Source of the DNA: Acidimicrobiia bacterium
GTDB lineage: Bacteria; Actinomycetota; Acidimicrobiia; Acidimicrobiales; Poriferisodalaceae
Direction of reading: 5' to 3'
DNA: 64,000 nt
NCBI GenBank assembly: GCA_022822525.1
Contig: JAJEBN010000017.1
Location: 1-64,000 of the forward strand
Shown here: piece after piece, positions 1 through 64,000 of the stretch
Numbering within the stretch: the stretch's first letter is position 1
How the letters are laid out: each line of letters begins with the position of its first letter
Notes under the pieces: generated by a model
Told to the model about the DNA's origin: nothing
Databases searched by the model: none
The model's input: only the letters and a program-made list of their open reading frames with translations
Translations under genes and position numbers: made by a program

Positions 1-816
1 GCCGGTCATCACGAACGGCTGCGGGATGCACTCCTCGTTCAGCTTGTCGTACACCGCGAGCGTGTTCGGCGAGCCCAGCGTCAAGATCGAGAACACGTTC
101 TCCGCTTCGATCAGCTCGTCCACGAACTCGATCGTCTGAGCGGCGACGTACGCGTCATCCTTGATGATCAGCGTCAGATCACGTGGAGCACCGCCGACCA
201 TGATCGGGTCGTTCTCGTTGAGCCAGTTGAAGTAGTTCTCCCAGCCGTAGGCGATGTTGCCGTACGCAGCCAAGTTGCCCGACTGCGCAGTGGTATGACC
301 GATGCGAACCTGGCTGTCGGTAATACCCGTGGTGTTCGACCAGTCGCTCGGGCACGCACTGATGTCGATCTCGAAGCCCGCAGGACCGCGCAGGATGCCG
401 TCGTCACCGACGCCGTACTCACCCGCCTCGATCTTCTCGGTCAGCTCGGCGACAGTCTTGGCACGGCGAGCAGCGGCCTCTTCGAAGATGCCGTCGAGGG
501 TGGAGCGATCGAACATCATCTCCTCCTCTTCCATCATCTCCTCCTCGGTCATCTCCTCTTCCTCGGCGTCGCCGGAAACGGCGGCTTCGATGTCTTCCTC
601 AGAAGCGGCGCCGCCCAGCGAGGACTGCTCCTCGTCTTCCTCGGCCATCTCTTCGTCGGCCATCTCCTCATCGTCGCTGGCCGCAGCAGTGGTCTCGGTC
701 TCGGTCTCGCCGCCACTGCTGTCATCCGCGTCGTCATCGCCGCCGCCGCACGCAGCGGCAACAAGCGAGAACGCGAACAGCAGAGCAAGCAGACGCCAAA
801 GTCGGCGCTTGGTCAT
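1..816 (-). CDS. livK: Branched-chain amino-acid-type ABC transporter substrate-binding lipoprotein (partial)
   Basis: The first 272 codons of a periplasmic-binding-protein-like receptor; the gene runs off the left edge. The N-terminus is a lipoprotein signal peptide (KRR, hydrophobic stretch, lipobox LVAAC with Cys22). A Gly/Asp run and a long acidic Glu/Met-rich linker to about residue 115 follow. The ligand-binding fold then begins (ITDSQVRIGHTTAQSGNLAAYG), as in LivK/Leu-Ile-Val-binding proteins. The ATG at 816 is preceded by a strong GGGAGG ribosome site. It is the last gene of the minus-strand liv cluster, 134 bp after livM2. The gap contains TTGACA but no convincing -10, so a separate promoter is possible. 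Family is clear; the exact substrate (amino acid, amide, urea) is not. Confidence 0.9.
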   Translation of the reverse strand, partial: MTKRRLWRLLALLFAFSLVAAACGGGDDDADDSSGGETETETTAAASDDEEMADEEMAEEDEEQSSLGGAASEEDIEAAVSGDAEEEEMTEEEMMEEEEMMFDRSTLDGIFEEAAARRAKTVAELTEKIEAGEYGVGDDGILRGPAGFEIDISACPSDWSNTTGITDSQVRIGHTTAQSGNLAAYGNIAYGWENYFNWLNENDPIMVGGAPRDLTLIIKDDAYVAAQTIEFVDELIEAENVFSILTLGSPNTLAVYDKLNEECIPQPFVMTG

Positions 817-950
817 GGTGTTCCTCCCATGTAGGAAAAAGTGGTCACGCCGAACCCGAGTCGCCTCAGGGCAACGGCACCGGGTCAAGCTACTGCACAC
901 GCTCTCGGTGTTGCCGTGGCATCGTGTGTCAATCCAGCGACGATTCAAGC

Positions 951-2312
951 TCACGTTCGATCTTGGCTTGACGGGGACACCGGAAGACCCCGGCGGCGGT
1001 TGAACAGCCCGATGAGTCCGCGGGGAAACACGAACGTCAAGGCCACCAGCAGCATTCCGAAGACGAACTGCTCCTCGTCGAGCAGGCGCAGGAATTCGCC
1101 GAGTGGGCCCAGCCCGCTCACGCCGCCGAGCAGCTCGCCGATTCTCGAGAAGACTTCCCGGATGGCGACGCCGAGCACCGAGCCCCACAGCGAGCCCAGC
1201 CCGCCGAGCACGGCGGTCGCGTACAGCACCAGCGACTCCTGGAACGGGAACGACTCCTGCGAGGTGAACGGCACCAGAATGATGCCGAGCGCGCCGGCCA
1301 GCCCCGCCAGCGACGCGCTCACCGCGAAGGTGTTGACCCTGGAGGCCACCAGGTTGACTCCGTGTACGGCAGCGGCGGTGTCGTTGTCGCGCACCGCACG
1401 CATCGCGCGGCCGGGCCGGCTGTTGATGACGTTGTACGTGACCCACATGGCCAGCCCGACCACTGCCAAGCAGATCAGGTAGCGGTACAGGCCCTCGGCC
1501 CAGCGGGTGGTGCCGAACCACGACGGCGGCACGAGCTCGGCACCCACGGCCCGGCCGCTGACCCCCCCGGAGAAGGCGGGCACTCGCTTCGCGAGCGGCT
1601 GAAACACGATGGCCAGCCCGAGCGTCACGAGCGCAAGGTGGATGCCCTTGATGCGAAGCGCCGGCAGTCCCACCAGTGCCCCCACCAAACCGGCGAATGC
1701 AGCTCCTGCGAGGATCGAGACGGCCCATGGCAGCGCCAAGTCGTCGAGTGCGTACGCGGCAGCGAACGCGCCCACCGCTACGAATACTCCGTGACCGAGG
1801 CTGATCATGCCGCCGTAACCCGTGGCGACATTCACGCCGAGCACTGCGAGCACCATGACGATGATCTGTGTGTTCTGCCGCAGCTCGGTCACCGAGCTGG
1901 TGAGCGGCATCGCCACCAGCCACACGCCCAGCAACGCAGCGCTGGCCCAGCGGAGCGGGCTGATGCGCCGGCGATGCCTCACTCCACGATCCGCGCCGCC
2001 GGCGTCGACGACGCCGCCGACCGGGGGGTTTGCGGTGGGTGTCACCGGCGGGCCGCTGCGGACGCTGAGCCCGGCAGCGGCAGGCTGGGCGCCTCGTGCT
2101 CCAGTTTCGACCGGATCATCGGCGTCACGCGGCGTCGCAGTCGCTGCCGGCTCATCAGCTTCGGGCTCCGGGCCCGGATCACCGGCCCCGGCCGGCGCGC
2201 CATGGATCTCCGTTTCGGGCGGGGCGAAGACGGCGAACACGCTGGCTTCGGCGCCCGCGTCGTCGTCATCGCCGGGGCGCGGCATCGGCGTCGGCCAGTC
2301 GTCGCCGCTCAC
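951..2312 (-). CDS. livM: Branched-chain amino-acid-type ABC permease LivM (second copy), long N-terminal extension
   Basis: Inner-membrane permease of the LivM family, 453 residues from the GTG at 2312. That GTG overlaps the livH2 stop by 4 nt (GTGA), which is why I chose it. Residues from about 119 on carry the family's membrane segments and conserved stretches (GLPALRIKGIHLALVTLG; SRPGRAMRAVRDND; GVNL). The first ~118 residues are hydrophilic, rich in Pro, Gly, Asp and Ala, and absent from typical LivM. If translation starts nearer the first membrane helix, the extension would not exist, and I cannot decide this from sequence. It pairs with the adjacent livH2 and presumably shares the LivG/LivF ATPases of the operon. 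Confidence 0.88.
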   Translation of the reverse strand: MSGDDWPTPMPRPGDDDDAGAEASVFAVFAPPETEIHGAPAGAGDPGPEPEADEPAATATPRDADDPVETGARGAQPAAAGLSVRSGPPVTPTANPPVGGVVDAGGADRGVRHRRRISPLRWASAALLGVWLVAMPLTSSVTELRQNTQIIVMVLAVLGVNVATGYGGMISLGHGVFVAVGAFAAAYALDDLALPWAVSILAGAAFAGLVGALVGLPALRIKGIHLALVTLGLAIVFQPLAKRVPAFSGGVSGRAVGAELVPPSWFGTTRWAEGLYRYLICLAVVGLAMWVTYNVINSRPGRAMRAVRDNDTAAAVHGVNLVASRVNTFAVSASLAGLAGALGIILVPFTSQESFPFQESLVLYATAVLGGLGSLWGSVLGVAIREVFSRIGELLGGVSGLGPLGEFLRLLDEEQFVFGMLLVALTFVFPRGLIGLFNRRRGLPVSPSSQDRT

Positions 2313-3253
2313 ACCCGCTCGATTCGCTGGGTGCCGAACAACCCGGCCGGACGGACAATCAACACCACCACCATGGCGACGAGTGCCGGCAGCACGCTCA
2401 GCTCGAATCCGATGAACGGTACGTACGCAGGGATCAGCGTCTGGCTCAAGCCCACGACGACGCCGCCGACGAGCGCTCCCTTCGGCGAGTCGAGCCCGCC
2501 GAGCGTCGCCGCGGCGAAGGCATACACGAGGACCCGCACCATCATCGTGGGCTCGAGCAGCACCGAGTTGGCGCTCATGTTGGCCGCGATGGCCCCGAGG
2601 CCGGCTGCCAGCGCCCACCCGTACATCAGTGTCGGCCCGACGCGGATGCCGTTCAGCGCAGCGGAAACCGGATCGATCGACACGGCACGGAAGGCGAGTC
2701 CGGCTCTCGTGTAGCGCAGCAGCAGCGCGAGCAGCAGCAGCAGCGCCAGCAACACCAACCAGGCCCCGATCGTCGAGTAGCGGATCCGTGCGCCAGCGAT
2801 GTCGATGTGGTCTCCAGGCGAGGAGGGGAAGAACGGCGGGAAGATACGCGGACCGGTCCCCCACCACTGGCCCATCAGCGAGTTGAGGGCCAGCAGGATG
2901 CCGATCGTCACGTTGACCATCGCTAGCTCGGGTGCGTTGCGCAATGGTCGTATCAGGACCCGCTCAGTTGCGGCGCCGGCGCCGATGCCGATGATGACAG
3001 CGAGACCGATGGCCACGGGCGTCACCAATGGCGCTCCGATCCACGCCGCCAGCCCTCCCCCTTTGACACCAGGTGCAGCGCCGGCGAGCAGCACGAACGC
3101 GATGTAGGCCGAGAACGTGGCCATCTCGCCCTGTGCGAAGTTCAGCAACCCCGTCGACCGGAAGATGATGACCAGCGCCAAGGCCAGCGAGGAATAGATG
3201 GCGCTGTTGAACAGTGCGTCAAAGATGCGCTGCAGCAGCAGGACTACATCCAT
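2309..3253 (-). CDS. livH: Branched-chain amino-acid-type ABC permease LivH (second copy)
   Basis: Inner-membrane permease of 314 residues, normal for LivH. It is hydrophobic throughout and has family signatures near the N-terminus (IFRSTGLLNFAQGEMATF) and C-terminus (AAATLGGLDSPKGALVGG). It should form the translocation pore together with LivM2, whose GTG start overlaps its stop. It lies 70 bp after livM1 in the same minus-strand array. It lacks the Cys-containing external insertion seen in LivH1, so the two pairs are diverged paralogues rather than a recent duplication. Confidence 0.92.
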   Translation of the reverse strand: MDVVLLLQRIFDALFNSAIYSSLALALVIIFRSTGLLNFAQGEMATFSAYIAFVLLAGAAPGVKGGGLAAWIGAPLVTPVAIGLAVIIGIGAGAATERVLIRPLRNAPELAMVNVTIGILLALNSLMGQWWGTGPRIFPPFFPSSPGDHIDIAGARIRYSTIGAWLVLLALLLLLALLLRYTRAGLAFRAVSIDPVSAALNGIRVGPTLMYGWALAAGLGAIAANMSANSVLLEPTMMVRVLVYAFAAATLGGLDSPKGALVGGVVVGLSQTLIPAYVPFIGFELSVLPALVAMVVVLIVRPAGLFGTQRIERV

Positions 3254-3323
3254 GTCAGCTGCTCAGCCTTCCTCGGCGCCGTGCTGTGGCAGCGGCCAGC
3301 GTTGGCTGGCCGCAACGTTGTGG

Positions 3324-5144
3324 CTACGCAGACGCGCTGGCGCCCTCGGGCTCCGGAGCGGGCTCGGTCTTGTCATCGGCGAAGACGAAGTAACGAAGCC
3401 CGACGACGACGGTGACGACGATGGCAATGATGCTCAGCACCAGCGAGAGCATGCTCTGCGTCGGCCAGCCGATCAGCCAGAAGCCCACCGCTGTCTCGGA
3501 TGCGTCGATCGCATCTGAGGCGGCGTCACACAGCGCGGCCACCGACATATCGCTGATCTCGCCGTCCGGCGAGGAGGCGCAGAATTCGCCGGACGTCCCC
3601 ACGAAGTCCTTTGCTTTCGCAGCCTCATTGACCATTGGTATCGCCGGGACCGTCTTGCCGTCCGGGTTGACTGCCACCGACTCGCGCGCAAGGTGCCCGA
3701 CGTGGTGAGCGCGCAGCGCGAGGTTCAGGGCAAAGGTCTTGATGTAGGCGAAGCTGAGGACGCCGAGAACGCCAGCCACTTTCGCCTGTGACGCGACGGT
3801 GTCGGCATTGTCGCCACGCAGGCCTGCCTTGGCGGCTCGGAGCTCGTTCATCGAGACGAAGACCACGATCGGTGCGAGCACGACAATGGCAAAGCGCAAT
3901 GCAAATGCCAGCGTGCCGACGATGAGGTTGTCGACGTTCATCAGCACCCAGCCGATCACCAGCAGCACCGGACCCATCACAGCGAACCTCACGGCCCATG
4001 TGGCGCGGGTCGATGAGGGGCCCGGATCGAGAGCCGAGAGCGGGGTGACGGCGTCGCCGTCTGGGGTGAGCGGCACTACCTGGATGATCTTCTTCTGCAC
4101 GGCCGTCACCATCGATGCGATGCCGCCGGGGGCGAAGAACGTGAAGAGAATGAGGATGAGGCCGAAGATGGCCGCCGACAGCGGCCCGTCGCCGTCGAGG
4201 GTATAGAAGCCCAGCGGGATGGAAATCCGCTTGGTGAGGTCTCGGGCCCACACCACGAACAGACCGCCGAAGATCGAACCCTGCAAAGTGCCGACCCCGC
4301 CGATCACCAAGCCGATGATGAGGTCGACCGCCAGCAGGAAGGTGAAGTCCTGGCCGGCCACGAAACCCTTGTCAAGGCACCACATGAGGCCCGCCAGCGA
4401 GCCCAGCGAGGCGCTCAGTGCGAAGTTCACCGTCTTGTACATCGGCAGGTTGACGCCGTAGACCGCAGCGCCGGCTTCGCTGTCGCGAATTGCCAGCACT
4501 GCTCGCCCGGGGCGGCTGCGCATGATGTTGCGCACCAGCGCGACCACGACCACCGTGATCAGCAGCAGGATCCAATAGCGATAGGCGTTGGCGCCACGGG
4601 CGCCGTCGACTCCCGGCAGCCACTCGAAGAAGCTCGAGAAGCCGCTTTCCTGGCGGTCAACTTCCTCGATGACATCTCGACCGTTGGGTCCGCCCGTGCG
4701 TCGCGCGATGCCGAGCTCGTCGATATTCACGAGCGTCGGGAACACTGCCGCTTGCGCGATGGTGACCAAGGCGAGATAGAGACCCTTGACCCGTAGCGCC
4801 GGCAGACCCACGATGACTCCGATGGCGAATCCGACGATCACGACCACTGGAATGACCATCCAGTAGTCCCAGAGCTCGTCTTGGACCATGGATGCCGCAA
4901 CGAACGCGCCGATGCCCATGAACGCCGAATGGCCCAAGGCAAGCATGCCGTTGAAGCCCACGACCAGATTGACCGCCAGCACAGCGACCATCAAGACCAG
5001 CGCGCGGTTCATCTTGCCGATCTCGAACGGCTGCAGGACCAGCGGCACCAAGACGGCCAGCGCCACGGCGTAGCCCCAGCTCAGGAATCGCCACTGGCGA
5101 TGCTGTGTGCTGCCCTTGGAAACGATGAGCAGTGGTGAACTCAT
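3324..5144 (-). CDS. livM: Branched-chain amino-acid-type ABC permease LivM (first copy) with large C-terminal membrane extension
   Basis: 606 residues against roughly 300-400 for ordinary LivM. Residues ~15-350 are a full LivM permease (VGFNGMLALGHSAFMGIGA; GLPALRVKGLYLALVTIAQA; SRPGRAVLAIRDSEAGAAVY). The remaining ~250 residues add at least three hydrophobic segments. Between the later ones is a polar loop with two cysteines (GEFCASSPDG and ALCDAASDA), and the tail is acidic. I do not recognise the extension. The ATG at 5144 lies 29 bp after livH1. Translation is continuous through the extension with no sign of frameshift. It may be a docking or regulatory module for the importer (inference only). 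Confidence 0.87.
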   Translation of the reverse strand: MSSPLLIVSKGSTQHRQWRFLSWGYAVALAVLVPLVLQPFEIGKMNRALVLMVAVLAVNLVVGFNGMLALGHSAFMGIGAFVAASMVQDELWDYWMVIPVVVIVGFAIGVIVGLPALRVKGLYLALVTIAQAAVFPTLVNIDELGIARRTGGPNGRDVIEEVDRQESGFSSFFEWLPGVDGARGANAYRYWILLLITVVVVALVRNIMRSRPGRAVLAIRDSEAGAAVYGVNLPMYKTVNFALSASLGSLAGLMWCLDKGFVAGQDFTFLLAVDLIIGLVIGGVGTLQGSIFGGLFVVWARDLTKRISIPLGFYTLDGDGPLSAAIFGLILILFTFFAPGGIASMVTAVQKKIIQVVPLTPDGDAVTPLSALDPGPSSTRATWAVRFAVMGPVLLVIGWVLMNVDNLIVGTLAFALRFAIVVLAPIVVFVSMNELRAAKAGLRGDNADTVASQAKVAGVLGVLSFAYIKTFALNLALRAHHVGHLARESVAVNPDGKTVPAIPMVNEAAKAKDFVGTSGEFCASSPDGEISDMSVAALCDAASDAIDASETAVGFWLIGWPTQSMLSLVLSIIAIVVTVVVGLRYFVFADDKTEPAPEPEGASASA

Positions 5145-5173
5145 ACCTCAGCAACTCCCCTTGGGTCGTTGAG

Positions 5174-6232
5174 CTAGACGCGCTCAATGCGGCGGGTACC
5201 GAAGAGACCCGCTGGACGGAACAGCAGCACGATCAGGATCAGCAGGAATGCCATTGCCAGCTGCAAGATCGAGAAATAGGCCTGGCCCAGCACGACTACG
5301 CCGAACCAGGACACGAGCACCGACTTGATCAGCCCCACGACGAGCCCGCCGATGACGGCGCCGCCCAGGCTGTCGAGCCCGCCCAAGGCGGCTGCGGCCA
5401 GCGCATAGATCAGAATGGTCAGCATCATGTTGGGGTTGACGCCGCCCAGCGCCGGCGACACCAGCGCTGCGCCGAGCGTGCCGAAGACTGAGGCGAGCGC
5501 CCAGCCGAAGCCCAGCGTCCGACCTGTGTTGACGCCGACCAGCCGTGCCGATTCGGCATTGGACGAGACGGCACGGAAGGCCAGGCCGGCCTTCGTCTTG
5601 CCCAGGATGATCGCCAGCGCAATCAGCGCCAGAGCGAGCCCGATCCATGTGCCGATGGTGCGGTAGTGGAGCCGTGCGCCGATGACTTCGAAGAAGGTCC
5701 GGCCCACCATCTCGCACATGTCGGCATCGGCGGTGCCGCGTGCGACCTCGATGAGGTCGCCATCGGCATTCTTGAGGCAGGCAATAGTGCCGTCGCTCGA
5801 TGTCTTCAGTTCGCTGCCGTTGGGCACCCAGCTCGGGAAGTGCCCGAATGGGTCGTTGACGCGGCGCACCTGGTAGTTCCATATGTCGCCGGCGACGGCG
5901 TTGATGATGAGGAATAGGCCCAGCGTGATCAACACGACCGGTAGGTGGTCGTCGGGGTCGAAGGGTCTGACGAGCGCTCGCTCCACGACCGCTCCGATGA
6001 CCGCGCTGACCGCCATGGCTACAGCGATGGAGAGCCAGAGCCACCAGCCTTGCTCCACGTTCAGTACGTACACAAAGAACGCACCGAGCATGGCCAACTC
6101 GCCTGTGGCGAAGTTGATCAACGTGGTGGCCTTGAAGATCAGCACCAGCGCCAAAGCGACGGTGCCATAGACGGCCCCGTCGCGTAGGCCGTTGAAAATG
6201 AAATCCGGAAGGATCTCGAAGTTCCAGTTCAC
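5174..6232 (-). CDS. livH: Branched-chain amino-acid-type ABC permease LivH (first copy) with external insertion
   Basis: 352-residue LivH-type inner-membrane permease. Core signatures are present (IFKATTLINFATGELAMLGA near the start; AAAALGGLDSLGGAVIGG near the end). Between the middle helices, roughly residues 125-185, there is a polar insertion with two cysteines (TIACLKNADGD, ADADMCEMVG) that LivH2 lacks. LivM1, its partner, also carries a Cys-pair polar loop, so this pair may have a shared external element. It follows livF by 22 bp and precedes livM1 in the same operon. Confidence 0.91.
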   Translation of the reverse strand: MNWNFEILPDFIFNGLRDGAVYGTVALALVLIFKATTLINFATGELAMLGAFFVYVLNVEQGWWLWLSIAVAMAVSAVIGAVVERALVRPFDPDDHLPVVLITLGLFLIINAVAGDIWNYQVRRVNDPFGHFPSWVPNGSELKTSSDGTIACLKNADGDLIEVARGTADADMCEMVGRTFFEVIGARLHYRTIGTWIGLALALIALAIILGKTKAGLAFRAVSSNAESARLVGVNTGRTLGFGWALASVFGTLGAALVSPALGGVNPNMMLTILIYALAAAALGGLDSLGGAVIGGLVVGLIKSVLVSWFGVVVLGQAYFSILQLAMAFLLILIVLLFRPAGLFGTRRIERV

Positions 6233-6254
6233 GGTCTGCCCCCGTACCTGCTGA

Positions 6255-6964
<710 letters not shown>

Positions 6965-6968
<4 letters not shown>

Positions 6969-7726
6969 GAAGAACTCCCCAGGTATGCCTCGATGACCTC
7001 CGGGTCGTTGCGCACGACATCGGGGTGACCGTCGGCAATCTTGCGGCCGAAGTTAAGCACCACGAGGTGCTCGCTGATGTTGAGCACCATGCGCATGTGG
7101 TGCTCGACGAGCAGCACCGACAGGTTGTGCCGGTCGCGGAGGTCCTTGACATCTTGGGCGAGCGAGTCGACCTCGGCGTGGGTGAGACCCGACGCCGGCT
7201 CATCCATCATGATGAGGCGCGGGTTGGCGATGAGCGCCCGTGCGAGCTCGATGCGCTTCAGCGTGCCGAACGGCAGACCGGCGGCGGGATGGTAGGCGTA
7301 CTCCTCGAGGCCGAGTTCCTCGAGCGCTTCCCATGCCCTCCGTCGCAAGTCTTTCTCTTCGTTGCGGGTGCCGAGCCGGAACGCAGCCGTGAAGAAGTTC
7401 GCCTTCGAGTTGGTGTGGTCGCCCACCATCACATTCTCGATCACCGTCATGCCCTTCCAGAGGGCCAGGTTCTGGAATGTGCGGTAGACGCCGACGCGAC
7501 TGATCTGGTGCGCTGGCATCGCCAGCAGATCGTGCCCGTCGAATGTCACCGCGCCGGTCGTCGGGTCGTAGATCCGGCTGACCACGTTGAACAACGTGGT
7601 CTTGCCCGCGCCATTCGGTCCGATGAGACCGAGAATCTGTCCCTCGTCCAGAGAGAAGGACAAATCGTCGAGCGCACGGATGCCGCCGAACTGCACGGAG
7701 ATGTCTTGGACTTCGAGCAACGCCAC
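6965..7726 (-). CDS. livG: Branched-chain amino-acid-type ABC transporter ATPase LivG
   Basis: First gene of the liv cluster, 253 residues, cytoplasmic ABC ATPase. It has Walker A ([11 protein letters not shown]), a LivG-style signature ([15 protein letters not shown]), Walker B ([11 protein letters not shown]) and the switch His ([20 protein letters not shown]). The GTG start at 7726 is supported by a strong purine run (GGAGGGGG) just upstream. About 230 bp separate it from the upstream tRNA gene on the same strand, so the operon promoter should lie there, although I see no clear -35/-10 pair. Confidence 0.95.
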
Positions 7727-7787
7727 GCGCTCAACCCCCTCCGGTCCTCGCCGATCAGGTGACCGGCCGCAGGCAAGTTATCAGGTC

Positions 7788-7834
7788 GGCTCGTCTTCGT
7801 GGCTTTCCGAATGGAGCCCCACGAAGGCCGAGCC
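7788..7834. other. Long imperfect inverted repeat upstream of livG
   Basis: On the plus strand, 7788-7793 plus 7795-7802 pair with 7829-7834 and 7819-7826. This gives 14 base pairs interrupted by a small internal loop, with a 16-nt apical loop. It lies between tRNA-Gln and livG, both on the minus strand. No T-run follows on either strand, so it is not a textbook terminator. It could still end tRNA read-through, form part of the livG leader, or bind a dimeric regulator. Function unknown. Confidence 0.5.
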
Positions 7835-7953
7835 AGCGGGTGATGTTAGGTCGCGGCGAAGCGACATGTGCAAATGCTCCCGGCGATGCCTGCCGCAGCG
7901 CATCACCCTGGTCGCATCGGATGCGCACGTGCCGGCTGACGCTCGCAACCGAC

Positions 7954-8028
7954 TGGTTCGGGGAGGAGGACTCGAACCCCCAATGACTGGACCAGAACCA
8001 GTTGTGTTGCCAATTACACCATCCCCGA
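7954..8028 (-). tRNA. tRNA-Gln (anticodon CTG), CCA encoded
   Basis: Folded by eye on the minus strand. The 7-bp acceptor stem TCGGGGA/TCCCCGA closes the cloverleaf. The D arm contains AATTGGCA. The anticodon stem ACTGG/CCAGT holds the loop TTCTGGT, which reads CTG. A 4-nt variable region and a T arm with the TTCGAGT loop follow. The discriminator is A, followed by a genomically encoded CCA. It sits 54 bp downstream of gltX on the same strand. With GatCAB encoded elsewhere in this window, it is probably charged with Glu and then amidated. Confidence 0.96.
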
Positions 8029-8082
8029 GGGCCCGATCAGGCTAGTGGCGCGGCCTCGCGATGACCCCGGGGATTCGGCGGA

Positions 8083-9393
8083 TTATCCCGCTGGTGAGCC
8101 GGTACGGCGGAGTCGCTGCTGCGCTGCCTCGAGGCGGTGCAGGGCGGTGTCTCGGCCCAACAGCTCGAGCGACTCGAACAGCGGCGGACCGACGGCGCGG
8201 CCGGTGATCGCGACACGAACCGGGGCCTGCGCCTTGCCCAGCTTGAGCCCGAATTCCTCTCCGATCGCGCGCAAGCAAGCATGCAGCGAATGAGCGGTCC
8301 ATTCCGCTTCGGAGAAGTCGGCGCGCGCGCGATCGAGGATTTCACCGGCGGGCGGCACCAGCGCCGCATCCCAATCGTCCGCGTCCATTTCGGGTTCGGC
8401 GAAGAGAAACTCGATGCGGTCGGGAGCGTCGGAGAGCAGGCGCGTGCGTTCGCGGATCAGCGGGGCCACCTTGCCCAGCGTGTCGCGATCGAGGCCCGCA
8501 CCCCATGGCCGTCTGTGCACCCAAGGTTCGATCGCGGCACCGAAACCCGCGTCGTCGAGCGCTCGCAGGTATTCGCCGTTGACAGCGGTGAGCTTGTCGA
8601 GGTCGAACATTGCGGGTGCCGCGTTCACATCAGCGAGATCGAACAGTTCGACGATCTCCGCGAGCGGCCGTACCTCGATGCCGTCCGGCGGTCCCCAGCC
8701 CAGCAATGCCAGGTAGTTCACCATGGCCTCCGCCAGCACACCCTGATCGCGGTAGCTCGTGAGCGACACGTCATCGCGCCGTTTGGACAGCTTCTTGCGC
8801 TCCTTGTTCACGAGGAGCGGCAGGTGCGCGAAGGTCGGCACGTCGGTCGCGCCCAGCGCGGCGCGCAGCAGGATCACTCTGGGTGTCGTGTTCAGCAGAT
8901 CTTCGCCCCGGACGACATGGGTGATGCCCCCTTCGAGGTCGTCGACCGCGTTGGCCACAAAGAACGTCGCGCTGCCGTCGCTGCGCTGCACGACGAAGTC
9001 CTCGATGGAGTCGTTCGGGAATTCGACGCGGCCCCGCACGATGTCGTCGAAGGCCGTGACACCCTCGGAGGGAACGGCGAACCGCACCGCGCCTTCATCG
9101 CGATAGGCCTGCCCGCTGTCAAGCCAACGCTCGATCGCGGCGTCGTAGCGGCCGGCGCGCTCGCTCTGGAAGACGGGGTCCCCATCGAAATCCAGCCCCA
9201 GCCATTCGAGCATCTCGAGGATCTGCTCGATGTGGGCAGGCGTCGCCAGCTCGGCGTTCGTATCTTCGATGCGCAGCACCATCTCGCCCCCGCAGTGACG
9301 GGCGTAGAGCCAGTTGAACAACGCCGTTCTGGCGGTGCCCAGGTGCGGCAGTCCCGTAGGGGCCGGAGCGAATCGCAGTCGGGGGCGGGGCAT
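8083..9393 (-). CDS. gltX: Glutamyl-tRNA synthetase, probably non-discriminating
   Basis: Class I aminoacyl-tRNA synthetase, 436 residues from ATG 9393, a little shorter than many GluRS. The HIGH-type motif is near the N-terminus (APAPTGLPHLGTARTALFNW) and the KMSKS-type loop is KLSKR at about 201-205. An in-frame upstream ATG at 9432 would add 13 residues. I prefer 9393 because GluRS proteins normally begin just before the nucleotide-binding motif. Neither start has a strong ribosome site. GatCAB and the adjacent tRNA-Gln suggest it charges both tRNA-Glu and tRNA-Gln. That specificity is inferred from context, not read from residues. Confidence 0.93.
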   Translation of the reverse strand: MPRPRLRFAPAPTGLPHLGTARTALFNWLYARHCGGEMVLRIEDTNAELATPAHIEQILEMLEWLGLDFDGDPVFQSERAGRYDAAIERWLDSGQAYRDEGAVRFAVPSEGVTAFDDIVRGRVEFPNDSIEDFVVQRSDGSATFFVANAVDDLEGGITHVVRGEDLLNTTPRVILLRAALGATDVPTFAHLPLLVNKERKKLSKRRDDVSLTSYRDQGVLAEAMVNYLALLGWGPPDGIEVRPLAEIVELFDLADVNAAPAMFDLDKLTAVNGEYLRALDDAGFGAAIEPWVHRRPWGAGLDRDTLGKVAPLIRERTRLLSDAPDRIEFLFAEPEMDADDWDAALVPPAGEILDRARADFSEAEWTAHSLHACLRAIGEEFGLKLGKAQAPVRVAITGRAVGPPLFESLELLGRDTALHRLEAAQQRLRRTGSPAG

Positions 9394-9458
9394 CGCCGGC
9401 GCGTGGCCGGCACTGCCACGGTCAGAAGGCATCGGGCTGCTGGCGCTCGCGGCGCCGC

Positions 9459-10151
9459 TCAGCACTGGCCGGTACTGCAGTTCGGGTCCGATGCGTCGAC
9501 CCAGCGACCCACTGGCCTGCCCGCCAGCGCGAGCAGGCGCTGCAACGGCGGAGTGGAGAGGTCGACATCGAGCGGTTCGAGACCCGGCCACACCTGCACC
9601 GCAGGTGCCGCGGCCTGCACCCGGTCCACCAGCAGTTCATCGAGTCCGGCGCCGGCACTGATGGCCTGCTGGAGGTCGTACCCCAGGATCGTCAGTTCCA
9701 CGACGCGCGTCCACAGCAAGTTGCGCAGCCGCGGGCTGAAACCGGCACCGGCATCGAGTCCTGCAGCCACCGCGAGCACGGTGCGCACGCTCTCGATGAC
9801 GGGTTGCGTCGGATCGGGACGATCCTCGGGGCGCCCGCCGAATCGAGGGGCGGCGCCGGCTGTGGGCGCAGGGATCTCGACCGGCGGCGGCACCGGCTGG
9901 CCGCTCATCTGCGCGGCGGCCGCGAGGTTCCCGTCTGCGACGCGCGCGAGCAGGTCGGCCACGGTGTAGGAATCGAGCGGCGGCGGCAGCGCCATGGTCA
10001 TGTGCTCCCAGGCGGGCAGCCGCATCCGGGCGGCGAAGTCGGTGCACGCCCGCCGGTGCAGCCGCAAGAGCTCGCGATCGGTCTGGCCTGGGTCTGGGGA
10101 AGCAGCCTCCCGCGCAGTCGCGGTGGATTCGGGTGTCGTCGTCTGGGCCAT
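9459..10151 (-). CDS. MDMPI/DinB-like (TIGR03086-type) protein, degenerate
   Basis: 230 residues from ATG 10151; an in-frame ATG at 10211 would overlap the upstream gene by 17 bp. The middle resembles actinobacterial mycothiol-dependent maleylpyruvate isomerase N-terminal/TIGR03086 proteins: a tryptophan-containing helix, then YTVADLLARVADGN, and later VVELTILGYDLQQAI where the family usually reads HGWDLA. The metal-binding histidines expected in that superfamily are not evident, so it may be a non-catalytic relative. It lies between a hypothetical gene and gltX in a run of minus-strand genes. Function unknown; family assignment tentative. Confidence 0.6.
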   Translation of the reverse strand: MAQTTTPESTATAREAASPDPGQTDRELLRLHRRACTDFAARMRLPAWEHMTMALPPPLDSYTVADLLARVADGNLAAAAQMSGQPVPPPVEIPAPTAGAAPRFGGRPEDRPDPTQPVIESVRTVLAVAAGLDAGAGFSPRLRNLLWTRVVELTILGYDLQQAISAGAGLDELLVDRVQAAAPAVQVWPGLEPLDVDLSTPPLQRLLALAGRPVGRWVDASDPNCSTGQC

Positions 10152-10194
10152 GAGAGTCTCAGTCAGTGTTGCTGGGGCAGGGCGGTGCGGGTGC

Positions 10195-10725
10195 TCATTG
10201 GTCTGGATCACGCGTCAGGCCCAAGGGATCGGAGTCGTAGCGGCGCCTGATTTCCGAGGGCGACAGCGCCAGTAGCGCAGTCGGGACGCAGGCGACCAGC
10301 TTTCGGATCTCGCTGTAATGGTGTGCTTCGGCAACCCCCTCGAAGAGCGCCATCCGTCGTGCCACCAGTTCTGCAGGTGGCTGCGGGTCGAGAAAGCCGA
10401 ACGCTGCGTATCCCGCTTCGAGATCCCACACGACGGGCGCGCGCCCGAACATCGAGGCACGTTTGAGCGCCACGGCAACGCATCCTGCGTCGACATCGTG
10501 CCGGTCCTCGCCTTCGACGAGCAGTACCCGGTCGTCGAACAGTTGCACAAGACCGTATGCGTACCCCTGATCGGGCCCCTGATGTCCTCGCAATGCACCC
10601 GTGGGCTGGCCGCTGGCGAGATCGCCGGGACGCTCGGCACGCCAGCGCCGCGGCGTCACTTCCGGCGACGAGTACGCACGGACCTCGCTGAGCGGCCCTA
10701 CCCGAACGTGGCGCGGTGCAGCCAT
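10195..10725 (-). CDS. Hypothetical protein
   Basis: 176 residues from ATG 10725. Soluble, no signal peptide or membrane segment. I recognise no family. The central part (GYAYGLVQLFDDRVLLVEGE; RAPVVWDLEAGYAAFGFLDP) looks like a compact alpha/beta fold, and the C-terminus is helical and charged. It begins 44 bp after the cimA stop on the same strand and is followed by the MDMPI-like gene, so it is probably co-transcribed with leuB-cimA. An upstream ATG at 10842 would add 39 low-complexity Arg/His-rich residues inside the cimA end and is rejected. Confidence 0.7.
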   Translation of the reverse strand: MAAPRHVRVGPLSEVRAYSSPEVTPRRWRAERPGDLASGQPTGALRGHQGPDQGYAYGLVQLFDDRVLLVEGEDRHDVDAGCVAVALKRASMFGRAPVVWDLEAGYAAFGFLDPQPPAELVARRMALFEGVAEAHHYSEIRKLVACVPTALLALSPSEIRRRYDSDPLGLTRDPDQ

Positions 10726-10769
10726 TGCCGCGGAGTCTAGGAAGCGGTGGTGGTGCTCGCCGCAGTCGG

Positions 10770-12440
10770 CTACGCGCTGGCGCTCGCGTCGAGCCGATAC
10801 CGCATGAGCGCATAGATCAACGAGTCGCGCAGTGCCAGCCACGACGCCTCGATGATGTTCTCCGAGACGCCGATGGTGGTCCAGGTCGTCTCGCCGTCGG
10901 TGGAGTCGATGAGCACCCGCGTCACCGCTTCTGTGCCGCGATCCGCATCCAGCACGCGCACCTTGTAGTCGGTCAGGCGCACGGTGGCGAGGTCGGGATA
11001 GACATCGCTCACTGCGCTGCGGAACGCATTGTCCAGTGCGTTGACCGGCCCGTCTCCCTCGCCCACGGTGACTCGCCGCTCGCCGCCGACAACGATGCGC
11101 AGCGTCGCCTCGGTGTCGAATTCGGCCTCACGCCCGCGCTCGACGAGCACCTTGAAGGATTCGACGCTGAAGAAGTCGAATGTCTGGCCCGCGGCCTGGC
11201 GCAGCAGCATCTCCAGCGACGCGTCGGCCACCTCGAAGTGATACCCGGCGTGTTCGAGTCGCTTCAGCTCGTCCACGACCTCAGACATCGCGGCCTTGTC
11301 GATTTCGATGCCGAGTTCGGCCGCCTTCAGCTCCACCGACGCCCGTCCCGACAGGTCGCCGAGCAGGAATCGGGTGCTGTTGCCGACGGCCGCGGGATCG
11401 ATGTGCTCGTAGCTGTCGGGCCTGCGTGCAATCGCGCTGGTGTGCAATCCGGCCTTGTGGGCGAACGCGGACGCCCCGACGTAGGGCTGCTGATTCTGCG
11501 GCGGCATGTTCACGAGCTCGGCGACGTGATGGGCCACCGAGGTGAAGCGCGACAGGCAATCCCGCGGCACCGTCTCGATGCCCATCTTGAGTGTCAGATT
11601 CGGCACCAGCACGGTGTTGTCGCAGTTGCCGGTGCGCTCCCCGTATCCGTTGACAGTGCCCTGCACGTGCGTCGCGCCGGCGATGACGCCAGCCACTGCG
11701 TTGGCCACTGCGCAGCCGGTGTCGTTCTGGGTGTGCATGCCGATCTGGACGCCGTCGAAGTGGCGCACCACATCGCGCACGATGTTCTCCACCTCGTGGG
11801 GCAGCGAGCCGCCGTTGGTGTCGCAGAGCACCAGGCAGTCGGCGCCGTTGACCGCTGCGGCCTCGAGCACCGACAGCGCAAACTCTGGATTGCGCTTGTA
11901 GCCGTCGAAGAAATGCTCCGCGTCGAAGAAGACGCGCAGCCCCTCGCCCTTGAGGAACTCGATCGAGTCGCCGACCATGGCGATGCCCTCGCTGAGCGGC
12001 TGCCGGAGTGCTTCGGTGACGTGGTAGTCCCACGACTTGCCGACGATGCACACGGTGGAGGTGCCCGCAGCAACCAATGCGGCCAGGGTCTGGTCGTCGT
12101 CGACGCGGCCGCGGGGCCGGCGCGTGGATCCGAACGCCACCAGCGTGGCGTGCTCGAATTGCAGCTCAGCCGCCGCCCGAGCGAAGAACTCCTCATCCTT
12201 GGGATTCGAGCCGGGCCAGCCGCCCTCGATCCAGTGAATGCCGAGTGCATCGAGTTGGCGGGCCACTTTGAGCTTGTCGTCAGAGGACACCGAGATGCCC
12301 TCGAACTGGACGCCGTCGCGCAACGTCGTATCGAAGATCTCGACTCGCTCGGGCCACGACGGATCCCGAACGCCCTCGCGGATGAGGGGTGCCGATTCGC
12401 CTGGTTCGGGGGTCGTGTCGCTGGGGCCAGATGTGCTCAT
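10770..12440 (-). CDS. cimA: (R)-citramalate synthase
   Basis: 556 residues. It condenses pyruvate and acetyl-CoA to citramalate, the entry to threonine-independent isoleucine synthesis. The HMGL-like catalytic barrel starts with EIFDTTLRDGVQFEG and includes IEGGWPGSNPKDEEFF, a stretch characteristic of long citramalate synthases (TIGR00977 type) rather than isopropylmalate synthase. The metal/His region is GMHTQNDTGCAVANA, and a C-terminal LeuA-dimer-type regulatory domain follows (GEGDGPVNALDNAFR). The ATG at 12440 has GAGG about 8 bp upstream and lies 7 bp after the leuB stop. Its product is processed by LeuCD and LeuB, encoded alongside. Confidence 0.93.
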   Translation of the reverse strand: MSTSGPSDTTPEPGESAPLIREGVRDPSWPERVEIFDTTLRDGVQFEGISVSSDDKLKVARQLDALGIHWIEGGWPGSNPKDEEFFARAAAELQFEHATLVAFGSTRRPRGRVDDDQTLAALVAAGTSTVCIVGKSWDYHVTEALRQPLSEGIAMVGDSIEFLKGEGLRVFFDAEHFFDGYKRNPEFALSVLEAAAVNGADCLVLCDTNGGSLPHEVENIVRDVVRHFDGVQIGMHTQNDTGCAVANAVAGVIAGATHVQGTVNGYGERTGNCDNTVLVPNLTLKMGIETVPRDCLSRFTSVAHHVAELVNMPPQNQQPYVGASAFAHKAGLHTSAIARRPDSYEHIDPAAVGNSTRFLLGDLSGRASVELKAAELGIEIDKAAMSEVVDELKRLEHAGYHFEVADASLEMLLRQAAGQTFDFFSVESFKVLVERGREAEFDTEATLRIVVGGERRVTVGEGDGPVNALDNAFRSAVSDVYPDLATVRLTDYKVRVLDADRGTEAVTRVLIDSTDGETTWTTIGVSENIIEASWLALRDSLIYALMRYRLDASASA

Positions 12441-12447
12441 GACGACC

Positions 12448-13446
12448 TCATCCCCCCGAGACGCCGGTGAGGATCGCTTTGGCGATCTCGTCGGTGCCGA
12501 CTTCTGGCACCGAGTCGTCGGCAATGACGGCATCGCACGCGGCGCGCACGCGCTCAGCGCACTCGGTTTCGCCGAGGAACTCGAGCATGAGCACGGCCGA
12601 GAGGACCGCGGCCGTGGGGTTGGCGAGGCCCTTGCCGGCGATGTCGGGCGCCGACCCGTGCACCGGCTCGAACAGTGACGGCCCCGTCCGGTCCGGGTTG
12701 AGATTGGCCGAAGCAGCCAGCCCGATGCCGCCGGCCACGGCGCCGCCGAGATCGGTGAGGATGTCGCCGAACAGGTTGTCCGTCACGATCACCTCGTAGC
12801 GGTGCGGATCCTCCACGAAGTGGATGCAGGCCGCGTCGACGTGGTTGTACGCAGTCTCGACATCGGGATACTCCTGCGCCACCTCGTTGAATGTGCGCTC
12901 CCACAGATCGCCCGAGAACGTCAGGACATTGGTCTTGTGAACCAGCGTCAGATGACGGCGCTGCTGGGCGCGAGCCAGTTCGAAGCCGTACCGGATAGCG
13001 CGCTCGGCTCCCATGCGAGTGTTGACCGAGCCTTGGGTGGCGATCTCGTGAAGTGTGCCCTTGCGAAGGAACCCGCCCTCGCCCGCATAGGCGCCTTCGG
13101 TGTTCTCGCGTATCACCGTGAAGCTGTGTCCGTCGGGCAGGGTGAACGGGCGCAGGTTCACATACAGATCCAGCTCGAAGCGGGCCTTCAGCAGCAGGCC
13201 GCGCTCGATGACGCCTGGCGGCACATCAGGCGTGCCCACGGCGCCGAGCAGGATGGCGTCGAACGTGCGCAGCTCGTCGAGGGTCTCGTCATCGAGCACC
13301 GTGCCGTCGCGCAGGTACCGGTGGCCGCCCAGTTCGAATTCCGTCGTTGCAATGCCGGCACCGGCGGCGGCAATGACGTCGAGGGCGACCGAGGTGACCT
13401 CGGGCCCGATGCCGTCTCCTCCGATGACTGCGATGCGATGCGTCAC
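12448..13446 (-). CDS. leuB: 3-isopropylmalate dehydrogenase
   Basis: 332 residues, typical length. Oxidative decarboxylation of 3-isopropylmalate and, with CimA present, probably also 3-methylmalate. Motifs: nucleotide/substrate region [11 protein letters not shown] at the start, [10 protein letters not shown], the catalytic Lys in LVHKTNVL, and [22 protein letters not shown]. The GTG start at 13446 is fixed by an AAGGGG ribosome site; the ATG further up at 13509 would add 21 unsupported residues. It heads a minus-strand run into cimA and is divergent from greA, so 13447-13550 should hold both promoters. Confidence 0.95.
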
Positions 13447-13550
13447 TGTGGTGCCCCTTGGGTGTTCGTGCTGGGAACGAGCTGCTCCCGCTTCAGGACT
13501 TCCGCTCACAGCGCCCCGAAGCGCGATTGGGCCCCGAACTCAACCGGGGC

Positions 13551-14084
13551 ATGCCAACCGCGCCAGAGAGTGTGCCAACAGAAGCCCTCGGTAACCTCAC
13601 GTGGGTGCCCGAAATCCATCACATCTCTGCTGAGACCCATGATCGGCTGCAAGCAGAGCTCACCGATCTGACCGGTCGTGGGCGCATAGATATTGCGGCA
13701 CAGATCGAGACGGCCCGCCTGCTGGGTGACCTGTCCGAGAACGGCGACTATCACGCTGCCAAGGAAGAGCAAGGCAAGATGGAGGGCCGCATCATGCGGC
13801 TGAAGTCGATCTTGGAGAACTGCGAGATCGTCGCCGAGGTTGCTGACAGCTTTGACGACCGCGTGGTGGCGCCGGGCCTGGTCGTCTCGATCCGCTTCGA
13901 GGGCGACGACGAAGTCGAGCAGTTTCTCTTCGGCTCGATTGAGGAGCGCCGAACCGGCATCGAGGTGGTGTCGCCCGGTTCGCCGATGGGCCGAGCGCTC
14001 GAGGGCGCGCAGGCCGGTCAGACGGTGACCTACGAAGCAAACGGCAACCAGCTGAGCATCGAGATCGTCGCCATCGAGGCCTGA
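13551..14084 (+). CDS. greA: Transcription elongation factor GreA
   Basis: 177 residues. Binds RNA polymerase through the secondary channel and stimulates transcript cleavage in backtracked complexes. The N-terminal coiled coil carries the acidic tip motif ([16 protein letters not shown]), followed by a C-terminal FKBP-like domain ending [20 protein letters not shown]. Relative to E. coli GreA it has about 20 extra residues before the coiled coil. ATG 13551 is preceded by GGGG at close spacing; the ATG at 13458 would lengthen an already long N-terminus. It sits between the leuB/cimA and leuCD blocks and has its own upstream region. Confidence 0.95.
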
Positions 14085-14103
14085 CCGGCTCGGCTTCCGG
14101 GCG

Positions 14104-15579
14104 ATGGAGTGCATCGCCAGGTTGGAACCGCAGGCGTCGCAGGCGCAGACTGGCGGGGTGACCAGCGTCGGCGCGGCGGTGCCGCGCACCCTCAGCGAGA
14201 AGATTTGGGACCGCCACGTCGTACGGACCGGCGGCGGCCAGCCCGACCTTCTCTATATCGACTTGCACCTCATCCATGAGGTCACCTCGCCTCAGGCGTT
14301 CGACGGTCTGCGCATCTCCGGACGAACGGTGCGTCGCCCTGATCTGACGGTCGCCACCGAGGACCACAACGTCCCGACTGCCGATCTGCACCTGCCGATC
14401 TCGGACCCGATCTCGGCCAAGCAGGTGCAAGTGCTGCGAGCGAACTGCGCCGAGTTCGGCATCACGCTGTATCCCATGGGCGATCCGGGCCAAGGCATCG
14501 TGCATGTCATCGGGCCCGAGCAGGGGCTCACGCTGCCCGGCATGACGGTGGTGTGCGGCGACAGCCACACTTCGACACACGGTGCCTTCGGAGCGCTGGC
14601 ATTCGGCATCGGCACCTCGGAGGTCGAGCATGTGCTGGCGAGCCAGACGCTGCCGCAGGCCCGGCCCTCCACGATGGAGGTGCGGGTCGACGGTGAAGCG
14701 CCAGCGGGCGTGACCGCCAAGGACATCGTGCTCGCCATCATCGGCCGGATCGGCACCGGGGGCGGCATCGGCCACATCATCGAATACCGCGGCTCGGCGA
14801 TCGAGGCGCTGTCGATGGAAGGGCGTATGACCGTCTGCAACATGTCCATCGAGGCAGGCGCCAAGGCGGGCATGATCGCTCCCGACAACACCACATTCGA
14901 GTACTTGGCCGGCCGCCAGCACGTCCCCGCTGGGGCTGACTGGGACGCTGCGGTGGCCGACTGGCGCTCGCTCGTCACCGACGACGGCGCAACCTTTGAC
15001 CGCTCGGTGTCCATCGACGCTGCGTCGCTGCGGCCGCATGTCACCTGGGGTACCAATCCCGCACACGTGATCCCGATCGACGGCGCGGTGCCCGCGCCGA
15101 GCGACTTCGACGACCCGGTCGAGGCGACGACCGCCCAGCGGGCGCTGGACTACATGGGGCTGACCGCCGGCACCCTGCTGTCCGACGTGGCAGTCGACAC
15201 GGTCTTCATCGGGAGCTGCACGAATTCTCGCATCGAAGACCTGCGTGCGGCTGCGGCGGTGGCACGGGGTCGCAAGGTGGCCGACGGGGTCCGCACGCTG
15301 GTCGTGCCCGGTTCGTTCGCCGTCAAGATGCAGGCCGAGTCTGAGGGATTGCACGAGGTATTCACCGAGGCGGGCTTCGACTGGCGTGAGCCGGGCTGCT
15401 CGATGTGCCTGGCCATGAATCCCGACAAGCTCGCTCCGGGCGAACGCTCGGCGTCGACTTCGAACCGCAACTTCGAGGGCCGGCAGGGCCGTGGCGGGCG
15501 GACGCATCTGTGCTCGCCGGAAGTGGCCGCAGCGACGGCAATCGCCGGCCGCTTCGTCACCCCCGACGATCTGGCCTGA
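14104..15579 (+). CDS. leuC: 3-isopropylmalate dehydratase large subunit
   Basis: Up to 491 residues. With LeuD it isomerises isopropylmalate and, given CimA, citramalate. The cysteines of the 4Fe-4S cluster are visible in [12 protein letters not shown] and in GCSMC near the C-terminus. Aconitase-family motifs include [20 protein letters not shown] and TEDHNVPT. LeuC homologues usually begin close to PRTLSEKIW. The true start may therefore be GTG 14158 or 14179 rather than ATG 14104; none has a well-placed ribosome site. The gene follows greA by 19 bp and precedes leuD by 22 bp. Confidence 0.95.
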
Positions 15580-15601
15580 ATCGAACAAGGGAAGCGAGCT
15601 G

Positions 15602-16192
15602 ATGGAGCCCGTGAGAGTGCACGAAGGCCGGGCGGTTCCGCTCGACCGTTCGGACGTAGACACCGACCAGATCATCCCCAGCGACTGGCTCAAGCGAGTC
15701 GAGCGCACCGGCTTCGGCAAGGGACTCTTCAGCGAGTGGCGCGACGAGCGCGACTTCGTGCTGAACGATGAGCGCTTCGCCGGCGCGACGATCCTGGTCG
15801 CCGGCTCCAACTTCGGCACCGGATCCTCACGAGAGCACGCCGTGTGGGCATTGATGGACTACGGCTTTGTGGCGGTGGTCTCGCCGCGCTTCGGCGACAT
15901 CTTCCGCAACAACTCCACCAAGAACGGCTTGGTGCCCGTGCAGATCTCCGAAGAGGCTGCAGCACGGCTGCGGACTGCAGTGACGGAAGATCCCGACCTC
16001 GCGGTGACCGTCGACGTCGAGCGGCGAATGCTGAGCGCACCCGCTGCGGGCATCGAAGAGTCATTCCCAATGGACGACGCCACGCAGGAACGATTCCTCG
16101 AAGGGCTCGACGACATCGGCATCACGCTTCGCAGCGTCGAAGCCATCGACAGCTACGAGACAACACGGGCCGCCTGGCTGCCGACGACCTAA
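15602..16192 (+). CDS. leuD: 3-isopropylmalate dehydratase small subunit
   Basis: 196 residues, normal size. Aconitase swivel domain that completes the LeuCD active site. Diagnostic stretches: VDTDQIIPSDWLKR, then AGSNFGTGSSREHAVWAL (the substrate-binding serine loop) and RFGDIFRNNSTKNGLVPV. ATG 15602 follows a GGGAAG ribosome site. It is adjacent to leuC as usual and serves both Leu and citramalate-derived Ile synthesis. The 166 bp downstream to the Opp lipoprotein contain only short inverted repeats and no clear terminator. Confidence 0.96.
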   Translation: MEPVRVHEGRAVPLDRSDVDTDQIIPSDWLKRVERTGFGKGLFSEWRDERDFVLNDERFAGATILVAGSNFGTGSSREHAVWALMDYGFVAVVSPRFGDIFRNNSTKNGLVPVQISEEAAARLRTAVTEDPDLAVTVDVERRMLSAPAAGIEESFPMDDATQERFLEGLDDIGITLRSVEAIDSYETTRAAWLPTT

Positions 16193-16358
16193 CCCTCCGA
16201 GCACTTCCCCCAGCACTTGTGGTGCGGCCCAGTGCCGCGGACCGAGTCGCGAGGTGTGAGCGCCGGTCGCGCTACGGTACCGCGACGCTTCGGGCGACTT
16301 GCTCGACCTGATCGCGGCATGACGCGGACAGGCATGCGTACGCGAGGGAGAGCAATCC

Positions 16359-18083
16359 ATGAAGAAATGGCGACTGCTAGTTGCCGTGCTGGCCGTGTTT
16401 GCGCTCGTCGCTGCGGCTTGCGCAAGCGACGACGATGACGGTGCGACGCCCGCCACCACAGCGGCGCCCGCCGCCGATGACATGGACGACGGCGACGACC
16501 ATGACGAGGACGACGGCCACGACGAGGACGACGGCCACGACGAGGACGACGGCGACGGCGACGACATGGCCGCGGCCCACGGTCCGTGCAATGACGGCGC
16601 CAATGTCGGCGGAACGCTCATCATCGGCAGCACCCAGGTGCCGCGGCACCTCAACGGCACCGTGCAGTCGGGCTATGCGACCGCCGTGCCGGGCACGCAG
16701 CTGAACGCGAGCCCGCTGCTGTACGACGACGAGTACAACCCCATGCCGTACCTGGCAGAGAGCTGGGAGGTCGCCGACGACGGTCTCTCGGTGACCCTGC
16801 ACCTTGTGCAGGACGCCGTCTTCCACGACGGGATGCCGATCACCTCGGCGGACGTGGCGTTCTCGATCCTCACAGCGCAGGCGCATCACCCCTTCAAGCC
16901 GATGTTCGCACCGGTCACCGGTGTGGACACCCCCGACGAGCACACCGCCGTAATCAACCTGAGTCAGCCGCATCCAGCGATCCTGCTGGCGATGTCACCG
17001 GGCCTCTTGCCGGTCATCCCGAAGCACATCTTCGACGACGGCCAGGAGCTGCCGACCCACCCGCGCAATACGGAGGACTTCGTGGGCTCGGGTCCGTTCC
17101 GGCTGGTCGAGTACGAGGCCGGCACGATCATCCGCATGGAACGATTCGACGACTTCTTCATCGAGGGAGCGCCGTGTCTCGACGAGATCGTCATGCAGAT
17201 CATCCCCGATGCGACCAACATCGTCCTGGGCCTCGAGAATGGCGAGATCGACCTCTCGGTCACGCTGGGGCCCTCAGCGAACGTCCTGCGCCTGATGGAG
17301 AACGAGAACGTAACCGTGAGCTCCGACGGTCACGAAGCGATCGGGCAGATCCAGTGGCTCGAGATGAACGTGGACGACCCGGCACTGTCGGACAAGCGCG
17401 TGCGCCAGGCGATCGCCTACGCCATCGACCGCGACTTCATGATCGACGCACTCGACCAAGGACTGACCATCCCGGCCACGTCAGGCATCGTCACGGCGAG
17501 CCCGTTCCACGACTCCACGGTCAACCCCTATGACCGCGACGTCGATCAGGCGAAGGCGCTGCTGGCCGAGGCCGGCTACGGCGACGGCGATCTCAGCCTC
17601 ACCATCGACTACATCCCGCCGACGCAGGTGATCTACGCCGAGTACGTCGTGCAGGCGCTCGAAGACGTCGGCATCAACGTGGAGCTGAGCGTCTCGCCCG
17701 ACTTCCCGACATGGGCCGGTCGAATCGCGGGCCGCGACTATCAGATGACGATCAACAACGTCTGGAACTGGGGCGATCCAGTGATCGGCGTCCACCGCAG
17801 CTATCTCAGCGACAACATCGACCAGGGCATCTGGACGAACAACACCGGGTACTCGAACGCCGAGGTCGACCGAATCCTGGCGGAGGCCGGTCAGGAGCTC
17901 GACGCTGGGCGCCGGGCTGCGCTGTACGCCGAATTCCAGCAGATCGTGTCCGATGAGGTGCCGATCTACTACCTGACCACTCCGCAGTTCTGGCAGGCCT
18001 ACAACCCGCATGTCCAGGACCCGCCGACCCGGACCATCTGGGGCATGATGTCGCCGATGCACGAGGTGTGGTTGGATCGGTAG
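16359..18083 (+). CDS. Peptide-type ABC transporter substrate-binding lipoprotein (SBP_bac_5 family) with His-Asp repeat linker
   Basis: 574 residues. The lipoprotein signal has lipobox LVAAAC (Cys21). Residues ~24-75 form a very acidic linker containing tandem HDEDDG units. The family 5 solute-binding fold follows (YNPMPYLAESWEVADDGLSV; KRVRQAIAYAIDRDFMIDAL), as in dipeptide, oligopeptide and nickel receptors. ATG 16359 is preceded by GAGGGAGAG. It is the first gene of an opp-type operon with two permeases and two ATPases. Substrate unknown. The His-Asp repeats could bind metal, but acidic linkers also occur in this genome's LivK, so they may only be spacers. Confidence 0.93.
   Translation: MKKWRLLVAVLAVFALVAAACASDDDDGATPATTAAPAADDMDDGDDHDEDDGHDEDDGHDEDDGDGDDMAAAHGPCNDGANVGGTLIIGSTQVPRHLNGTVQSGYATAVPGTQLNASPLLYDDEYNPMPYLAESWEVADDGLSVTLHLVQDAVFHDGMPITSADVAFSILTAQAHHPFKPMFAPVTGVDTPDEHTAVINLSQPHPAILLAMSPGLLPVIPKHIFDDGQELPTHPRNTEDFVGSGPFRLVEYEAGTIIRMERFDDFFIEGAPCLDEIVMQIIPDATNIVLGLENGEIDLSVTLGPSANVLRLMENENVTVSSDGHEAIGQIQWLEMNVDDPALSDKRVRQAIAYAIDRDFMIDALDQGLTIPATSGIVTASPFHDSTVNPYDRDVDQAKALLAEAGYGDGDLSLTIDYIPPTQVIYAEYVVQALEDVGINVELSVSPDFPTWAGRIAGRDYQMTINNVWNWGDPVIGVHRSYLSDNIDQGIWTNNTGYSNAEVDRILAEAGQELDAGRRAALYAEFQQIVSDEVPIYYLTTPQFWQAYNPHVQDPPTRTIWGMMSPMHEVWLDR
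16503..16553 (+). repeat. In-frame 18-bp tandem repeat encoding HDEDDG units
   Basis: Two perfect 18-bp units (gacgaggacgacggccac) at 16503-16520 and 16521-16538, followed by a partial third copy. It is in frame in the linker of the substrate-binding lipoprotein and encodes repeated His-Asp-Glu-Asp-Asp-Gly. Copy number could vary between strains by slippage without breaking the frame. Confidence 0.9.
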
Positions 18084-18098
18084 CGGCAACCGAGTCCC

Positions 18099-18129
18099 GT
18101 TCCGGCAGTGCTGATGTGACCGCCGGAAC
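18099..18129 (+). other. Intercistronic stem-loop between the lipoprotein and first permease gene
   Basis: Perfect 8-bp inverted repeat: 18099-18106 (gttccggc) pairs with 18122-18129 (gccggaac) around a 15-nt loop. It lies 15 bp after the lipoprotein stop and ends 21 bp before the permease ATG, and a short T-containing stretch follows. Hairpins here are common in binding-protein transporter operons, where they protect the receptor mRNA or reduce read-through so that receptor exceeds permease. That role is inferred. Confidence 0.55.
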
Positions 18130-18150
18130 TTCGTTCGACGAGGACGGAAC

Positions 18151-19134
18151 ATGCTGAGGTCCATCACTGCCAGGATCGCCCAAGCACTCGGGCTGATCCT
18201 GGCAGTGATGTGCCTCAACTTCCTGCTGATCCACCTGACGCCCGGTGATCCTGCCACGGTGATCGTGGGCGAGAGCGGCGCCGGAGACCCGGAGCTGCTG
18301 GAAGAAATCCGGGCACAGTACGGCTTGGATCGTCCATTCGTGGTGCAGCTCGTGACCTACGTCGGCCGTGTCGCCACCGGCGACCTCGGTGATTCGTACT
18401 TCTTCAATCAATCGGTCACTTCGCTGATATCGGCACGGCTGTGGCCGACCGTGCTGCTGGTGGGCACCGCGCTGACATTCGCCGTCGCCGCAGGGACCAT
18501 GGTGGGCGTGGCGACCGCTCGCCGTCCGGAGAGCCCGCTGAGTCACGGCGCAACCGTGCTGGCACTGGTGGGCTTCTCGATGCCGGTGTTCTGGACCGGC
18601 ATCATGCTGGTGATCCTGTTCGCGTCCACGTGGAAGCTGCTGCCGGTACAGGGCTGGCACGACGTGAGCTACGGCGAAGGCGTGCTTGCGAATGTCCTCG
18701 ATGTCGGCGAGCACCTGGTGCTGCCGGCACTCACGCTCGGACTCATCTATCTGGCGCAGTACAGCCGATTGTCGCGGGCCTCCATGCTGGAGGTGCTTGA
18801 GTCGGACTACGTGCGCACCGCCAGGGCGAAGGGGCTGGGCGAGCGCCGGGTCGTGTACAAGCACGCGCTTCGCAATGCTGTGATCCCCGTGGTGACGGTG
18901 ATCGGTCTGCAGTTCGGAGCACTGCTGTCGGGCGCGTTGCTCGTCGAGACCGTCTTCAACTGGCCGGGATTGGGTCGGCTCGCGTTCGACTCCATCCTTC
19001 GACGGGATACCTCGGTGCTGCTCGGCGTGCTGATGGTGTCGTCGGTCATGGTGATCGTGGCGAATCTGCTGACCGACCTGCTGTACACGATCATCGACCC
19101 GCGCATCCGGCTACGAGAGCGTTCCAATGTCTGA
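18151..19134 (+). CDS. Peptide-type ABC transporter permease (OppB/DppB family)
   Basis: 327-residue inner-membrane permease. The N-terminal helix and LIHLTPGDPATVIVGE are typical of DppB/OppB. The cytoplasmic coupling loop reads SDYVRTARAKGLGERRVVYKHA, the EAA-type motif that contacts the ATPase. The C-terminus contains ETVFNWPGLGRLAFDSI. ATG 18151 is preceded by GAGGA. Its end overlaps the next permease by 8 bp. It pairs with the OppC-type gene to form the channel for the receptor encoded upstream. Confidence 0.94.
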   Translation: MLRSITARIAQALGLILAVMCLNFLLIHLTPGDPATVIVGESGAGDPELLEEIRAQYGLDRPFVVQLVTYVGRVATGDLGDSYFFNQSVTSLISARLWPTVLLVGTALTFAVAAGTMVGVATARRPESPLSHGATVLALVGFSMPVFWTGIMLVILFASTWKLLPVQGWHDVSYGEGVLANVLDVGEHLVLPALTLGLIYLAQYSRLSRASMLEVLESDYVRTARAKGLGERRVVYKHALRNAVIPVVTVIGLQFGALLSGALLVETVFNWPGLGRLAFDSILRRDTSVLLGVLMVSSVMVIVANLLTDLLYTIIDPRIRLRERSNV

Positions 19135-20056
19135 TGCCGCTGGGCTCGGGGACGTGGCCGCCGCTGACATGGGCGTCACGCCGGGTCTCGGTGCCGGCGG
19201 CGGCCCAGGCGCAGCGCGGCCGGGGCGCGAGACCTTCCGGCTGTTCGTGCGCAACAAGGCGGCGGTGGTCGGCGTGCTGATGCTGGCGGGGGTCGTCTTC
19301 ATGACGGTCGCCGGGCCCAGCTTGTACGACCAGGACCCGAAGGACATCGTGGCCCGGCCGTTGATCGGTCCCGGCGAACTCACCGAAGCCCGGCTGGGCA
19401 CCGACTACCTCGGGCGCGATGTGCTGGCCGGGGTGATCAATGGCGGCGCTACCAGCCTGACAGTGGCAGCGATGGCCGCCGCGATGGTGCTGGTCATCGG
19501 CATCGGCATCGGCGCGGTGGCCGGCTACTACGGCGGTTGGGCGGACGGTGCGCTCATGCGCTTCACCGAGTTCTTCCAGGTGCTGCCGGCGCTGCTCTTC
19601 GCGATGGTGGTGGTGGCCCTGTTCGAGCCGTCGATGTGGACGATCTCGTTCGCCATCGGCGTGGTGGCGTGGCCGGGGATCGCCCGCATCACACGTGCGG
19701 AGTTCCTGAGACTGAAGAACCTGGAGTTCGTGCGAGCGGCCCGAGCCGTGGGAGCGACCGACTGGCGCATCATTCGCAAGGTGGTGTTCCCCAATGCGCT
19801 GCCGCCGCTCATCGTGTCGGCCACGCTCATCATGGGCACGGCGATCCTGTTCGAGGCGGGCCTGGCGTTCTTGGGCCTGGGCGATCCCAACACCACGAGC
19901 TGGGGTTTGATGATCGGGCTGAACCGGGGGAACTTCCTGACGGCGTGGTGGTCGGTCACCTTCCCGGGCCTGGCGATCTTCTTCACCGTGCTGAGCTTCA
20001 GCCTCATCGGCGACGGGCTGCAGGATGCCTACAACCCCAAACTCCGGGGACGCTGA
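19127..20056 (+). CDS. Peptide-type ABC transporter permease (OppC/DppC family)
   Basis: 309 residues. About 35 Gly/Ala-rich residues precede FRLFVRNKAAVVGVLMLAG, the usual OppC start, so translation may begin a little later than ATG 19127. The motif DYLGRDVLAGVINGGATSL and the EAA loop (EFVRAARAVGATDWRIIRKVVFP) are diagnostic. The overlap with the preceding permease and the 3-bp gap to the ATPase gene indicate a tightly coupled operon. Membrane channel subunit; no unusual domain beyond the N-terminal tail. Confidence 0.94.
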   Translation: MSDAAGLGDVAAADMGVTPGLGAGGGPGAARPGRETFRLFVRNKAAVVGVLMLAGVVFMTVAGPSLYDQDPKDIVARPLIGPGELTEARLGTDYLGRDVLAGVINGGATSLTVAAMAAAMVLVIGIGIGAVAGYYGGWADGALMRFTEFFQVLPALLFAMVVVALFEPSMWTISFAIGVVAWPGIARITRAEFLRLKNLEFVRAARAVGATDWRIIRKVVFPNALPPLIVSATLIMGTAILFEAGLAFLGLGDPNTTSWGLMIGLNRGNFLTAWWSVTFPGLAIFFTVLSFSLIGDGLQDAYNPKLRGR

Positions 20057-20059
20057 GCC

Positions 20060-21022
20060 GTGAGCGACGATTCTTCCGCACTCGGGAACGGCAACGGCGC
20101 CGCGCAACCGAGGCTGCAAGTACGGGGGCTGACAGTCGCCTTTGACGAATTCGTCGCCGTCGACGATGTGTCGTTCGACCTGTACGACGGCGGAACACTC
20201 GCTGTCGTCGGCGAATCGGGCTCGGGCAAGTCGGTGACAGCGCTGTCGATCATGCGCCTCATCGAGATCGGCACCCGGGCGAAGATCCGCAGCGGCGAGG
20301 TGCTGTTCCGCCACGAGGACGGCAGCGTCGACGACTTGCTGCAGCTTCCCGAACCGCAGATGCGATCGATCCGGGGCGATCGCATCTCGATGATCTTCCA
20401 GGAGCCGCTGACCAGCCTCAACCCCGTCTATACCGTCGGCAGCCAGATCGGCGAGGCGCTGCGGCTCCACCGTGGCTTGAACCGCAGCGAGGCTCGCGAG
20501 CGCACCCTGGAGATGCTGAACCGGGTGCGCATTCCCGACGCTGCGCGCCGGATCGACCAGTACCCGCACGAGATGTCTGGCGGGATGCGCCAGCGGGTGA
20601 TGATCGCGATGGCGCTCGCCTGCGATCCGGCGATCCTGATCGCGGATGAGCCCACGACCGCACTCGACGTCACTATCCAGGCGCAGATCCTCGCCCTGAT
20701 GGCCGAGATGCAGCGGGAAACCGGTGCAGCGGTGCTCATCATCACTCACGACATGGGAGTGGTTGCCGAGATTGCCGACGAAGTCGTCGTGATGCAGCAG
20801 TCGCGCCTGGTCGAGCGGGGCCATGTCGCGGACATCTTCGACCGGCCCAGCGAGCCCTATACCCAATCGCTGCTCGCGGCGGTGCCTCGACTCGGATCCA
20901 TGGCAGGCCAGGAGTCGCCCCAGCGATTCAATCTGATCGATCCGGAAGCGCTCGTGGACACCGAGGGCGGCTCCCGACCCCCGGAAACGGGCACGGCCGA
21001 CGACAGGGAAACGGACTCATGA
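20060..21022 (+). CDS. Peptide-type ABC transporter ATPase (OppD/DppD family)
   Basis: 320 residues, GTG start. Walker A ([13 protein letters not shown]), the Q-loop ([12 protein letters not shown]), signature region ([19 protein letters not shown]) and Walker B ([13 protein letters not shown]) are all present. The tail contains the oligopeptide-transporter ATPase C-terminal region ([15 protein letters not shown]). Unlike many DppD/OppD proteins, I see no cysteine cluster for an iron-sulfur site there. It overlaps the partner ATPase by 4 nt (ATGA). Cytoplasmic energy-coupling subunit. Confidence 0.94.
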
Positions 21023-21975
21023 CCCAGCAGGACGCGTCGATGCCGATCGTCGAGGTCGAAGCGCTCACCAAGCACTTCCCGGCCAGTCACGGCGCCCGCG
21101 TGCACGCCGTCGAACAGGTCAGCCTCCACATCGATCGTGGCGAGACGCTGGCTGTGGTGGGCGAGAGCGGCTGCGGCAAGTCGACGCTGGCGTACCTGAT
21201 CATCCGTCTGCTGAATCCGACGAGCGGCACGATCACGCTCGACGGCACAGACATCACCGATCTCGGTCCCCGGGCATTGCGACCCCACCGCCGCAAGGCG
21301 CAGATTGTGTTCCAGGACCCCTTCGCGAGCCTCGACCCCCGTCGAACTGTCGGCAAGGCGATTGCCGAGCCGCTCGAGATTCACCGGGCAGTGCCCAAGC
21401 GCGAGACCAGCGACGTCGTGGCCGACCTGCTGCGCCGAGTCGGCATGTCGCCCGACCACATGCGGCAGTACCCCCACCAGTTCTCCGGGGGGCAGCGTCA
21501 GCGCATCTGCATTGCCCGCGCGCTGGCGCTGCGACCCGAGCTGGTGATCGCCGATGAGGCAGTTTCTGCGCTGGACGTCTCGATCCAGGCGCAGGTCATC
21601 AACTTGATGATGGACCTCCAGGACGAGCTCGGCCTGTCGTACCTCTTCATCAGCCATGACCTCGCCGTCGTCGAGCGGATCGCCCACCGCGTCGGCGTGA
21701 TGTACCTGGGACAGATCGTGGAGCTGGGTTCGCGGCGCGCGATCTTCGAGAACCCCATGCACGACTACACCAAGCGGCTGCTCGACGCGGTACCGATCGC
21801 CGATCCGGCCCGTCGCCGGACCGACCGCTCGGTGCAGACCGACGAGGTGCCGAGCCCCGTCTTCGAAGCCGGCACCGCCCCCGAACCCGTCACCCTGGTC
21901 GAAATGGAACCAGGACACCTCGTGGCGCAAGCCACGAGCGACCAGCACGGTGTAGCGCAACAGGAGCATGCCTGA
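21019..21975 (+). CDS. Peptide-type ABC transporter ATPase (OppF/DppF family)
   Basis: 318 residues. Walker A ([14 protein letters not shown]), Q-loop ([17 protein letters not shown]), signature ([17 protein letters not shown]) and Walker B ([14 protein letters not shown], with Ala where most have Pro). The C-terminal oligopeptide-ATPase region [15 protein letters not shown] follows. It forms the ATPase dimer with the OppD-type protein. Its stop codon overlaps the ATG of the downstream amidohydrolase by one base, so that enzyme is part of the same translational unit. Confidence 0.94.
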
Positions 21976-23654
21976 TGGGAACGCCCCAACCATTCGTGAT
22001 CTACCCGGCTCGCCGGGTCATCACCATCAACCCCGCCTTTCCCTTCGGCGAGGCCGTGGCGGTGGCCGGCGACCGCATCCTGGGTGTCGGCAGCACCGAC
22101 GAGCTGGCGTCGTGGGGCGAGCACCGCATCGACGATTGCTTTGCAGAGCACGTGATCATGCCCGGGTTTGTCGAGGCTCATTGCCACGTGATGTCAGGCG
22201 GCCTGTGGAACTCCACCTACGTCGGCTACTTCGACCGGCGCGACCCCCAGGGACAGCTGTGGCCGGGCTGCACGTCGATCGACGATGTGCTCGAACGGCT
22301 GGCCAAGGCCGCGGCGGACATGGCCGACGATTCCCAGACGCTGCTGGCGTGGGGCCTCGACCCCATCTACTTCCCGGGCGAGCGGCTCGTGGCGCGCCAC
22401 CTCGACACCGTGACCGGCGACCGGCCGACGCTCGTGCTGCACGCCAGCGGGCATCTCGCCACCATCAACTCGGCGCTCATGGACCGTTGCGGCATCGACG
22501 AGACGGCGACCAGCCCCGGCGTGGCCCGAGGCGGCGACGGGCTGCCGAACGGCGAGCTGCATGAGCCCGCCGGGATGATGCTTGCCGGCGACGCATTCGT
22601 CGACATGATGAAGGCCAACCGCAGCGAGCAGGCCCGCTGGCGCTACGCCAACGAGGCACGCAATGCCGGGCACACGCTGCTGACCGACTTGGGCACCACG
22701 CAGCTCTGGGACCCAGACCAGCTCAACAACTGGAAGAAGGTGACCAGCGACCCGACGTATCCGGCGCGGGTCATGGTGGCAATGTCGAACCTGTTCGGGT
22801 CCGCTGCCGATCCGGCCGAGCTGGCCGAGCTGTGCGTGCAGCTGAAGAGCGAGCAGACCGACAAGCTTCGCTTCGGCATCGTCAAGCTGATCCTGGACGG
22901 CTCGATCCAGGGCTTCACCGCCCGGATCAGCTGGCCGCACTACTACAAGCCGCCGCCGGGACACATCGGCAACGGCCTGTGGCTGACGGCTCCCGACCAG
23001 ATGGCCGACCTGGTGGAGTCGTACCACCGGGCAGGCCTCACCGTGCATTGCCACTGCAACGGCGACGAAGCCTCCGAGGTGTTCATCGACGCGGTGGAGC
23101 AGGTGCTCGAGCGTCATCCCCGCTGGGATCACCGCCACACCGTGCAGCACTGCCAGCTCACCACGCCGGACCAGTACCGCCGAATGGCAGCGCTGGGGAT
23201 GTGCGCCAACATTTTCTCGAACCACATCTACTACTGGGGCGATCAGCACCGGGATGCGACCGTGGGGCCCGAGCGTGCGGCGCGGATGGATGCCTGCGGC
23301 ACCGCGCTGGCCAGCGGCGTCAGCTTCTCGATCCACTCGGATTCGCCGATCACGCCGCTGGGTCATCTGCACACCGCATGGTGCGCGGTCAACCGGGTGA
23401 CGGCGTCGGGCCAGGTGCTGGGGCCCGACGAGCGAATCAGCGTGCCGGACGCGCTGCGGGCCATCACCATTGAGGCTGCTCGGCAGATCAAGATGGACGC
23501 CGAGATCGGCAGCATCGAGGCCGGCAAGCTGGCCGACTTCGCTGTGCTGGAAGACGACCCGCTCACCGCCGACCCGATGGCGCTGCGCGATATAGGGATA
23601 TGGGGCACCGTGCTGGGAGGCGTGCTCCAGCCTGCCCAGATCAGCGACGCGTAG
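21975..23654 (+). CDS. Amidohydrolase family 3 (YtcJ-like) metal-dependent hydrolase
   Basis: 559 residues, TIM-barrel metal hydrolase. The metal site shows HxH in GFVEAHCHV, further His in LTVHCHCNGDEASEVF and HRHTVQHCQLT, and the late SIHSDSPITPLGHLHTAW segment with the catalytic Asp. The C-terminus (IGSIEAGKLADFAVLEDDPL) is the classic amidohydrolase beta-sandwich return. The ATG shares one base with the OppF stop (TGATG), which ties the enzyme to the peptide transporter. It presumably acts in the cytoplasm on an imported amide, N-acyl or cyclic compound. Substrate unknown. Confidence 0.92.
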   Translation: MGTPQPFVIYPARRVITINPAFPFGEAVAVAGDRILGVGSTDELASWGEHRIDDCFAEHVIMPGFVEAHCHVMSGGLWNSTYVGYFDRRDPQGQLWPGCTSIDDVLERLAKAAADMADDSQTLLAWGLDPIYFPGERLVARHLDTVTGDRPTLVLHASGHLATINSALMDRCGIDETATSPGVARGGDGLPNGELHEPAGMMLAGDAFVDMMKANRSEQARWRYANEARNAGHTLLTDLGTTQLWDPDQLNNWKKVTSDPTYPARVMVAMSNLFGSAADPAELAELCVQLKSEQTDKLRFGIVKLILDGSIQGFTARISWPHYYKPPPGHIGNGLWLTAPDQMADLVESYHRAGLTVHCHCNGDEASEVFIDAVEQVLERHPRWDHRHTVQHCQLTTPDQYRRMAALGMCANIFSNHIYYWGDQHRDATVGPERAARMDACGTALASGVSFSIHSDSPITPLGHLHTAWCAVNRVTASGQVLGPDERISVPDALRAITIEAARQIKMDAEIGSIEAGKLADFAVLEDDPLTADPMALRDIGIWGTVLGGVLQPAQISDA

Positions 23655-23723
23655 GGGTTGCTCCGGCGGCGAGCGCACGGCATTGCGCGGCGATGTCGCG
23701 GGCACGGGCAAGATGAGCGGTAG

Positions 23724-24719
23724 ATGAGCACTCAGCGCCTTCCCGTGACGGTCGTCGGCGGGTATCTCGGCGCGGGCAAGACGACGCTGGTGAACCATGT
23801 GCTGCGATCCAGCAATGAGCGCATCGCAGTGATCGTCAACGACTTCGGCGAGGTCTCCATCGACGAGGACCTCATCGTGGCCGCCGACAGCGACAAGCTG
23901 ACTTTGGCCAACGGCTGCATCTGCTGCACGCTCGCCGACGGATTCGCCGCCGCACTCATGCAGATCCGCTCAGCGGGCACGCTCCCACAACGCCTGCTCA
24001 TCGAGGCCAGCGGCGTCGCCGACCCGACTCAGATCGCGGCCTACGGCCACACGCCCGGCCTGGGGCTGGATGCCGTGGTGGTCATGGCAGATGCCGAGCA
24101 GGTCCGGCGCCAAGCCAACGACCGCTGGGTGGCCGACACCGTGCGGCTGCAGCTCGCGGCGGCCGACCTGCTGGTGGTCAACAAGATCGACTTGCTCGAC
24201 GATGCCAGCAAGGCCGACGACCTGTGCGACTGGCTGGCCGGGCTCTCACCCGGCGCCACCGTTGTCCGCGCGAGTCGAGCTGCCGTGCCCATCGATGTGC
24301 TGCTCGGCCCCCTACCGGCCAGTGACGCGGTCGACACCCCTGAACGACCGGCGCTCGAGAGGGCCGCTGCTTCCAGATCGCACGTCGTGGAGAATCTCTT
24401 CGAATCGCAGACCGTCGTCCTCGATGCGCCCATTGCGATGCCCATCATCGAGTCGTTGCTCGCCGATCTGCCCGATGGCGTCGTCCGCCTCAAGGGCTTG
24501 CTGCAAGCCGTGCCACCCGCCAGCACCGAGGACGCGAGCAAGACAGAGGCCGCCGACACCACCGCCTACCTGATCGAAGCCGTCGGCAAGCGCACCTCGA
24601 TGACCCCCCACCCCACGGACGCCACCCAGCCACCGCCCCGGTGGGCCATCAGCCTCATAGCCCACAAAGGCGCCCTACCACCCAACTGGCTCGCTGAAGG
24701 ACTGGCGAGGCGCGGCTGA
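23724..24719 (+). CDS. COG0523/CobW-family GTPase (putative metallochaperone)
   Basis: 331 residues. G3E GTPase with Walker A GYLGAGKTTL (13-22), the COG0523 metal-binding motif NGCICCTL (Cys65, Cys67, Cys68), EASGVADP and the guanine-specificity motif NKID near residue 150. The C-terminal half is short but ends with a region compatible with a reduced CobW C-terminal domain. Family members insert or allocate Zn, Co or Fe. It lies between two metal-dependent amidohydrolase genes on the same strand, 69 bp after the first. It may load metal into them; that link is inference. Confidence 0.92.
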   Translation: MSTQRLPVTVVGGYLGAGKTTLVNHVLRSSNERIAVIVNDFGEVSIDEDLIVAADSDKLTLANGCICCTLADGFAAALMQIRSAGTLPQRLLIEASGVADPTQIAAYGHTPGLGLDAVVVMADAEQVRRQANDRWVADTVRLQLAAADLLVVNKIDLLDDASKADDLCDWLAGLSPGATVVRASRAAVPIDVLLGPLPASDAVDTPERPALERAAASRSHVVENLFESQTVVLDAPIAMPIIESLLADLPDGVVRLKGLLQAVPPASTEDASKTEAADTTAYLIEAVGKRTSMTPHPTDATQPPPRWAISLIAHKGALPPNWLAEGLARRG

Positions 24720-24825
24720 AGTCCTCGCCGCCGGGTGGGCGGGGGCCGTTGCGTGCCAGACTCATCAGGCGGGCAGCCGACTGCACCGAGACCCTGATCC
24801 TGAGTCCTGAGCCTGGAGGGCCGAC

Positions 24826-26151
24826 GTGGCGATCACGATCCCTGAACCTGATGTCAACAACGTGTGGCGACTCGAGACGCCGGGCAACGAGGGGTGGGTG
24901 CGCTCTGCACGGCCGCATGCCGACGACAAGTACTTCATGTGCTCCGCGGACGGTCATGTGCAAGAGCCGAACACGTTTCTGTATGACCGCATCGACCCGG
25001 CGTACCACCACCGGCTGCCGACCATCGCCGTCACCAAGGCGATGGACGTGCACGGCAAGGGCGCCAAAGGTGACGGCGCCACGGGTGAGGGCGGCGCCAC
25101 GGGTGAACGCGGCGGTGCAACCGAGGAGCAGTTCTTCCAGAAGGCCGAGGGGTTCCGCCCGGCCAAGCTCAACTGGACCAAGCCCTTCGAAGGCCACGAG
25201 AAGCTGCGCAACCAGTCCGGGCGCAGCCCCGAGGCCCGGCTGGCTGACCTGGCGCTGGACGGCTGCGACGCCGAGATCCTGTTCCCGAACAAGGGCCTGA
25301 GCATCTGGGCCACACCCGATGCCGACTTCAGCCACGCCATGTGCCGGGCCTACAACGAGTGGGCCTGGGAGGAGTTCGCCGACTACAACGACCGGCTGGC
25401 CCCGATGGCCTGCATCGCTCCCGCCGCACTGGACAAGGCCATCGCCGAGATCCAGCGCTGTGCGGCGCTCGGATTCAAGGGCCTGAGCCTGCCCGCCAAG
25501 CCCGTCTTCGGCCCGCCCGACGTGGACGATCTCAACTACAACCTGCGTGAGATGGAGCCGCTGTGGGACTGCATCGACGAGGTCGAGCTGCCCGTCACGT
25601 TCCACGTCTCGACCGGGCGTGACCCGCGCACATCACGCAGCCAGGGCGGCGCCGTCATCAACTACGCCGTGCACTCGCTGGCTCCCACCATGGAGCCGCT
25701 GGTCAACATCTGCGCGTCGGGCGTCGCCGAACGGCATCCGAAGCTGCAGTTCGGATCGATCGAGGCCGGTATCGGCTGGGTGCCGTGGATGCTGACCGCC
25801 ATGGACGAGGCCTACCTCAAGCACCACATGTGGGTGAGGCCCAAGCTCGAGATGCTGCCCAGCGAGTACTTCAAGCGCCAAGGCTTCGCCAGCTTCCAGG
25901 AGGATCCCGCCGGCCTGGACCTCGCACGTGAGCACGGCCTGGTCGACAACTTCCTGTGGGCGAACGACTTCCCGCACCACGAGGGCTCATGGCCGTACTC
26001 GGCCCAAGCCATCGAGCGCACGATGAGCCACCTCGACGACGGCGAGCGGGCCAAGATCCTGGGCCTCAACAGCGCCCGCATCTTCCGCTTCGACATCCCC
26101 GAGCGCTACCTGCACCATCCCGACGCCGCCGCCGTCGCCGCGCAGCGCTGA
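24826..26151 (+). CDS. Amidohydrolase family 2 (PF04909-type) protein
   Basis: 441 residues from the GTG at 24826, which has a strong GGAGGG site. Amidohydrolase_2 TIM barrel. The first metal motif reads SADGHV, where the family usually has DxHxH-like sequence. Later landmarks are FHVSTGRDP, FGSIEAGIGWVPWML and WANDFPHHEGSWP, all typical of actinobacterial members. Residues ~78-99 form a Gly-rich repeat (GATGEGGATGERGGAT) that looks like a disordered loop. Likely a cytoplasmic hydrolase or decarboxylase. Its place after opp, amidohydrolase 3 and COG0523 suggests shared catabolism. Confidence 0.9.
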   Translation: MAITIPEPDVNNVWRLETPGNEGWVRSARPHADDKYFMCSADGHVQEPNTFLYDRIDPAYHHRLPTIAVTKAMDVHGKGAKGDGATGEGGATGERGGATEEQFFQKAEGFRPAKLNWTKPFEGHEKLRNQSGRSPEARLADLALDGCDAEILFPNKGLSIWATPDADFSHAMCRAYNEWAWEEFADYNDRLAPMACIAPAALDKAIAEIQRCAALGFKGLSLPAKPVFGPPDVDDLNYNLREMEPLWDCIDEVELPVTFHVSTGRDPRTSRSQGGAVINYAVHSLAPTMEPLVNICASGVAERHPKLQFGSIEAGIGWVPWMLTAMDEAYLKHHMWVRPKLEMLPSEYFKRQGFASFQEDPAGLDLAREHGLVDNFLWANDFPHHEGSWPYSAQAIERTMSHLDDGERAKILGLNSARIFRFDIPERYLHHPDAAAVAAQR

Positions 26152-26230
26152 GCGCACTCGCCGGGCGTTTCGTCGTCGGCGGGATGTAGGGTCGCTCTGC
26201 AGAAGCCCTTCTCACAAGGGAGCAGATCTG

Positions 26231-26461
26231 GTGCGCAAGGTGGTCAAGAGCATCGGCAGCGGAATGCGGAGTCTCGGCCACTTCTTTGCTGCGGTGGTGC
26301 ACCCGAGCTCGAAGTCAACGGCTCCGGACCCGCGCAAGGCCGCTGCGCGCAAGATGCGAGAGTCGATGCATGCGAGCCGAGCCGGAAGCACCGCGAACAA
26401 CTCGGATGCCGAAAGGCTCTACGCCAAGGAACTGGCCAAGGGCTACAAGCAGCAGCGCTAG
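26231..26461 (+). CDS. Small basic hypothetical protein
   Basis: 76 residues, GTG start with a good AAGGGAG ribosome site 7-10 bp upstream, which is the main evidence that it is real. Strongly Lys/Arg-rich with a short amphipathic N-terminus (VVKSIGSGMRSLGHFFAAVV) and a helical C-terminus (AERLYAKELAKGYKQQR). No membrane span or recognised domain. It ends 4 bp inside the convergent serA gene. Possibly a nucleic-acid- or membrane-surface-binding peptide; function unknown. Confidence 0.65.
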   Translation: MRKVVKSIGSGMRSLGHFFAAVVHPSSKSTAPDPRKAAARKMRESMHASRAGSTANNSDAERLYAKELAKGYKQQR

Positions 26462-27399
26462 GCGTTGACGGCGTAGGGCACGGGGTCGCCTGCTAGGGCC
26501 AGGTTGACCTGTTCGGCGATCTGGATGCCGGCGCGGTCTTGGGCCTCGGCGGTGCTGGCGCCGAGGTGCGGAGTGGCCACTACATCGGGTCGCCCGAACA
26601 GCGGCGACTCGGTTGCCGGCTCGGTCTCATAGACATCCACTGCGATGCCGCCGAGCCGGCCGCCGTCCAATGCAGCGGCTGCCGCCGCTTCGTCGAGAAT
26701 GCCGCCACGTGCGGTGTTGACGATCAACGCATGCGAGCGGCACTTGGCCAGGTTCTCGGCCCCCAGCAGCCCCGCCGTCTCGGGCGTACGGGGCATGTGC
26801 AGCGTGATGATGTCCGATCGCTCCAGCAGTTCGTCGAACTCCACCATCTCGACGTCGGCGGCTCGGCCGGATTCCGCGCTCACATAGGGGTCGTAGGAGA
26901 TGAGTGCCACGTCGAACGGGGCGATCCGCTGTGCCACGAGGCGGCCGACCCGGCCGAGGCCCACGATCCCGATCGTCTTGCGGTAGATCTCCATGCCGCC
27001 CCAGCGGTTGCGCTCCCAGCGGCCGTCGGCGAGCGCCTGGTGTGCTTGAGGCACATGGCGAGCCAAAGCCAGCATGAGCGCCACGGTCATCTCCGCCGCA
27101 GACACCACGTTGCTGTACGGCGCATTGCACACGAGCACGCCGCGCTCGGTTGCAGCGGCCACATCGACGTTGTCGAGCCCCACGCCCGCACGCCCGACGA
27201 CTACCAGCGAATCACCTGCCGCGAGGACATCGGCGTTGACTTGGGTGGCCGACCGGATGACCAGCGCCTGTGCCCCGGCGACGGCGTCGCGCAGCTCGTC
27301 AGGGCTGAGCCCAGTGCGGACATCGACGTCATGGCCGGCGGCGCGCAGCAGGTCGAGACCGGCATCAGCCAACGTCTCGGCAACCAGGACCCGGGCCAC
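26458..27399 (-). CDS. serA: D-3-phosphoglycerate dehydrogenase, short form without ACT domain
   Basis: 313 residues from GTG 27399, two bases after the aminotransferase stop. D-isomer 2-hydroxyacid dehydrogenase: NAD motif GIVGLGRVGR, catalytic Arg in NTARGGILDE, Glu in YETEP, His in TPHLGAST. The order and N-terminus (ATQVNADVLAAG; VVGRAGVGLDNVD) match SerA. The C-terminal intervening and ACT domains of typical actinobacterial SerA (about 530 residues) are missing, so serine feedback through ACT is not possible here. SerC is encoded about 1.4 kb upstream on the other strand. A paralogous 2-hydroxyacid dehydrogenase role remains possible. Confidence 0.85.
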   Translation of the reverse strand: MARVLVAETLADAGLDLLRAAGHDVDVRTGLSPDELRDAVAGAQALVIRSATQVNADVLAAGDSLVVVGRAGVGLDNVDVAAATERGVLVCNAPYSNVVSAAEMTVALMLALARHVPQAHQALADGRWERNRWGGMEIYRKTIGIVGLGRVGRLVAQRIAPFDVALISYDPYVSAESGRAADVEMVEFDELLERSDIITLHMPRTPETAGLLGAENLAKCRSHALIVNTARGGILDEAAAAAALDGGRLGGIAVDVYETEPATESPLFGRPDVVATPHLGASTAEAQDRAGIQIAEQVNLALAGDPVPYAVNA

Positions 27400-27400
27400 G

Positions 27401-28594
27401 TCACCCGACCAAGTCTGCGATGCGGCTGATGCCCTCGGCCAGGTCATCGAGCCCGAGGGCGAACGAGAAGCGCGCGTAACCGGGGGCGCCGAACGCCTCG
27501 CCGGGCACGAAGGCCACCTTGGCGTTCTCGAGCACGGCCGCGGCCAACTCCAGCGTGGTCGTGACGTCCGTGCCGCCGTAGCGGCGCCCGAGCAGCCCTT
27601 CCATGTTCGGGAATGCGTAGAACGCGCCCTCGGGCTCGGGGCACTCCACGCCGTCGATGGCGTTGAGCATCTCGGTGATGCGCTGGCGCCGCACATCGAA
27701 CGCCGAGCGCATCATCGAGACGGCTTCGAGGTCACCCGACACGGCAGCGAGCGCTGCTGCTTGAGCCACGTTGCAGACGTTGGAGGTGGCGTGGCTCTGC
27801 AGGTTGGTCGCCGCGGCGATCACGTCTGACGGCCCGGCCATCCAGCCGACCCGCCAGCCGGTCATGGCGTAGGTCTTGGCCACGCCGTTCAGCACCACGC
27901 AGCGGTCGGCGATCTCGGGCACCAGCACGGGGAGCGAGTGGTGCTCGGCGTCGCCGTACGTCAGGTGCTCGTAGATCTCGTCGGTGATCACCCACAGGCC
28001 GTGCTCAAGCGCCCACTGGCCGATCGCCACGATCTCGTCGTGCGGGTAGATGGCTCCGGTCGGATTCGACGGCGACACGAACAGCAGGGCCTTGGTACGG
28101 TCGGTGCGTGCCGCTTCGAGCTGTTCGACGCTGACGCGGAATCCCGACTCAATGCCGGCAAACACTTCGGTCGGCACGCCGCCGAACACCCGGATCGCTT
28201 CGGGATACGTCGTCCAGTAGGGCGCAGGCAACAGCACTTCGTCGCCGGGGTCCACCAGCGCAGCCATCGTGTTGTAGACGGCCTGCTTGCCGCCGTTGGT
28301 GACCAGGAATTGGCCGGCCTCCCAGTCGAGACCGCTGTCGCGCTTGGTCTTGGCTGCCAGGGCGGCCTTGAGCGCGGGCTGCCCTCCGGCGGGCGAATAG
28401 CGGTGATTGGCAGCGTCGCGGCACGCGGCTACCGCTGCGTCGACGATGTGCTCAGGCGTCGGGAAGTCGGGCTCGCCGGCGCCGAAGCCGATCACGTTCT
28501 CCCCCGCCGCCCGCAGCGCCTTGGCCTTGGAATCCACCGCCAGGGTTGCCGACGGGGCGATGCCCGCCAACGCTGTCGATACTCGATTGCTCAT
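27401..28594 (-). CDS. Aspartate/prephenate-type aminotransferase, class I PLP
   Basis: 397 residues, fold-type I aminotransferase related to AspC (subgroup Ib). Features: [19 protein letters not shown], the aromatic stacking region ending [31 protein letters not shown], and the PLP lysine in [16 protein letters not shown]. The C-terminal Arg region is [11 protein letters not shown] 28594 is supported by GGGAGA; an upstream ATG at 28798 would add 68 implausible residues. It directly precedes serA (2-bp gap), so both are co-translated. It probably transaminates Asp/Glu; substrate range cannot be read here. Confidence 0.92.
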
Positions 28595-28779
28595 TGAGCG
28601 TCTCCCGTCTGCTCGACGCGCTGGCGCGAACGCCCGACAGTCTCGCCGCCCCGCACGCCCGTCAGACGCGCGAGCACGCCGCACGTACAGCCCGGCGCAG
28701 GCTCGCCGACTTCTCGGTCGGCAACTTGCAGCGAAAATGTGGTTGTCGGCAGCACAGCCGGGCGCAATAGTGGCAGCCA

Positions 28780-29922
28780 ATGACTGGCACTCCCTCATCG
28801 ATTTCGATACCCGCAGAACTGCGACCCGCCGACGGGCGTTTCGGCTCGGGTCCGTCCAAGGTTCGGCCCGAAGCCGTCAAGGCGCTCGAAGCACGGGCGC
28901 TCGACTACTTGGGCACGTCGCATCGTCGCACCGGCGTGCGATCTGTGGTGGGGCGGCTGCGGGCAGCCATGACCGAGCTGTTCGGACTCGGCGACGGCTG
29001 GGAGGTGGTGCTGGGCAACGGCGGCAGCACCGGCTTCTGGGACGCAGCGGCCTTCTCGATGATCGAGCGGCGCGCCCAGCACCTGACCTTCGGCGAGTTC
29101 TCCGAGAAGTTCTCAGCGGTCACTGCTGCCGCACCGCACCTGGACGACCCAGCAGTGATCACGGCGCCCTACGGCAGCCACCCCGTGCCCGAGCTCGATG
29201 CCGGGATCGATACGTACGCGCTGACGCACAACGAGACGTCGACCGGCGTGGCGATGTCTGTGGCGCAACCGCAGTTGGGAGCATCCCGGCACGGCACCCC
29301 GCCGGCACTCGTCATGGTCGACGCGACGTCGGCGGCCGGTGCAATGACGTGGGATCCCCGCGATGTCGACTGCTACTACTTCGCCCCGCAGAAGGCGTTT
29401 GCGGCCGATGGCGGGTTGTTCATCGCGCTGTGCTCGCCGGCCGCGATCGAGCGGATCGAGCGGATCGATGCTTCAGGTCGCTATAAGCCCGCCACGCTCG
29501 ACCTGGCGATCGCCGCCCGCAATTCCCGCCAGGATCAGACATACAACACGCCGGCGCTGGCCACGATCCTGCTGACGCTCGAGACCGCCGAGTGGATGCT
29601 CGACGGCGGCGGGCTCGCCTGGGCCGCCTCGCGTTCGGCGACCTCCAGCGGTGCCGTTTATGACTGGGCAGCAGACCGCGATTTCGCTTCGCCATTCGTC
29701 GCGGACGAGGCCATGCGCTCCCCCGTCGTGTGCACCATCGACTTCGAGGGGGTCAGCGCGGACGACATCGCTGCGGCACTGCGGGCTAACGACATCGTCG
29801 ACACCGAGGGCTACCGCAAGCTGGGCCGCAACCAGCTCCGCATCGCCGCGTTCCCCGCCATCGAGCCCTCAGACGCCGAGGCCCTCACCGCCTGCATCGA
29901 CTACATCGTCGAACGGCTCTGA
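28780..29922 (+). CDS. serC: Phosphoserine aminotransferase, actinobacterial type
   Basis: 380 residues. PLP enzyme converting 3-phosphohydroxypyruvate to phosphoserine, the second step of serine synthesis. It matches the mycobacterial-style Ser[14 protein letters not shown] near the start, [43 protein letters not shown], and the PLP lysine in [15 protein letters not shown]. The conserved [14 protein letters not shown] lies near the C-terminus. It is divergent from the serA/aminotransferase pair, with 185 bp between the two start codons. No strong ribosome site precedes ATG 28780. Convergent with the RDD gene. Confidence 0.94.
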
Positions 29923-29973
29923 CTCCCCTGCCAGCAGCCCAGCCGAGCGGGCGGCATGACCGCTGCCGACAAC

Positions 29974-29989
29974 GCAGCCGAGCGGCTGC
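29974..29989. terminator. Possible convergent hairpin between serC and the RDD gene
   Basis: A 6-bp perfect stem (gcagcc/ggctgc) with a 4-nt loop in the 85-bp gap between two converging genes. No T-run follows in either direction, so it is only a weak candidate terminator. Confidence 0.3.
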
Positions 29990-30007
29990 AAGGCCGCAGC
30001 ACTGGGC

Positions 30008-30523
30008 TCAAACCTTGGTGACCAGCGTTCCAGCGGCTTTGTCGTGCCAGCCTTGGTAGACGCGATCCCACGTTGCGCTGACGTAGCAGAGGATCGACAG
30101 GAGCCAGCCCACCAAGGGGATGAGCGCGAGCAGTCCGGGAATCGCCCATCGACCAAACGCCTTGCCCCATCCGGGCAAACCGCCATGTGCCGCGTGGATC
30201 ACCTTGATGCCGATCATTCGCTTGCCCAAGGTCTGGCCCCACAGCGCGATCTGCACCACTTCGTAACCCACACCGACGATGAGGCTGACAAGGATGCTCG
30301 TCACACCGAAGCCCGAAAAATCAGCCGCGTCGCTCGAATTCCACATTGAGGCCAGCAAGAAGAACAGCGCGACGAGCACAACTGCCACGATGATCGCGTC
30401 GAGCACGCGAGCGCCGAATCGAGCGCCGATTCGGGCCAACTCGACGGTCTCGCCGGATCCGAGCTCAGCCCAGCCAGTCCGTCGGTTTCGGTCGTGGGAT
30501 GGGGGCTCGCCGTAATCGCTCAT
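30008..30523 (-). CDS. RDD family membrane protein
   Basis: 171 residues. Three or four hydrophobic segments and the RDD signature: RIGARFGARVLDAIIVAVV at the start of the domain (conserved Arg and Asp) and LGKRMIGIKVI before the later helices. The N-terminal ~30 residues are polar. ATG 30523 is fixed by GGAGG six bases upstream; the TTG just before it is not needed. RDD proteins are small membrane proteins of mostly unknown function, some proposed as transporters. It stands alone, convergent with serC. Confidence 0.88.
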   Translation of the reverse strand: MSDYGEPPSHDRNRRTGWAELGSGETVELARIGARFGARVLDAIIVAVVLVALFFLLASMWNSSDAADFSGFGVTSILVSLIVGVGYEVVQIALWGQTLGKRMIGIKVIHAAHGGLPGWGKAFGRWAIPGLLALIPLVGWLLSILCYVSATWDRVYQGWHDKAAGTLVTKV

Positions 30524-30621
30524 CAATGGCCTCCGCCGTCGTGGATGCAGTCGACAGATTCGAGCGCGAACCTAGCGCGCTCTGGAATATCCGCTTCGGC
30601 GCAGCGCCGACAATCCGGCGA

Positions 30622-31245
30622 CTAATTCAGCGATGGGTCGTCGGGATATTGCGACAGGAGGCAGGCAGGCGGACCCTGGCGTGCCAGCACGTCGTACCAG
30701 AGAGCGGAGGTGTCAGCGGTGAGGTCGCTTGACGCAGCGTCGAACACCCACCAGCACCCTGCCTCGAGTTCTCCGCGCAGCTGGCCAGGACCCCAGCCGG
30801 CGTGCCCTCCATAGATGCGCACCGCGACGACGTCGGTGTCGAGCTCTGAGGGATCGGCCGTGAGGTCCACCAGACCCACTCCCCTGGCGACTGAACGCCA
30901 GACGCCGCCAGCTTCAGACGATTCGCTCGTGGCGCTGGGAGGCGGCCGCTCGTGTGCAGCGGGCGGAGCCAGGGTCGTTCCGAGGGCGAGCAGTCCCTGC
31001 GGCTCCACCGGTCCGCCGAGCCCGACGGCCGCGCCTTCGGAGAAGCGCGGCGCCCAGCGCGGCACAGCCGCCGCGCACGAGATTTCTGAGTTGCGGTTGA
31101 TGACGACGCCGAGCGTGCCCGCTTCTTGATGCTCGATCACAAACACGACCGTGCGATCGAAGTTGGGGTCAACCAGGCGCGGTGTCGCGACCAGCAGGTC
31201 ACCCGCCCGGGGCACCCGCACCGGCGTCGCGACAACTTCGACCAC
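30622..31245 (-). CDS. YqgE/AlgH family protein (UPF0301)
   Basis: 207 residues, GTG start. Typical YqgE/AlgH landmarks: GDLLVATPRLVDPNFDRTVV, HQEAGTLGVVINRNSE, a GGPVEPQGLLAL block, and VRIYGGHAGWGPGQLRGELE near the C-terminus. A Pro/Ser-rich insertion lies in the middle. The biochemical role is unknown in most bacteria. It lies downstream of ilvC on the same strand, 79 bp after its stop, and may be read through from the ilv operon. Confidence 0.92.
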   Translation of the reverse strand: MVEVVATPVRVPRAGDLLVATPRLVDPNFDRTVVFVIEHQEAGTLGVVINRNSEISCAAAVPRWAPRFSEGAAVGLGGPVEPQGLLALGTTLAPPAAHERPPPSATSESSEAGGVWRSVARGVGLVDLTADPSELDTDVVAVRIYGGHAGWGPGQLRGELEAGCWWVFDAASSDLTADTSALWYDVLARQGPPACLLSQYPDDPSLN

Positions 31246-31324
31246 GCCTCGATTCTGCCACCACGCCGCCGTGTCGCAGGCGCCCAGATCCGGGCGCGCC
31301 GCCCGCTGCGCAGCGCTCGCAGGC

Positions 31325-32362
31325 TTAGGAGACGGCGCCGCCGGAGGCCGCGGTCACGTCCTGGCGTCCCGCGGTGATCCACGGCATCATCGCCCGCAGC
31401 TCAGCACCGACCTGCTCGATCGGATGCTGCTTGCCCTCCTCGACCATGCGGCGGTAGTTCGGCAGGCCGTTGCGGTTCTCGTCGATCCACTCCCGGGCGA
31501 AGCTGCCGTCCTGGATCTCGGCGAGGATTCGCTTCATCTCGGCACGAGTCTCGTCGGTGATGATGCGTGCGCCGCGGGTCATATCGCCGTACTCGGCTGT
31601 GGTCGAGATGGAGTAGCGCATGCCCGAGATGCCGGCCTCGTAGATGAAGTCGACGATCAGCTTCACCTCGTGCAGCGTCTCGAAGTAGGCCGATTCGGGC
31701 TGGTAGCCCGCCTCGACCAGCGTCTCGTACCCGGCGCGGATGAGCTCGGTCAGCCCCCCGCACAGCACTACCTGCTCGCCGAACAGATCGGTCTCGGTCT
31801 CCTCCGCGAACGTCGTGGTGAGCACGCCCCCGCGAGTGCCGCCGATGCCCTTCGCATACGCCAGCGCGTCGGCCAGTGCGTGCCCGGTGGCGTCGCGGTG
31901 AATGGCGACGAGCGCCGGGACGCCGCCGCCCTCGACGTAGGTGCGCCGCACATTGTGACCGGGACCCTTCGGGGCAATCATCCACACATCGACCTCATCG
32001 GGCGGGCTGATCTGGCCGAAGTGGATGTTGAAGCCGTGGGAGAACGCGATCGCGTTGCCGGGCTGCAGATTCGGTGCGATCGACTCGTCGTAGATGGCGG
32101 CCTGATCAGTGTCGGGCAATGCCATCATGACGATGCCGGCTTCGGCCGTCGCCGTCGCCACATCAGCAACGCGCAGGCCTTCGGCTTCGGCCTTCGGGCG
32201 CGACGATGAACCCTCTCGCAGCCCGACGATGACGTCCACACCGCTGTCACGCAGGTTCAAGGCATGCGCGTGACCCTGGGAGCCATAGCCCATGACGGCC
32301 ACGGTGCGGCCGGCCAGCTGGCCGAGGTCTGCGTCTTCTTCGTAATAGATGGTCGCGGGCAT
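31325..32362 (-). CDS. ilvC: Ketol-acid reductoisomerase, class I
   Basis: 345 residues, the short class I form. Converts acetolactate and acetohydroxybutyrate to dihydroxy acids for Val/Leu/Ile. NADP-binding loop [19 protein letters not shown] and the downstream RE.SSSR segment; catalytic region [20 protein letters not shown]; metal-binding acidic residues in [13 protein letters not shown] and [20 protein letters not shown] 32362 has a strong GGAGGGG site, so the in-frame start at 32386 is rejected. Last biosynthetic gene of the ilvBNC operon, 46 bp after ilvN. Confidence 0.97.
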
Positions 32363-32408
32363 TCTTGCTGTTCCCCTCCGAATCAATGTTGGCGGGAGTC
32401 TGCCAGTC

Positions 32409-32978
32409 TCAGGCGGTCATGCCGACAGCGGGCTCATCCGCGTCGAGCGCTCGAAGCGCGATGCGGCCGGTGCGCTGCAGTACGTGCAAGCCGAACGGGC
32501 GCAGCTGACGCTCGCACCGGTCGAGCCGGTCCGGATGCGCGCTCACGCTCACAATGGCCTCGCCGTCGGCCTGATCGAGCACTTCCCCGCCGTACTCGGA
32601 GATCACATCGGTGACCGCCTCGAGGTCGACAGCGCCGACGCGAGCCAGCATCAGTTCCCGCTCGAGCGAGTCGGACGGGTGCAGCTCGCTGATGTTGATC
32701 ACGTTGACCAGCTTGTCGAGCTGCTTCGCGATCTGGTTGACGTCGGTGTTGTGGACGTCCACCACGATGGTGATGCGGCTGTATTCGGGATCGGCTGTGG
32801 GAGCCACCGCCAGCGAGAAGATATTGAAGCCGCGCCGGCTGAACAGCCCGGCAATCCGCGCCAGCACACCGAACTTGTTCTCGACGATCGCCGCGAAAAT
32901 GTGCAGGTCGGGTTCCTGCGGCAGGCTCACCACCGCAGTTTCCTCAGGGGACAGATTCGTGCCCTGCGCACCGCTCAT
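32409..32978 (-). CDS. ilvN: Acetolactate synthase regulatory (small) subunit
   Basis: 189 residues. N-terminal ACT domain that binds valine and confers feedback inhibition ([34 protein letters not shown]), followed by the C-terminal ALS_ss domain ([20 protein letters not shown]). About 20 residues precede the ACT domain. Its ATG overlaps the ilvB stop by 4 nt (ATGA), consistent with stoichiometric translation of the holoenzyme. Confidence 0.96.
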
Positions 32979-34729
32979 GACGGAGCCGTGCCCTTCAGCG
33001 CCGCATCGGCGTCGCCTTCGGGGCCGAGAATGATGTCGTCATTGGAGCCGCCCGCCGGCACCATCGGGTACACCTTCTCGTCGGTGTCGACCCGGAAGTC
33101 GATCACCACCGGGCGGTCGTTGACAGCATTCGCCTTGGTGATGGCAGGCACGACTTCCTCAGCCGATTCCACCCGGATGCCGACACAGCCCATGGCTTCG
33201 GCCCAGCCCACGTAATCGGGGTGATCGGCGCTGAGATACACCTCGCTGTAGCGCTCCGCGTAGAACAGCTCCTGCCACTGGCGCACCATGCCGAGGTAGG
33301 CGTTGTTGAGGATGCCTACCTTGACCGGGATGTTCTCGGCGCTGGCCGAGATCAGCTCCTGCGCGGTCATCTGGAAGCAGCCGTCCCCGTCGATGGCCCA
33401 CACCGTCCGGTCCGGACGGCCCACCTTGGCGCCGATGGCCGCGGGCACCGCGAATCCCATCGTGCCGAGGCCGCCGGAGTTCACCCAGGTGTAGGGGTAG
33501 TCGAACTGCCAGAACTGGCTCGCCCACATCTGGTGCTGGCCCACTCCCGCCACGACGATCGTGTCGTCGGGAGTGTGATCGCGCAGCTGCTCCACCACGT
33601 ACTGCGGCTTGAGGGGGTGTCCCCCTGACGGCTGGTCATAGCTCAGGGGGAATTGCTCCTGCCAGCCCGAAACGGTCGACTTCCACGCTGAGCGATCTGC
33701 CAGCGCATCGGTGGCTGCGCTGCCGTCACTGGGGCGCAGGGCTGCGATCAGCGCTTCGACGGCCACCTTGGCGTCACCCACGATCGCCACGTCGGGCACC
33801 CGCACCTTGCCGTGCTCGGCGGGGTCGATGTCGACGTGGATGACCTTCGCGTCGGGGGCGAAGTGCGCGGGGTTGCCGGTGACCCGGTCGTCGAAACGCG
33901 CGCCGAGGTTGATGAGCAGGTCGGCCTGCTGCATCGCCGTCACCGCGGTGTAGTTGCCGTGCATGCCGGGCATCCCCAGGCACAACCGGTGGCGGTCGGG
34001 AAAGACGCCGCGCGCCATCAGCGTCGTCACCACATGGATGTCGCACATCTCGGCGAGCTCGCGCAGCGCTTCGGCCGCCCGGGCCTTCAGCAGGCCGCCG
34101 CCGGCGTAGATGACCGGGCGCTCAGCGGTACGGATGAGCTGCACCGCCTCGGCGATCGCGGCCGCGTCGACGTCGCGCTGAGGCTGGTAGCCCGGCAGGT
34201 CGACGCTGTCAGGCCAGTACCAGGTCATCATCGCGTTGCTGACGTCCTTGGGCAGGTCGATCAGCACCGGGCCGGGCCGTCCCGTCGTCGCGATGTGGAA
34301 TGCCTCGGCCACGATGCGCGGGATGTCGGCTGGGTCGGTCACGAGGTAGTTGTGCTTGGTGACCGCCATGGTGATGCCGGTGGTGTCGCACTCTTGGAAG
34401 GCATCTGAGCCGATGGCCGACATGGCCACCTGGCCGGTCACCACCACCAGGGGAATCGAGTCCATGAACGCGTCGCACAGCGGCGTCACGATGTTGGTGG
34501 CCGCCGGACCGCTGGTGACCATCGCGACGCCGGGCTTGCCGGTGACGTGCGCGTAGCCCTGCGCCATGTGGCCCGCGCCCTGCTCGTGGCGGACCAGCAC
34601 ATGGCGGATCGACGAGTCCAGAACGGGGTCGTACACCGGGAGGATCGCGCCGCCGGGCAGGCCGAACATCACCTCGACACCGCTCATCTCGAGGCTTCGC
34701 ATCAAGGCCTGAGCGCCGGTCAGCTCCAT
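32975..34729 (-). CDS. ilvB: Acetolactate synthase catalytic (large) subunit
   Basis: 584 residues. ThDP enzyme making acetolactate or acetohydroxybutyrate. The ThDP-activating Glu lies in [14 protein letters not shown], the FAD-binding middle domain contains [16 protein letters not shown]-like sequence, and the Mg-ThDP motif is [12 protein letters not shown]...[11 protein letters not shown]. Start ATG 34729 with AGGAGAG upstream. It is preceded by a leader with a short peptide and a hairpin typical of attenuation. First structural gene of ilvBNC. Confidence 0.97.
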
Positions 34730-34754
34730 CGATTCTCTCCTGAACAGACTGTGT

Positions 34755-34814
34755 CCACAAACAAGAGCGCCTCCCGAGCGGGAGGCAGGGCGAGCGCGTC
34801 GAGACGGGCTCGCC
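34755..34814 (-). terminator. Predicted transcription attenuator in the ilvB leader
   Basis: Two hairpins lie between the leader peptide and ilvB. The first pairs 34808-34814 with 34789-34795 (7 bp) and begins at the last base of the leader stop codon. The second, 34769-34786, is a perfect 7-bp GC stem (gcctccc/gggaggc) with a 4-nt loop. On the transcript it is followed by a U-rich stretch (CUUGUUUG), making it terminator-like. A ribosome stalled at the Val-Val-Leu codons would cover or free the first hairpin. Fold judged by eye. Confidence 0.65.
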
Positions 34815-34864
34815 TAGGCAAGTACCACCCCGGTGCACTCAAACAGGCGTGCTGGCGCGTGCAT
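34814..34864 (-). CDS. Putative leader peptide of ilvBNC
   Basis: Sixteen codons, MHAPARLFECTGVVLA, then TAG. The last codons before the stop are Gly-Val-Val-Leu-Ala, giving the branched-chain codon cluster expected of an ilv attenuation peptide. It ends at the base of the first leader hairpin, 84 bp before ilvB. There is no Shine-Dalgarno; a promoter-like pair places the transcription start at or next to this ATG, so it may be translated leaderless, as in other actinobacteria. Too short to prove by sequence alone. Confidence 0.6.
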   Translation of the reverse strand: MHAPARLFECTGVVLA

Positions 34865-34870
34865 CGACTC

Positions 34871-34899
34871 ATTCTGTCGTGCTCATCGTGCAGCCACAA
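34871..34899 (-). promoter_or_regulatory. Candidate promoter of the ilvBNC leader
   Basis: On the minus strand, TTGTGG (34894-34899) and CAGAAT (34871-34876) are separated by exactly 17 bp. They match the sigma-70-type -35 in 3 of 6 and the -10 in 4 of 6 positions. Six bases then lead to the leader-peptide ATG at 34864, so transcription would start at about that A. Confidence 0.45.
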
Positions 34900-34966
34900 C
34901 CTTGCCCGCGGCTGCCGACGACCGAAGCCTGCTCGCCCGAACACCGAGCGCGCGTACATTGACCGG

Positions 34967-36307
34967 GTGCCCCGCAGACGGCTGTTCAGCCTTGTGGCCT
35001 GCGCAGTGGCGATGGCGACCGGGGCCATTGCGGCCGGCTGCTCCGGCATCGACGACAGCACCGGCCCGGACATCGGCAATCCCGCGGGCAGCACCGCTGC
35101 CGCCGTGACCGACCCCGCCACGACGCTGCCGCTCACCCAGACGCCCGAATACGTGGCGTCCAATACGCCCTGTCCCGCGGGCCTGCCCGAGATCGGCGCC
35201 CTCGCCCTCGCGCAGGCTGCACCCGGTCGCACCGTGACGCTGGAGCCGTTCGTGGACCTGCCCGAGGCCACCGTCATGGCATTCGATCCGGCGGCAGCCG
35301 GCGCAGGCGCCCTCGACGGCGGGTTCATCGGCGACCGCCGGGGACGCATCTGGCACTTCGCGATCGACGGGACCCACAGCGCCGTGCTCAGCGACGAGCC
35401 GGTGGCGGATTTCTCGTCGAACACCGCGGCCCAGCACGACCAGGGACTGGTCGGCATGACCTTCGGGCCGACCGGACGGCTCTGGATCAACCGCACCGAC
35501 CGCCATGGAGGCAGCGTGGTGACGGCGCTCACACCGGACGCCGATCGCTCCGGGCTGCAGGGCGAATCCGCTGACCTGCTGGTGGTGTCCCAGACCAACG
35601 CCCAGCACAACGGCGGCGCCCTGGTATTCGGGCCGGACGGGCTGCTGTATGTGTCCTTCGGCGACGGCGGCGGCCTCGGCGACCCGCATCATCACGGTCA
35701 GAACCTCTCGACGCCGCTCGGCGCGATCCTGCGCTTTGCCGTCGACGGCGGCGGCAGCGACGACGCCGGCGACTGGCGGCTGGTGCCGGCCCCGGGCAAC
35801 CCAGACCTCGGCACCGCCAGCGACCCGCACATCTGGGCCTACGGAGCTCGCAACCCGTTCCAGATCTCCCTCGACGAGGTCACCGGCACGCTGTGGGTCG
35901 CCGATGTCGGCCAGCAGTGCATGGAGGAAGTGACCGTTCTCGGGCTCGACGAGGCCGGGGCCAACCTGGGCTGGAACTCCTATGAGGGCAGCCGGCGCTT
36001 CGTGGGCGACGAGCTCGACGACCATCGCGGGCCCGACTTCGAGTACCGGCACGGGCGCGGCCTGTGCGCGGTCATCGGCGGGCACGTCTACCGCGGCAGC
36101 GAGCTGGACTGGCTGACCGGGCGCTACGTGTTCGCCGATCTCTGCGGCGGCGACATCTATGCGGTTGCCGTGCAGCCGGGCACCGGGCCCGATGAGGTGT
36201 GGAGTCTCGGCGTCAGCACACCCCGGCCGGTCGGCTTCGGTGTGGACACCGCCGGCGAGCTGTACGTGATCGACATCGAGACCGGCGTGTGGCGCCTCGC
36301 CGGATGA
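34967..36307 (+). CDS. PQQ-dependent sugar dehydrogenase-like lipoprotein (GSDH beta-propeller)
   Basis: 446 residues from GTG 34967. Signal peptide with Arg-rich start and lipobox AAGC, then a Ser/Thr/Pro linker. The six-bladed GSDH-type propeller follows: QGLVGMTFGP, NGGALVFGPDGLLYVSFGDGG, LGAILRF, WAYGARNPFQISLDEVTG, VADVGQQCMEEV, LGWNSYEG, GGHVYRG and YVFADLCGGDIYAV. Probably exported and membrane-anchored, oxidising a sugar or other alcohol with PQQ, though PQQ use is not certain in this family. TACATT lies 6 bp before the GTG with no Shine-Dalgarno, hinting at a leaderless transcript. Divergent from ilvBNC. Confidence 0.88.
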   Translation: MPRRRLFSLVACAVAMATGAIAAGCSGIDDSTGPDIGNPAGSTAAAVTDPATTLPLTQTPEYVASNTPCPAGLPEIGALALAQAAPGRTVTLEPFVDLPEATVMAFDPAAAGAGALDGGFIGDRRGRIWHFAIDGTHSAVLSDEPVADFSSNTAAQHDQGLVGMTFGPTGRLWINRTDRHGGSVVTALTPDADRSGLQGESADLLVVSQTNAQHNGGALVFGPDGLLYVSFGDGGGLGDPHHHGQNLSTPLGAILRFAVDGGGSDDAGDWRLVPAPGNPDLGTASDPHIWAYGARNPFQISLDEVTGTLWVADVGQQCMEEVTVLGLDEAGANLGWNSYEGSRRFVGDELDDHRGPDFEYRHGRGLCAVIGGHVYRGSELDWLTGRYVFADLCGGDIYAVAVQPGTGPDEVWSLGVSTPRPVGFGVDTAGELYVIDIETGVWRLAG

Positions 36308-36341
36308 CGCACGCAGCACCGACCGGGCCCGGGACGTAGGC

Positions 36342-37652
36342 GTGTTTCGACGCACGGTCTACGACCGGGAGATCCTGCTGCTGGCCGTGCCGGCGTTCGG
36401 CGCGCTCATCGCCGAGCCGCTGTACGTGCTCACCGACAGGGCGATCGTCGGAAGGCTCGGCACGCCCGAGCTCGCCGGGCTTGCGATCGCATCGGCCATC
36501 CTGCTCAGTGCCCACGCAATCCTGATCTTCCTCGCCTACGGCACGACCGGCCTCGTCGGCCGGCTGGTCGGCGCCGGATCGCTGCGGCGAGCAGCCGAAC
36601 AGGGCATCGCCGGCATGTGGCTGTCGATCGGGCTGGGCGTGGTGTTCAGCCTGGGCATGTGGGCCGGCTCGGGCTATCTCGTCGGCGTGTTCGACCCGAC
36701 CCCCGAAGTCGCTGACCACGCGCTCACATACCTGAGGATCAGCCTCATCGGCTTCACCGCGTTGCTGGCGGGGATGGCGGCCACGGGCTACCTGCGAGGC
36801 ACCCAGGACACGGTCACCCCCCTCGTGATCGCCGTGGCCTCGGCCGCAGGGAACCTGGGAATCGAGCTCGTGCTGGTGTTCGAGCTCGACATGGGCATCG
36901 CCGGCGCGGCCTGGTCGACGGTCATCGCGCAGTGGGGTGCCGCCGTGGCCTTCGCTGTCGCTGTCCATCGCCACGTCCGGGCGGTCGGTGCGCGGCTGCG
37001 GCTCGTTGGGGCCGCGGCGTGGCGCTACGCCCGTGTCGGCGCCCAGATGTTCGTGCGCACGGCATCGCTGCGGGGCGCGTTCGTGCTGGCCGCAGTGTTC
37101 GCAGCGCGTATCGGCACCACCGAGGTGGCATCGCACGAGATCGGCGTGCAGATCTGGTCGTTCTTCTCGCTCGCACTCGATGCGGTGGCGATCGCGGGTC
37201 AGGCCATGGTGGCCAAGGAACTCGGCGCCAGCCGACCCGACGTCGCCCGTGCAGCCAGCGTCAGGATGATCGGCATGAGCATCCAGCTCAGCGCGGTGTT
37301 CGGGCTGTTTCTCGTGCTGCTGCGCGGACCGCTGGCATCGATCTTCAGCAACGACCCCGCTGTCGTCGCGCTCAGCGGTTTCATCCTGCTGTTCGTGGCC
37401 GTCGCGCAGCCCGTCAATGCCGCCGCCTTCGCCTTCGACGGCATCTTCATCGGCGCCGGCGACCTGGGCTTCCTGGCAAAGGCGATGGCCGGCGCCGCGG
37501 CGGGATTCGCCATCGTCGGCGGCGCGGTGCGCATCCTGGACCTGGGCATCGGCTGGCTGTGGGTTGCGCTCACCCTGTTCATGTTCTTCCGGGCAGCGCC
37601 GCAGTGGGTTCGCTTCAGGGGCGACGCCTGGCTGCGCACCGGCGAGGACTGA
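36342..37652 (+). CDS. MATE-family efflux transporter (DinF-like)
   Basis: 436 residues, twelve hydrophobic segments in two similar halves, GTG start. MATE signatures: REILLLAVPAFGALIAEPLYVLTDRAIVGRLG at the start (shown in pieces here: LAVPAFGALIAEPLY, LTDRAIVGRLG), FLAYGTTGLVGRLVGAG, GYLRGTQDTVTPL and, in the second half, VLAAVFAARIGTTEVASHEI. This fits the DinF branch of Na+ or H+ coupled drug/metabolite exporters. It follows the propeller lipoprotein by 34 bp and may be co-transcribed. Substrate unknown. Confidence 0.92.
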   Translation: MFRRTVYDREILLLAVPAFGALIAEPLYVLTDRAIVGRLGTPELAGLAIASAILLSAHAILIFLAYGTTGLVGRLVGAGSLRRAAEQGIAGMWLSIGLGVVFSLGMWAGSGYLVGVFDPTPEVADHALTYLRISLIGFTALLAGMAATGYLRGTQDTVTPLVIAVASAAGNLGIELVLVFELDMGIAGAAWSTVIAQWGAAVAFAVAVHRHVRAVGARLRLVGAAAWRYARVGAQMFVRTASLRGAFVLAAVFAARIGTTEVASHEIGVQIWSFFSLALDAVAIAGQAMVAKELGASRPDVARAASVRMIGMSIQLSAVFGLFLVLLRGPLASIFSNDPAVVALSGFILLFVAVAQPVNAAAFAFDGIFIGAGDLGFLAKAMAGAAAGFAIVGGAVRILDLGIGWLWVALTLFMFFRAAPQWVRFRGDAWLRTGED

Positions 37653-37676
37653 GCACCCCGGCTGCTCCGCGGGGGC

Positions 37677-39158
37677 TCAGGCGTCGCGGCGCTGTGCGAG
37701 GAGCTGGGTGACGGCGTGGCCGTCGGCCTGGCCGCGGGTGGCCTTCATCACTGCCCCCACGAAGACGCCGGCCACCTTGGCCTCGCCGGCGCGGAACTTC
37801 TCCCACGCCTCAGGATTGGCGGCGATGGCCTCGTCGACCAGCGTTTCCAGCTCATCGTCGGCCATGGCCTCGAAGCCCAGTTCCGCTGCAATGGCAGTCG
37901 GGTCGAGGGCGAGCGCGGCAGCACTGGCCGAACCGGATGGGTCCTCAGCCCCGGCCGGGGTTGCGTGCATCGCGGTGACTGCGCGGGCGCACATCTCCAC
38001 CAGGACGGTCTTGGCCTGGGTGGCGGTGAGCTGGCCCGAGGTCTCCAGGTTGACCAGCGAGGCCAGCCCGTCGGGATCGAGCAGCTCAGCGCCGTCGAGT
38101 GCCAGGTTCTGAACCGCGTGGGTGACCGTCCGTCGTGAGTCAGCACCGGCGGCCACAGCGCCCAGCACCACCGGTGCCAGGCCGCGGTCCACGATGACCT
38201 GGGCATCTTCGGGCTCGGCGCCGCATTCGTGCAGGCGTGCCCGCACCGATGCGGGCAGTTCGGGCATGGCGGCGCGGACTTGGGCGATCCACTCGTCGTC
38301 GGGCACCAGCGGCACGAGGTCGGGCTCGGGGAAGTAGCGGTAGTCGTCGGCTTCTTCCTTGGAGCGCAGCGAGTGGGTGCGCCCGTCTTCAGACCAGTGG
38401 CGTGTTTCCTGCACAGGAGCTTCGCCCGCTTCGTACAGCTCGATGTGGCGTCGGGCCTCGAAGTCGATGGCGTTGCGCAGTGAACGCAGCGAGTTGAGGT
38501 TCTTGACCTCGCAACGGGTGCGCAGCTCGGCCGATCCGGCCGGACGCACGCTGATGTTGGCGTCGACGCGCATCGAGCCCTCTTCCAGCCGGGCGTCGGA
38601 TGCACCGACAGCCAGCAGGATCGCCCGCAGTTCCTCGACGTACGCGCTGGCTTCGGCTGCCGAGCCGATGTCGGGCCGCGAGACGATTTCGAGCAGCGGG
38701 GTGCCCGCCCGGTTGTAGTCCACGAGCGCGCCGACGGCACCATGGATGCGTCCGTCCGCACCCCCGAGGTGCGTCGTCTTGCCGGCGTCCTCTTCCAGGT
38801 GCGCCCGCTCGATGCCGACGCGGCTGCCGCCGGGCACGTCGAGCCAGCCGTCGGAGCAGATCGGCTGGTCGTACTGGCTGACCTGATAGTCCTTCGGCAT
38901 GTCGGGGTAGAAGTAGTTCTTGCGGTGGAACACCGACGGCCGGATATCGCAGTTGAGCGCGAGACCCACCGCCATCGCCAGCTCGACGGCGCGGCGGTTC
39001 AGCACGGGGAGCGAGCCGGGCAGGCCCAGGCAGACCGGCGTGACGTTGGTGTTCGGCTCGTCGCCGAAGCGGCTGGGCGCGGCGGAGAACAGCTTCGTGT
39101 CGGTCGCCAGCTCCACGTGCACTTCGAGCCCGACCACGGTCTCCCAGCCCGCCGCCAT
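37677..39158 (-). CDS. gatB: Aspartyl/glutamyl-tRNA amidotransferase subunit B
   Basis: 493 residues. Kinase-like subunit of GatCAB that phosphorylates the tRNA-bound Glu or Asp and presents it for amidation. Family landmarks: VVGLEVHVELATDTKLFS, NTNVTPVCLGLPGSLPVLN, HRKNYFYPDMPKDYQVSQYDQPI (visible in part as NYFYPDMPKDYQVSQYD), VEELRAIL and SMRVDANISVR, with a C-terminal GatB/Yqey tail. ATG 39158 overlaps the gatA stop by one base (TGATG). A GTG three bases upstream is also possible. The 24-bp convergent gap to the MATE gene contains a GC-rich imperfect hairpin. Confidence 0.96.
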   Translation of the reverse strand: MAAGWETVVGLEVHVELATDTKLFSAAPSRFGDEPNTNVTPVCLGLPGSLPVLNRRAVELAMAVGLALNCDIRPSVFHRKNYFYPDMPKDYQVSQYDQPICSDGWLDVPGGSRVGIERAHLEEDAGKTTHLGGADGRIHGAVGALVDYNRAGTPLLEIVSRPDIGSAAEASAYVEELRAILLAVGASDARLEEGSMRVDANISVRPAGSAELRTRCEVKNLNSLRSLRNAIDFEARRHIELYEAGEAPVQETRHWSEDGRTHSLRSKEEADDYRYFPEPDLVPLVPDDEWIAQVRAAMPELPASVRARLHECGAEPEDAQVIVDRGLAPVVLGAVAAGADSRRTVTHAVQNLALDGAELLDPDGLASLVNLETSGQLTATQAKTVLVEMCARAVTAMHATPAGAEDPSGSASAAALALDPTAIAAELGFEAMADDELETLVDEAIAANPEAWEKFRAGEAKVAGVFVGAVMKATRGQADGHAVTQLLAQRRDA

Positions 39159-40690
39159 CACGCGCCTTCCGTCGGATCGGCGACGGTCGACAGCGGCGGT
39201 GCCGGCAGCGGCGGCGCGGCACGTTCCAGCGCGGCAGCCACGGTCAGCATCGGCTCCTCGCCCAGCGCGGGGGCCAAGACCTGCACGCCCACCGGCAAGC
39301 CCTCCGCACCGATTCCGAACGGCACCGACATGGCCGGATCGCCCGAGAGATTCGACGGGATCGTGCAGGTGTCGCAGCGGTACATCGTCATCGGGTCAGC
39401 GCGCTCGCCGAAACGGAATGCCACGCACGGCGAGGTGGGCGACAGCAGCACATCGAAATCGGCGTAGGCGGCGTCGAAATCTCGCCGGGTCAGCATGCGC
39501 ACCCGCTGGGCCTTGCCGTAGTAGGCGTCGTAGTACCCGGCGCTGAGTGCGAACGTGCCCAGCATGATGCGTGCCTTGACCTCGTCACCGAATCCGGCCC
39601 GGCGCGTCAAGCGGTTCATCTCCTCGACGTCTGCTCCGTCAACCCGCAGCCCGTAGCGCGTGCCGTCGTAGCGGGCCAGGTTGCTCGAGGCCTCCGCTGG
39701 TGCGATCAGGTAGTACGCAGTGAGGCCGTAGGTGACCGCAGGAACCGAGACCCTGCCGACGGTCGCCCCGGCGTCGGCCAGCGCGTCAGCCGCCTCATGC
39801 ACCCGCTCGGTCACATCCGCATCGATTCCGTCGAGCACCTCGCCCGCTGCGCCTGCAGTCCCAGGGCCGCCGGTCGCAGCACCATTGCGGCCGCTCCCGG
39901 TCAGCTCGCTGATGACGCCCACCCGCAGGCCCTCGACGCCGCGCCCCAGCGCGGCCTCGAAGTCGGGCACGGCAGCGGGGATCGACGTGCTGTCGGCCGG
40001 ATCGTGGCCGCTGATGACCCCGAGCGCGAGCGCAGCATCGGCGACGTCAGCCGCGAACGGGCCGATCTGGTCGAACGAGCTGGCGAAGGCCACGAGCCCG
40101 TAGCGGCTGACCCGGCCGTAGGTGGGCTTGATGCCCACGATGCCGCACAGCGATGCGGGCTGGCGGATCGAGCCGCCGGTGTCGGAGCCCAGCGCCAAAG
40201 GCGCGAAGCCGGCGGCGACCGCGGCAGCCGAACCGCCGCTGGAGCCGCCCGGCACCCGGGCGAGATCGTGGGGATTGCGCGTGGGGCCGAATGCCGAGTG
40301 CTCGGTGGAGCTGCCCATCGCGAACTCGTCGAGATTGGTCTTGCCGATCATCACGGCACCGGCAGCCGTCATGGCCTGCACGACCGTGGCGTCGTAGGGA
40401 GGCTGCCAGCCTTCGAGCATCCGCGACGAGCAGGTGGTGGCGACGCCGCGCGTGCACAGGTTGTCCTTGAAGGCGACAGGGACGCCCGCCAGCGGTCCGG
40501 GGTCGCGGCCCTCGTCGACGGCCGCGTCGATGGCGGCTGCAGCGGCGCGAGCCTGATCGGCCGTCACCGTGTTGAAGGCATGGACATCGCCATCGTGCAT
40601 CTCGATGCGTCCGAGGAAGTCTTCGAGCACGTCCGATGCCCGGCGGGCGCCGGCGCGCACGTCGGAGGCGATGGCGTGAGCGGAGGTCAT
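39158..40690 (-). CDS. gatA: Glutamyl-tRNA(Gln) amidotransferase subunit A
   Basis: 510 residues. Amidase-signature glutaminase that supplies ammonia to GatB. The Ser-cisSer-Lys triad is visible as Lys75 (FKDN), Ser150 (GGSSGGSAA) and Ser174 (GSDTGGSIR). A Gly/Ala-rich insertion of about 20 residues (264-284) interrupts the region after VGVISEL and looks like a disordered surface loop. The order gatC-gatA-gatB and the one-base overlap with gatB are standard. Together with the tRNA-Gln and gltX near 8-9 kb, this supports Gln-tRNA formation by transamidation. Confidence 0.97.
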   Translation of the reverse strand: MTSAHAIASDVRAGARRASDVLEDFLGRIEMHDGDVHAFNTVTADQARAAAAAIDAAVDEGRDPGPLAGVPVAFKDNLCTRGVATTCSSRMLEGWQPPYDATVVQAMTAAGAVMIGKTNLDEFAMGSSTEHSAFGPTRNPHDLARVPGGSSGGSAAAVAAGFAPLALGSDTGGSIRQPASLCGIVGIKPTYGRVSRYGLVAFASSFDQIGPFAADVADAALALGVISGHDPADSTSIPAAVPDFEAALGRGVEGLRVGVISELTGSGRNGAATGGPGTAGAAGEVLDGIDADVTERVHEAADALADAGATVGRVSVPAVTYGLTAYYLIAPAEASSNLARYDGTRYGLRVDGADVEEMNRLTRRAGFGDEVKARIMLGTFALSAGYYDAYYGKAQRVRMLTRRDFDAAYADFDVLLSPTSPCVAFRFGERADPMTMYRCDTCTIPSNLSGDPAMSVPFGIGAEGLPVGVQVLAPALGEEPMLTVAAALERAAPPLPAPPLSTVADPTEGA

Positions 40691-40720
40691 CGGGCAGCGG
40701 CCGGGCGGGACATCGCCGGC

Positions 40721-41029
40721 TCAGGCTTCCTCGCCGAGCACCGGCGGCACTTCGAACTGCCCGCCGGACGCCGCGGGCGCCTGAGACAGCACCTCGTCCC
40801 GATCCACCGGCGAGCCCGCAACATCGTCGCGGAACACGTTGCTGAGCGGGTAGGGGTGCGCGAGCGGCGGCACATCGGCGAGATCGAGGTCTTCCAGCTC
40901 GCCGGCGTGCTCCAGCACACGTCCCAGGTGGCCCGTGTAGTGCTCGATCTCGTCGGGCGTGAGCTCGATCCGGGCCAAGCGCGCGACATGCGCCACTTGC
41001 TCGCTGCTGATCGCCGTGCCGTCTCCCAT
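40721..41029 (-). CDS. gatC: Glutamyl-tRNA(Gln) amidotransferase subunit C
   Basis: 102 residues, normal size. GatC wraps around GatA and GatB and stabilises the complex. Diagnostic N-terminus ISSEQVAHVARLARIELTPD and C-terminal FRDDVAGSPVDRDEVLSQAP. It lies 30 bp before gatA and 27 bp after the membrane-protein gene on the same strand. No strong ribosome site before ATG 41029. Confidence 0.95.
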   Translation of the reverse strand: MGDGTAISSEQVAHVARLARIELTPDEIEHYTGHLGRVLEHAGELEDLDLADVPPLAHPYPLSNVFRDDVAGSPVDRDEVLSQAPAASGGQFEVPPVLGEEA

Positions 41030-41056
41030 ACCAGCGGTGAGGGTACCGGCGCGGCC

Positions 41057-44380
<3,324 letters not shown>

Positions 44381-44454
44381 TCAGCTCAGACGCACGTCGG
44401 CAATATACGTTTTGCGATGAGTTCGTTCGCCGATTTGTGAACGCAACATTGAGG

Positions 44455-44910
44455 TCAGAACGTGGTGAAGCACCACTCGTAGACGAGATCGGGTGCTTCG
44501 AGCGCGGTCACCGGTGTTGCGCGGACGGTGGCACAGACGCGACCGCTGCGGAGCTGCTCGATCGCCTTGCCCTCGCCGGGAGCGAAGAAGAACTCGCCGA
44601 GCTGGGTGGTGCCGGCGTCGAGCTGTGCGCGGGGAATGGGCACGCCGTCGACGACCAGCGTCGGTTCCCAGCCGGGCTCCACACGTGCCCCGACCGAGGT
44701 CTGGCGGGGCACCTGCGCGTCCGGCGCGGGCACGACGCCCTGCAGTCCCACGGGGTAGCTCGACACCGTGTCCGAGCCGCGCGTCAGCCAGACCGTCAGC
44801 ACCACGGCAGCGGCCGCGACGAGCGCACCGAGCGTGACGGCCGTCGAGACGCCCTTGCGCAATGCCCAGGGCACGCGCTGGCGACCGTCGGCAGACTCGT
44901 CGCGGCTCAT
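44455..44910 (-). CDS. Single-pass membrane protein with extracytoplasmic domain, function unknown
   Basis: 151 residues from ATG 44910. A short basic cytoplasmic N-terminus (RVPWALRKGV), one hydrophobic helix (TLGALVAAAAVVLTVWL), then a ~110-residue external domain with motifs such as PVGLQGVVPAPDAQVPRQTS and VRATPVTALEAPDLVYEWCF. Two cysteines near the C-terminus (RVCATVR, EWCFTTF) could form a disulfide. No recognised family. It follows mnmA on the minus strand by 64 bp and converges on ligA. Confidence 0.72.
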   Translation of the reverse strand: MSRDESADGRQRVPWALRKGVSTAVTLGALVAAAAVVLTVWLTRGSDTVSSYPVGLQGVVPAPDAQVPRQTSVGARVEPGWEPTLVVDGVPIPRAQLDAGTTQLGEFFFAPGEGKAIEQLRSGRVCATVRATPVTALEAPDLVYEWCFTTF

Positions 44911-44974
44911 GCGGGCGGTCTGAGCTCGGTGCCTGATGCGCCGGCGGCAACGCCTGGCTGCAGCAGCGTGCCCA

Positions 44975-46105
44975 TCATGTGAGATGTCCGGCGGCGGTCG
45001 CGCCCCCGAGCACCTCGTCGCCGTCGTAGAACACGACCGCCTGGCCCGGTGCGACACGTCGCTGGGGCCGGGTCCAGTGCAGCTGGCCGTCGGCGTCGAG
45101 GCGACCAGCCAACGCTGGTCCGTGCGCGCTGGTCTGAGCGAGGACGTCACCCTCGGCAGCTCCGTCGGCCCATCGGTGATCGGTGAGCCGGACACCCGGC
45201 GCCGTCACGTCATCGGCGCCGCCGACGGTGACGCGTCGCGCAGCGACATCGACATCGATGGCGTAGCGCCGCTCAGGCGCGCCGCCGAGGTCAAGCCCCT
45301 TGCGCTGACCCACGGTCACCAACTCCACTGCCGGTGCCGCGCCCACGTACTGGCCGGCAGTGTCGACCAGCTCCGCGGGGTGCAGGTCGATGCGCTCGGC
45401 CAGGAATCGCTCCCGACCGGCGGCCTCGGTAATGAAGCAGACGTCCTGGCTCTCGGGCTTGTGAGCGGTGCGCAGGCCGAGCTCGTCGGCGAGGGCGCGC
45501 AACTCGTCCTTGCGGTAGTCGCCCACGGGGAACCACAGGTCCGCCAGGTCTGCCCCCGACAGCATGTACAGCACGTAGGACTGGTCCTTGGCGCCGTCAG
45601 CGCCTCGACGCAGGCGGGTTCGGCCCTCTCGCCGACTCACTCGCACGTGGTGGCCCGTGACCAGCCAGTCGAACCCCAACCGCCGGGAGCGATCCAGCAG
45701 CATGTCGAACTTGACGTGCCGGTTGCAATTGATGCACGGGTTCGGTGTGAGGCCCAGCCGGTGAGCGTCCACGTACGGTTCGACGACATCACGCTCGAAC
45801 TCGGCCGCGTAATTGAAGACGAAATGGTCGATGCCCAGCTGCTGACACACCCTGCGGGCATCGTCCACGTCCGAGACAGCGCAGCAGCCCTGGTCCTGGG
45901 GTCCGCCCCACAGCTTCAGCGTGACGCCGACCACCTCATGGCCTTCGCGCTGGCACAGGACCGCAGCGACCGAGCTGTCGACGCCGCCCGACATGGCCAC
46001 AAGGACCCTGGAGGTGCCAGCGGCTCCATGCCGCTCGGGATCAGACCCAGCGGCTCCATACCGCTCGGGATCAGACCCAGCGGCTCCATGCCGCTCGGGA
46101 CTCAT
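44975..46105 (-). CDS. mnmA: tRNA-specific 2-thiouridylase MnmA, with repeated N-terminal tail
   Basis: 376 residues. Adenylates and thiolates U34 of Lys/Glu/Gln tRNAs. PP-loop AMSGGVDSSVAAVL, catalytic cysteines in NPCINCNRHVKF and ESQDVCFI, and the central TGHHVRV. The ATG at 46105 overlaps the cysteine desulfurase stop by 4 nt (ATGA), pairing enzyme and sulfur donor. The first ~29 residues are a 10-residue repeat (SDPERYGAAG-like) ahead of the normal start, encoded by a DNA tandem repeat. An alternative is that translation starts closer to TSRVLVAMSGG, but no good start codon lies between. Confidence 0.94.
   Translation of the reverse strand: MSPERHGAAGSDPERYGAAGSDPERHGAAGTSRVLVAMSGGVDSSVAAVLCQREGHEVVGVTLKLWGGPQDQGCCAVSDVDDARRVCQQLGIDHFVFNYAAEFERDVVEPYVDAHRLGLTPNPCINCNRHVKFDMLLDRSRRLGFDWLVTGHHVRVSRREGRTRLRRGADGAKDQSYVLYMLSGADLADLWFPVGDYRKDELRALADELGLRTAHKPESQDVCFITEAAGRERFLAERIDLHPAELVDTAGQYVGAAPAVELVTVGQRKGLDLGGAPERRYAIDVDVAARRVTVGGADDVTAPGVRLTDHRWADGAAEGDVLAQTSAHGPALAGRLDADGQLHWTRPQRRVAPGQAVVFYDGDEVLGGATAAGHLT
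46018..46100 (-). repeat. 30-bp tandem repeat at the 5' end of mnmA
   Basis: Units at 46021-46050 and 46051-46080 are 30 bp long and differ at a single base (46030 g versus 46060 a). A 20-bp partial third copy spans 46081-46100. Being a multiple of three, the array stays in frame and encodes repeats of Ser-Asp-Pro-Glu-Arg-(His/Tyr)-Gly-Ala-Ala-Gly. Confidence 0.93.
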
Positions 46106-47244
46106 CGCAGCTGCTCCACGCAGAGGGGTATCGCCTCGAGCGCCCGCTCGACTTCCCACGGTTCGGTGCACCAGCCAAGCGACAGCCGCAGCGAGCCCGC
46201 TGCGGCCTGCCGCTCGACACCCATGGCAGCGAGCACATGGCTCGGCTCCATCGCCCCCGACGCACACGATGCTGCCGCGGAGGCCATCACATCGAACCGA
46301 TCGAGCAGCACCAGCAGCGCCTCGGTCTCGATGCCGTCGATGAGCAGCTGGCAGATGCCAGCGGCCCGACTCGACCGCTCGACGGTCTCGGCGCAACCAT
46401 CGATCGCTGCCAGCAAGCCGTCAGCCAGCCGGTCCGCCAACTCCCCGATCCGTCGGATCTCCTCGTTGCGTCCCGCGTCCAGCTCGCCGAGCGCGGCCCC
46501 CAGCGCGGCGATGCCCGCTGTGTTGTGCGTGCCGCTGCGCCGTTCGGCCTCCTGACCTCCCCCGAGCTGCTGCGCCGTCAGCGTCACGCCGGGCCGGATG
46601 GCAAGGACGCCCACTCCCTTAGGTCCGCCGAACTTGTGGGCGCTCAGCGACAGCAGATCGGCTGACCGCGCCGCTGCAGCGATGTCGACCCAGTTGACGC
46701 CCTGCACCGCATCGGTGTGCAGCAACGCACCGGGAGCGTGTTCGTGCACCACCTCTGCGATCGCTTCGAGATCGGCGATGACGCCGGACTCGTTGTTGAC
46801 CAGCATCACCGACACCAGACCCACGGCCGGGCCCGCATCTGCAGCGAGTTGCGCGGCCAGATGCTCCAGGTCGACCCTGCCGCCGGCATCGACGCGCAAG
46901 AAACGGCCCCCCACCGCAGCGACTGGATGCAGCACCGCATGGTGCTCGCTGGCGGGGCACAGCGCCGTGGTGTCCGTCGCTTCACACACGCCGCGCACTG
47001 CGAGATTGTCTGCTTCGGTGCCGCCGCTGGTGAAGACGATGCCATGCGGGTCGAATCCGAGCGCGCCGGCGGCGATCTCGCGGGCATCGTCGATCGCCGA
47101 ACGCGACGCACGAGCCATGCGATGCGCTCCCGACGGGTTGGCGAACTGCGCGGAGAGGAACGGCGTCATGGCCTCAACGGCACTCGGGCGCATCGGTGTT
47201 GACGCGGCACAGTCGAGATAGGCGAGGCGATCCACTGCGTGCAT
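46102..47244 (-). CDS. Cysteine desulfurase (NifS/IscS family)
   Basis: 380 residues from ATG 47244 (GTG 47259 would add five). PLP enzyme releasing sulfur from cysteine as a persulfide. Start LAYLDCAASTPMRP, TSGGTEADN, the cofactor region HTDAVQGVNW, PLP lysine in LSAHKFGGPKG, GGGQEAERRSGTHNTAGI, and the active-site cysteine loop ASCASGAMEPSHVL. Immediately followed by mnmA with a 4-nt overlap, so the likely acceptor is MnmA for tRNA thiolation. No iscU, sufU or iscA gene is adjacent. Confidence 0.94.
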   Translation of the reverse strand: MHAVDRLAYLDCAASTPMRPSAVEAMTPFLSAQFANPSGAHRMARASRSAIDDAREIAAGALGFDPHGIVFTSGGTEADNLAVRGVCEATDTTALCPASEHHAVLHPVAAVGGRFLRVDAGGRVDLEHLAAQLAADAGPAVGLVSVMLVNNESGVIADLEAIAEVVHEHAPGALLHTDAVQGVNWVDIAAAARSADLLSLSAHKFGGPKGVGVLAIRPGVTLTAQQLGGGQEAERRSGTHNTAGIAALGAALGELDAGRNEEIRRIGELADRLADGLLAAIDGCAETVERSSRAAGICQLLIDGIETEALLVLLDRFDVMASAAASCASGAMEPSHVLAAMGVERQAAAGSLRLSLGWCTEPWEVERALEAIPLCVEQLR

Positions 47245-47503
47245 CGGGTCGGCAGCCACGTCGTGAGGTTACGGGCACTGCGGGGACCGCCCGCCGACAA
47301 GCCCGATGCACCTGCTGTCGCGGCCGATTCATGCACTCGGACTAATCGACAGCAAGAAACAAACAAATGGTCGGAGGGGCCTTGCTGCGACCACCTTCGG
47401 GCGGCGCCGGGAGAAAATGCATGTGGGGACTGATGCAACCGACCGCAAGCGATTGAGGAAACGGCTTTCATGGACATCACCTCATTGGTGGGTCACTCTT
47501 CCC

Positions 47504-47521
47504 CGGTCCCGATGACGGGAC
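47504..47521 (+). promoter_or_regulatory. Palindrome immediately upstream of the OxyR start
   Basis: Perfect 7-bp stem (ggtcccg/cgggacc) around the 4-nt loop atga, ending 7 bp before the oxyR GTG and covering its only purine-rich stretch. A second, shorter inverted repeat (cacc-tcatt-ggtg) lies at 47477-47489. Either could be an operator or an RNA hairpin limiting translation. The rest of the 284 bp between the desulfurase and oxyR is relatively AT-rich (47336-47375), with no clear gene. Confidence 0.45.
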
Positions 47522-47528
47522 CCCATGC

Positions 47529-48542
47529 GTGAGCGCATCAGCGCCGGTGCGCCCCGCCACGACAGCTGTCGGTCGGCCGACGATGCGCCAGCTCGAGTAC
47601 CTGGTCGCGCTCGACAACCACGGACACATCGGACGTGCTGCGGCATCCTGCTACGTCTCCCAGCCGACGCTGAGCACCCAGATCCGCCAGCTCGAGCGCC
47701 ATCTCGGCGTCTCGATCACCGAACGGGTCGGCCGCGGCATCGTTGTGACACCCGTTGGCCACGAGCTGGCCGACCGCGCACGGATTGTCCTGCGCGACAC
47801 CGACGAACTGCTCGAATTGGGACGCTGCAGTTCGACCGGCCTCATCGGCCCGCTCCGGATCGCCGCGATTCCGACAGCTGCGCCTTACCTGCTCGCACGG
47901 ATGCTGCCAGTTGTGCGCGAGCGTCATCCGGACGCCCAGATACACCTGGACGAGCTGAAGACCGCAGCGCTGATCGACGACCTGGCCGCTGCGCAGCTCG
48001 ATCTCGCCCTGCTGGCGCTTCCGATGCCGGCCCCCGACGTCGAGTATCTCGTGGTGCTCGACGACCCGTTCCTGCTGGCGATGGACCCCCGGCACCGCCT
48101 GGCGCGCCGGCAGACGGTCTCATCTGCGGATCTCGCCAGCGAGACCGTGCTGCTGCTCGAGAACGGCCACTGCCTGCGGGGCCAAGCGCTCGAGGTCTGC
48201 CGTGACGCGGGCGCCCGGGAAGTCGGCCGGGGCGGCACCAGCCTCGTGACCATCTGCCAGATGGTGGCTGCGGGCATGGGCGTCACGCTGCTGCCCGCCA
48301 GCGCCGCCCCGATCGAGGCTCGGCGCGGCGCGGGAGTCGTGGTGCGTCCGTTCAGCGACGACGTGCCCAAGCGCGAGCTCGCGCTCGCATGGCGACGCCG
48401 CTCGCCGGCCGCGCCGCTGTACCGCGAGCTGGCCGGCCTGATCGCGCAGCGCCTGGCGGATCCGAGCCCCTCGGGCTCACCGGGCTCTCCCAGCCAGGAA
48501 GCGGACGAGTCCTCCCCAGCAGGTGGCAGCAGCGCCGCGTGA
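47529..48542 (+). CDS. oxyR: LysR-family peroxide sensor OxyR
   Basis: 337 residues, GTG start. N-terminal winged helix (MRQLEYLVALDNHGHIGRAA; YVSQPTLSTQIRQLERHLG) and C-terminal sensor domain. The redox cysteines align with OxyR: ENGHCLRGQALEVC, Cys215 and Cys224, nine apart as in the E. coli pair, followed by MVAAGMGVTLLPASAAP. It should activate peroxide-defence genes when the disulfide forms. No catalase, ahpC or dps gene is adjacent. The C-terminal ~25 residues are a Ser/Pro-rich tail. Divergent from the cysteine desulfurase. Confidence 0.93.
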   Translation: MSASAPVRPATTAVGRPTMRQLEYLVALDNHGHIGRAAASCYVSQPTLSTQIRQLERHLGVSITERVGRGIVVTPVGHELADRARIVLRDTDELLELGRCSSTGLIGPLRIAAIPTAAPYLLARMLPVVRERHPDAQIHLDELKTAALIDDLAAAQLDLALLALPMPAPDVEYLVVLDDPFLLAMDPRHRLARRQTVSSADLASETVLLLENGHCLRGQALEVCRDAGAREVGRGGTSLVTICQMVAAGMGVTLLPASAAPIEARRGAGVVVRPFSDDVPKRELALAWRRRSPAAPLYRELAGLIAQRLADPSPSGSPGSPSQEADESSPAGGSSAA

Positions 48543-48649
48543 TGCCACACTTGCCGAGCGTTTGCGCTCGCAGCGCCCGCCGTGTCGCGCGGCGAGATGC
48601 CGGGCCCGACGCGACCCACACGACACTCAACCGCGGGACAGCCGGCAAC

Positions 48650-49774
48650 ATGGCCATCGAGGTCTCCATCGACATCCCTGCATCGCCACAGGAAGTCTGG
48701 GATTACGTCGCAGATCTCGCGTGCAACGTCGAGTGGATGGCCGACGCCCAGTCGATCACCTTCACGTCTGCCCAGACGGAGGGCACCGGCACGACGTTCG
48801 ACTGCGTCACCAAGATCGGCCCGATGAAGACCACGGACAAGATCGAGGTCACCGAGTGGGATCCGCCGAACACGCTCGGCATCACCCATCACGGCGCGGT
48901 GACTGGCACTGGCCGCTTCACGCTCGCCCCGATCGAAGACGGCACCCGCTTCACGTGGGCCGAAGACCTGACGCTGCCGTGGTACTTCGGCGCACGGGTG
49001 GGACAGCAGCCCGCCTCCATCGTGCTGGAACGCGTCTGGCGGCGGAACCTGCGAAACCTGCGTGCACGAATGCTCGAACGCCAGCAGGGACCGACCGGTC
49101 ACGAGCCCGGTCCCCTGCTCGGGATGGGCCGCGACTCCGAGATGCGCTCCTACGGCCCGCACATCATCCGCATGACCCTGCGCGGCCGCGACCTGACCCA
49201 TGAGGCAGCAGCGATGCGTCATGTGCGGGCGTACGGCTATCCCGCGCCGCGCGTCATCGAGCAACCCGATGCGCGCTCGGTGGTGATGGAACGCCTGACG
49301 GGCCCCACGATGCTCGACGAGCTCGCCGCCAAGCCGTGGCTGCTGTCACGTCACGTCAAGGGCCTGGCGCGGCTGCACCGGATGCTCGGCGACGTGCCCG
49401 CGCCGAGCGACTGGGTCAAGGTGTCGAGCGGCAGATCGGTCGTGCATCTCGACCTGCAGCCCGACAACGTCAAGCTCACACCCGATGGCCCCGTCGTCAT
49501 CGACTGGTCGAACGCGGCCGCCGGCGAGGCCGCATTCGACGCCGCGTCCACCTATGTCCGGCTGCGCACCGCCTCTCCCGACAACCACGCCGCCGCACGT
49601 GCAGTCATCAACGCGTTCCGCACCCGCTTCGCTCGCGCGTTCCTCAAGGAGTTCGGTTCCGACGAGATCCTGTCGCGCCTGAGGGCCGCCGCCGACTTGC
49701 GCCTGCTCGACCGCAACCTGCATCCCAACGAGCGCGAAGCGGTGTTCGCGCTCGCCCGCGGCGAACTCGACTAG
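48650..49774 (+). CDS. SRPBCC domain fused to an aminoglycoside-phosphotransferase-like kinase domain
   Basis: 374 residues from ATG 48650. Residues ~1-145 are a START/SRPBCC (polyketide-cyclase-like) fold: IEVSIDIPASPQEVWDYVAD, WDPPNTLGITHHG, then a C-terminal helix (ASIVLERVWRRNLRNLRARM). Residues ~160-374 resemble APH/choline kinases: RMTLRGRDLTHEAAAMRHVRA, YPAPRVIEQPDARSVVMERL, catalytic HLDLQPDN (266-273) and metal-binding VIDWSNAAAGE (285 region). Both catalytic Asp are present, but the usual glycine loop is indistinct. The combination suggests a kinase acting on, or sensing, a hydrophobic ligand. Follows oxyR by 107 bp; substrate unknown. Confidence 0.85.
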   Translation: MAIEVSIDIPASPQEVWDYVADLACNVEWMADAQSITFTSAQTEGTGTTFDCVTKIGPMKTTDKIEVTEWDPPNTLGITHHGAVTGTGRFTLAPIEDGTRFTWAEDLTLPWYFGARVGQQPASIVLERVWRRNLRNLRARMLERQQGPTGHEPGPLLGMGRDSEMRSYGPHIIRMTLRGRDLTHEAAAMRHVRAYGYPAPRVIEQPDARSVVMERLTGPTMLDELAAKPWLLSRHVKGLARLHRMLGDVPAPSDWVKVSSGRSVVHLDLQPDNVKLTPDGPVVIDWSNAAAGEAAFDAASTYVRLRTASPDNHAAARAVINAFRTRFARAFLKEFGSDEILSRLRAAADLRLLDRNLHPNEREAVFALARGELD

Positions 49775-49816
49775 CGCGCTGCACGGCCGCCGGCTGTCAG
49801 ACGCGCCGGTGCCTCG

Positions 49817-50782
49817 TCAGGGGAGATCGTCGAGCAGGATCTCGGCCGCGGCGTAGGGATCCAGCACGCGCCGGGCCAGTCGCTCACGCAGCCGTGCGGC
49901 AATCGGCGCGTCGGTGAGCTCTGCGACGCGCGCGGCAATCGTGGCCCGCAGGATCTCATCGAGCTCGGAATCCACACGCGCGGCGCGGCGCGACTCGAGC
50001 TCGCCCGAGGAAATGCAGTGGTCACGATGCGCTCCGATGGCATCCCACAGCTCCGCGGCACCCTCCCCGGTGGTGCCCACCGAGGTGAGGATCGGCGGAT
50101 CCCATTCGCCGGGGGCCGACAGGTCCAGCATCTGGCGGATGTCCCGGCACGTCTCGGAGGTGCCGGGCCGGTCAGCCTTGTTCACCACGAAGATGTCGGC
50201 GATCTCCATGAGGCCCGCCTTGTTGGCCTGCACCGAGTCGCCCCAGCCGGGGTTCACCACGACCACGGTGGTGTCGGCGGCACCCACGATCTCAGTCTCG
50301 ATCTGGCCGACGCCGACCGTCTCGATCACGATCCAGGGCCAGCCCAGTGCGTCCAGTACCCGCACGGCCAGCGGCGTCGCCAGCGTCAGGCCCCCGAGGT
50401 GCCCCCGCGTCGCCATCGACCGGATGTACACGCCCTCGTCGAAGGTGTGGTCGGACATGCGCACGCGGTCGCCCAGGATCGCGCCCCCGCTGAACGGCGA
50501 CGACGGGTCGATCGCCAACACCGCCAGGCGCTCCCCGCGCTCGCGTGCCACGCCGACGACGGCCGAGTTGAGCGTCGACTTCCCCGCGCCGGGGGCGCCG
50601 GTGATGCCGACGGTGTGAGCGGCGCCAGAGCGCGCGAAGGTCGCTGCGCCCAGCTCGCGCGCCGGCGGGCCGCCGCGCTCGACGAGCGACATGACCCGTG
50701 CCAAGGCGCGCCTCTGGCCGCTGCGGGCAGCTTCGAGCAAGCTCGCGGTGTCATCGCTGAGGGGAGCGTCACGGGGCTTCAT
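49817..50782 (-). CDS. meaB: MeaB/ArgK-type G-protein chaperone for B12-dependent mutase
   Basis: 321 residues from ATG 50782. P-loop GITGAPGAGKSTLNSAV, ETVGVGQIETEI (switch region), VNKADRPG (G4) and a C-terminal dimerisation helix. MeaB-family GTPases protect and reload methylmalonyl-CoA mutase with adenosylcobalamin. No mutase gene lies in the window, so its partner is elsewhere or unknown. An upstream start at 50821 would overlap the murA end and is rejected. It lies 42 bp after murA on the same strand. Confidence 0.92.
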   Translation of the reverse strand: MKPRDAPLSDDTASLLEAARSGQRRALARVMSLVERGGPPARELGAATFARSGAAHTVGITGAPGAGKSTLNSAVVGVARERGERLAVLAIDPSSPFSGGAILGDRVRMSDHTFDEGVYIRSMATRGHLGGLTLATPLAVRVLDALGWPWIVIETVGVGQIETEIVGAADTTVVVVNPGWGDSVQANKAGLMEIADIFVVNKADRPGTSETCRDIRQMLDLSAPGEWDPPILTSVGTTGEGAAELWDAIGAHRDHCISSGELESRRAARVDSELDEILRATIAARVAELTDAPIAARLRERLARRVLDPYAAAEILLDDLP

Positions 50783-50824
50783 CGGCGCGCTGACGGTAGC
50801 CAGACGCGCCCTCGGCGGCACGCT

Positions 50825-52105
50825 TCAGCGACGCGTGATGGTGGCACCGAGGCCGGCGAGCTTGCCGGCCAGGTCCTCGTAGCCACGGTCGATGTGAGCG
50901 GCGCCCGCGATCTCGGTCTCGCCCTCCGCGGCGAGGCCCGCCATCACCAGTGCAGCGCCGGCGCGGATGTCGTGTGCGCGCACCGGCGCGCCCGACAGCC
51001 GCTCGACGCCCCGCACGACCGCGTGGTGACCCTCGGTGCGGATGTCGGCGCCCATGCGCCGCAGCTCGTCGATGTAGCGGAAGCGCCCGGTGAAGATGTT
51101 CTCGGTGACGATGCCCACGCCTGATGCTGCCGTCAGCAAGGTCACCAAGAACGGCTTGTAGTCGGTGGCCAGACCCGGGTACGGCAGCGTGGAGATGTCC
51201 GCCGATGCCAGCCGCCCGGTCATCGTCGCTCGCACGCCGTCGTCGTCGGCGACGATGTGCATGCCCATCTCGGTGAGCTTGCGGATGAGCATGGTCATGT
51301 GCCCGGCCACTGCGTGGCGCAAGAACACCGATCCTCCGCACATGCCCGCAGCAGCCAGATACGTTGCGGCCTCGACGCGGTCGGGGATCACCGAGTACCC
51401 CTCGGGCGATCGGGCAGGCGCCAGGCGTTCGACGCCGTCGATGGCCAGCCGATCTCCTGACCAGCCGACCGCCGCACCCATCCGGTTGAGGAACTCGACA
51501 AGGTCGCCGATCTCGGGTTCGCGCGCCGGGTTCACGATGACCGTGCGTCCCTTGGCGCGCACGGCGGCCATCAGCACGTTCTCGGTGGCGCCGACCGACG
51601 GGTACTCGAGCACGACTTCGGTGCCCCGCAGCACCTCGGCGGTGCCCGAGATGTCGCCGTGGGCGGTGCTGAATGTCGCCCCCAGGCTCTCGAGCGCCCG
51701 CAGGTGCATGTCGATCGGCCGCGGGCCGAAGTCGTCGCCGCCCGGCAGGGCCACCCGGGCCGTGCCGAAGCGTCCGAGCAGCGGCCCGAGCACCGCGATC
51801 GAGGCCCGCATGCGCTCGACCAGGTGATACGGCGCTTCGGTGCTGAGCTCGGCGGGGACGTCGACGACGAGCCGGTGATCGGCACGGGTCACGGTCACGC
51901 CCATGGCCCCGAGCAGCTCGCACATGAGCGACACGTCGGAGATGTCGGGCACGTTGGCCAGCACGTGACGTCCCTCGGCCAGCAAGCAGGCCGCCATCAG
52001 CTTGAGCACGCTGTTCTTGGCGCCGCCGATGCGGACCTCGCCGTCGAGCGGCCCGCTTCGCCGCGTCACGAACGTGTCACGTTCACCGGAATCGACGATG
52101 TCCAC
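50825..52105 (-). CDS. murA: UDP-N-acetylglucosamine 1-carboxyvinyltransferase, Asp-variant
   Basis: 426 residues from GTG 52105; an ATG at 52162 is an alternative. First committed step of peptidoglycan synthesis. The EPSP-synthase-like fold shows GGAKNSVLKLMAA (Lys/Asn), RMRASIAVLGPLLGRFG, PDRVEAATYLAA and TDYKPFLVTLL. At the loop that usually reads PGGC it reads PGGDDFGPRP (Asp124, codon 51734-51736), replacing the cysteine alkylated by fosfomycin. M. tuberculosis MurA has Asp at the same place and is fosfomycin-resistant, so intrinsic resistance is expected here. Confidence 0.95.
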   Translation of the reverse strand: MDIVDSGERDTFVTRRSGPLDGEVRIGGAKNSVLKLMAACLLAEGRHVLANVPDISDVSLMCELLGAMGVTVTRADHRLVVDVPAELSTEAPYHLVERMRASIAVLGPLLGRFGTARVALPGGDDFGPRPIDMHLRALESLGATFSTAHGDISGTAEVLRGTEVVLEYPSVGATENVLMAAVRAKGRTVIVNPAREPEIGDLVEFLNRMGAAVGWSGDRLAIDGVERLAPARSPEGYSVIPDRVEAATYLAAAGMCGGSVFLRHAVAGHMTMLIRKLTEMGMHIVADDDGVRATMTGRLASADISTLPYPGLATDYKPFLVTLLTAASGVGIVTENIFTGRFRYIDELRRMGADIRTEGHHAVVRGVERLSGAPVRAHDIRAGAALVMAGLAAEGETEIAGAAHIDRGYEDLAGKLAGLGATITRR

Positions 52106-52200
52106 CGCTATAGCGATACCACCAACGCCGGCACTTGCGGCAGCGCAGCGCTGATCGGGCATGTGGCTGACGTGCCCGTGGGTGTGCTAGGCCCGCCGCC

Positions 52201-53790
52201 GTGACACGCCAAGTGCGCACGTTCGAAGCAGACGCCGATGAGGTGGAGCGCCTGCTGCGCCCCCGCGACGACATCGTGCTCGAAATGCCCGCCAGCGACG
52301 GCGACGGCGACGGCCGCCATCACTTCGGCCTGGCGGGCGGGCCGTTCGCGAGCTACTCGCGCCTCGTGCAGATCACACCCGATGCGGCAAGCGGCGCCGA
52401 CGGCACCGCTCTGGGCACCTCGGCGCGGTTCCAGGTCACCGAGAAGGTCGAATGGCAGCTGGCGGTGCCGTGGTTCGGCCCGGCCATCAACCTCGCCGTG
52501 CGGCGCGCGATGCGCACCGGCCGCAGCGGCGACGGCACCCAGCCCATCTGGGCGCCGCCGCGGCGGCTCGATGCGCGGGCCGCGACGATCATGGCCATGC
52601 TCGCCGCCGCGGCGATGCTCAGCGGCTACCTGGCAAACGCACCCTCCGAGCTGCACACCTACGCCGCCGACGAGTTCGGCGTGGATCAGGCCGCCCAGGG
52701 CCTGCTGGGCGCCGTGGTGCGCATCGGGACGCTGTTCGCGATCGGCGTGTCGGTGCTGGCGGACCGCCACGGGCGGCGCCGCATCGTGGCGGGCGCGATG
52801 GCTGCGGGCATCGGAGCTGCCGCGCTTGCAGCGCTGGCGCCGAACATGGTGTGGCTGGGGGCGCTGCTGCTGGTCGGGCGCACAGCCAACGCAGCGCTCG
52901 GGGCCACGATCGTCGTGATGGCGCTCGAGGAAATCCCCGCAGGATGCCGGGCATGGTGCCTCTCGGTGCTGGCGATGTCCGCAGCGCTGGGCGCCGGCGT
53001 GGTGGTGTGGCTGCAGCCGCTCTCGGACCTCGCGCCGTGGGCATGGCGCCTGCTCTTCGCCTTCCCGCTCGTGGCGCTCGCCGCGGCGAGACCGCTGCTG
53101 CGCAGGCTGCCCGAGAGCCGCCGGTTCGAGCGGCGCGGCCGCGACGTGACGCTGGGCGGCAGCTGGCGCCCCATCGCGGTGCTCGGCGTGATCTATTTCG
53201 CGTTCGGCCTGTTCCTGGGCCCCGTCGACTGGTTCCGCAACGAGTACCTGCGTGACGAGCACGGCTTCAGTGCCAGCCTGGTCTCGCTGTTCGTGCTGGG
53301 CACCGCGACTCCCGCGGGTCTCGCGGTGTATGCGGCAGGACGGCTTGCTGACTCGCGGGGGCGGCGCATCATCCTGGGGATCGCCTCGGTGGCAGGGCTG
53401 GGCTGCCTGGTGGCGATGTTCAATGTGTCGGGGTCGCTGCTGTGGCTGGCCGGACTGGTCGGGGCGATGCTCTCGGCAGGCCTGCTGCCCTCGCTGGGGG
53501 TCTACCGGGGCGAGCTGTTTCCCACCGCGGTGAGGGCGCGGGCCGCGACGCTCACTGGTGCCATGGGTGTCGGCGGCGCTGCCTTGGGCGTGCTGTGGGC
53601 CGGTCGATTGCGCACCGCGTGGGGCAGCTTCGGCGATGTCATCGCGCTGCTGTGGATCGGGCCGCTCGTCGCGGCCGGCATCGCGGTGGTGTGGCTGGCC
53701 GAGCGCAGCGGCCGCGAGCTCGAAGAACTGCATCCCGCGGATGCCGCGGCTGACCCCGAGGGACCGTGGTCGCAACACTTCGGGCCGTGA
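52201..53790 (+). CDS. MFS transporter with extra N-terminal soluble domain
   Basis: 529 residues, GTG start. From about residue 128 on it is a 12-helix major facilitator: the loop motif ADRHGRRRIVAGAM after helix 2 and GRLADSRGRRIILG in the second half are the conserved A-type motifs. Residues 1-127 are soluble (LAGGPFASYSRLVQITP; FQVTEKVEWQLAVPWFGPAI) and not recognised; they could be a ligand-binding or START-like domain. It starts 95 bp from the divergent murA. Substrate unknown; possibly an organic acid or drug exporter. Confidence 0.85.
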   Translation: MTRQVRTFEADADEVERLLRPRDDIVLEMPASDGDGDGRHHFGLAGGPFASYSRLVQITPDAASGADGTALGTSARFQVTEKVEWQLAVPWFGPAINLAVRRAMRTGRSGDGTQPIWAPPRRLDARAATIMAMLAAAAMLSGYLANAPSELHTYAADEFGVDQAAQGLLGAVVRIGTLFAIGVSVLADRHGRRRIVAGAMAAGIGAAALAALAPNMVWLGALLLVGRTANAALGATIVVMALEEIPAGCRAWCLSVLAMSAALGAGVVVWLQPLSDLAPWAWRLLFAFPLVALAAARPLLRRLPESRRFERRGRDVTLGGSWRPIAVLGVIYFAFGLFLGPVDWFRNEYLRDEHGFSASLVSLFVLGTATPAGLAVYAAGRLADSRGRRIILGIASVAGLGCLVAMFNVSGSLLWLAGLVGAMLSAGLLPSLGVYRGELFPTAVRARAATLTGAMGVGGAALGVLWAGRLRTAWGSFGDVIALLWIGPLVAAGIAVVWLAERSGRELEELHPADAAADPEGPWSQHFGP

Positions 53791-53826
53791 GTACCGACGA
53801 CGTGATCGGGACATGATGAGGCGGTC

Positions 53827-54405
53827 ATGGCTGTAGTCGAAGCTCTGCTGTTGACCCCAGGCGCCGGCGGCGGCGCGGATCATCGCACGCTCGTCGACAT
53901 CGAGACGGCGCTGTCGCAACGCCTGCCGGTGCGCCGCCACGACTTCGCATACCGGCGGGCCGGACGGCGGGCACCGCCGCGTGCCCCCAGCGTCGCGGCC
54001 GAACTGGCCGGCGATCTGGCTCGCATCGCAGCCGAGCTGGGCGTGCCGCCGGGGCGTCTGGCGATCGGCGGCCGGTCCTTCGGCGGGCGTGTGTGTTCGA
54101 TGGCGGTCGCCGACGGCGCCGCCGCCGCGGGCCTCGTGCTGCTCAGCTACCCGCTGCACCCGCCCGAGCGCCCTGAACGGCTCCGCACGGAGCACTTCGT
54201 CCGGATCGACGTGCCGTGCCTGTTCGTCTCTGGCACGCGTGACCCCTTCGCCACCCCCGACGAGCTGCGCGAGCACACTGCGGCCATTGCGGGGCCGGTC
54301 ACGCTCTGCTTCATCGACGGCGCCCGCCATGATCCGAACTCGATCGCGGCGCGCCGCGCCGTCGTCGAGACCATCGGTGACTGGCTCGACGCGCTCGACA
54401 GCTGA
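53827..54405 (+). CDS. Small alpha/beta hydrolase (Tex30/KANL3-like)
   Basis: 192 residues. Opens with LLLTPGAGGGADHRTL (oxyanion region), then the nucleophile elbow GGRSFGGRV (Ser), the acid in FVSGTRDPFATPDEL, and the His in IDGARHDPNS. This order and size match the dienelactone-hydrolase-like Tex30 group rather than lipases with lids. Cytoplasmic, no signal peptide. It is followed by a run of 10 C residues just past the stop (54406-54415). Substrate unknown. Confidence 0.82.
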   Translation: MAVVEALLLTPGAGGGADHRTLVDIETALSQRLPVRRHDFAYRRAGRRAPPRAPSVAAELAGDLARIAAELGVPPGRLAIGGRSFGGRVCSMAVADGAAAAGLVLLSYPLHPPERPERLRTEHFVRIDVPCLFVSGTRDPFATPDELREHTAAIAGPVTLCFIDGARHDPNSIAARRAVVETIGDWLDALDS

Positions 54406-54528
54406 CCCCCCCCCCGCACAGAGCGCACGGGCTGCGAATGCTCAAGGCCGTTTCGCATATTCGGCGGGAATGCGCGCTAATGCCCCGTTCGGGCGTGGCG
54501 CTCCATTCCCGGCGGCTCACTCCTCGGC

Positions 54529-56178
54529 ATGCCAGCCGGGACAGCGCCAGCCAGCGATCTCGGCGCCGCTGATCGTCGCCTGCTGCGGATCATCGGCCGC
54601 ATGCCGATGGCGAGCGCCGCGAACCTGGCGCCGATCCTGGGCGCGGAGGAGCGCCCGGTGCGGGCCCGGCTGAGCTCGCTGCAACGCGCCCGCTGGATCG
54701 ACTCCCTCCACGTCGGGATGACCGAACCGCGCCAGCATCGCTGGTTTCTCACCACCCAGGCAATTGGGGAGCTCTACACCCAGGACGACGCGCACGTGAC
54801 GGCGGAGTTGGCATCCCCCTTCAGGGACCCCCCGCCCGCCGGGCCAGCGGCGCCCGAGGGGCGCGAGCGTCTGCCGTGGACGGCCACTGCCCGAGGGGCG
54901 CGCAGCGGCGTGCGGCGGCTGGCGGCATTGGAACTGCTCTACCGGCTCGCCCCCGGACTGCTCCGCTCGGGCTGGCTGCTCGCGCCCCCGGGCGACGCCG
55001 CCGCTGCCATGACCGACTTCCACCTGGTGCGCAGGGGCGGCTGGTTTCACGCGGTGGCGCACTACGGCGAGCGGTACTGGGTGAGCTTCACCTACGTCGG
55101 CATGCACGCCACCGAGTGGTCGCTGCGACGCAAGCGAGCCAAGCGCTTCTGGGGCATCGACGTGTACACCAGCCGACACGACGCACACGAGCGGGCCGCC
55201 GATCGCACCTTCTACGACGGCCCCCGACACGAGGCGAGGCCGTCCGCCGAGGTGATGCTTGCGGCGGACTCGTGGGCGGCCCACCTGGCGCAACGCGAGT
55301 TTGCCCCCAGCACCCGGCCGCTGATCTGCACCCCAGCGGGGCTCTGGGGCGATCCTGTCACGCTGCAGCCATCCGACGACCGTGTCAGCGACTCCGTCGC
55401 GCCGGTGCTGGTGGGACAGCCGGAGCACCTGGAGGTGTGGCGGCAGAGCAGGGCTGACACGCTGGCCATCACCGACCCGCTCGCGTTCGCGGTGTTCATG
55501 GCCGTCGCGCAATTCCCGGCCATACGAGGCGCAGAGATCGCCCGGTCCCTGGGCCGCTCGCCGCGACCGGTCGAGCGAGCACTCGCCGCAATCGTCAAGG
55601 TCGGGCTCGTCGACCGTCTCGACGGACACTGCTATCTCACCGCAACGGGACTGCGCCGGGCGGCCAACCTGAGCCGCCTGCTGCCATCCGCGGTCATCCG
55701 GCGACACGGCGCGTACTCGATGCCGTCGTTCCGGAACAAGAATCTCCGCCACGACCGGGGCGTGAACCGTGTGGCCGTGCAGCTCGCCTCCGAAGGCGCG
55801 GAGGCGTTCGTGGGCTGGCGGGGCGACATCAACGTGCCCAACATCACCCAAATCAAGCCTGACCTGCTCGTGCTGGTCTCCGACGGGACGCTCGGCCCCG
55901 GCGCCTACAGCGTCGAATACGAGCGCACCGCCGTCTGGCCTTCCGCGGTCACCGAGAAGCTCCAGCCGTACCGCAGATGCGCTGCCATCGGGCGCCCGGT
56001 GCCGCTGCTGGTGGTCTGCGAGACGCCCGAGACAGCCGAGCTGTTCTCCGAATACGACGCGCTGCTGCCGATGCTGGTCACCCACCTGGGGGCCATCGAG
56101 ACGGGCCGCCTGACCGGCGACAACACCATCTGGCAGTTGCGCGGTGCCGACACCGTCTCGTTGCACTGCCGCCGCTAG
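54529..56178 (+). CDS. Replication-relaxation-like protein (tandem winged helices plus nuclease-like domain)
   Basis: 549 residues. The N-terminal winged helix (ADRRLLRIIGRMPMASAANL; VRARLSSLQRARWIDSL) is followed by a long middle region. A second winged helix lies at ~318-378 (FPAIRGAEIARSLGRSPRPV; LAAIVKVGLVDRL). A C-terminal domain has the spacing of a PD-(D/E)XK-like fold: PDLLVLV (Asp445), VEYER (Glu463, Glu465), TEKLQPY (Lys477). This resembles Replic_Relax proteins of actinobacterial plasmids and integrative elements. No relaxase, integrase or replication gene is nearby, so it is either a remnant of a mobile element or a domesticated chromosomal protein. Function unknown. Confidence 0.7.
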   Translation: MPAGTAPASDLGAADRRLLRIIGRMPMASAANLAPILGAEERPVRARLSSLQRARWIDSLHVGMTEPRQHRWFLTTQAIGELYTQDDAHVTAELASPFRDPPPAGPAAPEGRERLPWTATARGARSGVRRLAALELLYRLAPGLLRSGWLLAPPGDAAAAMTDFHLVRRGGWFHAVAHYGERYWVSFTYVGMHATEWSLRRKRAKRFWGIDVYTSRHDAHERAADRTFYDGPRHEARPSAEVMLAADSWAAHLAQREFAPSTRPLICTPAGLWGDPVTLQPSDDRVSDSVAPVLVGQPEHLEVWRQSRADTLAITDPLAFAVFMAVAQFPAIRGAEIARSLGRSPRPVERALAAIVKVGLVDRLDGHCYLTATGLRRAANLSRLLPSAVIRRHGAYSMPSFRNKNLRHDRGVNRVAVQLASEGAEAFVGWRGDINVPNITQIKPDLLVLVSDGTLGPGAYSVEYERTAVWPSAVTEKLQPYRRCAAIGRPVPLLVVCETPETAELFSEYDALLPMLVTHLGAIETGRLTGDNTIWQLRGADTVSLHCRR

Positions 56179-56314
56179 ACCCGCCCTCCCCCCACAAAGC
56201 GGAAGCCCGCAACGGTGCAATCCACGCACGCAGCGCCGATCCCGAGTTCCGCCCCGCGGGGAGCTCGCGCGCGGCCTCAGCGACGCCACCGGCAGCAGCC
56301 GGCGCCCGGGCGCC

Positions 56315-57526
56315 TCATTCGCCGACCTGGCTCACGATCATCCTGGCGATCTCGAGGCTGGAGGTAGCCGCAGGGCTCGGGGCGTTCAGCACGTGAGTGC
56401 TGCGGCCGCCGGCGGTGACCGCGAAGTCGTCCTCGAGCTCCCCGGCGGGGTCCATGGCCTGGGCACGCACCCCCGCTTCAGAACGCACGAGATCATCGGC
56501 TGCGATGTCGGGCACCAGCCGCTGCAGCGCCCGGGTGAACGCAGCCTTGTTCAGCGAACGCCACACTTCGCCTGCGCCCGTGCGCCAGTAGCGACGGGCG
56601 AGACGCCACAGGCCCCGATTGGCGATGTGCTCGCGCAGCTGCGCCCCGCTGACGTCGCTCCAGCGGTAGCCCTCGCGGGCCAGTGCGAGCACCGCGTTGG
56701 GGCCGGCGTGGATCGTGCCGTCGATCATGCGCGTCAGGTGCACCCCCAAGAACGGGAAGCTGGGATCGGGCACCGGGTAGATCAGGTTGCTGACGAGGTG
56801 CGACCGCTCGGGGACGAGCTCGTAGTACTCGCCGCGGAACGGGACGATGCGGTAGCCGCTCGCCGCCCCTGCAAGTTCTGCCACCTGGTCGCACCGCAGC
56901 CCGGCGCAGTTGACCAGCCACGCCGCTCTCACGTCGCCGGTCGTCGTGGCGACCCGCACGCCGTCGGCGGCCTGATCGATCCCGACCACCTTGGTCGAGG
57001 TGCGCAGCTCGCCGCCTGCGGCCTCGATTTCGTCGAGCAGCGCCCGGCACACGGCCCCGTAGTCGGCGATGCCGGTGCTGGGGATGTGGAGCGCCTCGAC
57101 GCCGGCGCAGTACGGCTCGAGCTCGGCCAGCCGCCGGGCGTCGATGAGCTCGGCATCGACGCCGTTGCGCACCGCACGCTCGGCCAGCGATGCCAGCCGC
57201 TCCTGCTCGGAGCTGTCGACCGCAACGATGACCTTGCCGCACACGTCGTGCGCGATGCCGTGACGGCGGCAGAACTCGACCATCGAGCTGCGACCCGCCA
57301 CCGCCAGGGCGGCCTTGGCCGAGCCGGGCCGGTAGTAGACGCCCGAGTGCAGCACCCCCGAGTTGCGGCCCGTCTGGTGCAGCGCGGGACGCGCTTCGGC
57401 TTCGAGCACCACCACGCGCTTGCCGGGATGAACTTCGAGGTAGCGATGCGCTGTTGCCAGACCGATGATTCCGGCGCCCACAACGGCCAGGTCGGCCTGC
57501 AGAGCCGAAGGCGAGGCGCTGGTCAT
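56315..57526 (-). CDS. lhgO: L-2-hydroxyglutarate oxidase/dehydrogenase
   Basis: 403 residues from ATG 57526. DAO-family flavoprotein that oxidises L-2-hydroxyglutarate to 2-oxoglutarate. FAD motif LAVVGAGIIGLATAHRYLE, then the LhgO signature HQTGRNSGVLHSGVYY, LVNCAGLRCDQVAELAG, RIVPFRGEYYEL and the C-terminal GVRAQAMDPAGELEDDF. It repairs the by-product of promiscuous dehydrogenases, of which SerA is a known example in other bacteria. Divergent from glpX with 74 bp between starts. The 136 bp downstream (56179-56314) hold no recognisable feature. Confidence 0.93.
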   Translation of the reverse strand: MTSASPSALQADLAVVGAGIIGLATAHRYLEVHPGKRVVVLEAEARPALHQTGRNSGVLHSGVYYRPGSAKAALAVAGRSSMVEFCRRHGIAHDVCGKVIVAVDSSEQERLASLAERAVRNGVDAELIDARRLAELEPYCAGVEALHIPSTGIADYGAVCRALLDEIEAAGGELRTSTKVVGIDQAADGVRVATTTGDVRAAWLVNCAGLRCDQVAELAGAASGYRIVPFRGEYYELVPERSHLVSNLIYPVPDPSFPFLGVHLTRMIDGTIHAGPNAVLALAREGYRWSDVSGAQLREHIANRGLWRLARRYWRTGAGEVWRSLNKAAFTRALQRLVPDIAADDLVRSEAGVRAQAMDPAGELEDDFAVTAGGRSTHVLNAPSPAATSSLEIARMIVSQVGE

Positions 57527-57600
57527 CGCAGCGAAGCTAGTGCCCGTGGTCGCATCGCTCTTCGTGGTGCGTGACGACCGCAGCACTATGGTCGGCGGGG

Positions 57601-58638
57601 ATGAATGGCAAACGCAGATCCCTCGGCGACCGAGGCCGCGGCGACCCGGATCTCTCCCGGCGGGCTCCCGAAGGCAACCTTGCGCTCGAACTCGTGCGCA
57701 CCACCGAGGCCGCGGCCATGGCCGCCTCTCGCTGGATGGGCCGCGGCGACAAGGAAGGCGCCGACGGCGCGGCCGTCGATGCGATGCGGGTCGTGCTCTC
57801 GAGCGTGCCCATGGACGGGATCGTCGTCATCGGCGAGGGCGAGAAGGACGATGCGCCCATGCTCTTCAACGGCGAGTTCATCGGTGACGGCACCGGGGCG
57901 CTGACCGATGTCGCCGTGGATCCGATCGACGGCACCACGCTGACCTCGCTGGGACGGGGCAATGCGATCTCGGTGATCGCTGTGTCGCCTCGCGGCACCA
58001 TGCTCGACCCAGGTCCGTGCGTCTACATGGAGAAGATCGCCGTCGGACCCGACGCCAAGGGCGTCGTGGACCTGAACCGCACACCCTCGGAGAACCTGCG
58101 TGCGATTGCCGAGGTCACCGGGCAGGGCCTGCGGGACCTGACGGCGGTGGTGCTCGACCGCGATCGGCACTCAGAACTCATCGGGGAGATCCGCGACACA
58201 GGCGCACGCATCAGGCTGATTCCCGATGGCGACGTGGCGGGCGCCATCTCCGCGGCGGCCAGCGACACCACCGACGTGCTCTTCGGCATCGGCGGCACTC
58301 CCGAGGGGATCATCTCAGCAGCAGCGCTGAAGTGCCTCGGCGGGGAGCTGCAGGGCCGGCTGTGGCCCCGCAACGACCATGAGCGCCAAGCCTCCATCGC
58401 GGCCGGCTACGACCTCGACAAGGTGCTGCACATCGATGATCTGGTCCGGTCAGATGACGTGTTCTTCGCAGCAACTGGCATCACCGACGGCGAGTTGCTG
58501 CACGGCGTGAAGTTCGCTGCCCATCGCGCCGTCACCGATTCGCTGGTCATGCGCTCGCGCAGCGGAACCGTGCGCCGGATCGAGGCCACCCACGACATCG
58601 ACAAGCTCAGCGCCTTCGCCGCGGTGGACTTCACCTGA
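57601..58638 (+). CDS. glpX: Fructose-1,6-bisphosphatase class II
   Basis: 345 residues from ATG 57601, GGCGGGG just upstream. Gluconeogenic phosphatase of the GlpX type used by most actinobacteria. Metal-binding and catalytic stretches: [37 protein letters not shown], and [20 protein letters not shown]. The N-terminal ~25 residues are a polar tail. An ATG at 57571 would add ten residues. It is followed after 3 bp by the hisI-like gene, suggesting co-transcription. Confidence 0.95.
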
Positions 58639-58641
58639 GCC

Positions 58642-59073
58642 ATGCCGGCCTCCGCGAACACCCCCGCGCCCGATGATCTCGAAGAAGGCACAGTCGCGCT
58701 CATCGACTTCGGCAAGGTGGCTCAGATCGGCCGTGACGGCCACCAGGTCGTGCCCGTGGTGCTGCAGGACGCCGACAGCGAGGACGTGCTGTTCATCGGC
58801 TATGCCAACGAGGAAGCGCTGCGGCTCACATTCGAGCGACGCAGCGCTGTGCTCTATTCCACATCCCGCAACGAGATCTGGCACAAGGGCGCCACCTCCG
58901 GCGACACGCTCTCGCTCATCGAGGTGCGTGTGAACTGCGAGCAGAACTCCCTGCTGTACCGGGTGCGGCGCGACGGGGGCGGCGCTTGCCACACCCGCGA
59001 CGCCGACGGCAACTCCCGGCCCGGCTGCTACTACCGAGCCGTCGACAGCCCCACCGAGCTGCGCCACCTCTGA
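58642..59073 (+). CDS. HisI-like phosphoribosyl-AMP cyclohydrolase family protein, altered metal motif
   Basis: 143 residues. The HisI fold is clear: DVLFIGYANEEALRLTFERR, YSTSRNEIWHKGATSGD, three conserved cysteines (Cys99, Cys116, Cys129). But the usual Asp-Cys-Asp-x-Asp Mg site reads NCEQN (98-102), and the spacing between the last two cysteines is enlarged (GACHTRDADGNSRPGCYYR). It may be a divergent true HisI for histidine step 3, or a paralogue with another hydrolase role. No other his gene is in the window. It follows glpX by 3 bp. Confidence 0.8.
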   Translation: MPASANTPAPDDLEEGTVALIDFGKVAQIGRDGHQVVPVVLQDADSEDVLFIGYANEEALRLTFERRSAVLYSTSRNEIWHKGATSGDTLSLIEVRVNCEQNSLLYRVRRDGGGACHTRDADGNSRPGCYYRAVDSPTELRHL

Positions 59074-59093
59074 TGCTGATCTAGCGGGCGCGG

Positions 59094-60365
59094 CTATTCG
59101 TCGAAGTTCTCGGGCATGAGCACGAACTCGGGGTACGCCTCGATGCCGAGCTCGCCCGAGTCCTGCCCGAGCTGCTCCACCGTCTTCGAGACTCGCAGAC
59201 CCAGCACCAGGTCCAGAACCTTCCAGACGATGAACGATGCGATGAACACGAAGGCACCGACTGAGACGATGCCGAGCAGCTGAATGTGGAGCTGAGCGCC
59301 GGCCGCAATTGCGGTCGCCAGGGTGCCCCAGATGCCGCAGACGAGGTGGGCCGGGATGGCGCCCACCACGTCGTCCACCTTGACGAGCTCGAGCCCCTTG
59401 ATGGCGGCGGTGCAGATGACGCCGCCGATGGCGCCGATGATGATCGCCCACCAGTGCTCGGTGATGTCGGGCCCGGCCGTGATCGACACCAGGCCGGCGA
59501 TGGCGCCGTTGAGCCCGGCGAACAGGTCGATGCGTCCGAGCAGCGAGCGCGAGACCGCCAGCGCGGCGACCACCCCGGCGGCTGCAGCCAGGTTGGTGTT
59601 GACCAGCACGTTGCTCATCGCGACGGCGTCGACGACGCTGCCCAGCGCGAGCTGCGAACCCCCGTTGAATCCGAACCAGCCGAGCCACAGGATGAACACG
59701 CCCAGCGTCACGATCAGCACATTGGACGGCGGCGTGGGTCTCACCGAGCCGTCCTTGCGGAACTTGCCGAGCCGGGGGCCCACCACCAGCACGCCGGCCA
59801 GGGCTGCCCAGCCGCCGGTGCTGTGCACGATCGTCGAGCCGGCAAAGTCCTGGAAACCCTGCTGGGACAGCCAGCCTCCGCCCCAGGTCCACGCTCCCAC
59901 GATCGGGTAGATGACGGCGGTGAGCAGCAGCGTGAAGGCGAAGAACGACCACATCTTGATGCGCTCGGCGATCGCGCCCGAGACCACCGATGCCGCGGTC
60001 GCCACGAACACCATCTGGAAGAACCAGTCCGACATGACCGAGTAGCCGTTGGCGGCAACGGCCGCCTCGGCAGCGGCGTCGCCATCCAGCAGGGCCAGCT
60101 CGTCGCCGCTCGGCCCGTAGAGGAACGAGAACGAGCCCCACAGGTCGCCGACGTCGACGTACATGAGGTTGTAGCCGAGGAAGTAGAACGCGAGACCGGC
60201 GATCGAGTAGATGCCGATGTTCTTCAGACAGATCATCGACGCGTTCTTCGTGCGAACGGCGCCGGCTTCGAGCATGGTGAAGCCGGCCGCCATCCACATG
60301 ATCAGTGCTCCCCAGACGAGGAACATGAACGTGTTGAGGACGAACTGGCCAGACAGATCGATCAT
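59094..60365 (-). CDS. amt: Ammonium transporter Amt
   Basis: 423 residues, eleven hydrophobic segments. Key residues: AAGFTMLEAGAVRTKNA near the start, DFAGSTIVHSTGG and IPAHLVCGIWGTLA giving the twin histidines of the pore, and a C-terminal cytoplasmic tail (LGIEAYPEFVLMP). ATG 60365 has AGAGGA upstream; the longer form from 60428 adds a non-homologous tail and is rejected. It follows atpC by 78 bp on the same strand. No glnK/glnB gene is adjacent, so PII control cannot be read from context. Confidence 0.94.
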   Translation of the reverse strand: MIDLSGQFVLNTFMFLVWGALIMWMAAGFTMLEAGAVRTKNASMICLKNIGIYSIAGLAFYFLGYNLMYVDVGDLWGSFSFLYGPSGDELALLDGDAAAEAAVAANGYSVMSDWFFQMVFVATAASVVSGAIAERIKMWSFFAFTLLLTAVIYPIVGAWTWGGGWLSQQGFQDFAGSTIVHSTGGWAALAGVLVVGPRLGKFRKDGSVRPTPPSNVLIVTLGVFILWLGWFGFNGGSQLALGSVVDAVAMSNVLVNTNLAAAAGVVAALAVSRSLLGRIDLFAGLNGAIAGLVSITAGPDITEHWWAIIIGAIGGVICTAAIKGLELVKVDDVVGAIPAHLVCGIWGTLATAIAAGAQLHIQLLGIVSVGAFVFIASFIVWKVLDLVLGLRVSKTVEQLGQDSGELGIEAYPEFVLMPENFDE

Positions 60366-60443
60366 GACGAGTCCTCTCGTCGTTGCAGCAGGACTCTCAT
60401 ATGTTTGCAGGCACCGTGCCGGCGCCACGACATGGTGCGGAGG

Positions 60444-60827
60444 TCAGGAAGCTCCGGCGACCGCGATGCGGGTTTGCGCCCAGGCCAATGCTGCCTTGGC
60501 GTCGTCATCGTCGTCGTCGGCCGCGACGGCGGCCTGGGCTGCTTCGAGATCAGCCTGTGCAGCGGCGACGTCGATCTCGTCGGCCGCATATGCGGCATCA
60601 CTGAGAATCGTCACGACGTTGTTGCTGACTTCGACGAACCCGCGATTGAGCGCCAGGGTCACGATGCCGTCGGACGCCCACAGCTGGGTCTGCCCGATGT
60701 CGAGTGCGCCGATGAACGATGCGTGATGGTCCAGGAAGGCGATGTCGCCGTCGACCGTGCGCGTCACCACCTGGCTGCACTCGCCGCTGAACAGCACGGC
60801 CTCAGGCGAGACAAGTTCGACCTGCAT
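60444..60827 (-). CDS. atpC: F1F0 ATP synthase epsilon subunit
   Basis: 127 residues. N-terminal beta sandwich typical of epsilon (VELVSPEAVLFSGECSQVV; GDIAFLDHHASFIGAL; GFVEVSNNVVTILSD). The C-terminal helical part contains a run of six Asp (AADDDDDDAKAAL) and is short, as in some actinobacteria. ATG 60827 has AAGGAGA upstream and lies 28 bp after atpD. Rotor stalk component and inhibitor of ATP hydrolysis. Confidence 0.94.
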   Translation of the reverse strand: MQVELVSPEAVLFSGECSQVVTRTVDGDIAFLDHHASFIGALDIGQTQLWASDGIVTLALNRGFVEVSNNVVTILSDAAYAADEIDVAAAQADLEAAQAAVAADDDDDDAKAALAWAQTRIAVAGAS

Positions 60828-60855
60828 GCCGTCAGTCTCCTTGCGCGGTCGCCGC

Positions 60856-62352
<1,497 letters not shown>

Positions 62353-63321
62353 TTACTCGCGTGCGCGGAACAGGTCCGCTGTGCGGGCTTCGATGGTGTC
62401 TGAGAGCAGGTCGACCTCGCCGCCGGCTGTCTGGGACAGCGCTTCGGCACCGCCGACGATCTCCATGATCTCGGTGGTGATGGCGTCCTGGCGGGCGCGG
62501 TTCATGATGCGGGTCAGGTTGGTCTTGAGTTCCTCGGCGTTGTCGGTGGCCGCCTTCATGGCGCGCTGGCGGGCTGCGTGCTCCGATGCCGAGGATTCGA
62601 GCAGCGCCGAGTAGAGCCGAGCCTCGGCGTAGCGCGGCAGCAGCCGTTCGAGGATGACGGCGGGTTCGGGCTCGAACTCGTAGCCACCCTCAGGACCGCC
62701 GGCTGAGCCCTCCGCGTCGTCATCGTCGAACTCGCCGGAGTCGAGCGGCATGAACGGCACGATGGCCACCGACTGGTTGCCCATGGAGTGGAACTGGGTG
62801 TAGGCCAGCATCACCCGCTGGCAGCCGTTCTCGAACAGCTCGGTCGCCGCTGCGGCGACCTGCTGGGCGTCGGCGTAGCTGGGCTGGTCGCTGAAGCCCT
62901 CGAAGCCTGCTGCGATGCGGTAGCCGCGGAAGCGGAAATACCCGAGCGCCTTGCGTCCCGACAGCACCAGCTCGTAGTCGCGGCCCTCCGCCGCGTCGGC
63001 GGCGATGGCCCGCTCGGTGGCCCGCAGGACGTTGTTGTTGTAGCCACCGCACAGGCCCCGGTCCGCGGCGATCGCCACGTAGGCGACCTTGGTCACCTCG
63101 GCCGGTTCGCGCAGCAGCGGATGGTCGGCTTCGCCTCCGGCAGATGCCAGGTTGGCGATGACGGCGGTCACCTTGTCGCTGTAGGGCCGTGCAGCGCGCA
63201 CCCGGGCCTGGGCCCGGACGATGCGCGAGGCAGCGATCAGCTCCATGGCGCGCGTGATCTTCTTGGTGGCGTCGATCGACCTGATCCGACGCCGAAGAAT
63301 GCGCTCCTGACCGCTTGCCAT
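62353..63321 (-). CDS. atpG: F1F0 ATP synthase gamma subunit
   Basis: 322 residues, slightly long. Central rotor shaft: N-terminal helix RRIRSIDATKKITRAMELIA, conserved ADRGLCGGYNNN, and the C-terminal helix ending NRARQDAITTEIMEIVGGAEAL. An acidic, Gly-rich insertion at ~195-217 (EFDDDDAEGSAGGPEGG) enlarges the loop before EFEPEPAVILERLLP. Actinobacterial gamma subunits are known to carry loop insertions, but their positions vary. 18 bp after atpA. Confidence 0.96.
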   Translation of the reverse strand: MASGQERILRRRIRSIDATKKITRAMELIAASRIVRAQARVRAARPYSDKVTAVIANLASAGGEADHPLLREPAEVTKVAYVAIAADRGLCGGYNNNVLRATERAIAADAAEGRDYELVLSGRKALGYFRFRGYRIAAGFEGFSDQPSYADAQQVAAAATELFENGCQRVMLAYTQFHSMGNQSVAIVPFMPLDSGEFDDDDAEGSAGGPEGGYEFEPEPAVILERLLPRYAEARLYSALLESSASEHAARQRAMKAATDNAEELKTNLTRIMNRARQDAITTEIMEIVGGAEALSQTAGGEVDLLSDTIEARTADLFRARE

Positions 63322-63339
63322 CGGTGCTCAGTCCCCCGC

Positions 63340-64000
63340 TCAGTCCTCTACGGCCGCACCGTCGGCGGCATCGGTCGTGCTGTCGGCCGTGCTCACGAAC
63401 TGGGCGGTGAATGCCTCCACGGCCGCCTGCAGCGCAGCCGAGTCGACATCGCCGGTGGAGCGGATGTCCGACATCAGAGCGCTGTGGCGGGTGCTCATGT
63501 AGGCCAGCAGCTCTTCCTCGTAGCGGTTGACGTCGTCGACCTCGATGCCGTCGACGTAGCCGTTGGTGCCCGCATAGATCACGACCACCTGCTCTTCGAC
63601 CGGCATCGGCGAGTTGAGCCCTTGCTTGAGCAGCTCCACGAGCCGGTAGCCCCGGCCGAGCTGCGCCGCTGACACGGCGTCGAGCTCGGAACCGAACGTG
63701 GCGAACGCCTCGAGGTCGCGGAATTGGGCGAGGTCGATCTTGAGCGTGCCAGCCACGCTCTTCATCGCCTTGGTCTGTGCAGCAGAACCCACCCTCGACA
63801 CCGAGATGCCCACGTCCACCGCAGGCCGCACGCCGGACTTGAACAGGTCGTCCTGGAGGTAGATCTGGCCGTCGGTGATCGAGATCACGTTGGTCGGGAT
63901 GTATGCCGAGACGTCGCCCGCCTTGGTCTCGATGATCGGCAGCGCCGTCAGCGAGCCCGCGCCGTTGGCATCGGACAGCTTGGCGGCACGCTCGAGCAGC
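63340..64000 (-). CDS. atpA: F1F0 ATP synthase alpha subunit (partial, C-terminal part)
   Basis: The last 220 codons of alpha; the gene continues beyond the right edge. Readable conserved stretches: [74 protein letters not shown], then the helical C-terminal domain. Order atpA-atpG-atpD-atpC on the minus strand is standard. Confidence 0.97.

Follow-up and report, generated by a model that had tools for sequence, protein, structure and literature searches.

Cysteine-bearing additions to both subunits of one permease pair in a Liv-type importer operon of an Acidimicrobiia bacterium

The window, by which we mean the whole stretch of 64,000 nucleotides analysed here (positions 1 to 64,000 of contig JAJEBN010000017.1, assembly GCA_022822525.1, Acidimicrobiia bacterium, family Poriferisodalaceae), encodes an ABC-importer permease pair, LivM1 and LivH1 (M1 and H1), in which both subunits carry an addition with a pair of cysteines. 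Judged by sequence comparison among genomes, the C-terminal extension of M1 is composed of two layers of different age, and its cysteine pair lies in the second layer only, which is restricted to the genus of the window. The second layer and a 36-residue insert in H1 are found together, with all four cysteines kept, in 11/11 genomes of this genus, and no genome in which both cysteine elements were measured has one without the other. The explanation that we tentatively prefer, with less than even confidence, is that disulfide-stapled outer elements on H1 and M1 form a rim or cap around the docking site of the receptor LivK.

The first 7.7 kb of the window are occupied by a minus-strand importer operon of the composition LivG-LivF-H1-M1-H2-M2-LivK. 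Its ATPase genes are open reading frames that are kept as neighbors in the relatives; we take the products to be of the LivG type (6965..7726) and, from their ABC ATPase motifs, presumably of the LivF type (6255..6968). The reading frames of H1 (352 aa, 5174..6232) and M1 (606 aa, 3324..5144) have no internal stops. The second permease pair is encoded by LivH2 (2309..3253), assigned by its open reading frame, PF02653, and alignment, and LivM2 (951..2312, the end coordinate being approximate, as the start is an inferred GTG overlapping the H2 stop), assigned by PF02653 and alignment; in the genus of the window, LivM2 has a long low-complexity N-terminal stretch. The operon has a single LivG and a single LivF gene, which the H2/M2 pair shares with H1/M1. 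The LivK-type lipoprotein (1..816), cut by the contig end, was identified by its open reading frame, by PF13458 at C43:22-312, and by comparison with relatives; what we assume to be its lipobox, and hence lipid anchor, is separated from the binding domain by an acidic stretch. The six-gene order from LivG to M2 is complete in 17/20 family loci fetched, the remaining three loci being short.

All four permease subunits, H1, M1, H2, and M2, score above the PF02653 cut-off of Pfam (gathering score 26.8 bits), with 114.3 bits for M1 (residues 46-333) and 122.8 bits for H1 (residues 12-330). The more specific NCBIfam models are not reached: M1 obtains 103 bits against a cut-off of 366 for LivM (NF008450), H1 obtains 75.3 bits against 379 for LivH (NF008011), and both are also far under the UrtB and UrtC cut-offs. 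We therefore do not assign branched-chain amino acids as the substrate. The AlphaFold2 models are of moderate confidence (mean pLDDT 72.3 for H1 and 69.0 for M1), with values below 50 at residues 121-132 and 136-140 of H1 and 481-488 and 550-564 of M1. On comparison with 4g1u_A, of the HmuU/BtuC type, H1 gave Z 15.0 with rmsd 5.2 over 249 aligned residues, and the M1 core gave Z 13.9 with rmsd 5.3 over 240. In Foldseek the best match of H1 was PsaBC (E 6.7e-4), and M1 had no match at E<=0.001, the best being 0.022. In these models the fold of H1 and of the M1 core is that of a type II ABC importer permease.

The initial annotation had described M1 as continuing past its normal end with at least three hydrophobic segments, and this is borne out. 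The core profile ends near residue 345, and the alignment of the core with BtuC/HmuU extends up to residue 339; beyond it lies a tail of 261 residues, in which AlphaFold2 predicts four added helices (380-402, 407-439, 444-487, and 565-586). The polar loop with two cysteines noted in the same place corresponds to the predicted loop 488-564 (3453..3683, minus strand), containing C522 and C539; it includes the sequences GEFC (3579-3590) and ALCDAA (3519-3536), both on the minus strand.

With M1 residues 355-606 as the query, 33 of the 39 family genomes searched, belonging to six of the ten genera, gave a match to the extension, as did 11 of 298 genomes of the order, all 11 of them inside the family; no match was obtained in six of the 39 family genomes, spread over four genera. 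In all 11 genomes of the window's genus the match runs at least to residue 244 of 252, and it ends after approximately 97-125 residues in the other 22. The M1 tails of the window's genus are 251-254 aa long and contain two cysteines (11/11 genomes), and those of other genera are 121-130 aa long with zero or one cysteine in 21/22 genomes, the tail in G308 not being measured whole and that in L086, probably the same contig, being cut at 98 residues. The matches are stop-free in 31 of 33 cases, and the two others have one stop each, inside a match overrunning a 121-residue tail. The alignment places the shared part of the extension at M1 residues ~355-475 (3720..4082, minus strand). This first layer, delimited by searches, alignment, hhalign, and the AlphaFold2 helices, contains three predicted membrane helices, the third running beyond residue 475.

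The second layer (residues 476-606; 3327..3719, minus strand) comprises the end of the third added helix, the polar C522/C539 loop, the helix 565-586, and an acidic tail. It was found in 11/11 genomes of the genus and in none of the 21 tails of other genera measured whole (21 of 22), and the second half of the extension had no match outside the genus among 298 genomes of the order, 39 of the family, 395 of the class, and 376 of the phylum at the thresholds applied, these samples overlapping. The profile search proposed by the initial annotation for this region yields two answers, one for a first part present in six genera and one for a second part that is full length only in the genus of the window. 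The core of M1 also differs slightly in this genus: the loop equivalent to TM5-TM6, with the stretch DRQESGFSS (4632..4658, minus strand), is five residues longer than in the other genera aligned.

The whole extension has no sequence match of weight in Pfam, NCBIfam, or the PDB. Matches to PsbY (0.025 for M1, with 0.0066 the best value among 16 relatives), to DUF2244 (0.13 at best), and to a mannose permease (0.81) were dismissed as short hydrophobic matches. The structures listed by VIA-align for M1 residues ~353-601, among them designed toroids, SNAREs, and 14-3-3 proteins (Z <=8.9), were taken to reflect a common helix-bundle arrangement.

The extension profile itself points to a possible source of the first layer. 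At a threshold of E<=0.01 it matched eight of 395 genomes of the class, one being that of the window; for each of the other seven matches the best Pfam family was DUF4190 (PF13828), with two of them above its cut-off. In a profile-profile comparison by hhalign, the shared part of the extension (15 sequences) was aligned with five DUF4190 proteins at 97.9% and a score of 76.4, the five having themselves been found with the extension profile and both profiles being shallow (Neff about 2); the control scores reached at most 22.5 with 60 column-shuffled profiles and 17.7 with 76 permease-core windows. The alignment is not limited to hydrophobic stretches but covers the polar loop NEL-x-A-x(3)-G-x-R together with its flanking helices, and it requires a 24-residue gap, M1 having about 24 extra residues, approximately one helix. 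Applied at E<=10 to 13 genomes, the Pfam DUF4190 model (gathering score 35 bits) left the M1 locus unmatched in all of them, DUF4190 was not one of the families that 16 extension sequences matched at the same threshold, and among 376 genomes of the phylum the window's own sequence was the sole match of the extension profile. A literature search under the name DUF4190 found no paper. We propose that the first layer is distantly similar to the small DUF4190 membrane proteins, a relationship drawn from the profile comparison.

Among the 13 M-type frames measured in the genome, M1 is the only one with a repeated strongly hydrophobic tail past the core; the 63-residue tail of L127 is the unmatched end of its own core. 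In six M-type proteins of the same genome the tail, 286-314 aa long, contains a Walker A-like motif and is probably a fused ATPase. The terms M-type and H-type refer here to matches with profiles built from the relatives of the operon, and L124, L125, and L131, too distant, gave none. In another family of the order, a LivM protein (G087, L109/L116) also continues into a C-terminal membrane tail. Searched against the 298 order genomes, this tail gave a strong match to itself and five weak ones to others, and it has no DUF4190 match in Pfam; for the latter reason it is not counted as the same fusion as that of M1.

The insertion with two cysteines that had been noted in H1 proved to be a segment of 36 residues (139-174; 5711..5818, minus strand) with C152 and C173, delimited by alignments, a tally over genomes, and the AlphaFold2 model. 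It is present in 11/11 genomes of the window's genus and in 0/15 of those measured from the family's other genera, a count that leaves out contigs ending early or not captured by the pattern applied (for example, L043, L045, and L087). In one alignment it was absent from all seven H-type proteins of other families of the order and from four H2 proteins. AlphaFold2 predicts the insert as beta strands, with C152 in strand 150-154 and C173 in strand 171-176, between helices 96-118 and 190-212. The statement of the initial annotation that neither addition occurs in the H2/M2 pair holds as well, since the aligned H2 proteins (13) and M2 cores (12) have no inserts of such kind.

The position of the H1 insert can be read from the alignment of the H1 model (residues 2-339) with BtuC (residues 35-324). 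In our reading of the model, H1 would begin with the equivalent of BtuC TM2, and its insert would be preceded by the equivalent of TM5 and followed by that of TM6, after which come the coupling helices. The insert, being flanked by the TM5 and TM6 equivalents, would therefore be in the outer TM5-TM6 loop. The M1 core is predicted to end in the cytoplasm after the TM10 equivalent, so that by parity the added helices 380-402, 407-439, and 444-487 run out, in, and out, and 565-586 runs back in. Helix parity, counted from a BtuC-type core, thus predicts an extracytoplasmic position for both cysteine loops, and a location on opposite sides of the membrane, named beforehand as an observation that would speak against a shared element, is not what the models give. 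Charges agree with this assignment in part: the M1 stretch with the cysteine loop has six K+R versus 12 D+E, and the loop before helix 444-487 has four K+R versus three D+E, hardly a help on the inner side. VKOR, the usual disulfide oxidase of Actinobacteria, was not detected in the genome, and a DsbB-family protein is encoded there.

All four cysteines persist in loops that otherwise diverge: when the window is compared with L038, dN is 0.37 in the M1 loop and 0.48 in the H1 insert. Over five genome pairs (Nei-Gojobori), dN/dS ranges over 0.08-0.44 in the M1 loop (M1 core, 0.02-0.13) and over 0.08-0.59 in the H1 insert (rest of H1, 0.04-0.20), the lowest value for the two elements being 0.075; these values are rough, as some of the synonymous distances are large. 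As dN/dS is below 1 in both elements, they are coding and constrained, yet evolve faster than the core. Together with the occurrence in 11/11 genomes, this makes the two features more than a product of chance. The idea of paired additions in the two partners, put forward in the initial annotation, stands for the second layer of M1 and the H1 insert, but the older first half of the extension has no cysteine pair and falls outside the pairing. Moreover, since the co-occurrence is limited to one genus, it may represent two unrelated gains in the history of one branch and not a repeated co-gain.

The nearest named relatives are Acidimicrobiia MAGs with 32 loci, ten of which have the long M1 (the window's own records are perhaps excluded). 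Four of these ten named same-genus MAGs bear the prefix jk18x, and from the names and accession series of the other six we suppose that they are of sponge origin as well. According to an excerpt of PMC9531527, the jk18x prefix is used for MAGs from Ircinia sponges, and livF, livG, livH, livK, and livM are enriched in several Ircinia hosts. The genus of the window is thus apparently sponge-associated, and the other genera are represented largely by marine MAGs, judged by titles. Among the matches listed in our literature search, no title or opening of an abstract described the H1 and M1 additions.

Taken together, these observations can be arranged into the following scenario. The importer is of the Liv ABC type and has two permease pairs, of which H1/M1 is one. 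As distribution and profile comparison show, a DUF4190-like membrane module was added at the C-terminal end of M1 in an ancestor of six genera of the family. Later, judging by the distribution, the lineage of the window's genus gained the 36-residue insert of H1 in the TM5-TM6 loop and, in M1, a loop of approximately 75 residues plus one helix; in the predicted topology the insert and the loop lie outside and the helix returns the chain to the cytoplasm. The invariant cysteine pair of each element most likely forms an intra-loop structural disulfide, and the elements would most likely ring the H1/M1 channel at its outer opening, where they would touch the lipid-anchored LivK. Such a cap could tune docking or gating of H1/M1 and not of H2/M2. 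The rim or cap meeting LivK is favored by the predicted position of the H1 insert in the gate and receptor region. The outer gate of BtuC is enclosed by the end of TM5 together with TM5a (excerpt of PMC3260306), and in FhuCDB loops after TM5 reach into the pocket of the binding protein (excerpt of PMC8660799). The earlier suggestion of receptor docking thereby gains support on the side of H1, from the TM5-TM6 loop and by analogy with these two systems. A broader version, in which one of the two permease pairs had its outer face remodeled as the genus moved towards sponge symbiosis, so that a composite cap atop the older DUF4190-like fusion docks LivK in a way unlike that of H2/M2, seems to us possible but doubtful.

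Several other explanations have to be weighed against the rim or cap. The additions could be a neutral lineage-specific decoration, that is, two unrelated loop expansions, each with its own disulfide and with no shared function. This is a serious possibility, short of the preferred one: the single-genus distribution offers no independent replicates, the loops change more quickly than the core (dN/dS reaching 0.59, compared with 0.02-0.20), and the N-terminus of M2 is expanded too, as if proteins of this genus expanded generally. However, neutrality does not readily account for four cysteines kept in 11/11 genomes, more divergent relatives included, for the location of the H1 insert at the gate and receptor loop, or for H2 having gained no comparable segment. 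It is rather unlikely, in our opinion, that the M1 extension is chiefly a module for membrane assembly or stability, with DUF4190-like helices packing on the core, the genus-only loop and last helix capping the bundle, and the H1 insert being a separate docking change. The first layer is indeed older than the cysteine elements, being shared by six genera, and largely intramembrane, and the second layer continues straight from its last helix, but the identical distribution of the H1 insert would then be left unexplained.

With one cysteine pair per partner on the same predicted side of the membrane, a redox-sensitive switch is also conceivable, in which an inter-subunit or reversible H1-M1 disulfide gates transport. 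We regard it as improbable, as the 20 residues between the cysteines of H1 and the 16 between those of M1 suit intra-loop disulfides, and nothing, in a search for partner proteins that covered DsbB and VKOR, favors redox sensing over a plain structural disulfide. Finally, the concern that an error of assembly or sequencing has joined livM to a separate gene, the extension, is rejected on the agreement among genomes and records: the frame is full length in 11/11 genomes of the genus, the full-length form occurs in ten separate named records of it, and the first layer is present in 33/39 genomes of the family.

If the rim or cap around the LivK docking site is real, both halves of an ABC importer have gained matched outer elements in one lineage, and the unmodified sister pair served by the same LivG and LivF provides a natural comparison for the evolution of receptor docking in type II importers. 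It would also hint at a role of the DUF4190-like module as a fused part of a transporter.

Compared with known systems, the proteins described here resemble the LivH/LivM importers of branched-chain amino acids (PF02653) in the core, the two ATPase genes, and the lipid-anchored receptor, but differ from them in the four extra helices of M1 and the outer insert of H1. The type II importers BtuCD-F, HmuUV, and FhuCDB are alike in fold, in the outer TM5-TM6 loop, and in the coupling helices, whereas their alignments stop at M1 residues ~339-351 and no top importer match reaches the added helices. The LivM-type proteins with ATPase-like fusions from the same genome share with M1 a long C-terminal addition, which in their case is not hydrophobic. 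The DUF4190 (PF13828) proteins of the same class are separate small membrane proteins, whereas the module of M1 is fused to a permease.

In the Liv-type importer operon (951-7726, minus strand), a single LivG gene and a single LivF gene accompany the two permease pairs H1/M1 and H2/M2, and this layout is conserved across the family loci of sufficient length. LivM2 (951-2312, minus strand) has a long low-complexity N-terminal stretch rich in Pro, Ala and acidic residues; in the alignment it is found in the window's genus and is absent from other genera, its length being very roughly 50 to 115 residues as judged by eye from an inferred start codon. In the LivK-type lipoprotein (1-816, minus strand), a very acidic, Met/Glu-rich stretch joins the lipid anchor to the binding domain, and such a stretch is also present in the LivK-type lipoproteins of same-genus relatives.

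A LivM from another family of the order (genome G087, L109/L116) also has a hydrophobic C-terminal tail of its own. This tail is about 100 residues long and gives no match in Pfam to DUF4190, the family distantly resembling the first layer of the LivM1 extension; it seems to be an independent membrane tail on this LivM. In the window's own genome, six other LivM-type frames (loci L122, L126, L128, L130 and L134) carry tails of 286-314 aa with a Walker A-like motif, and some of the frames have an H-type domain upstream as well. These frames are probably fused permease-ATPases.
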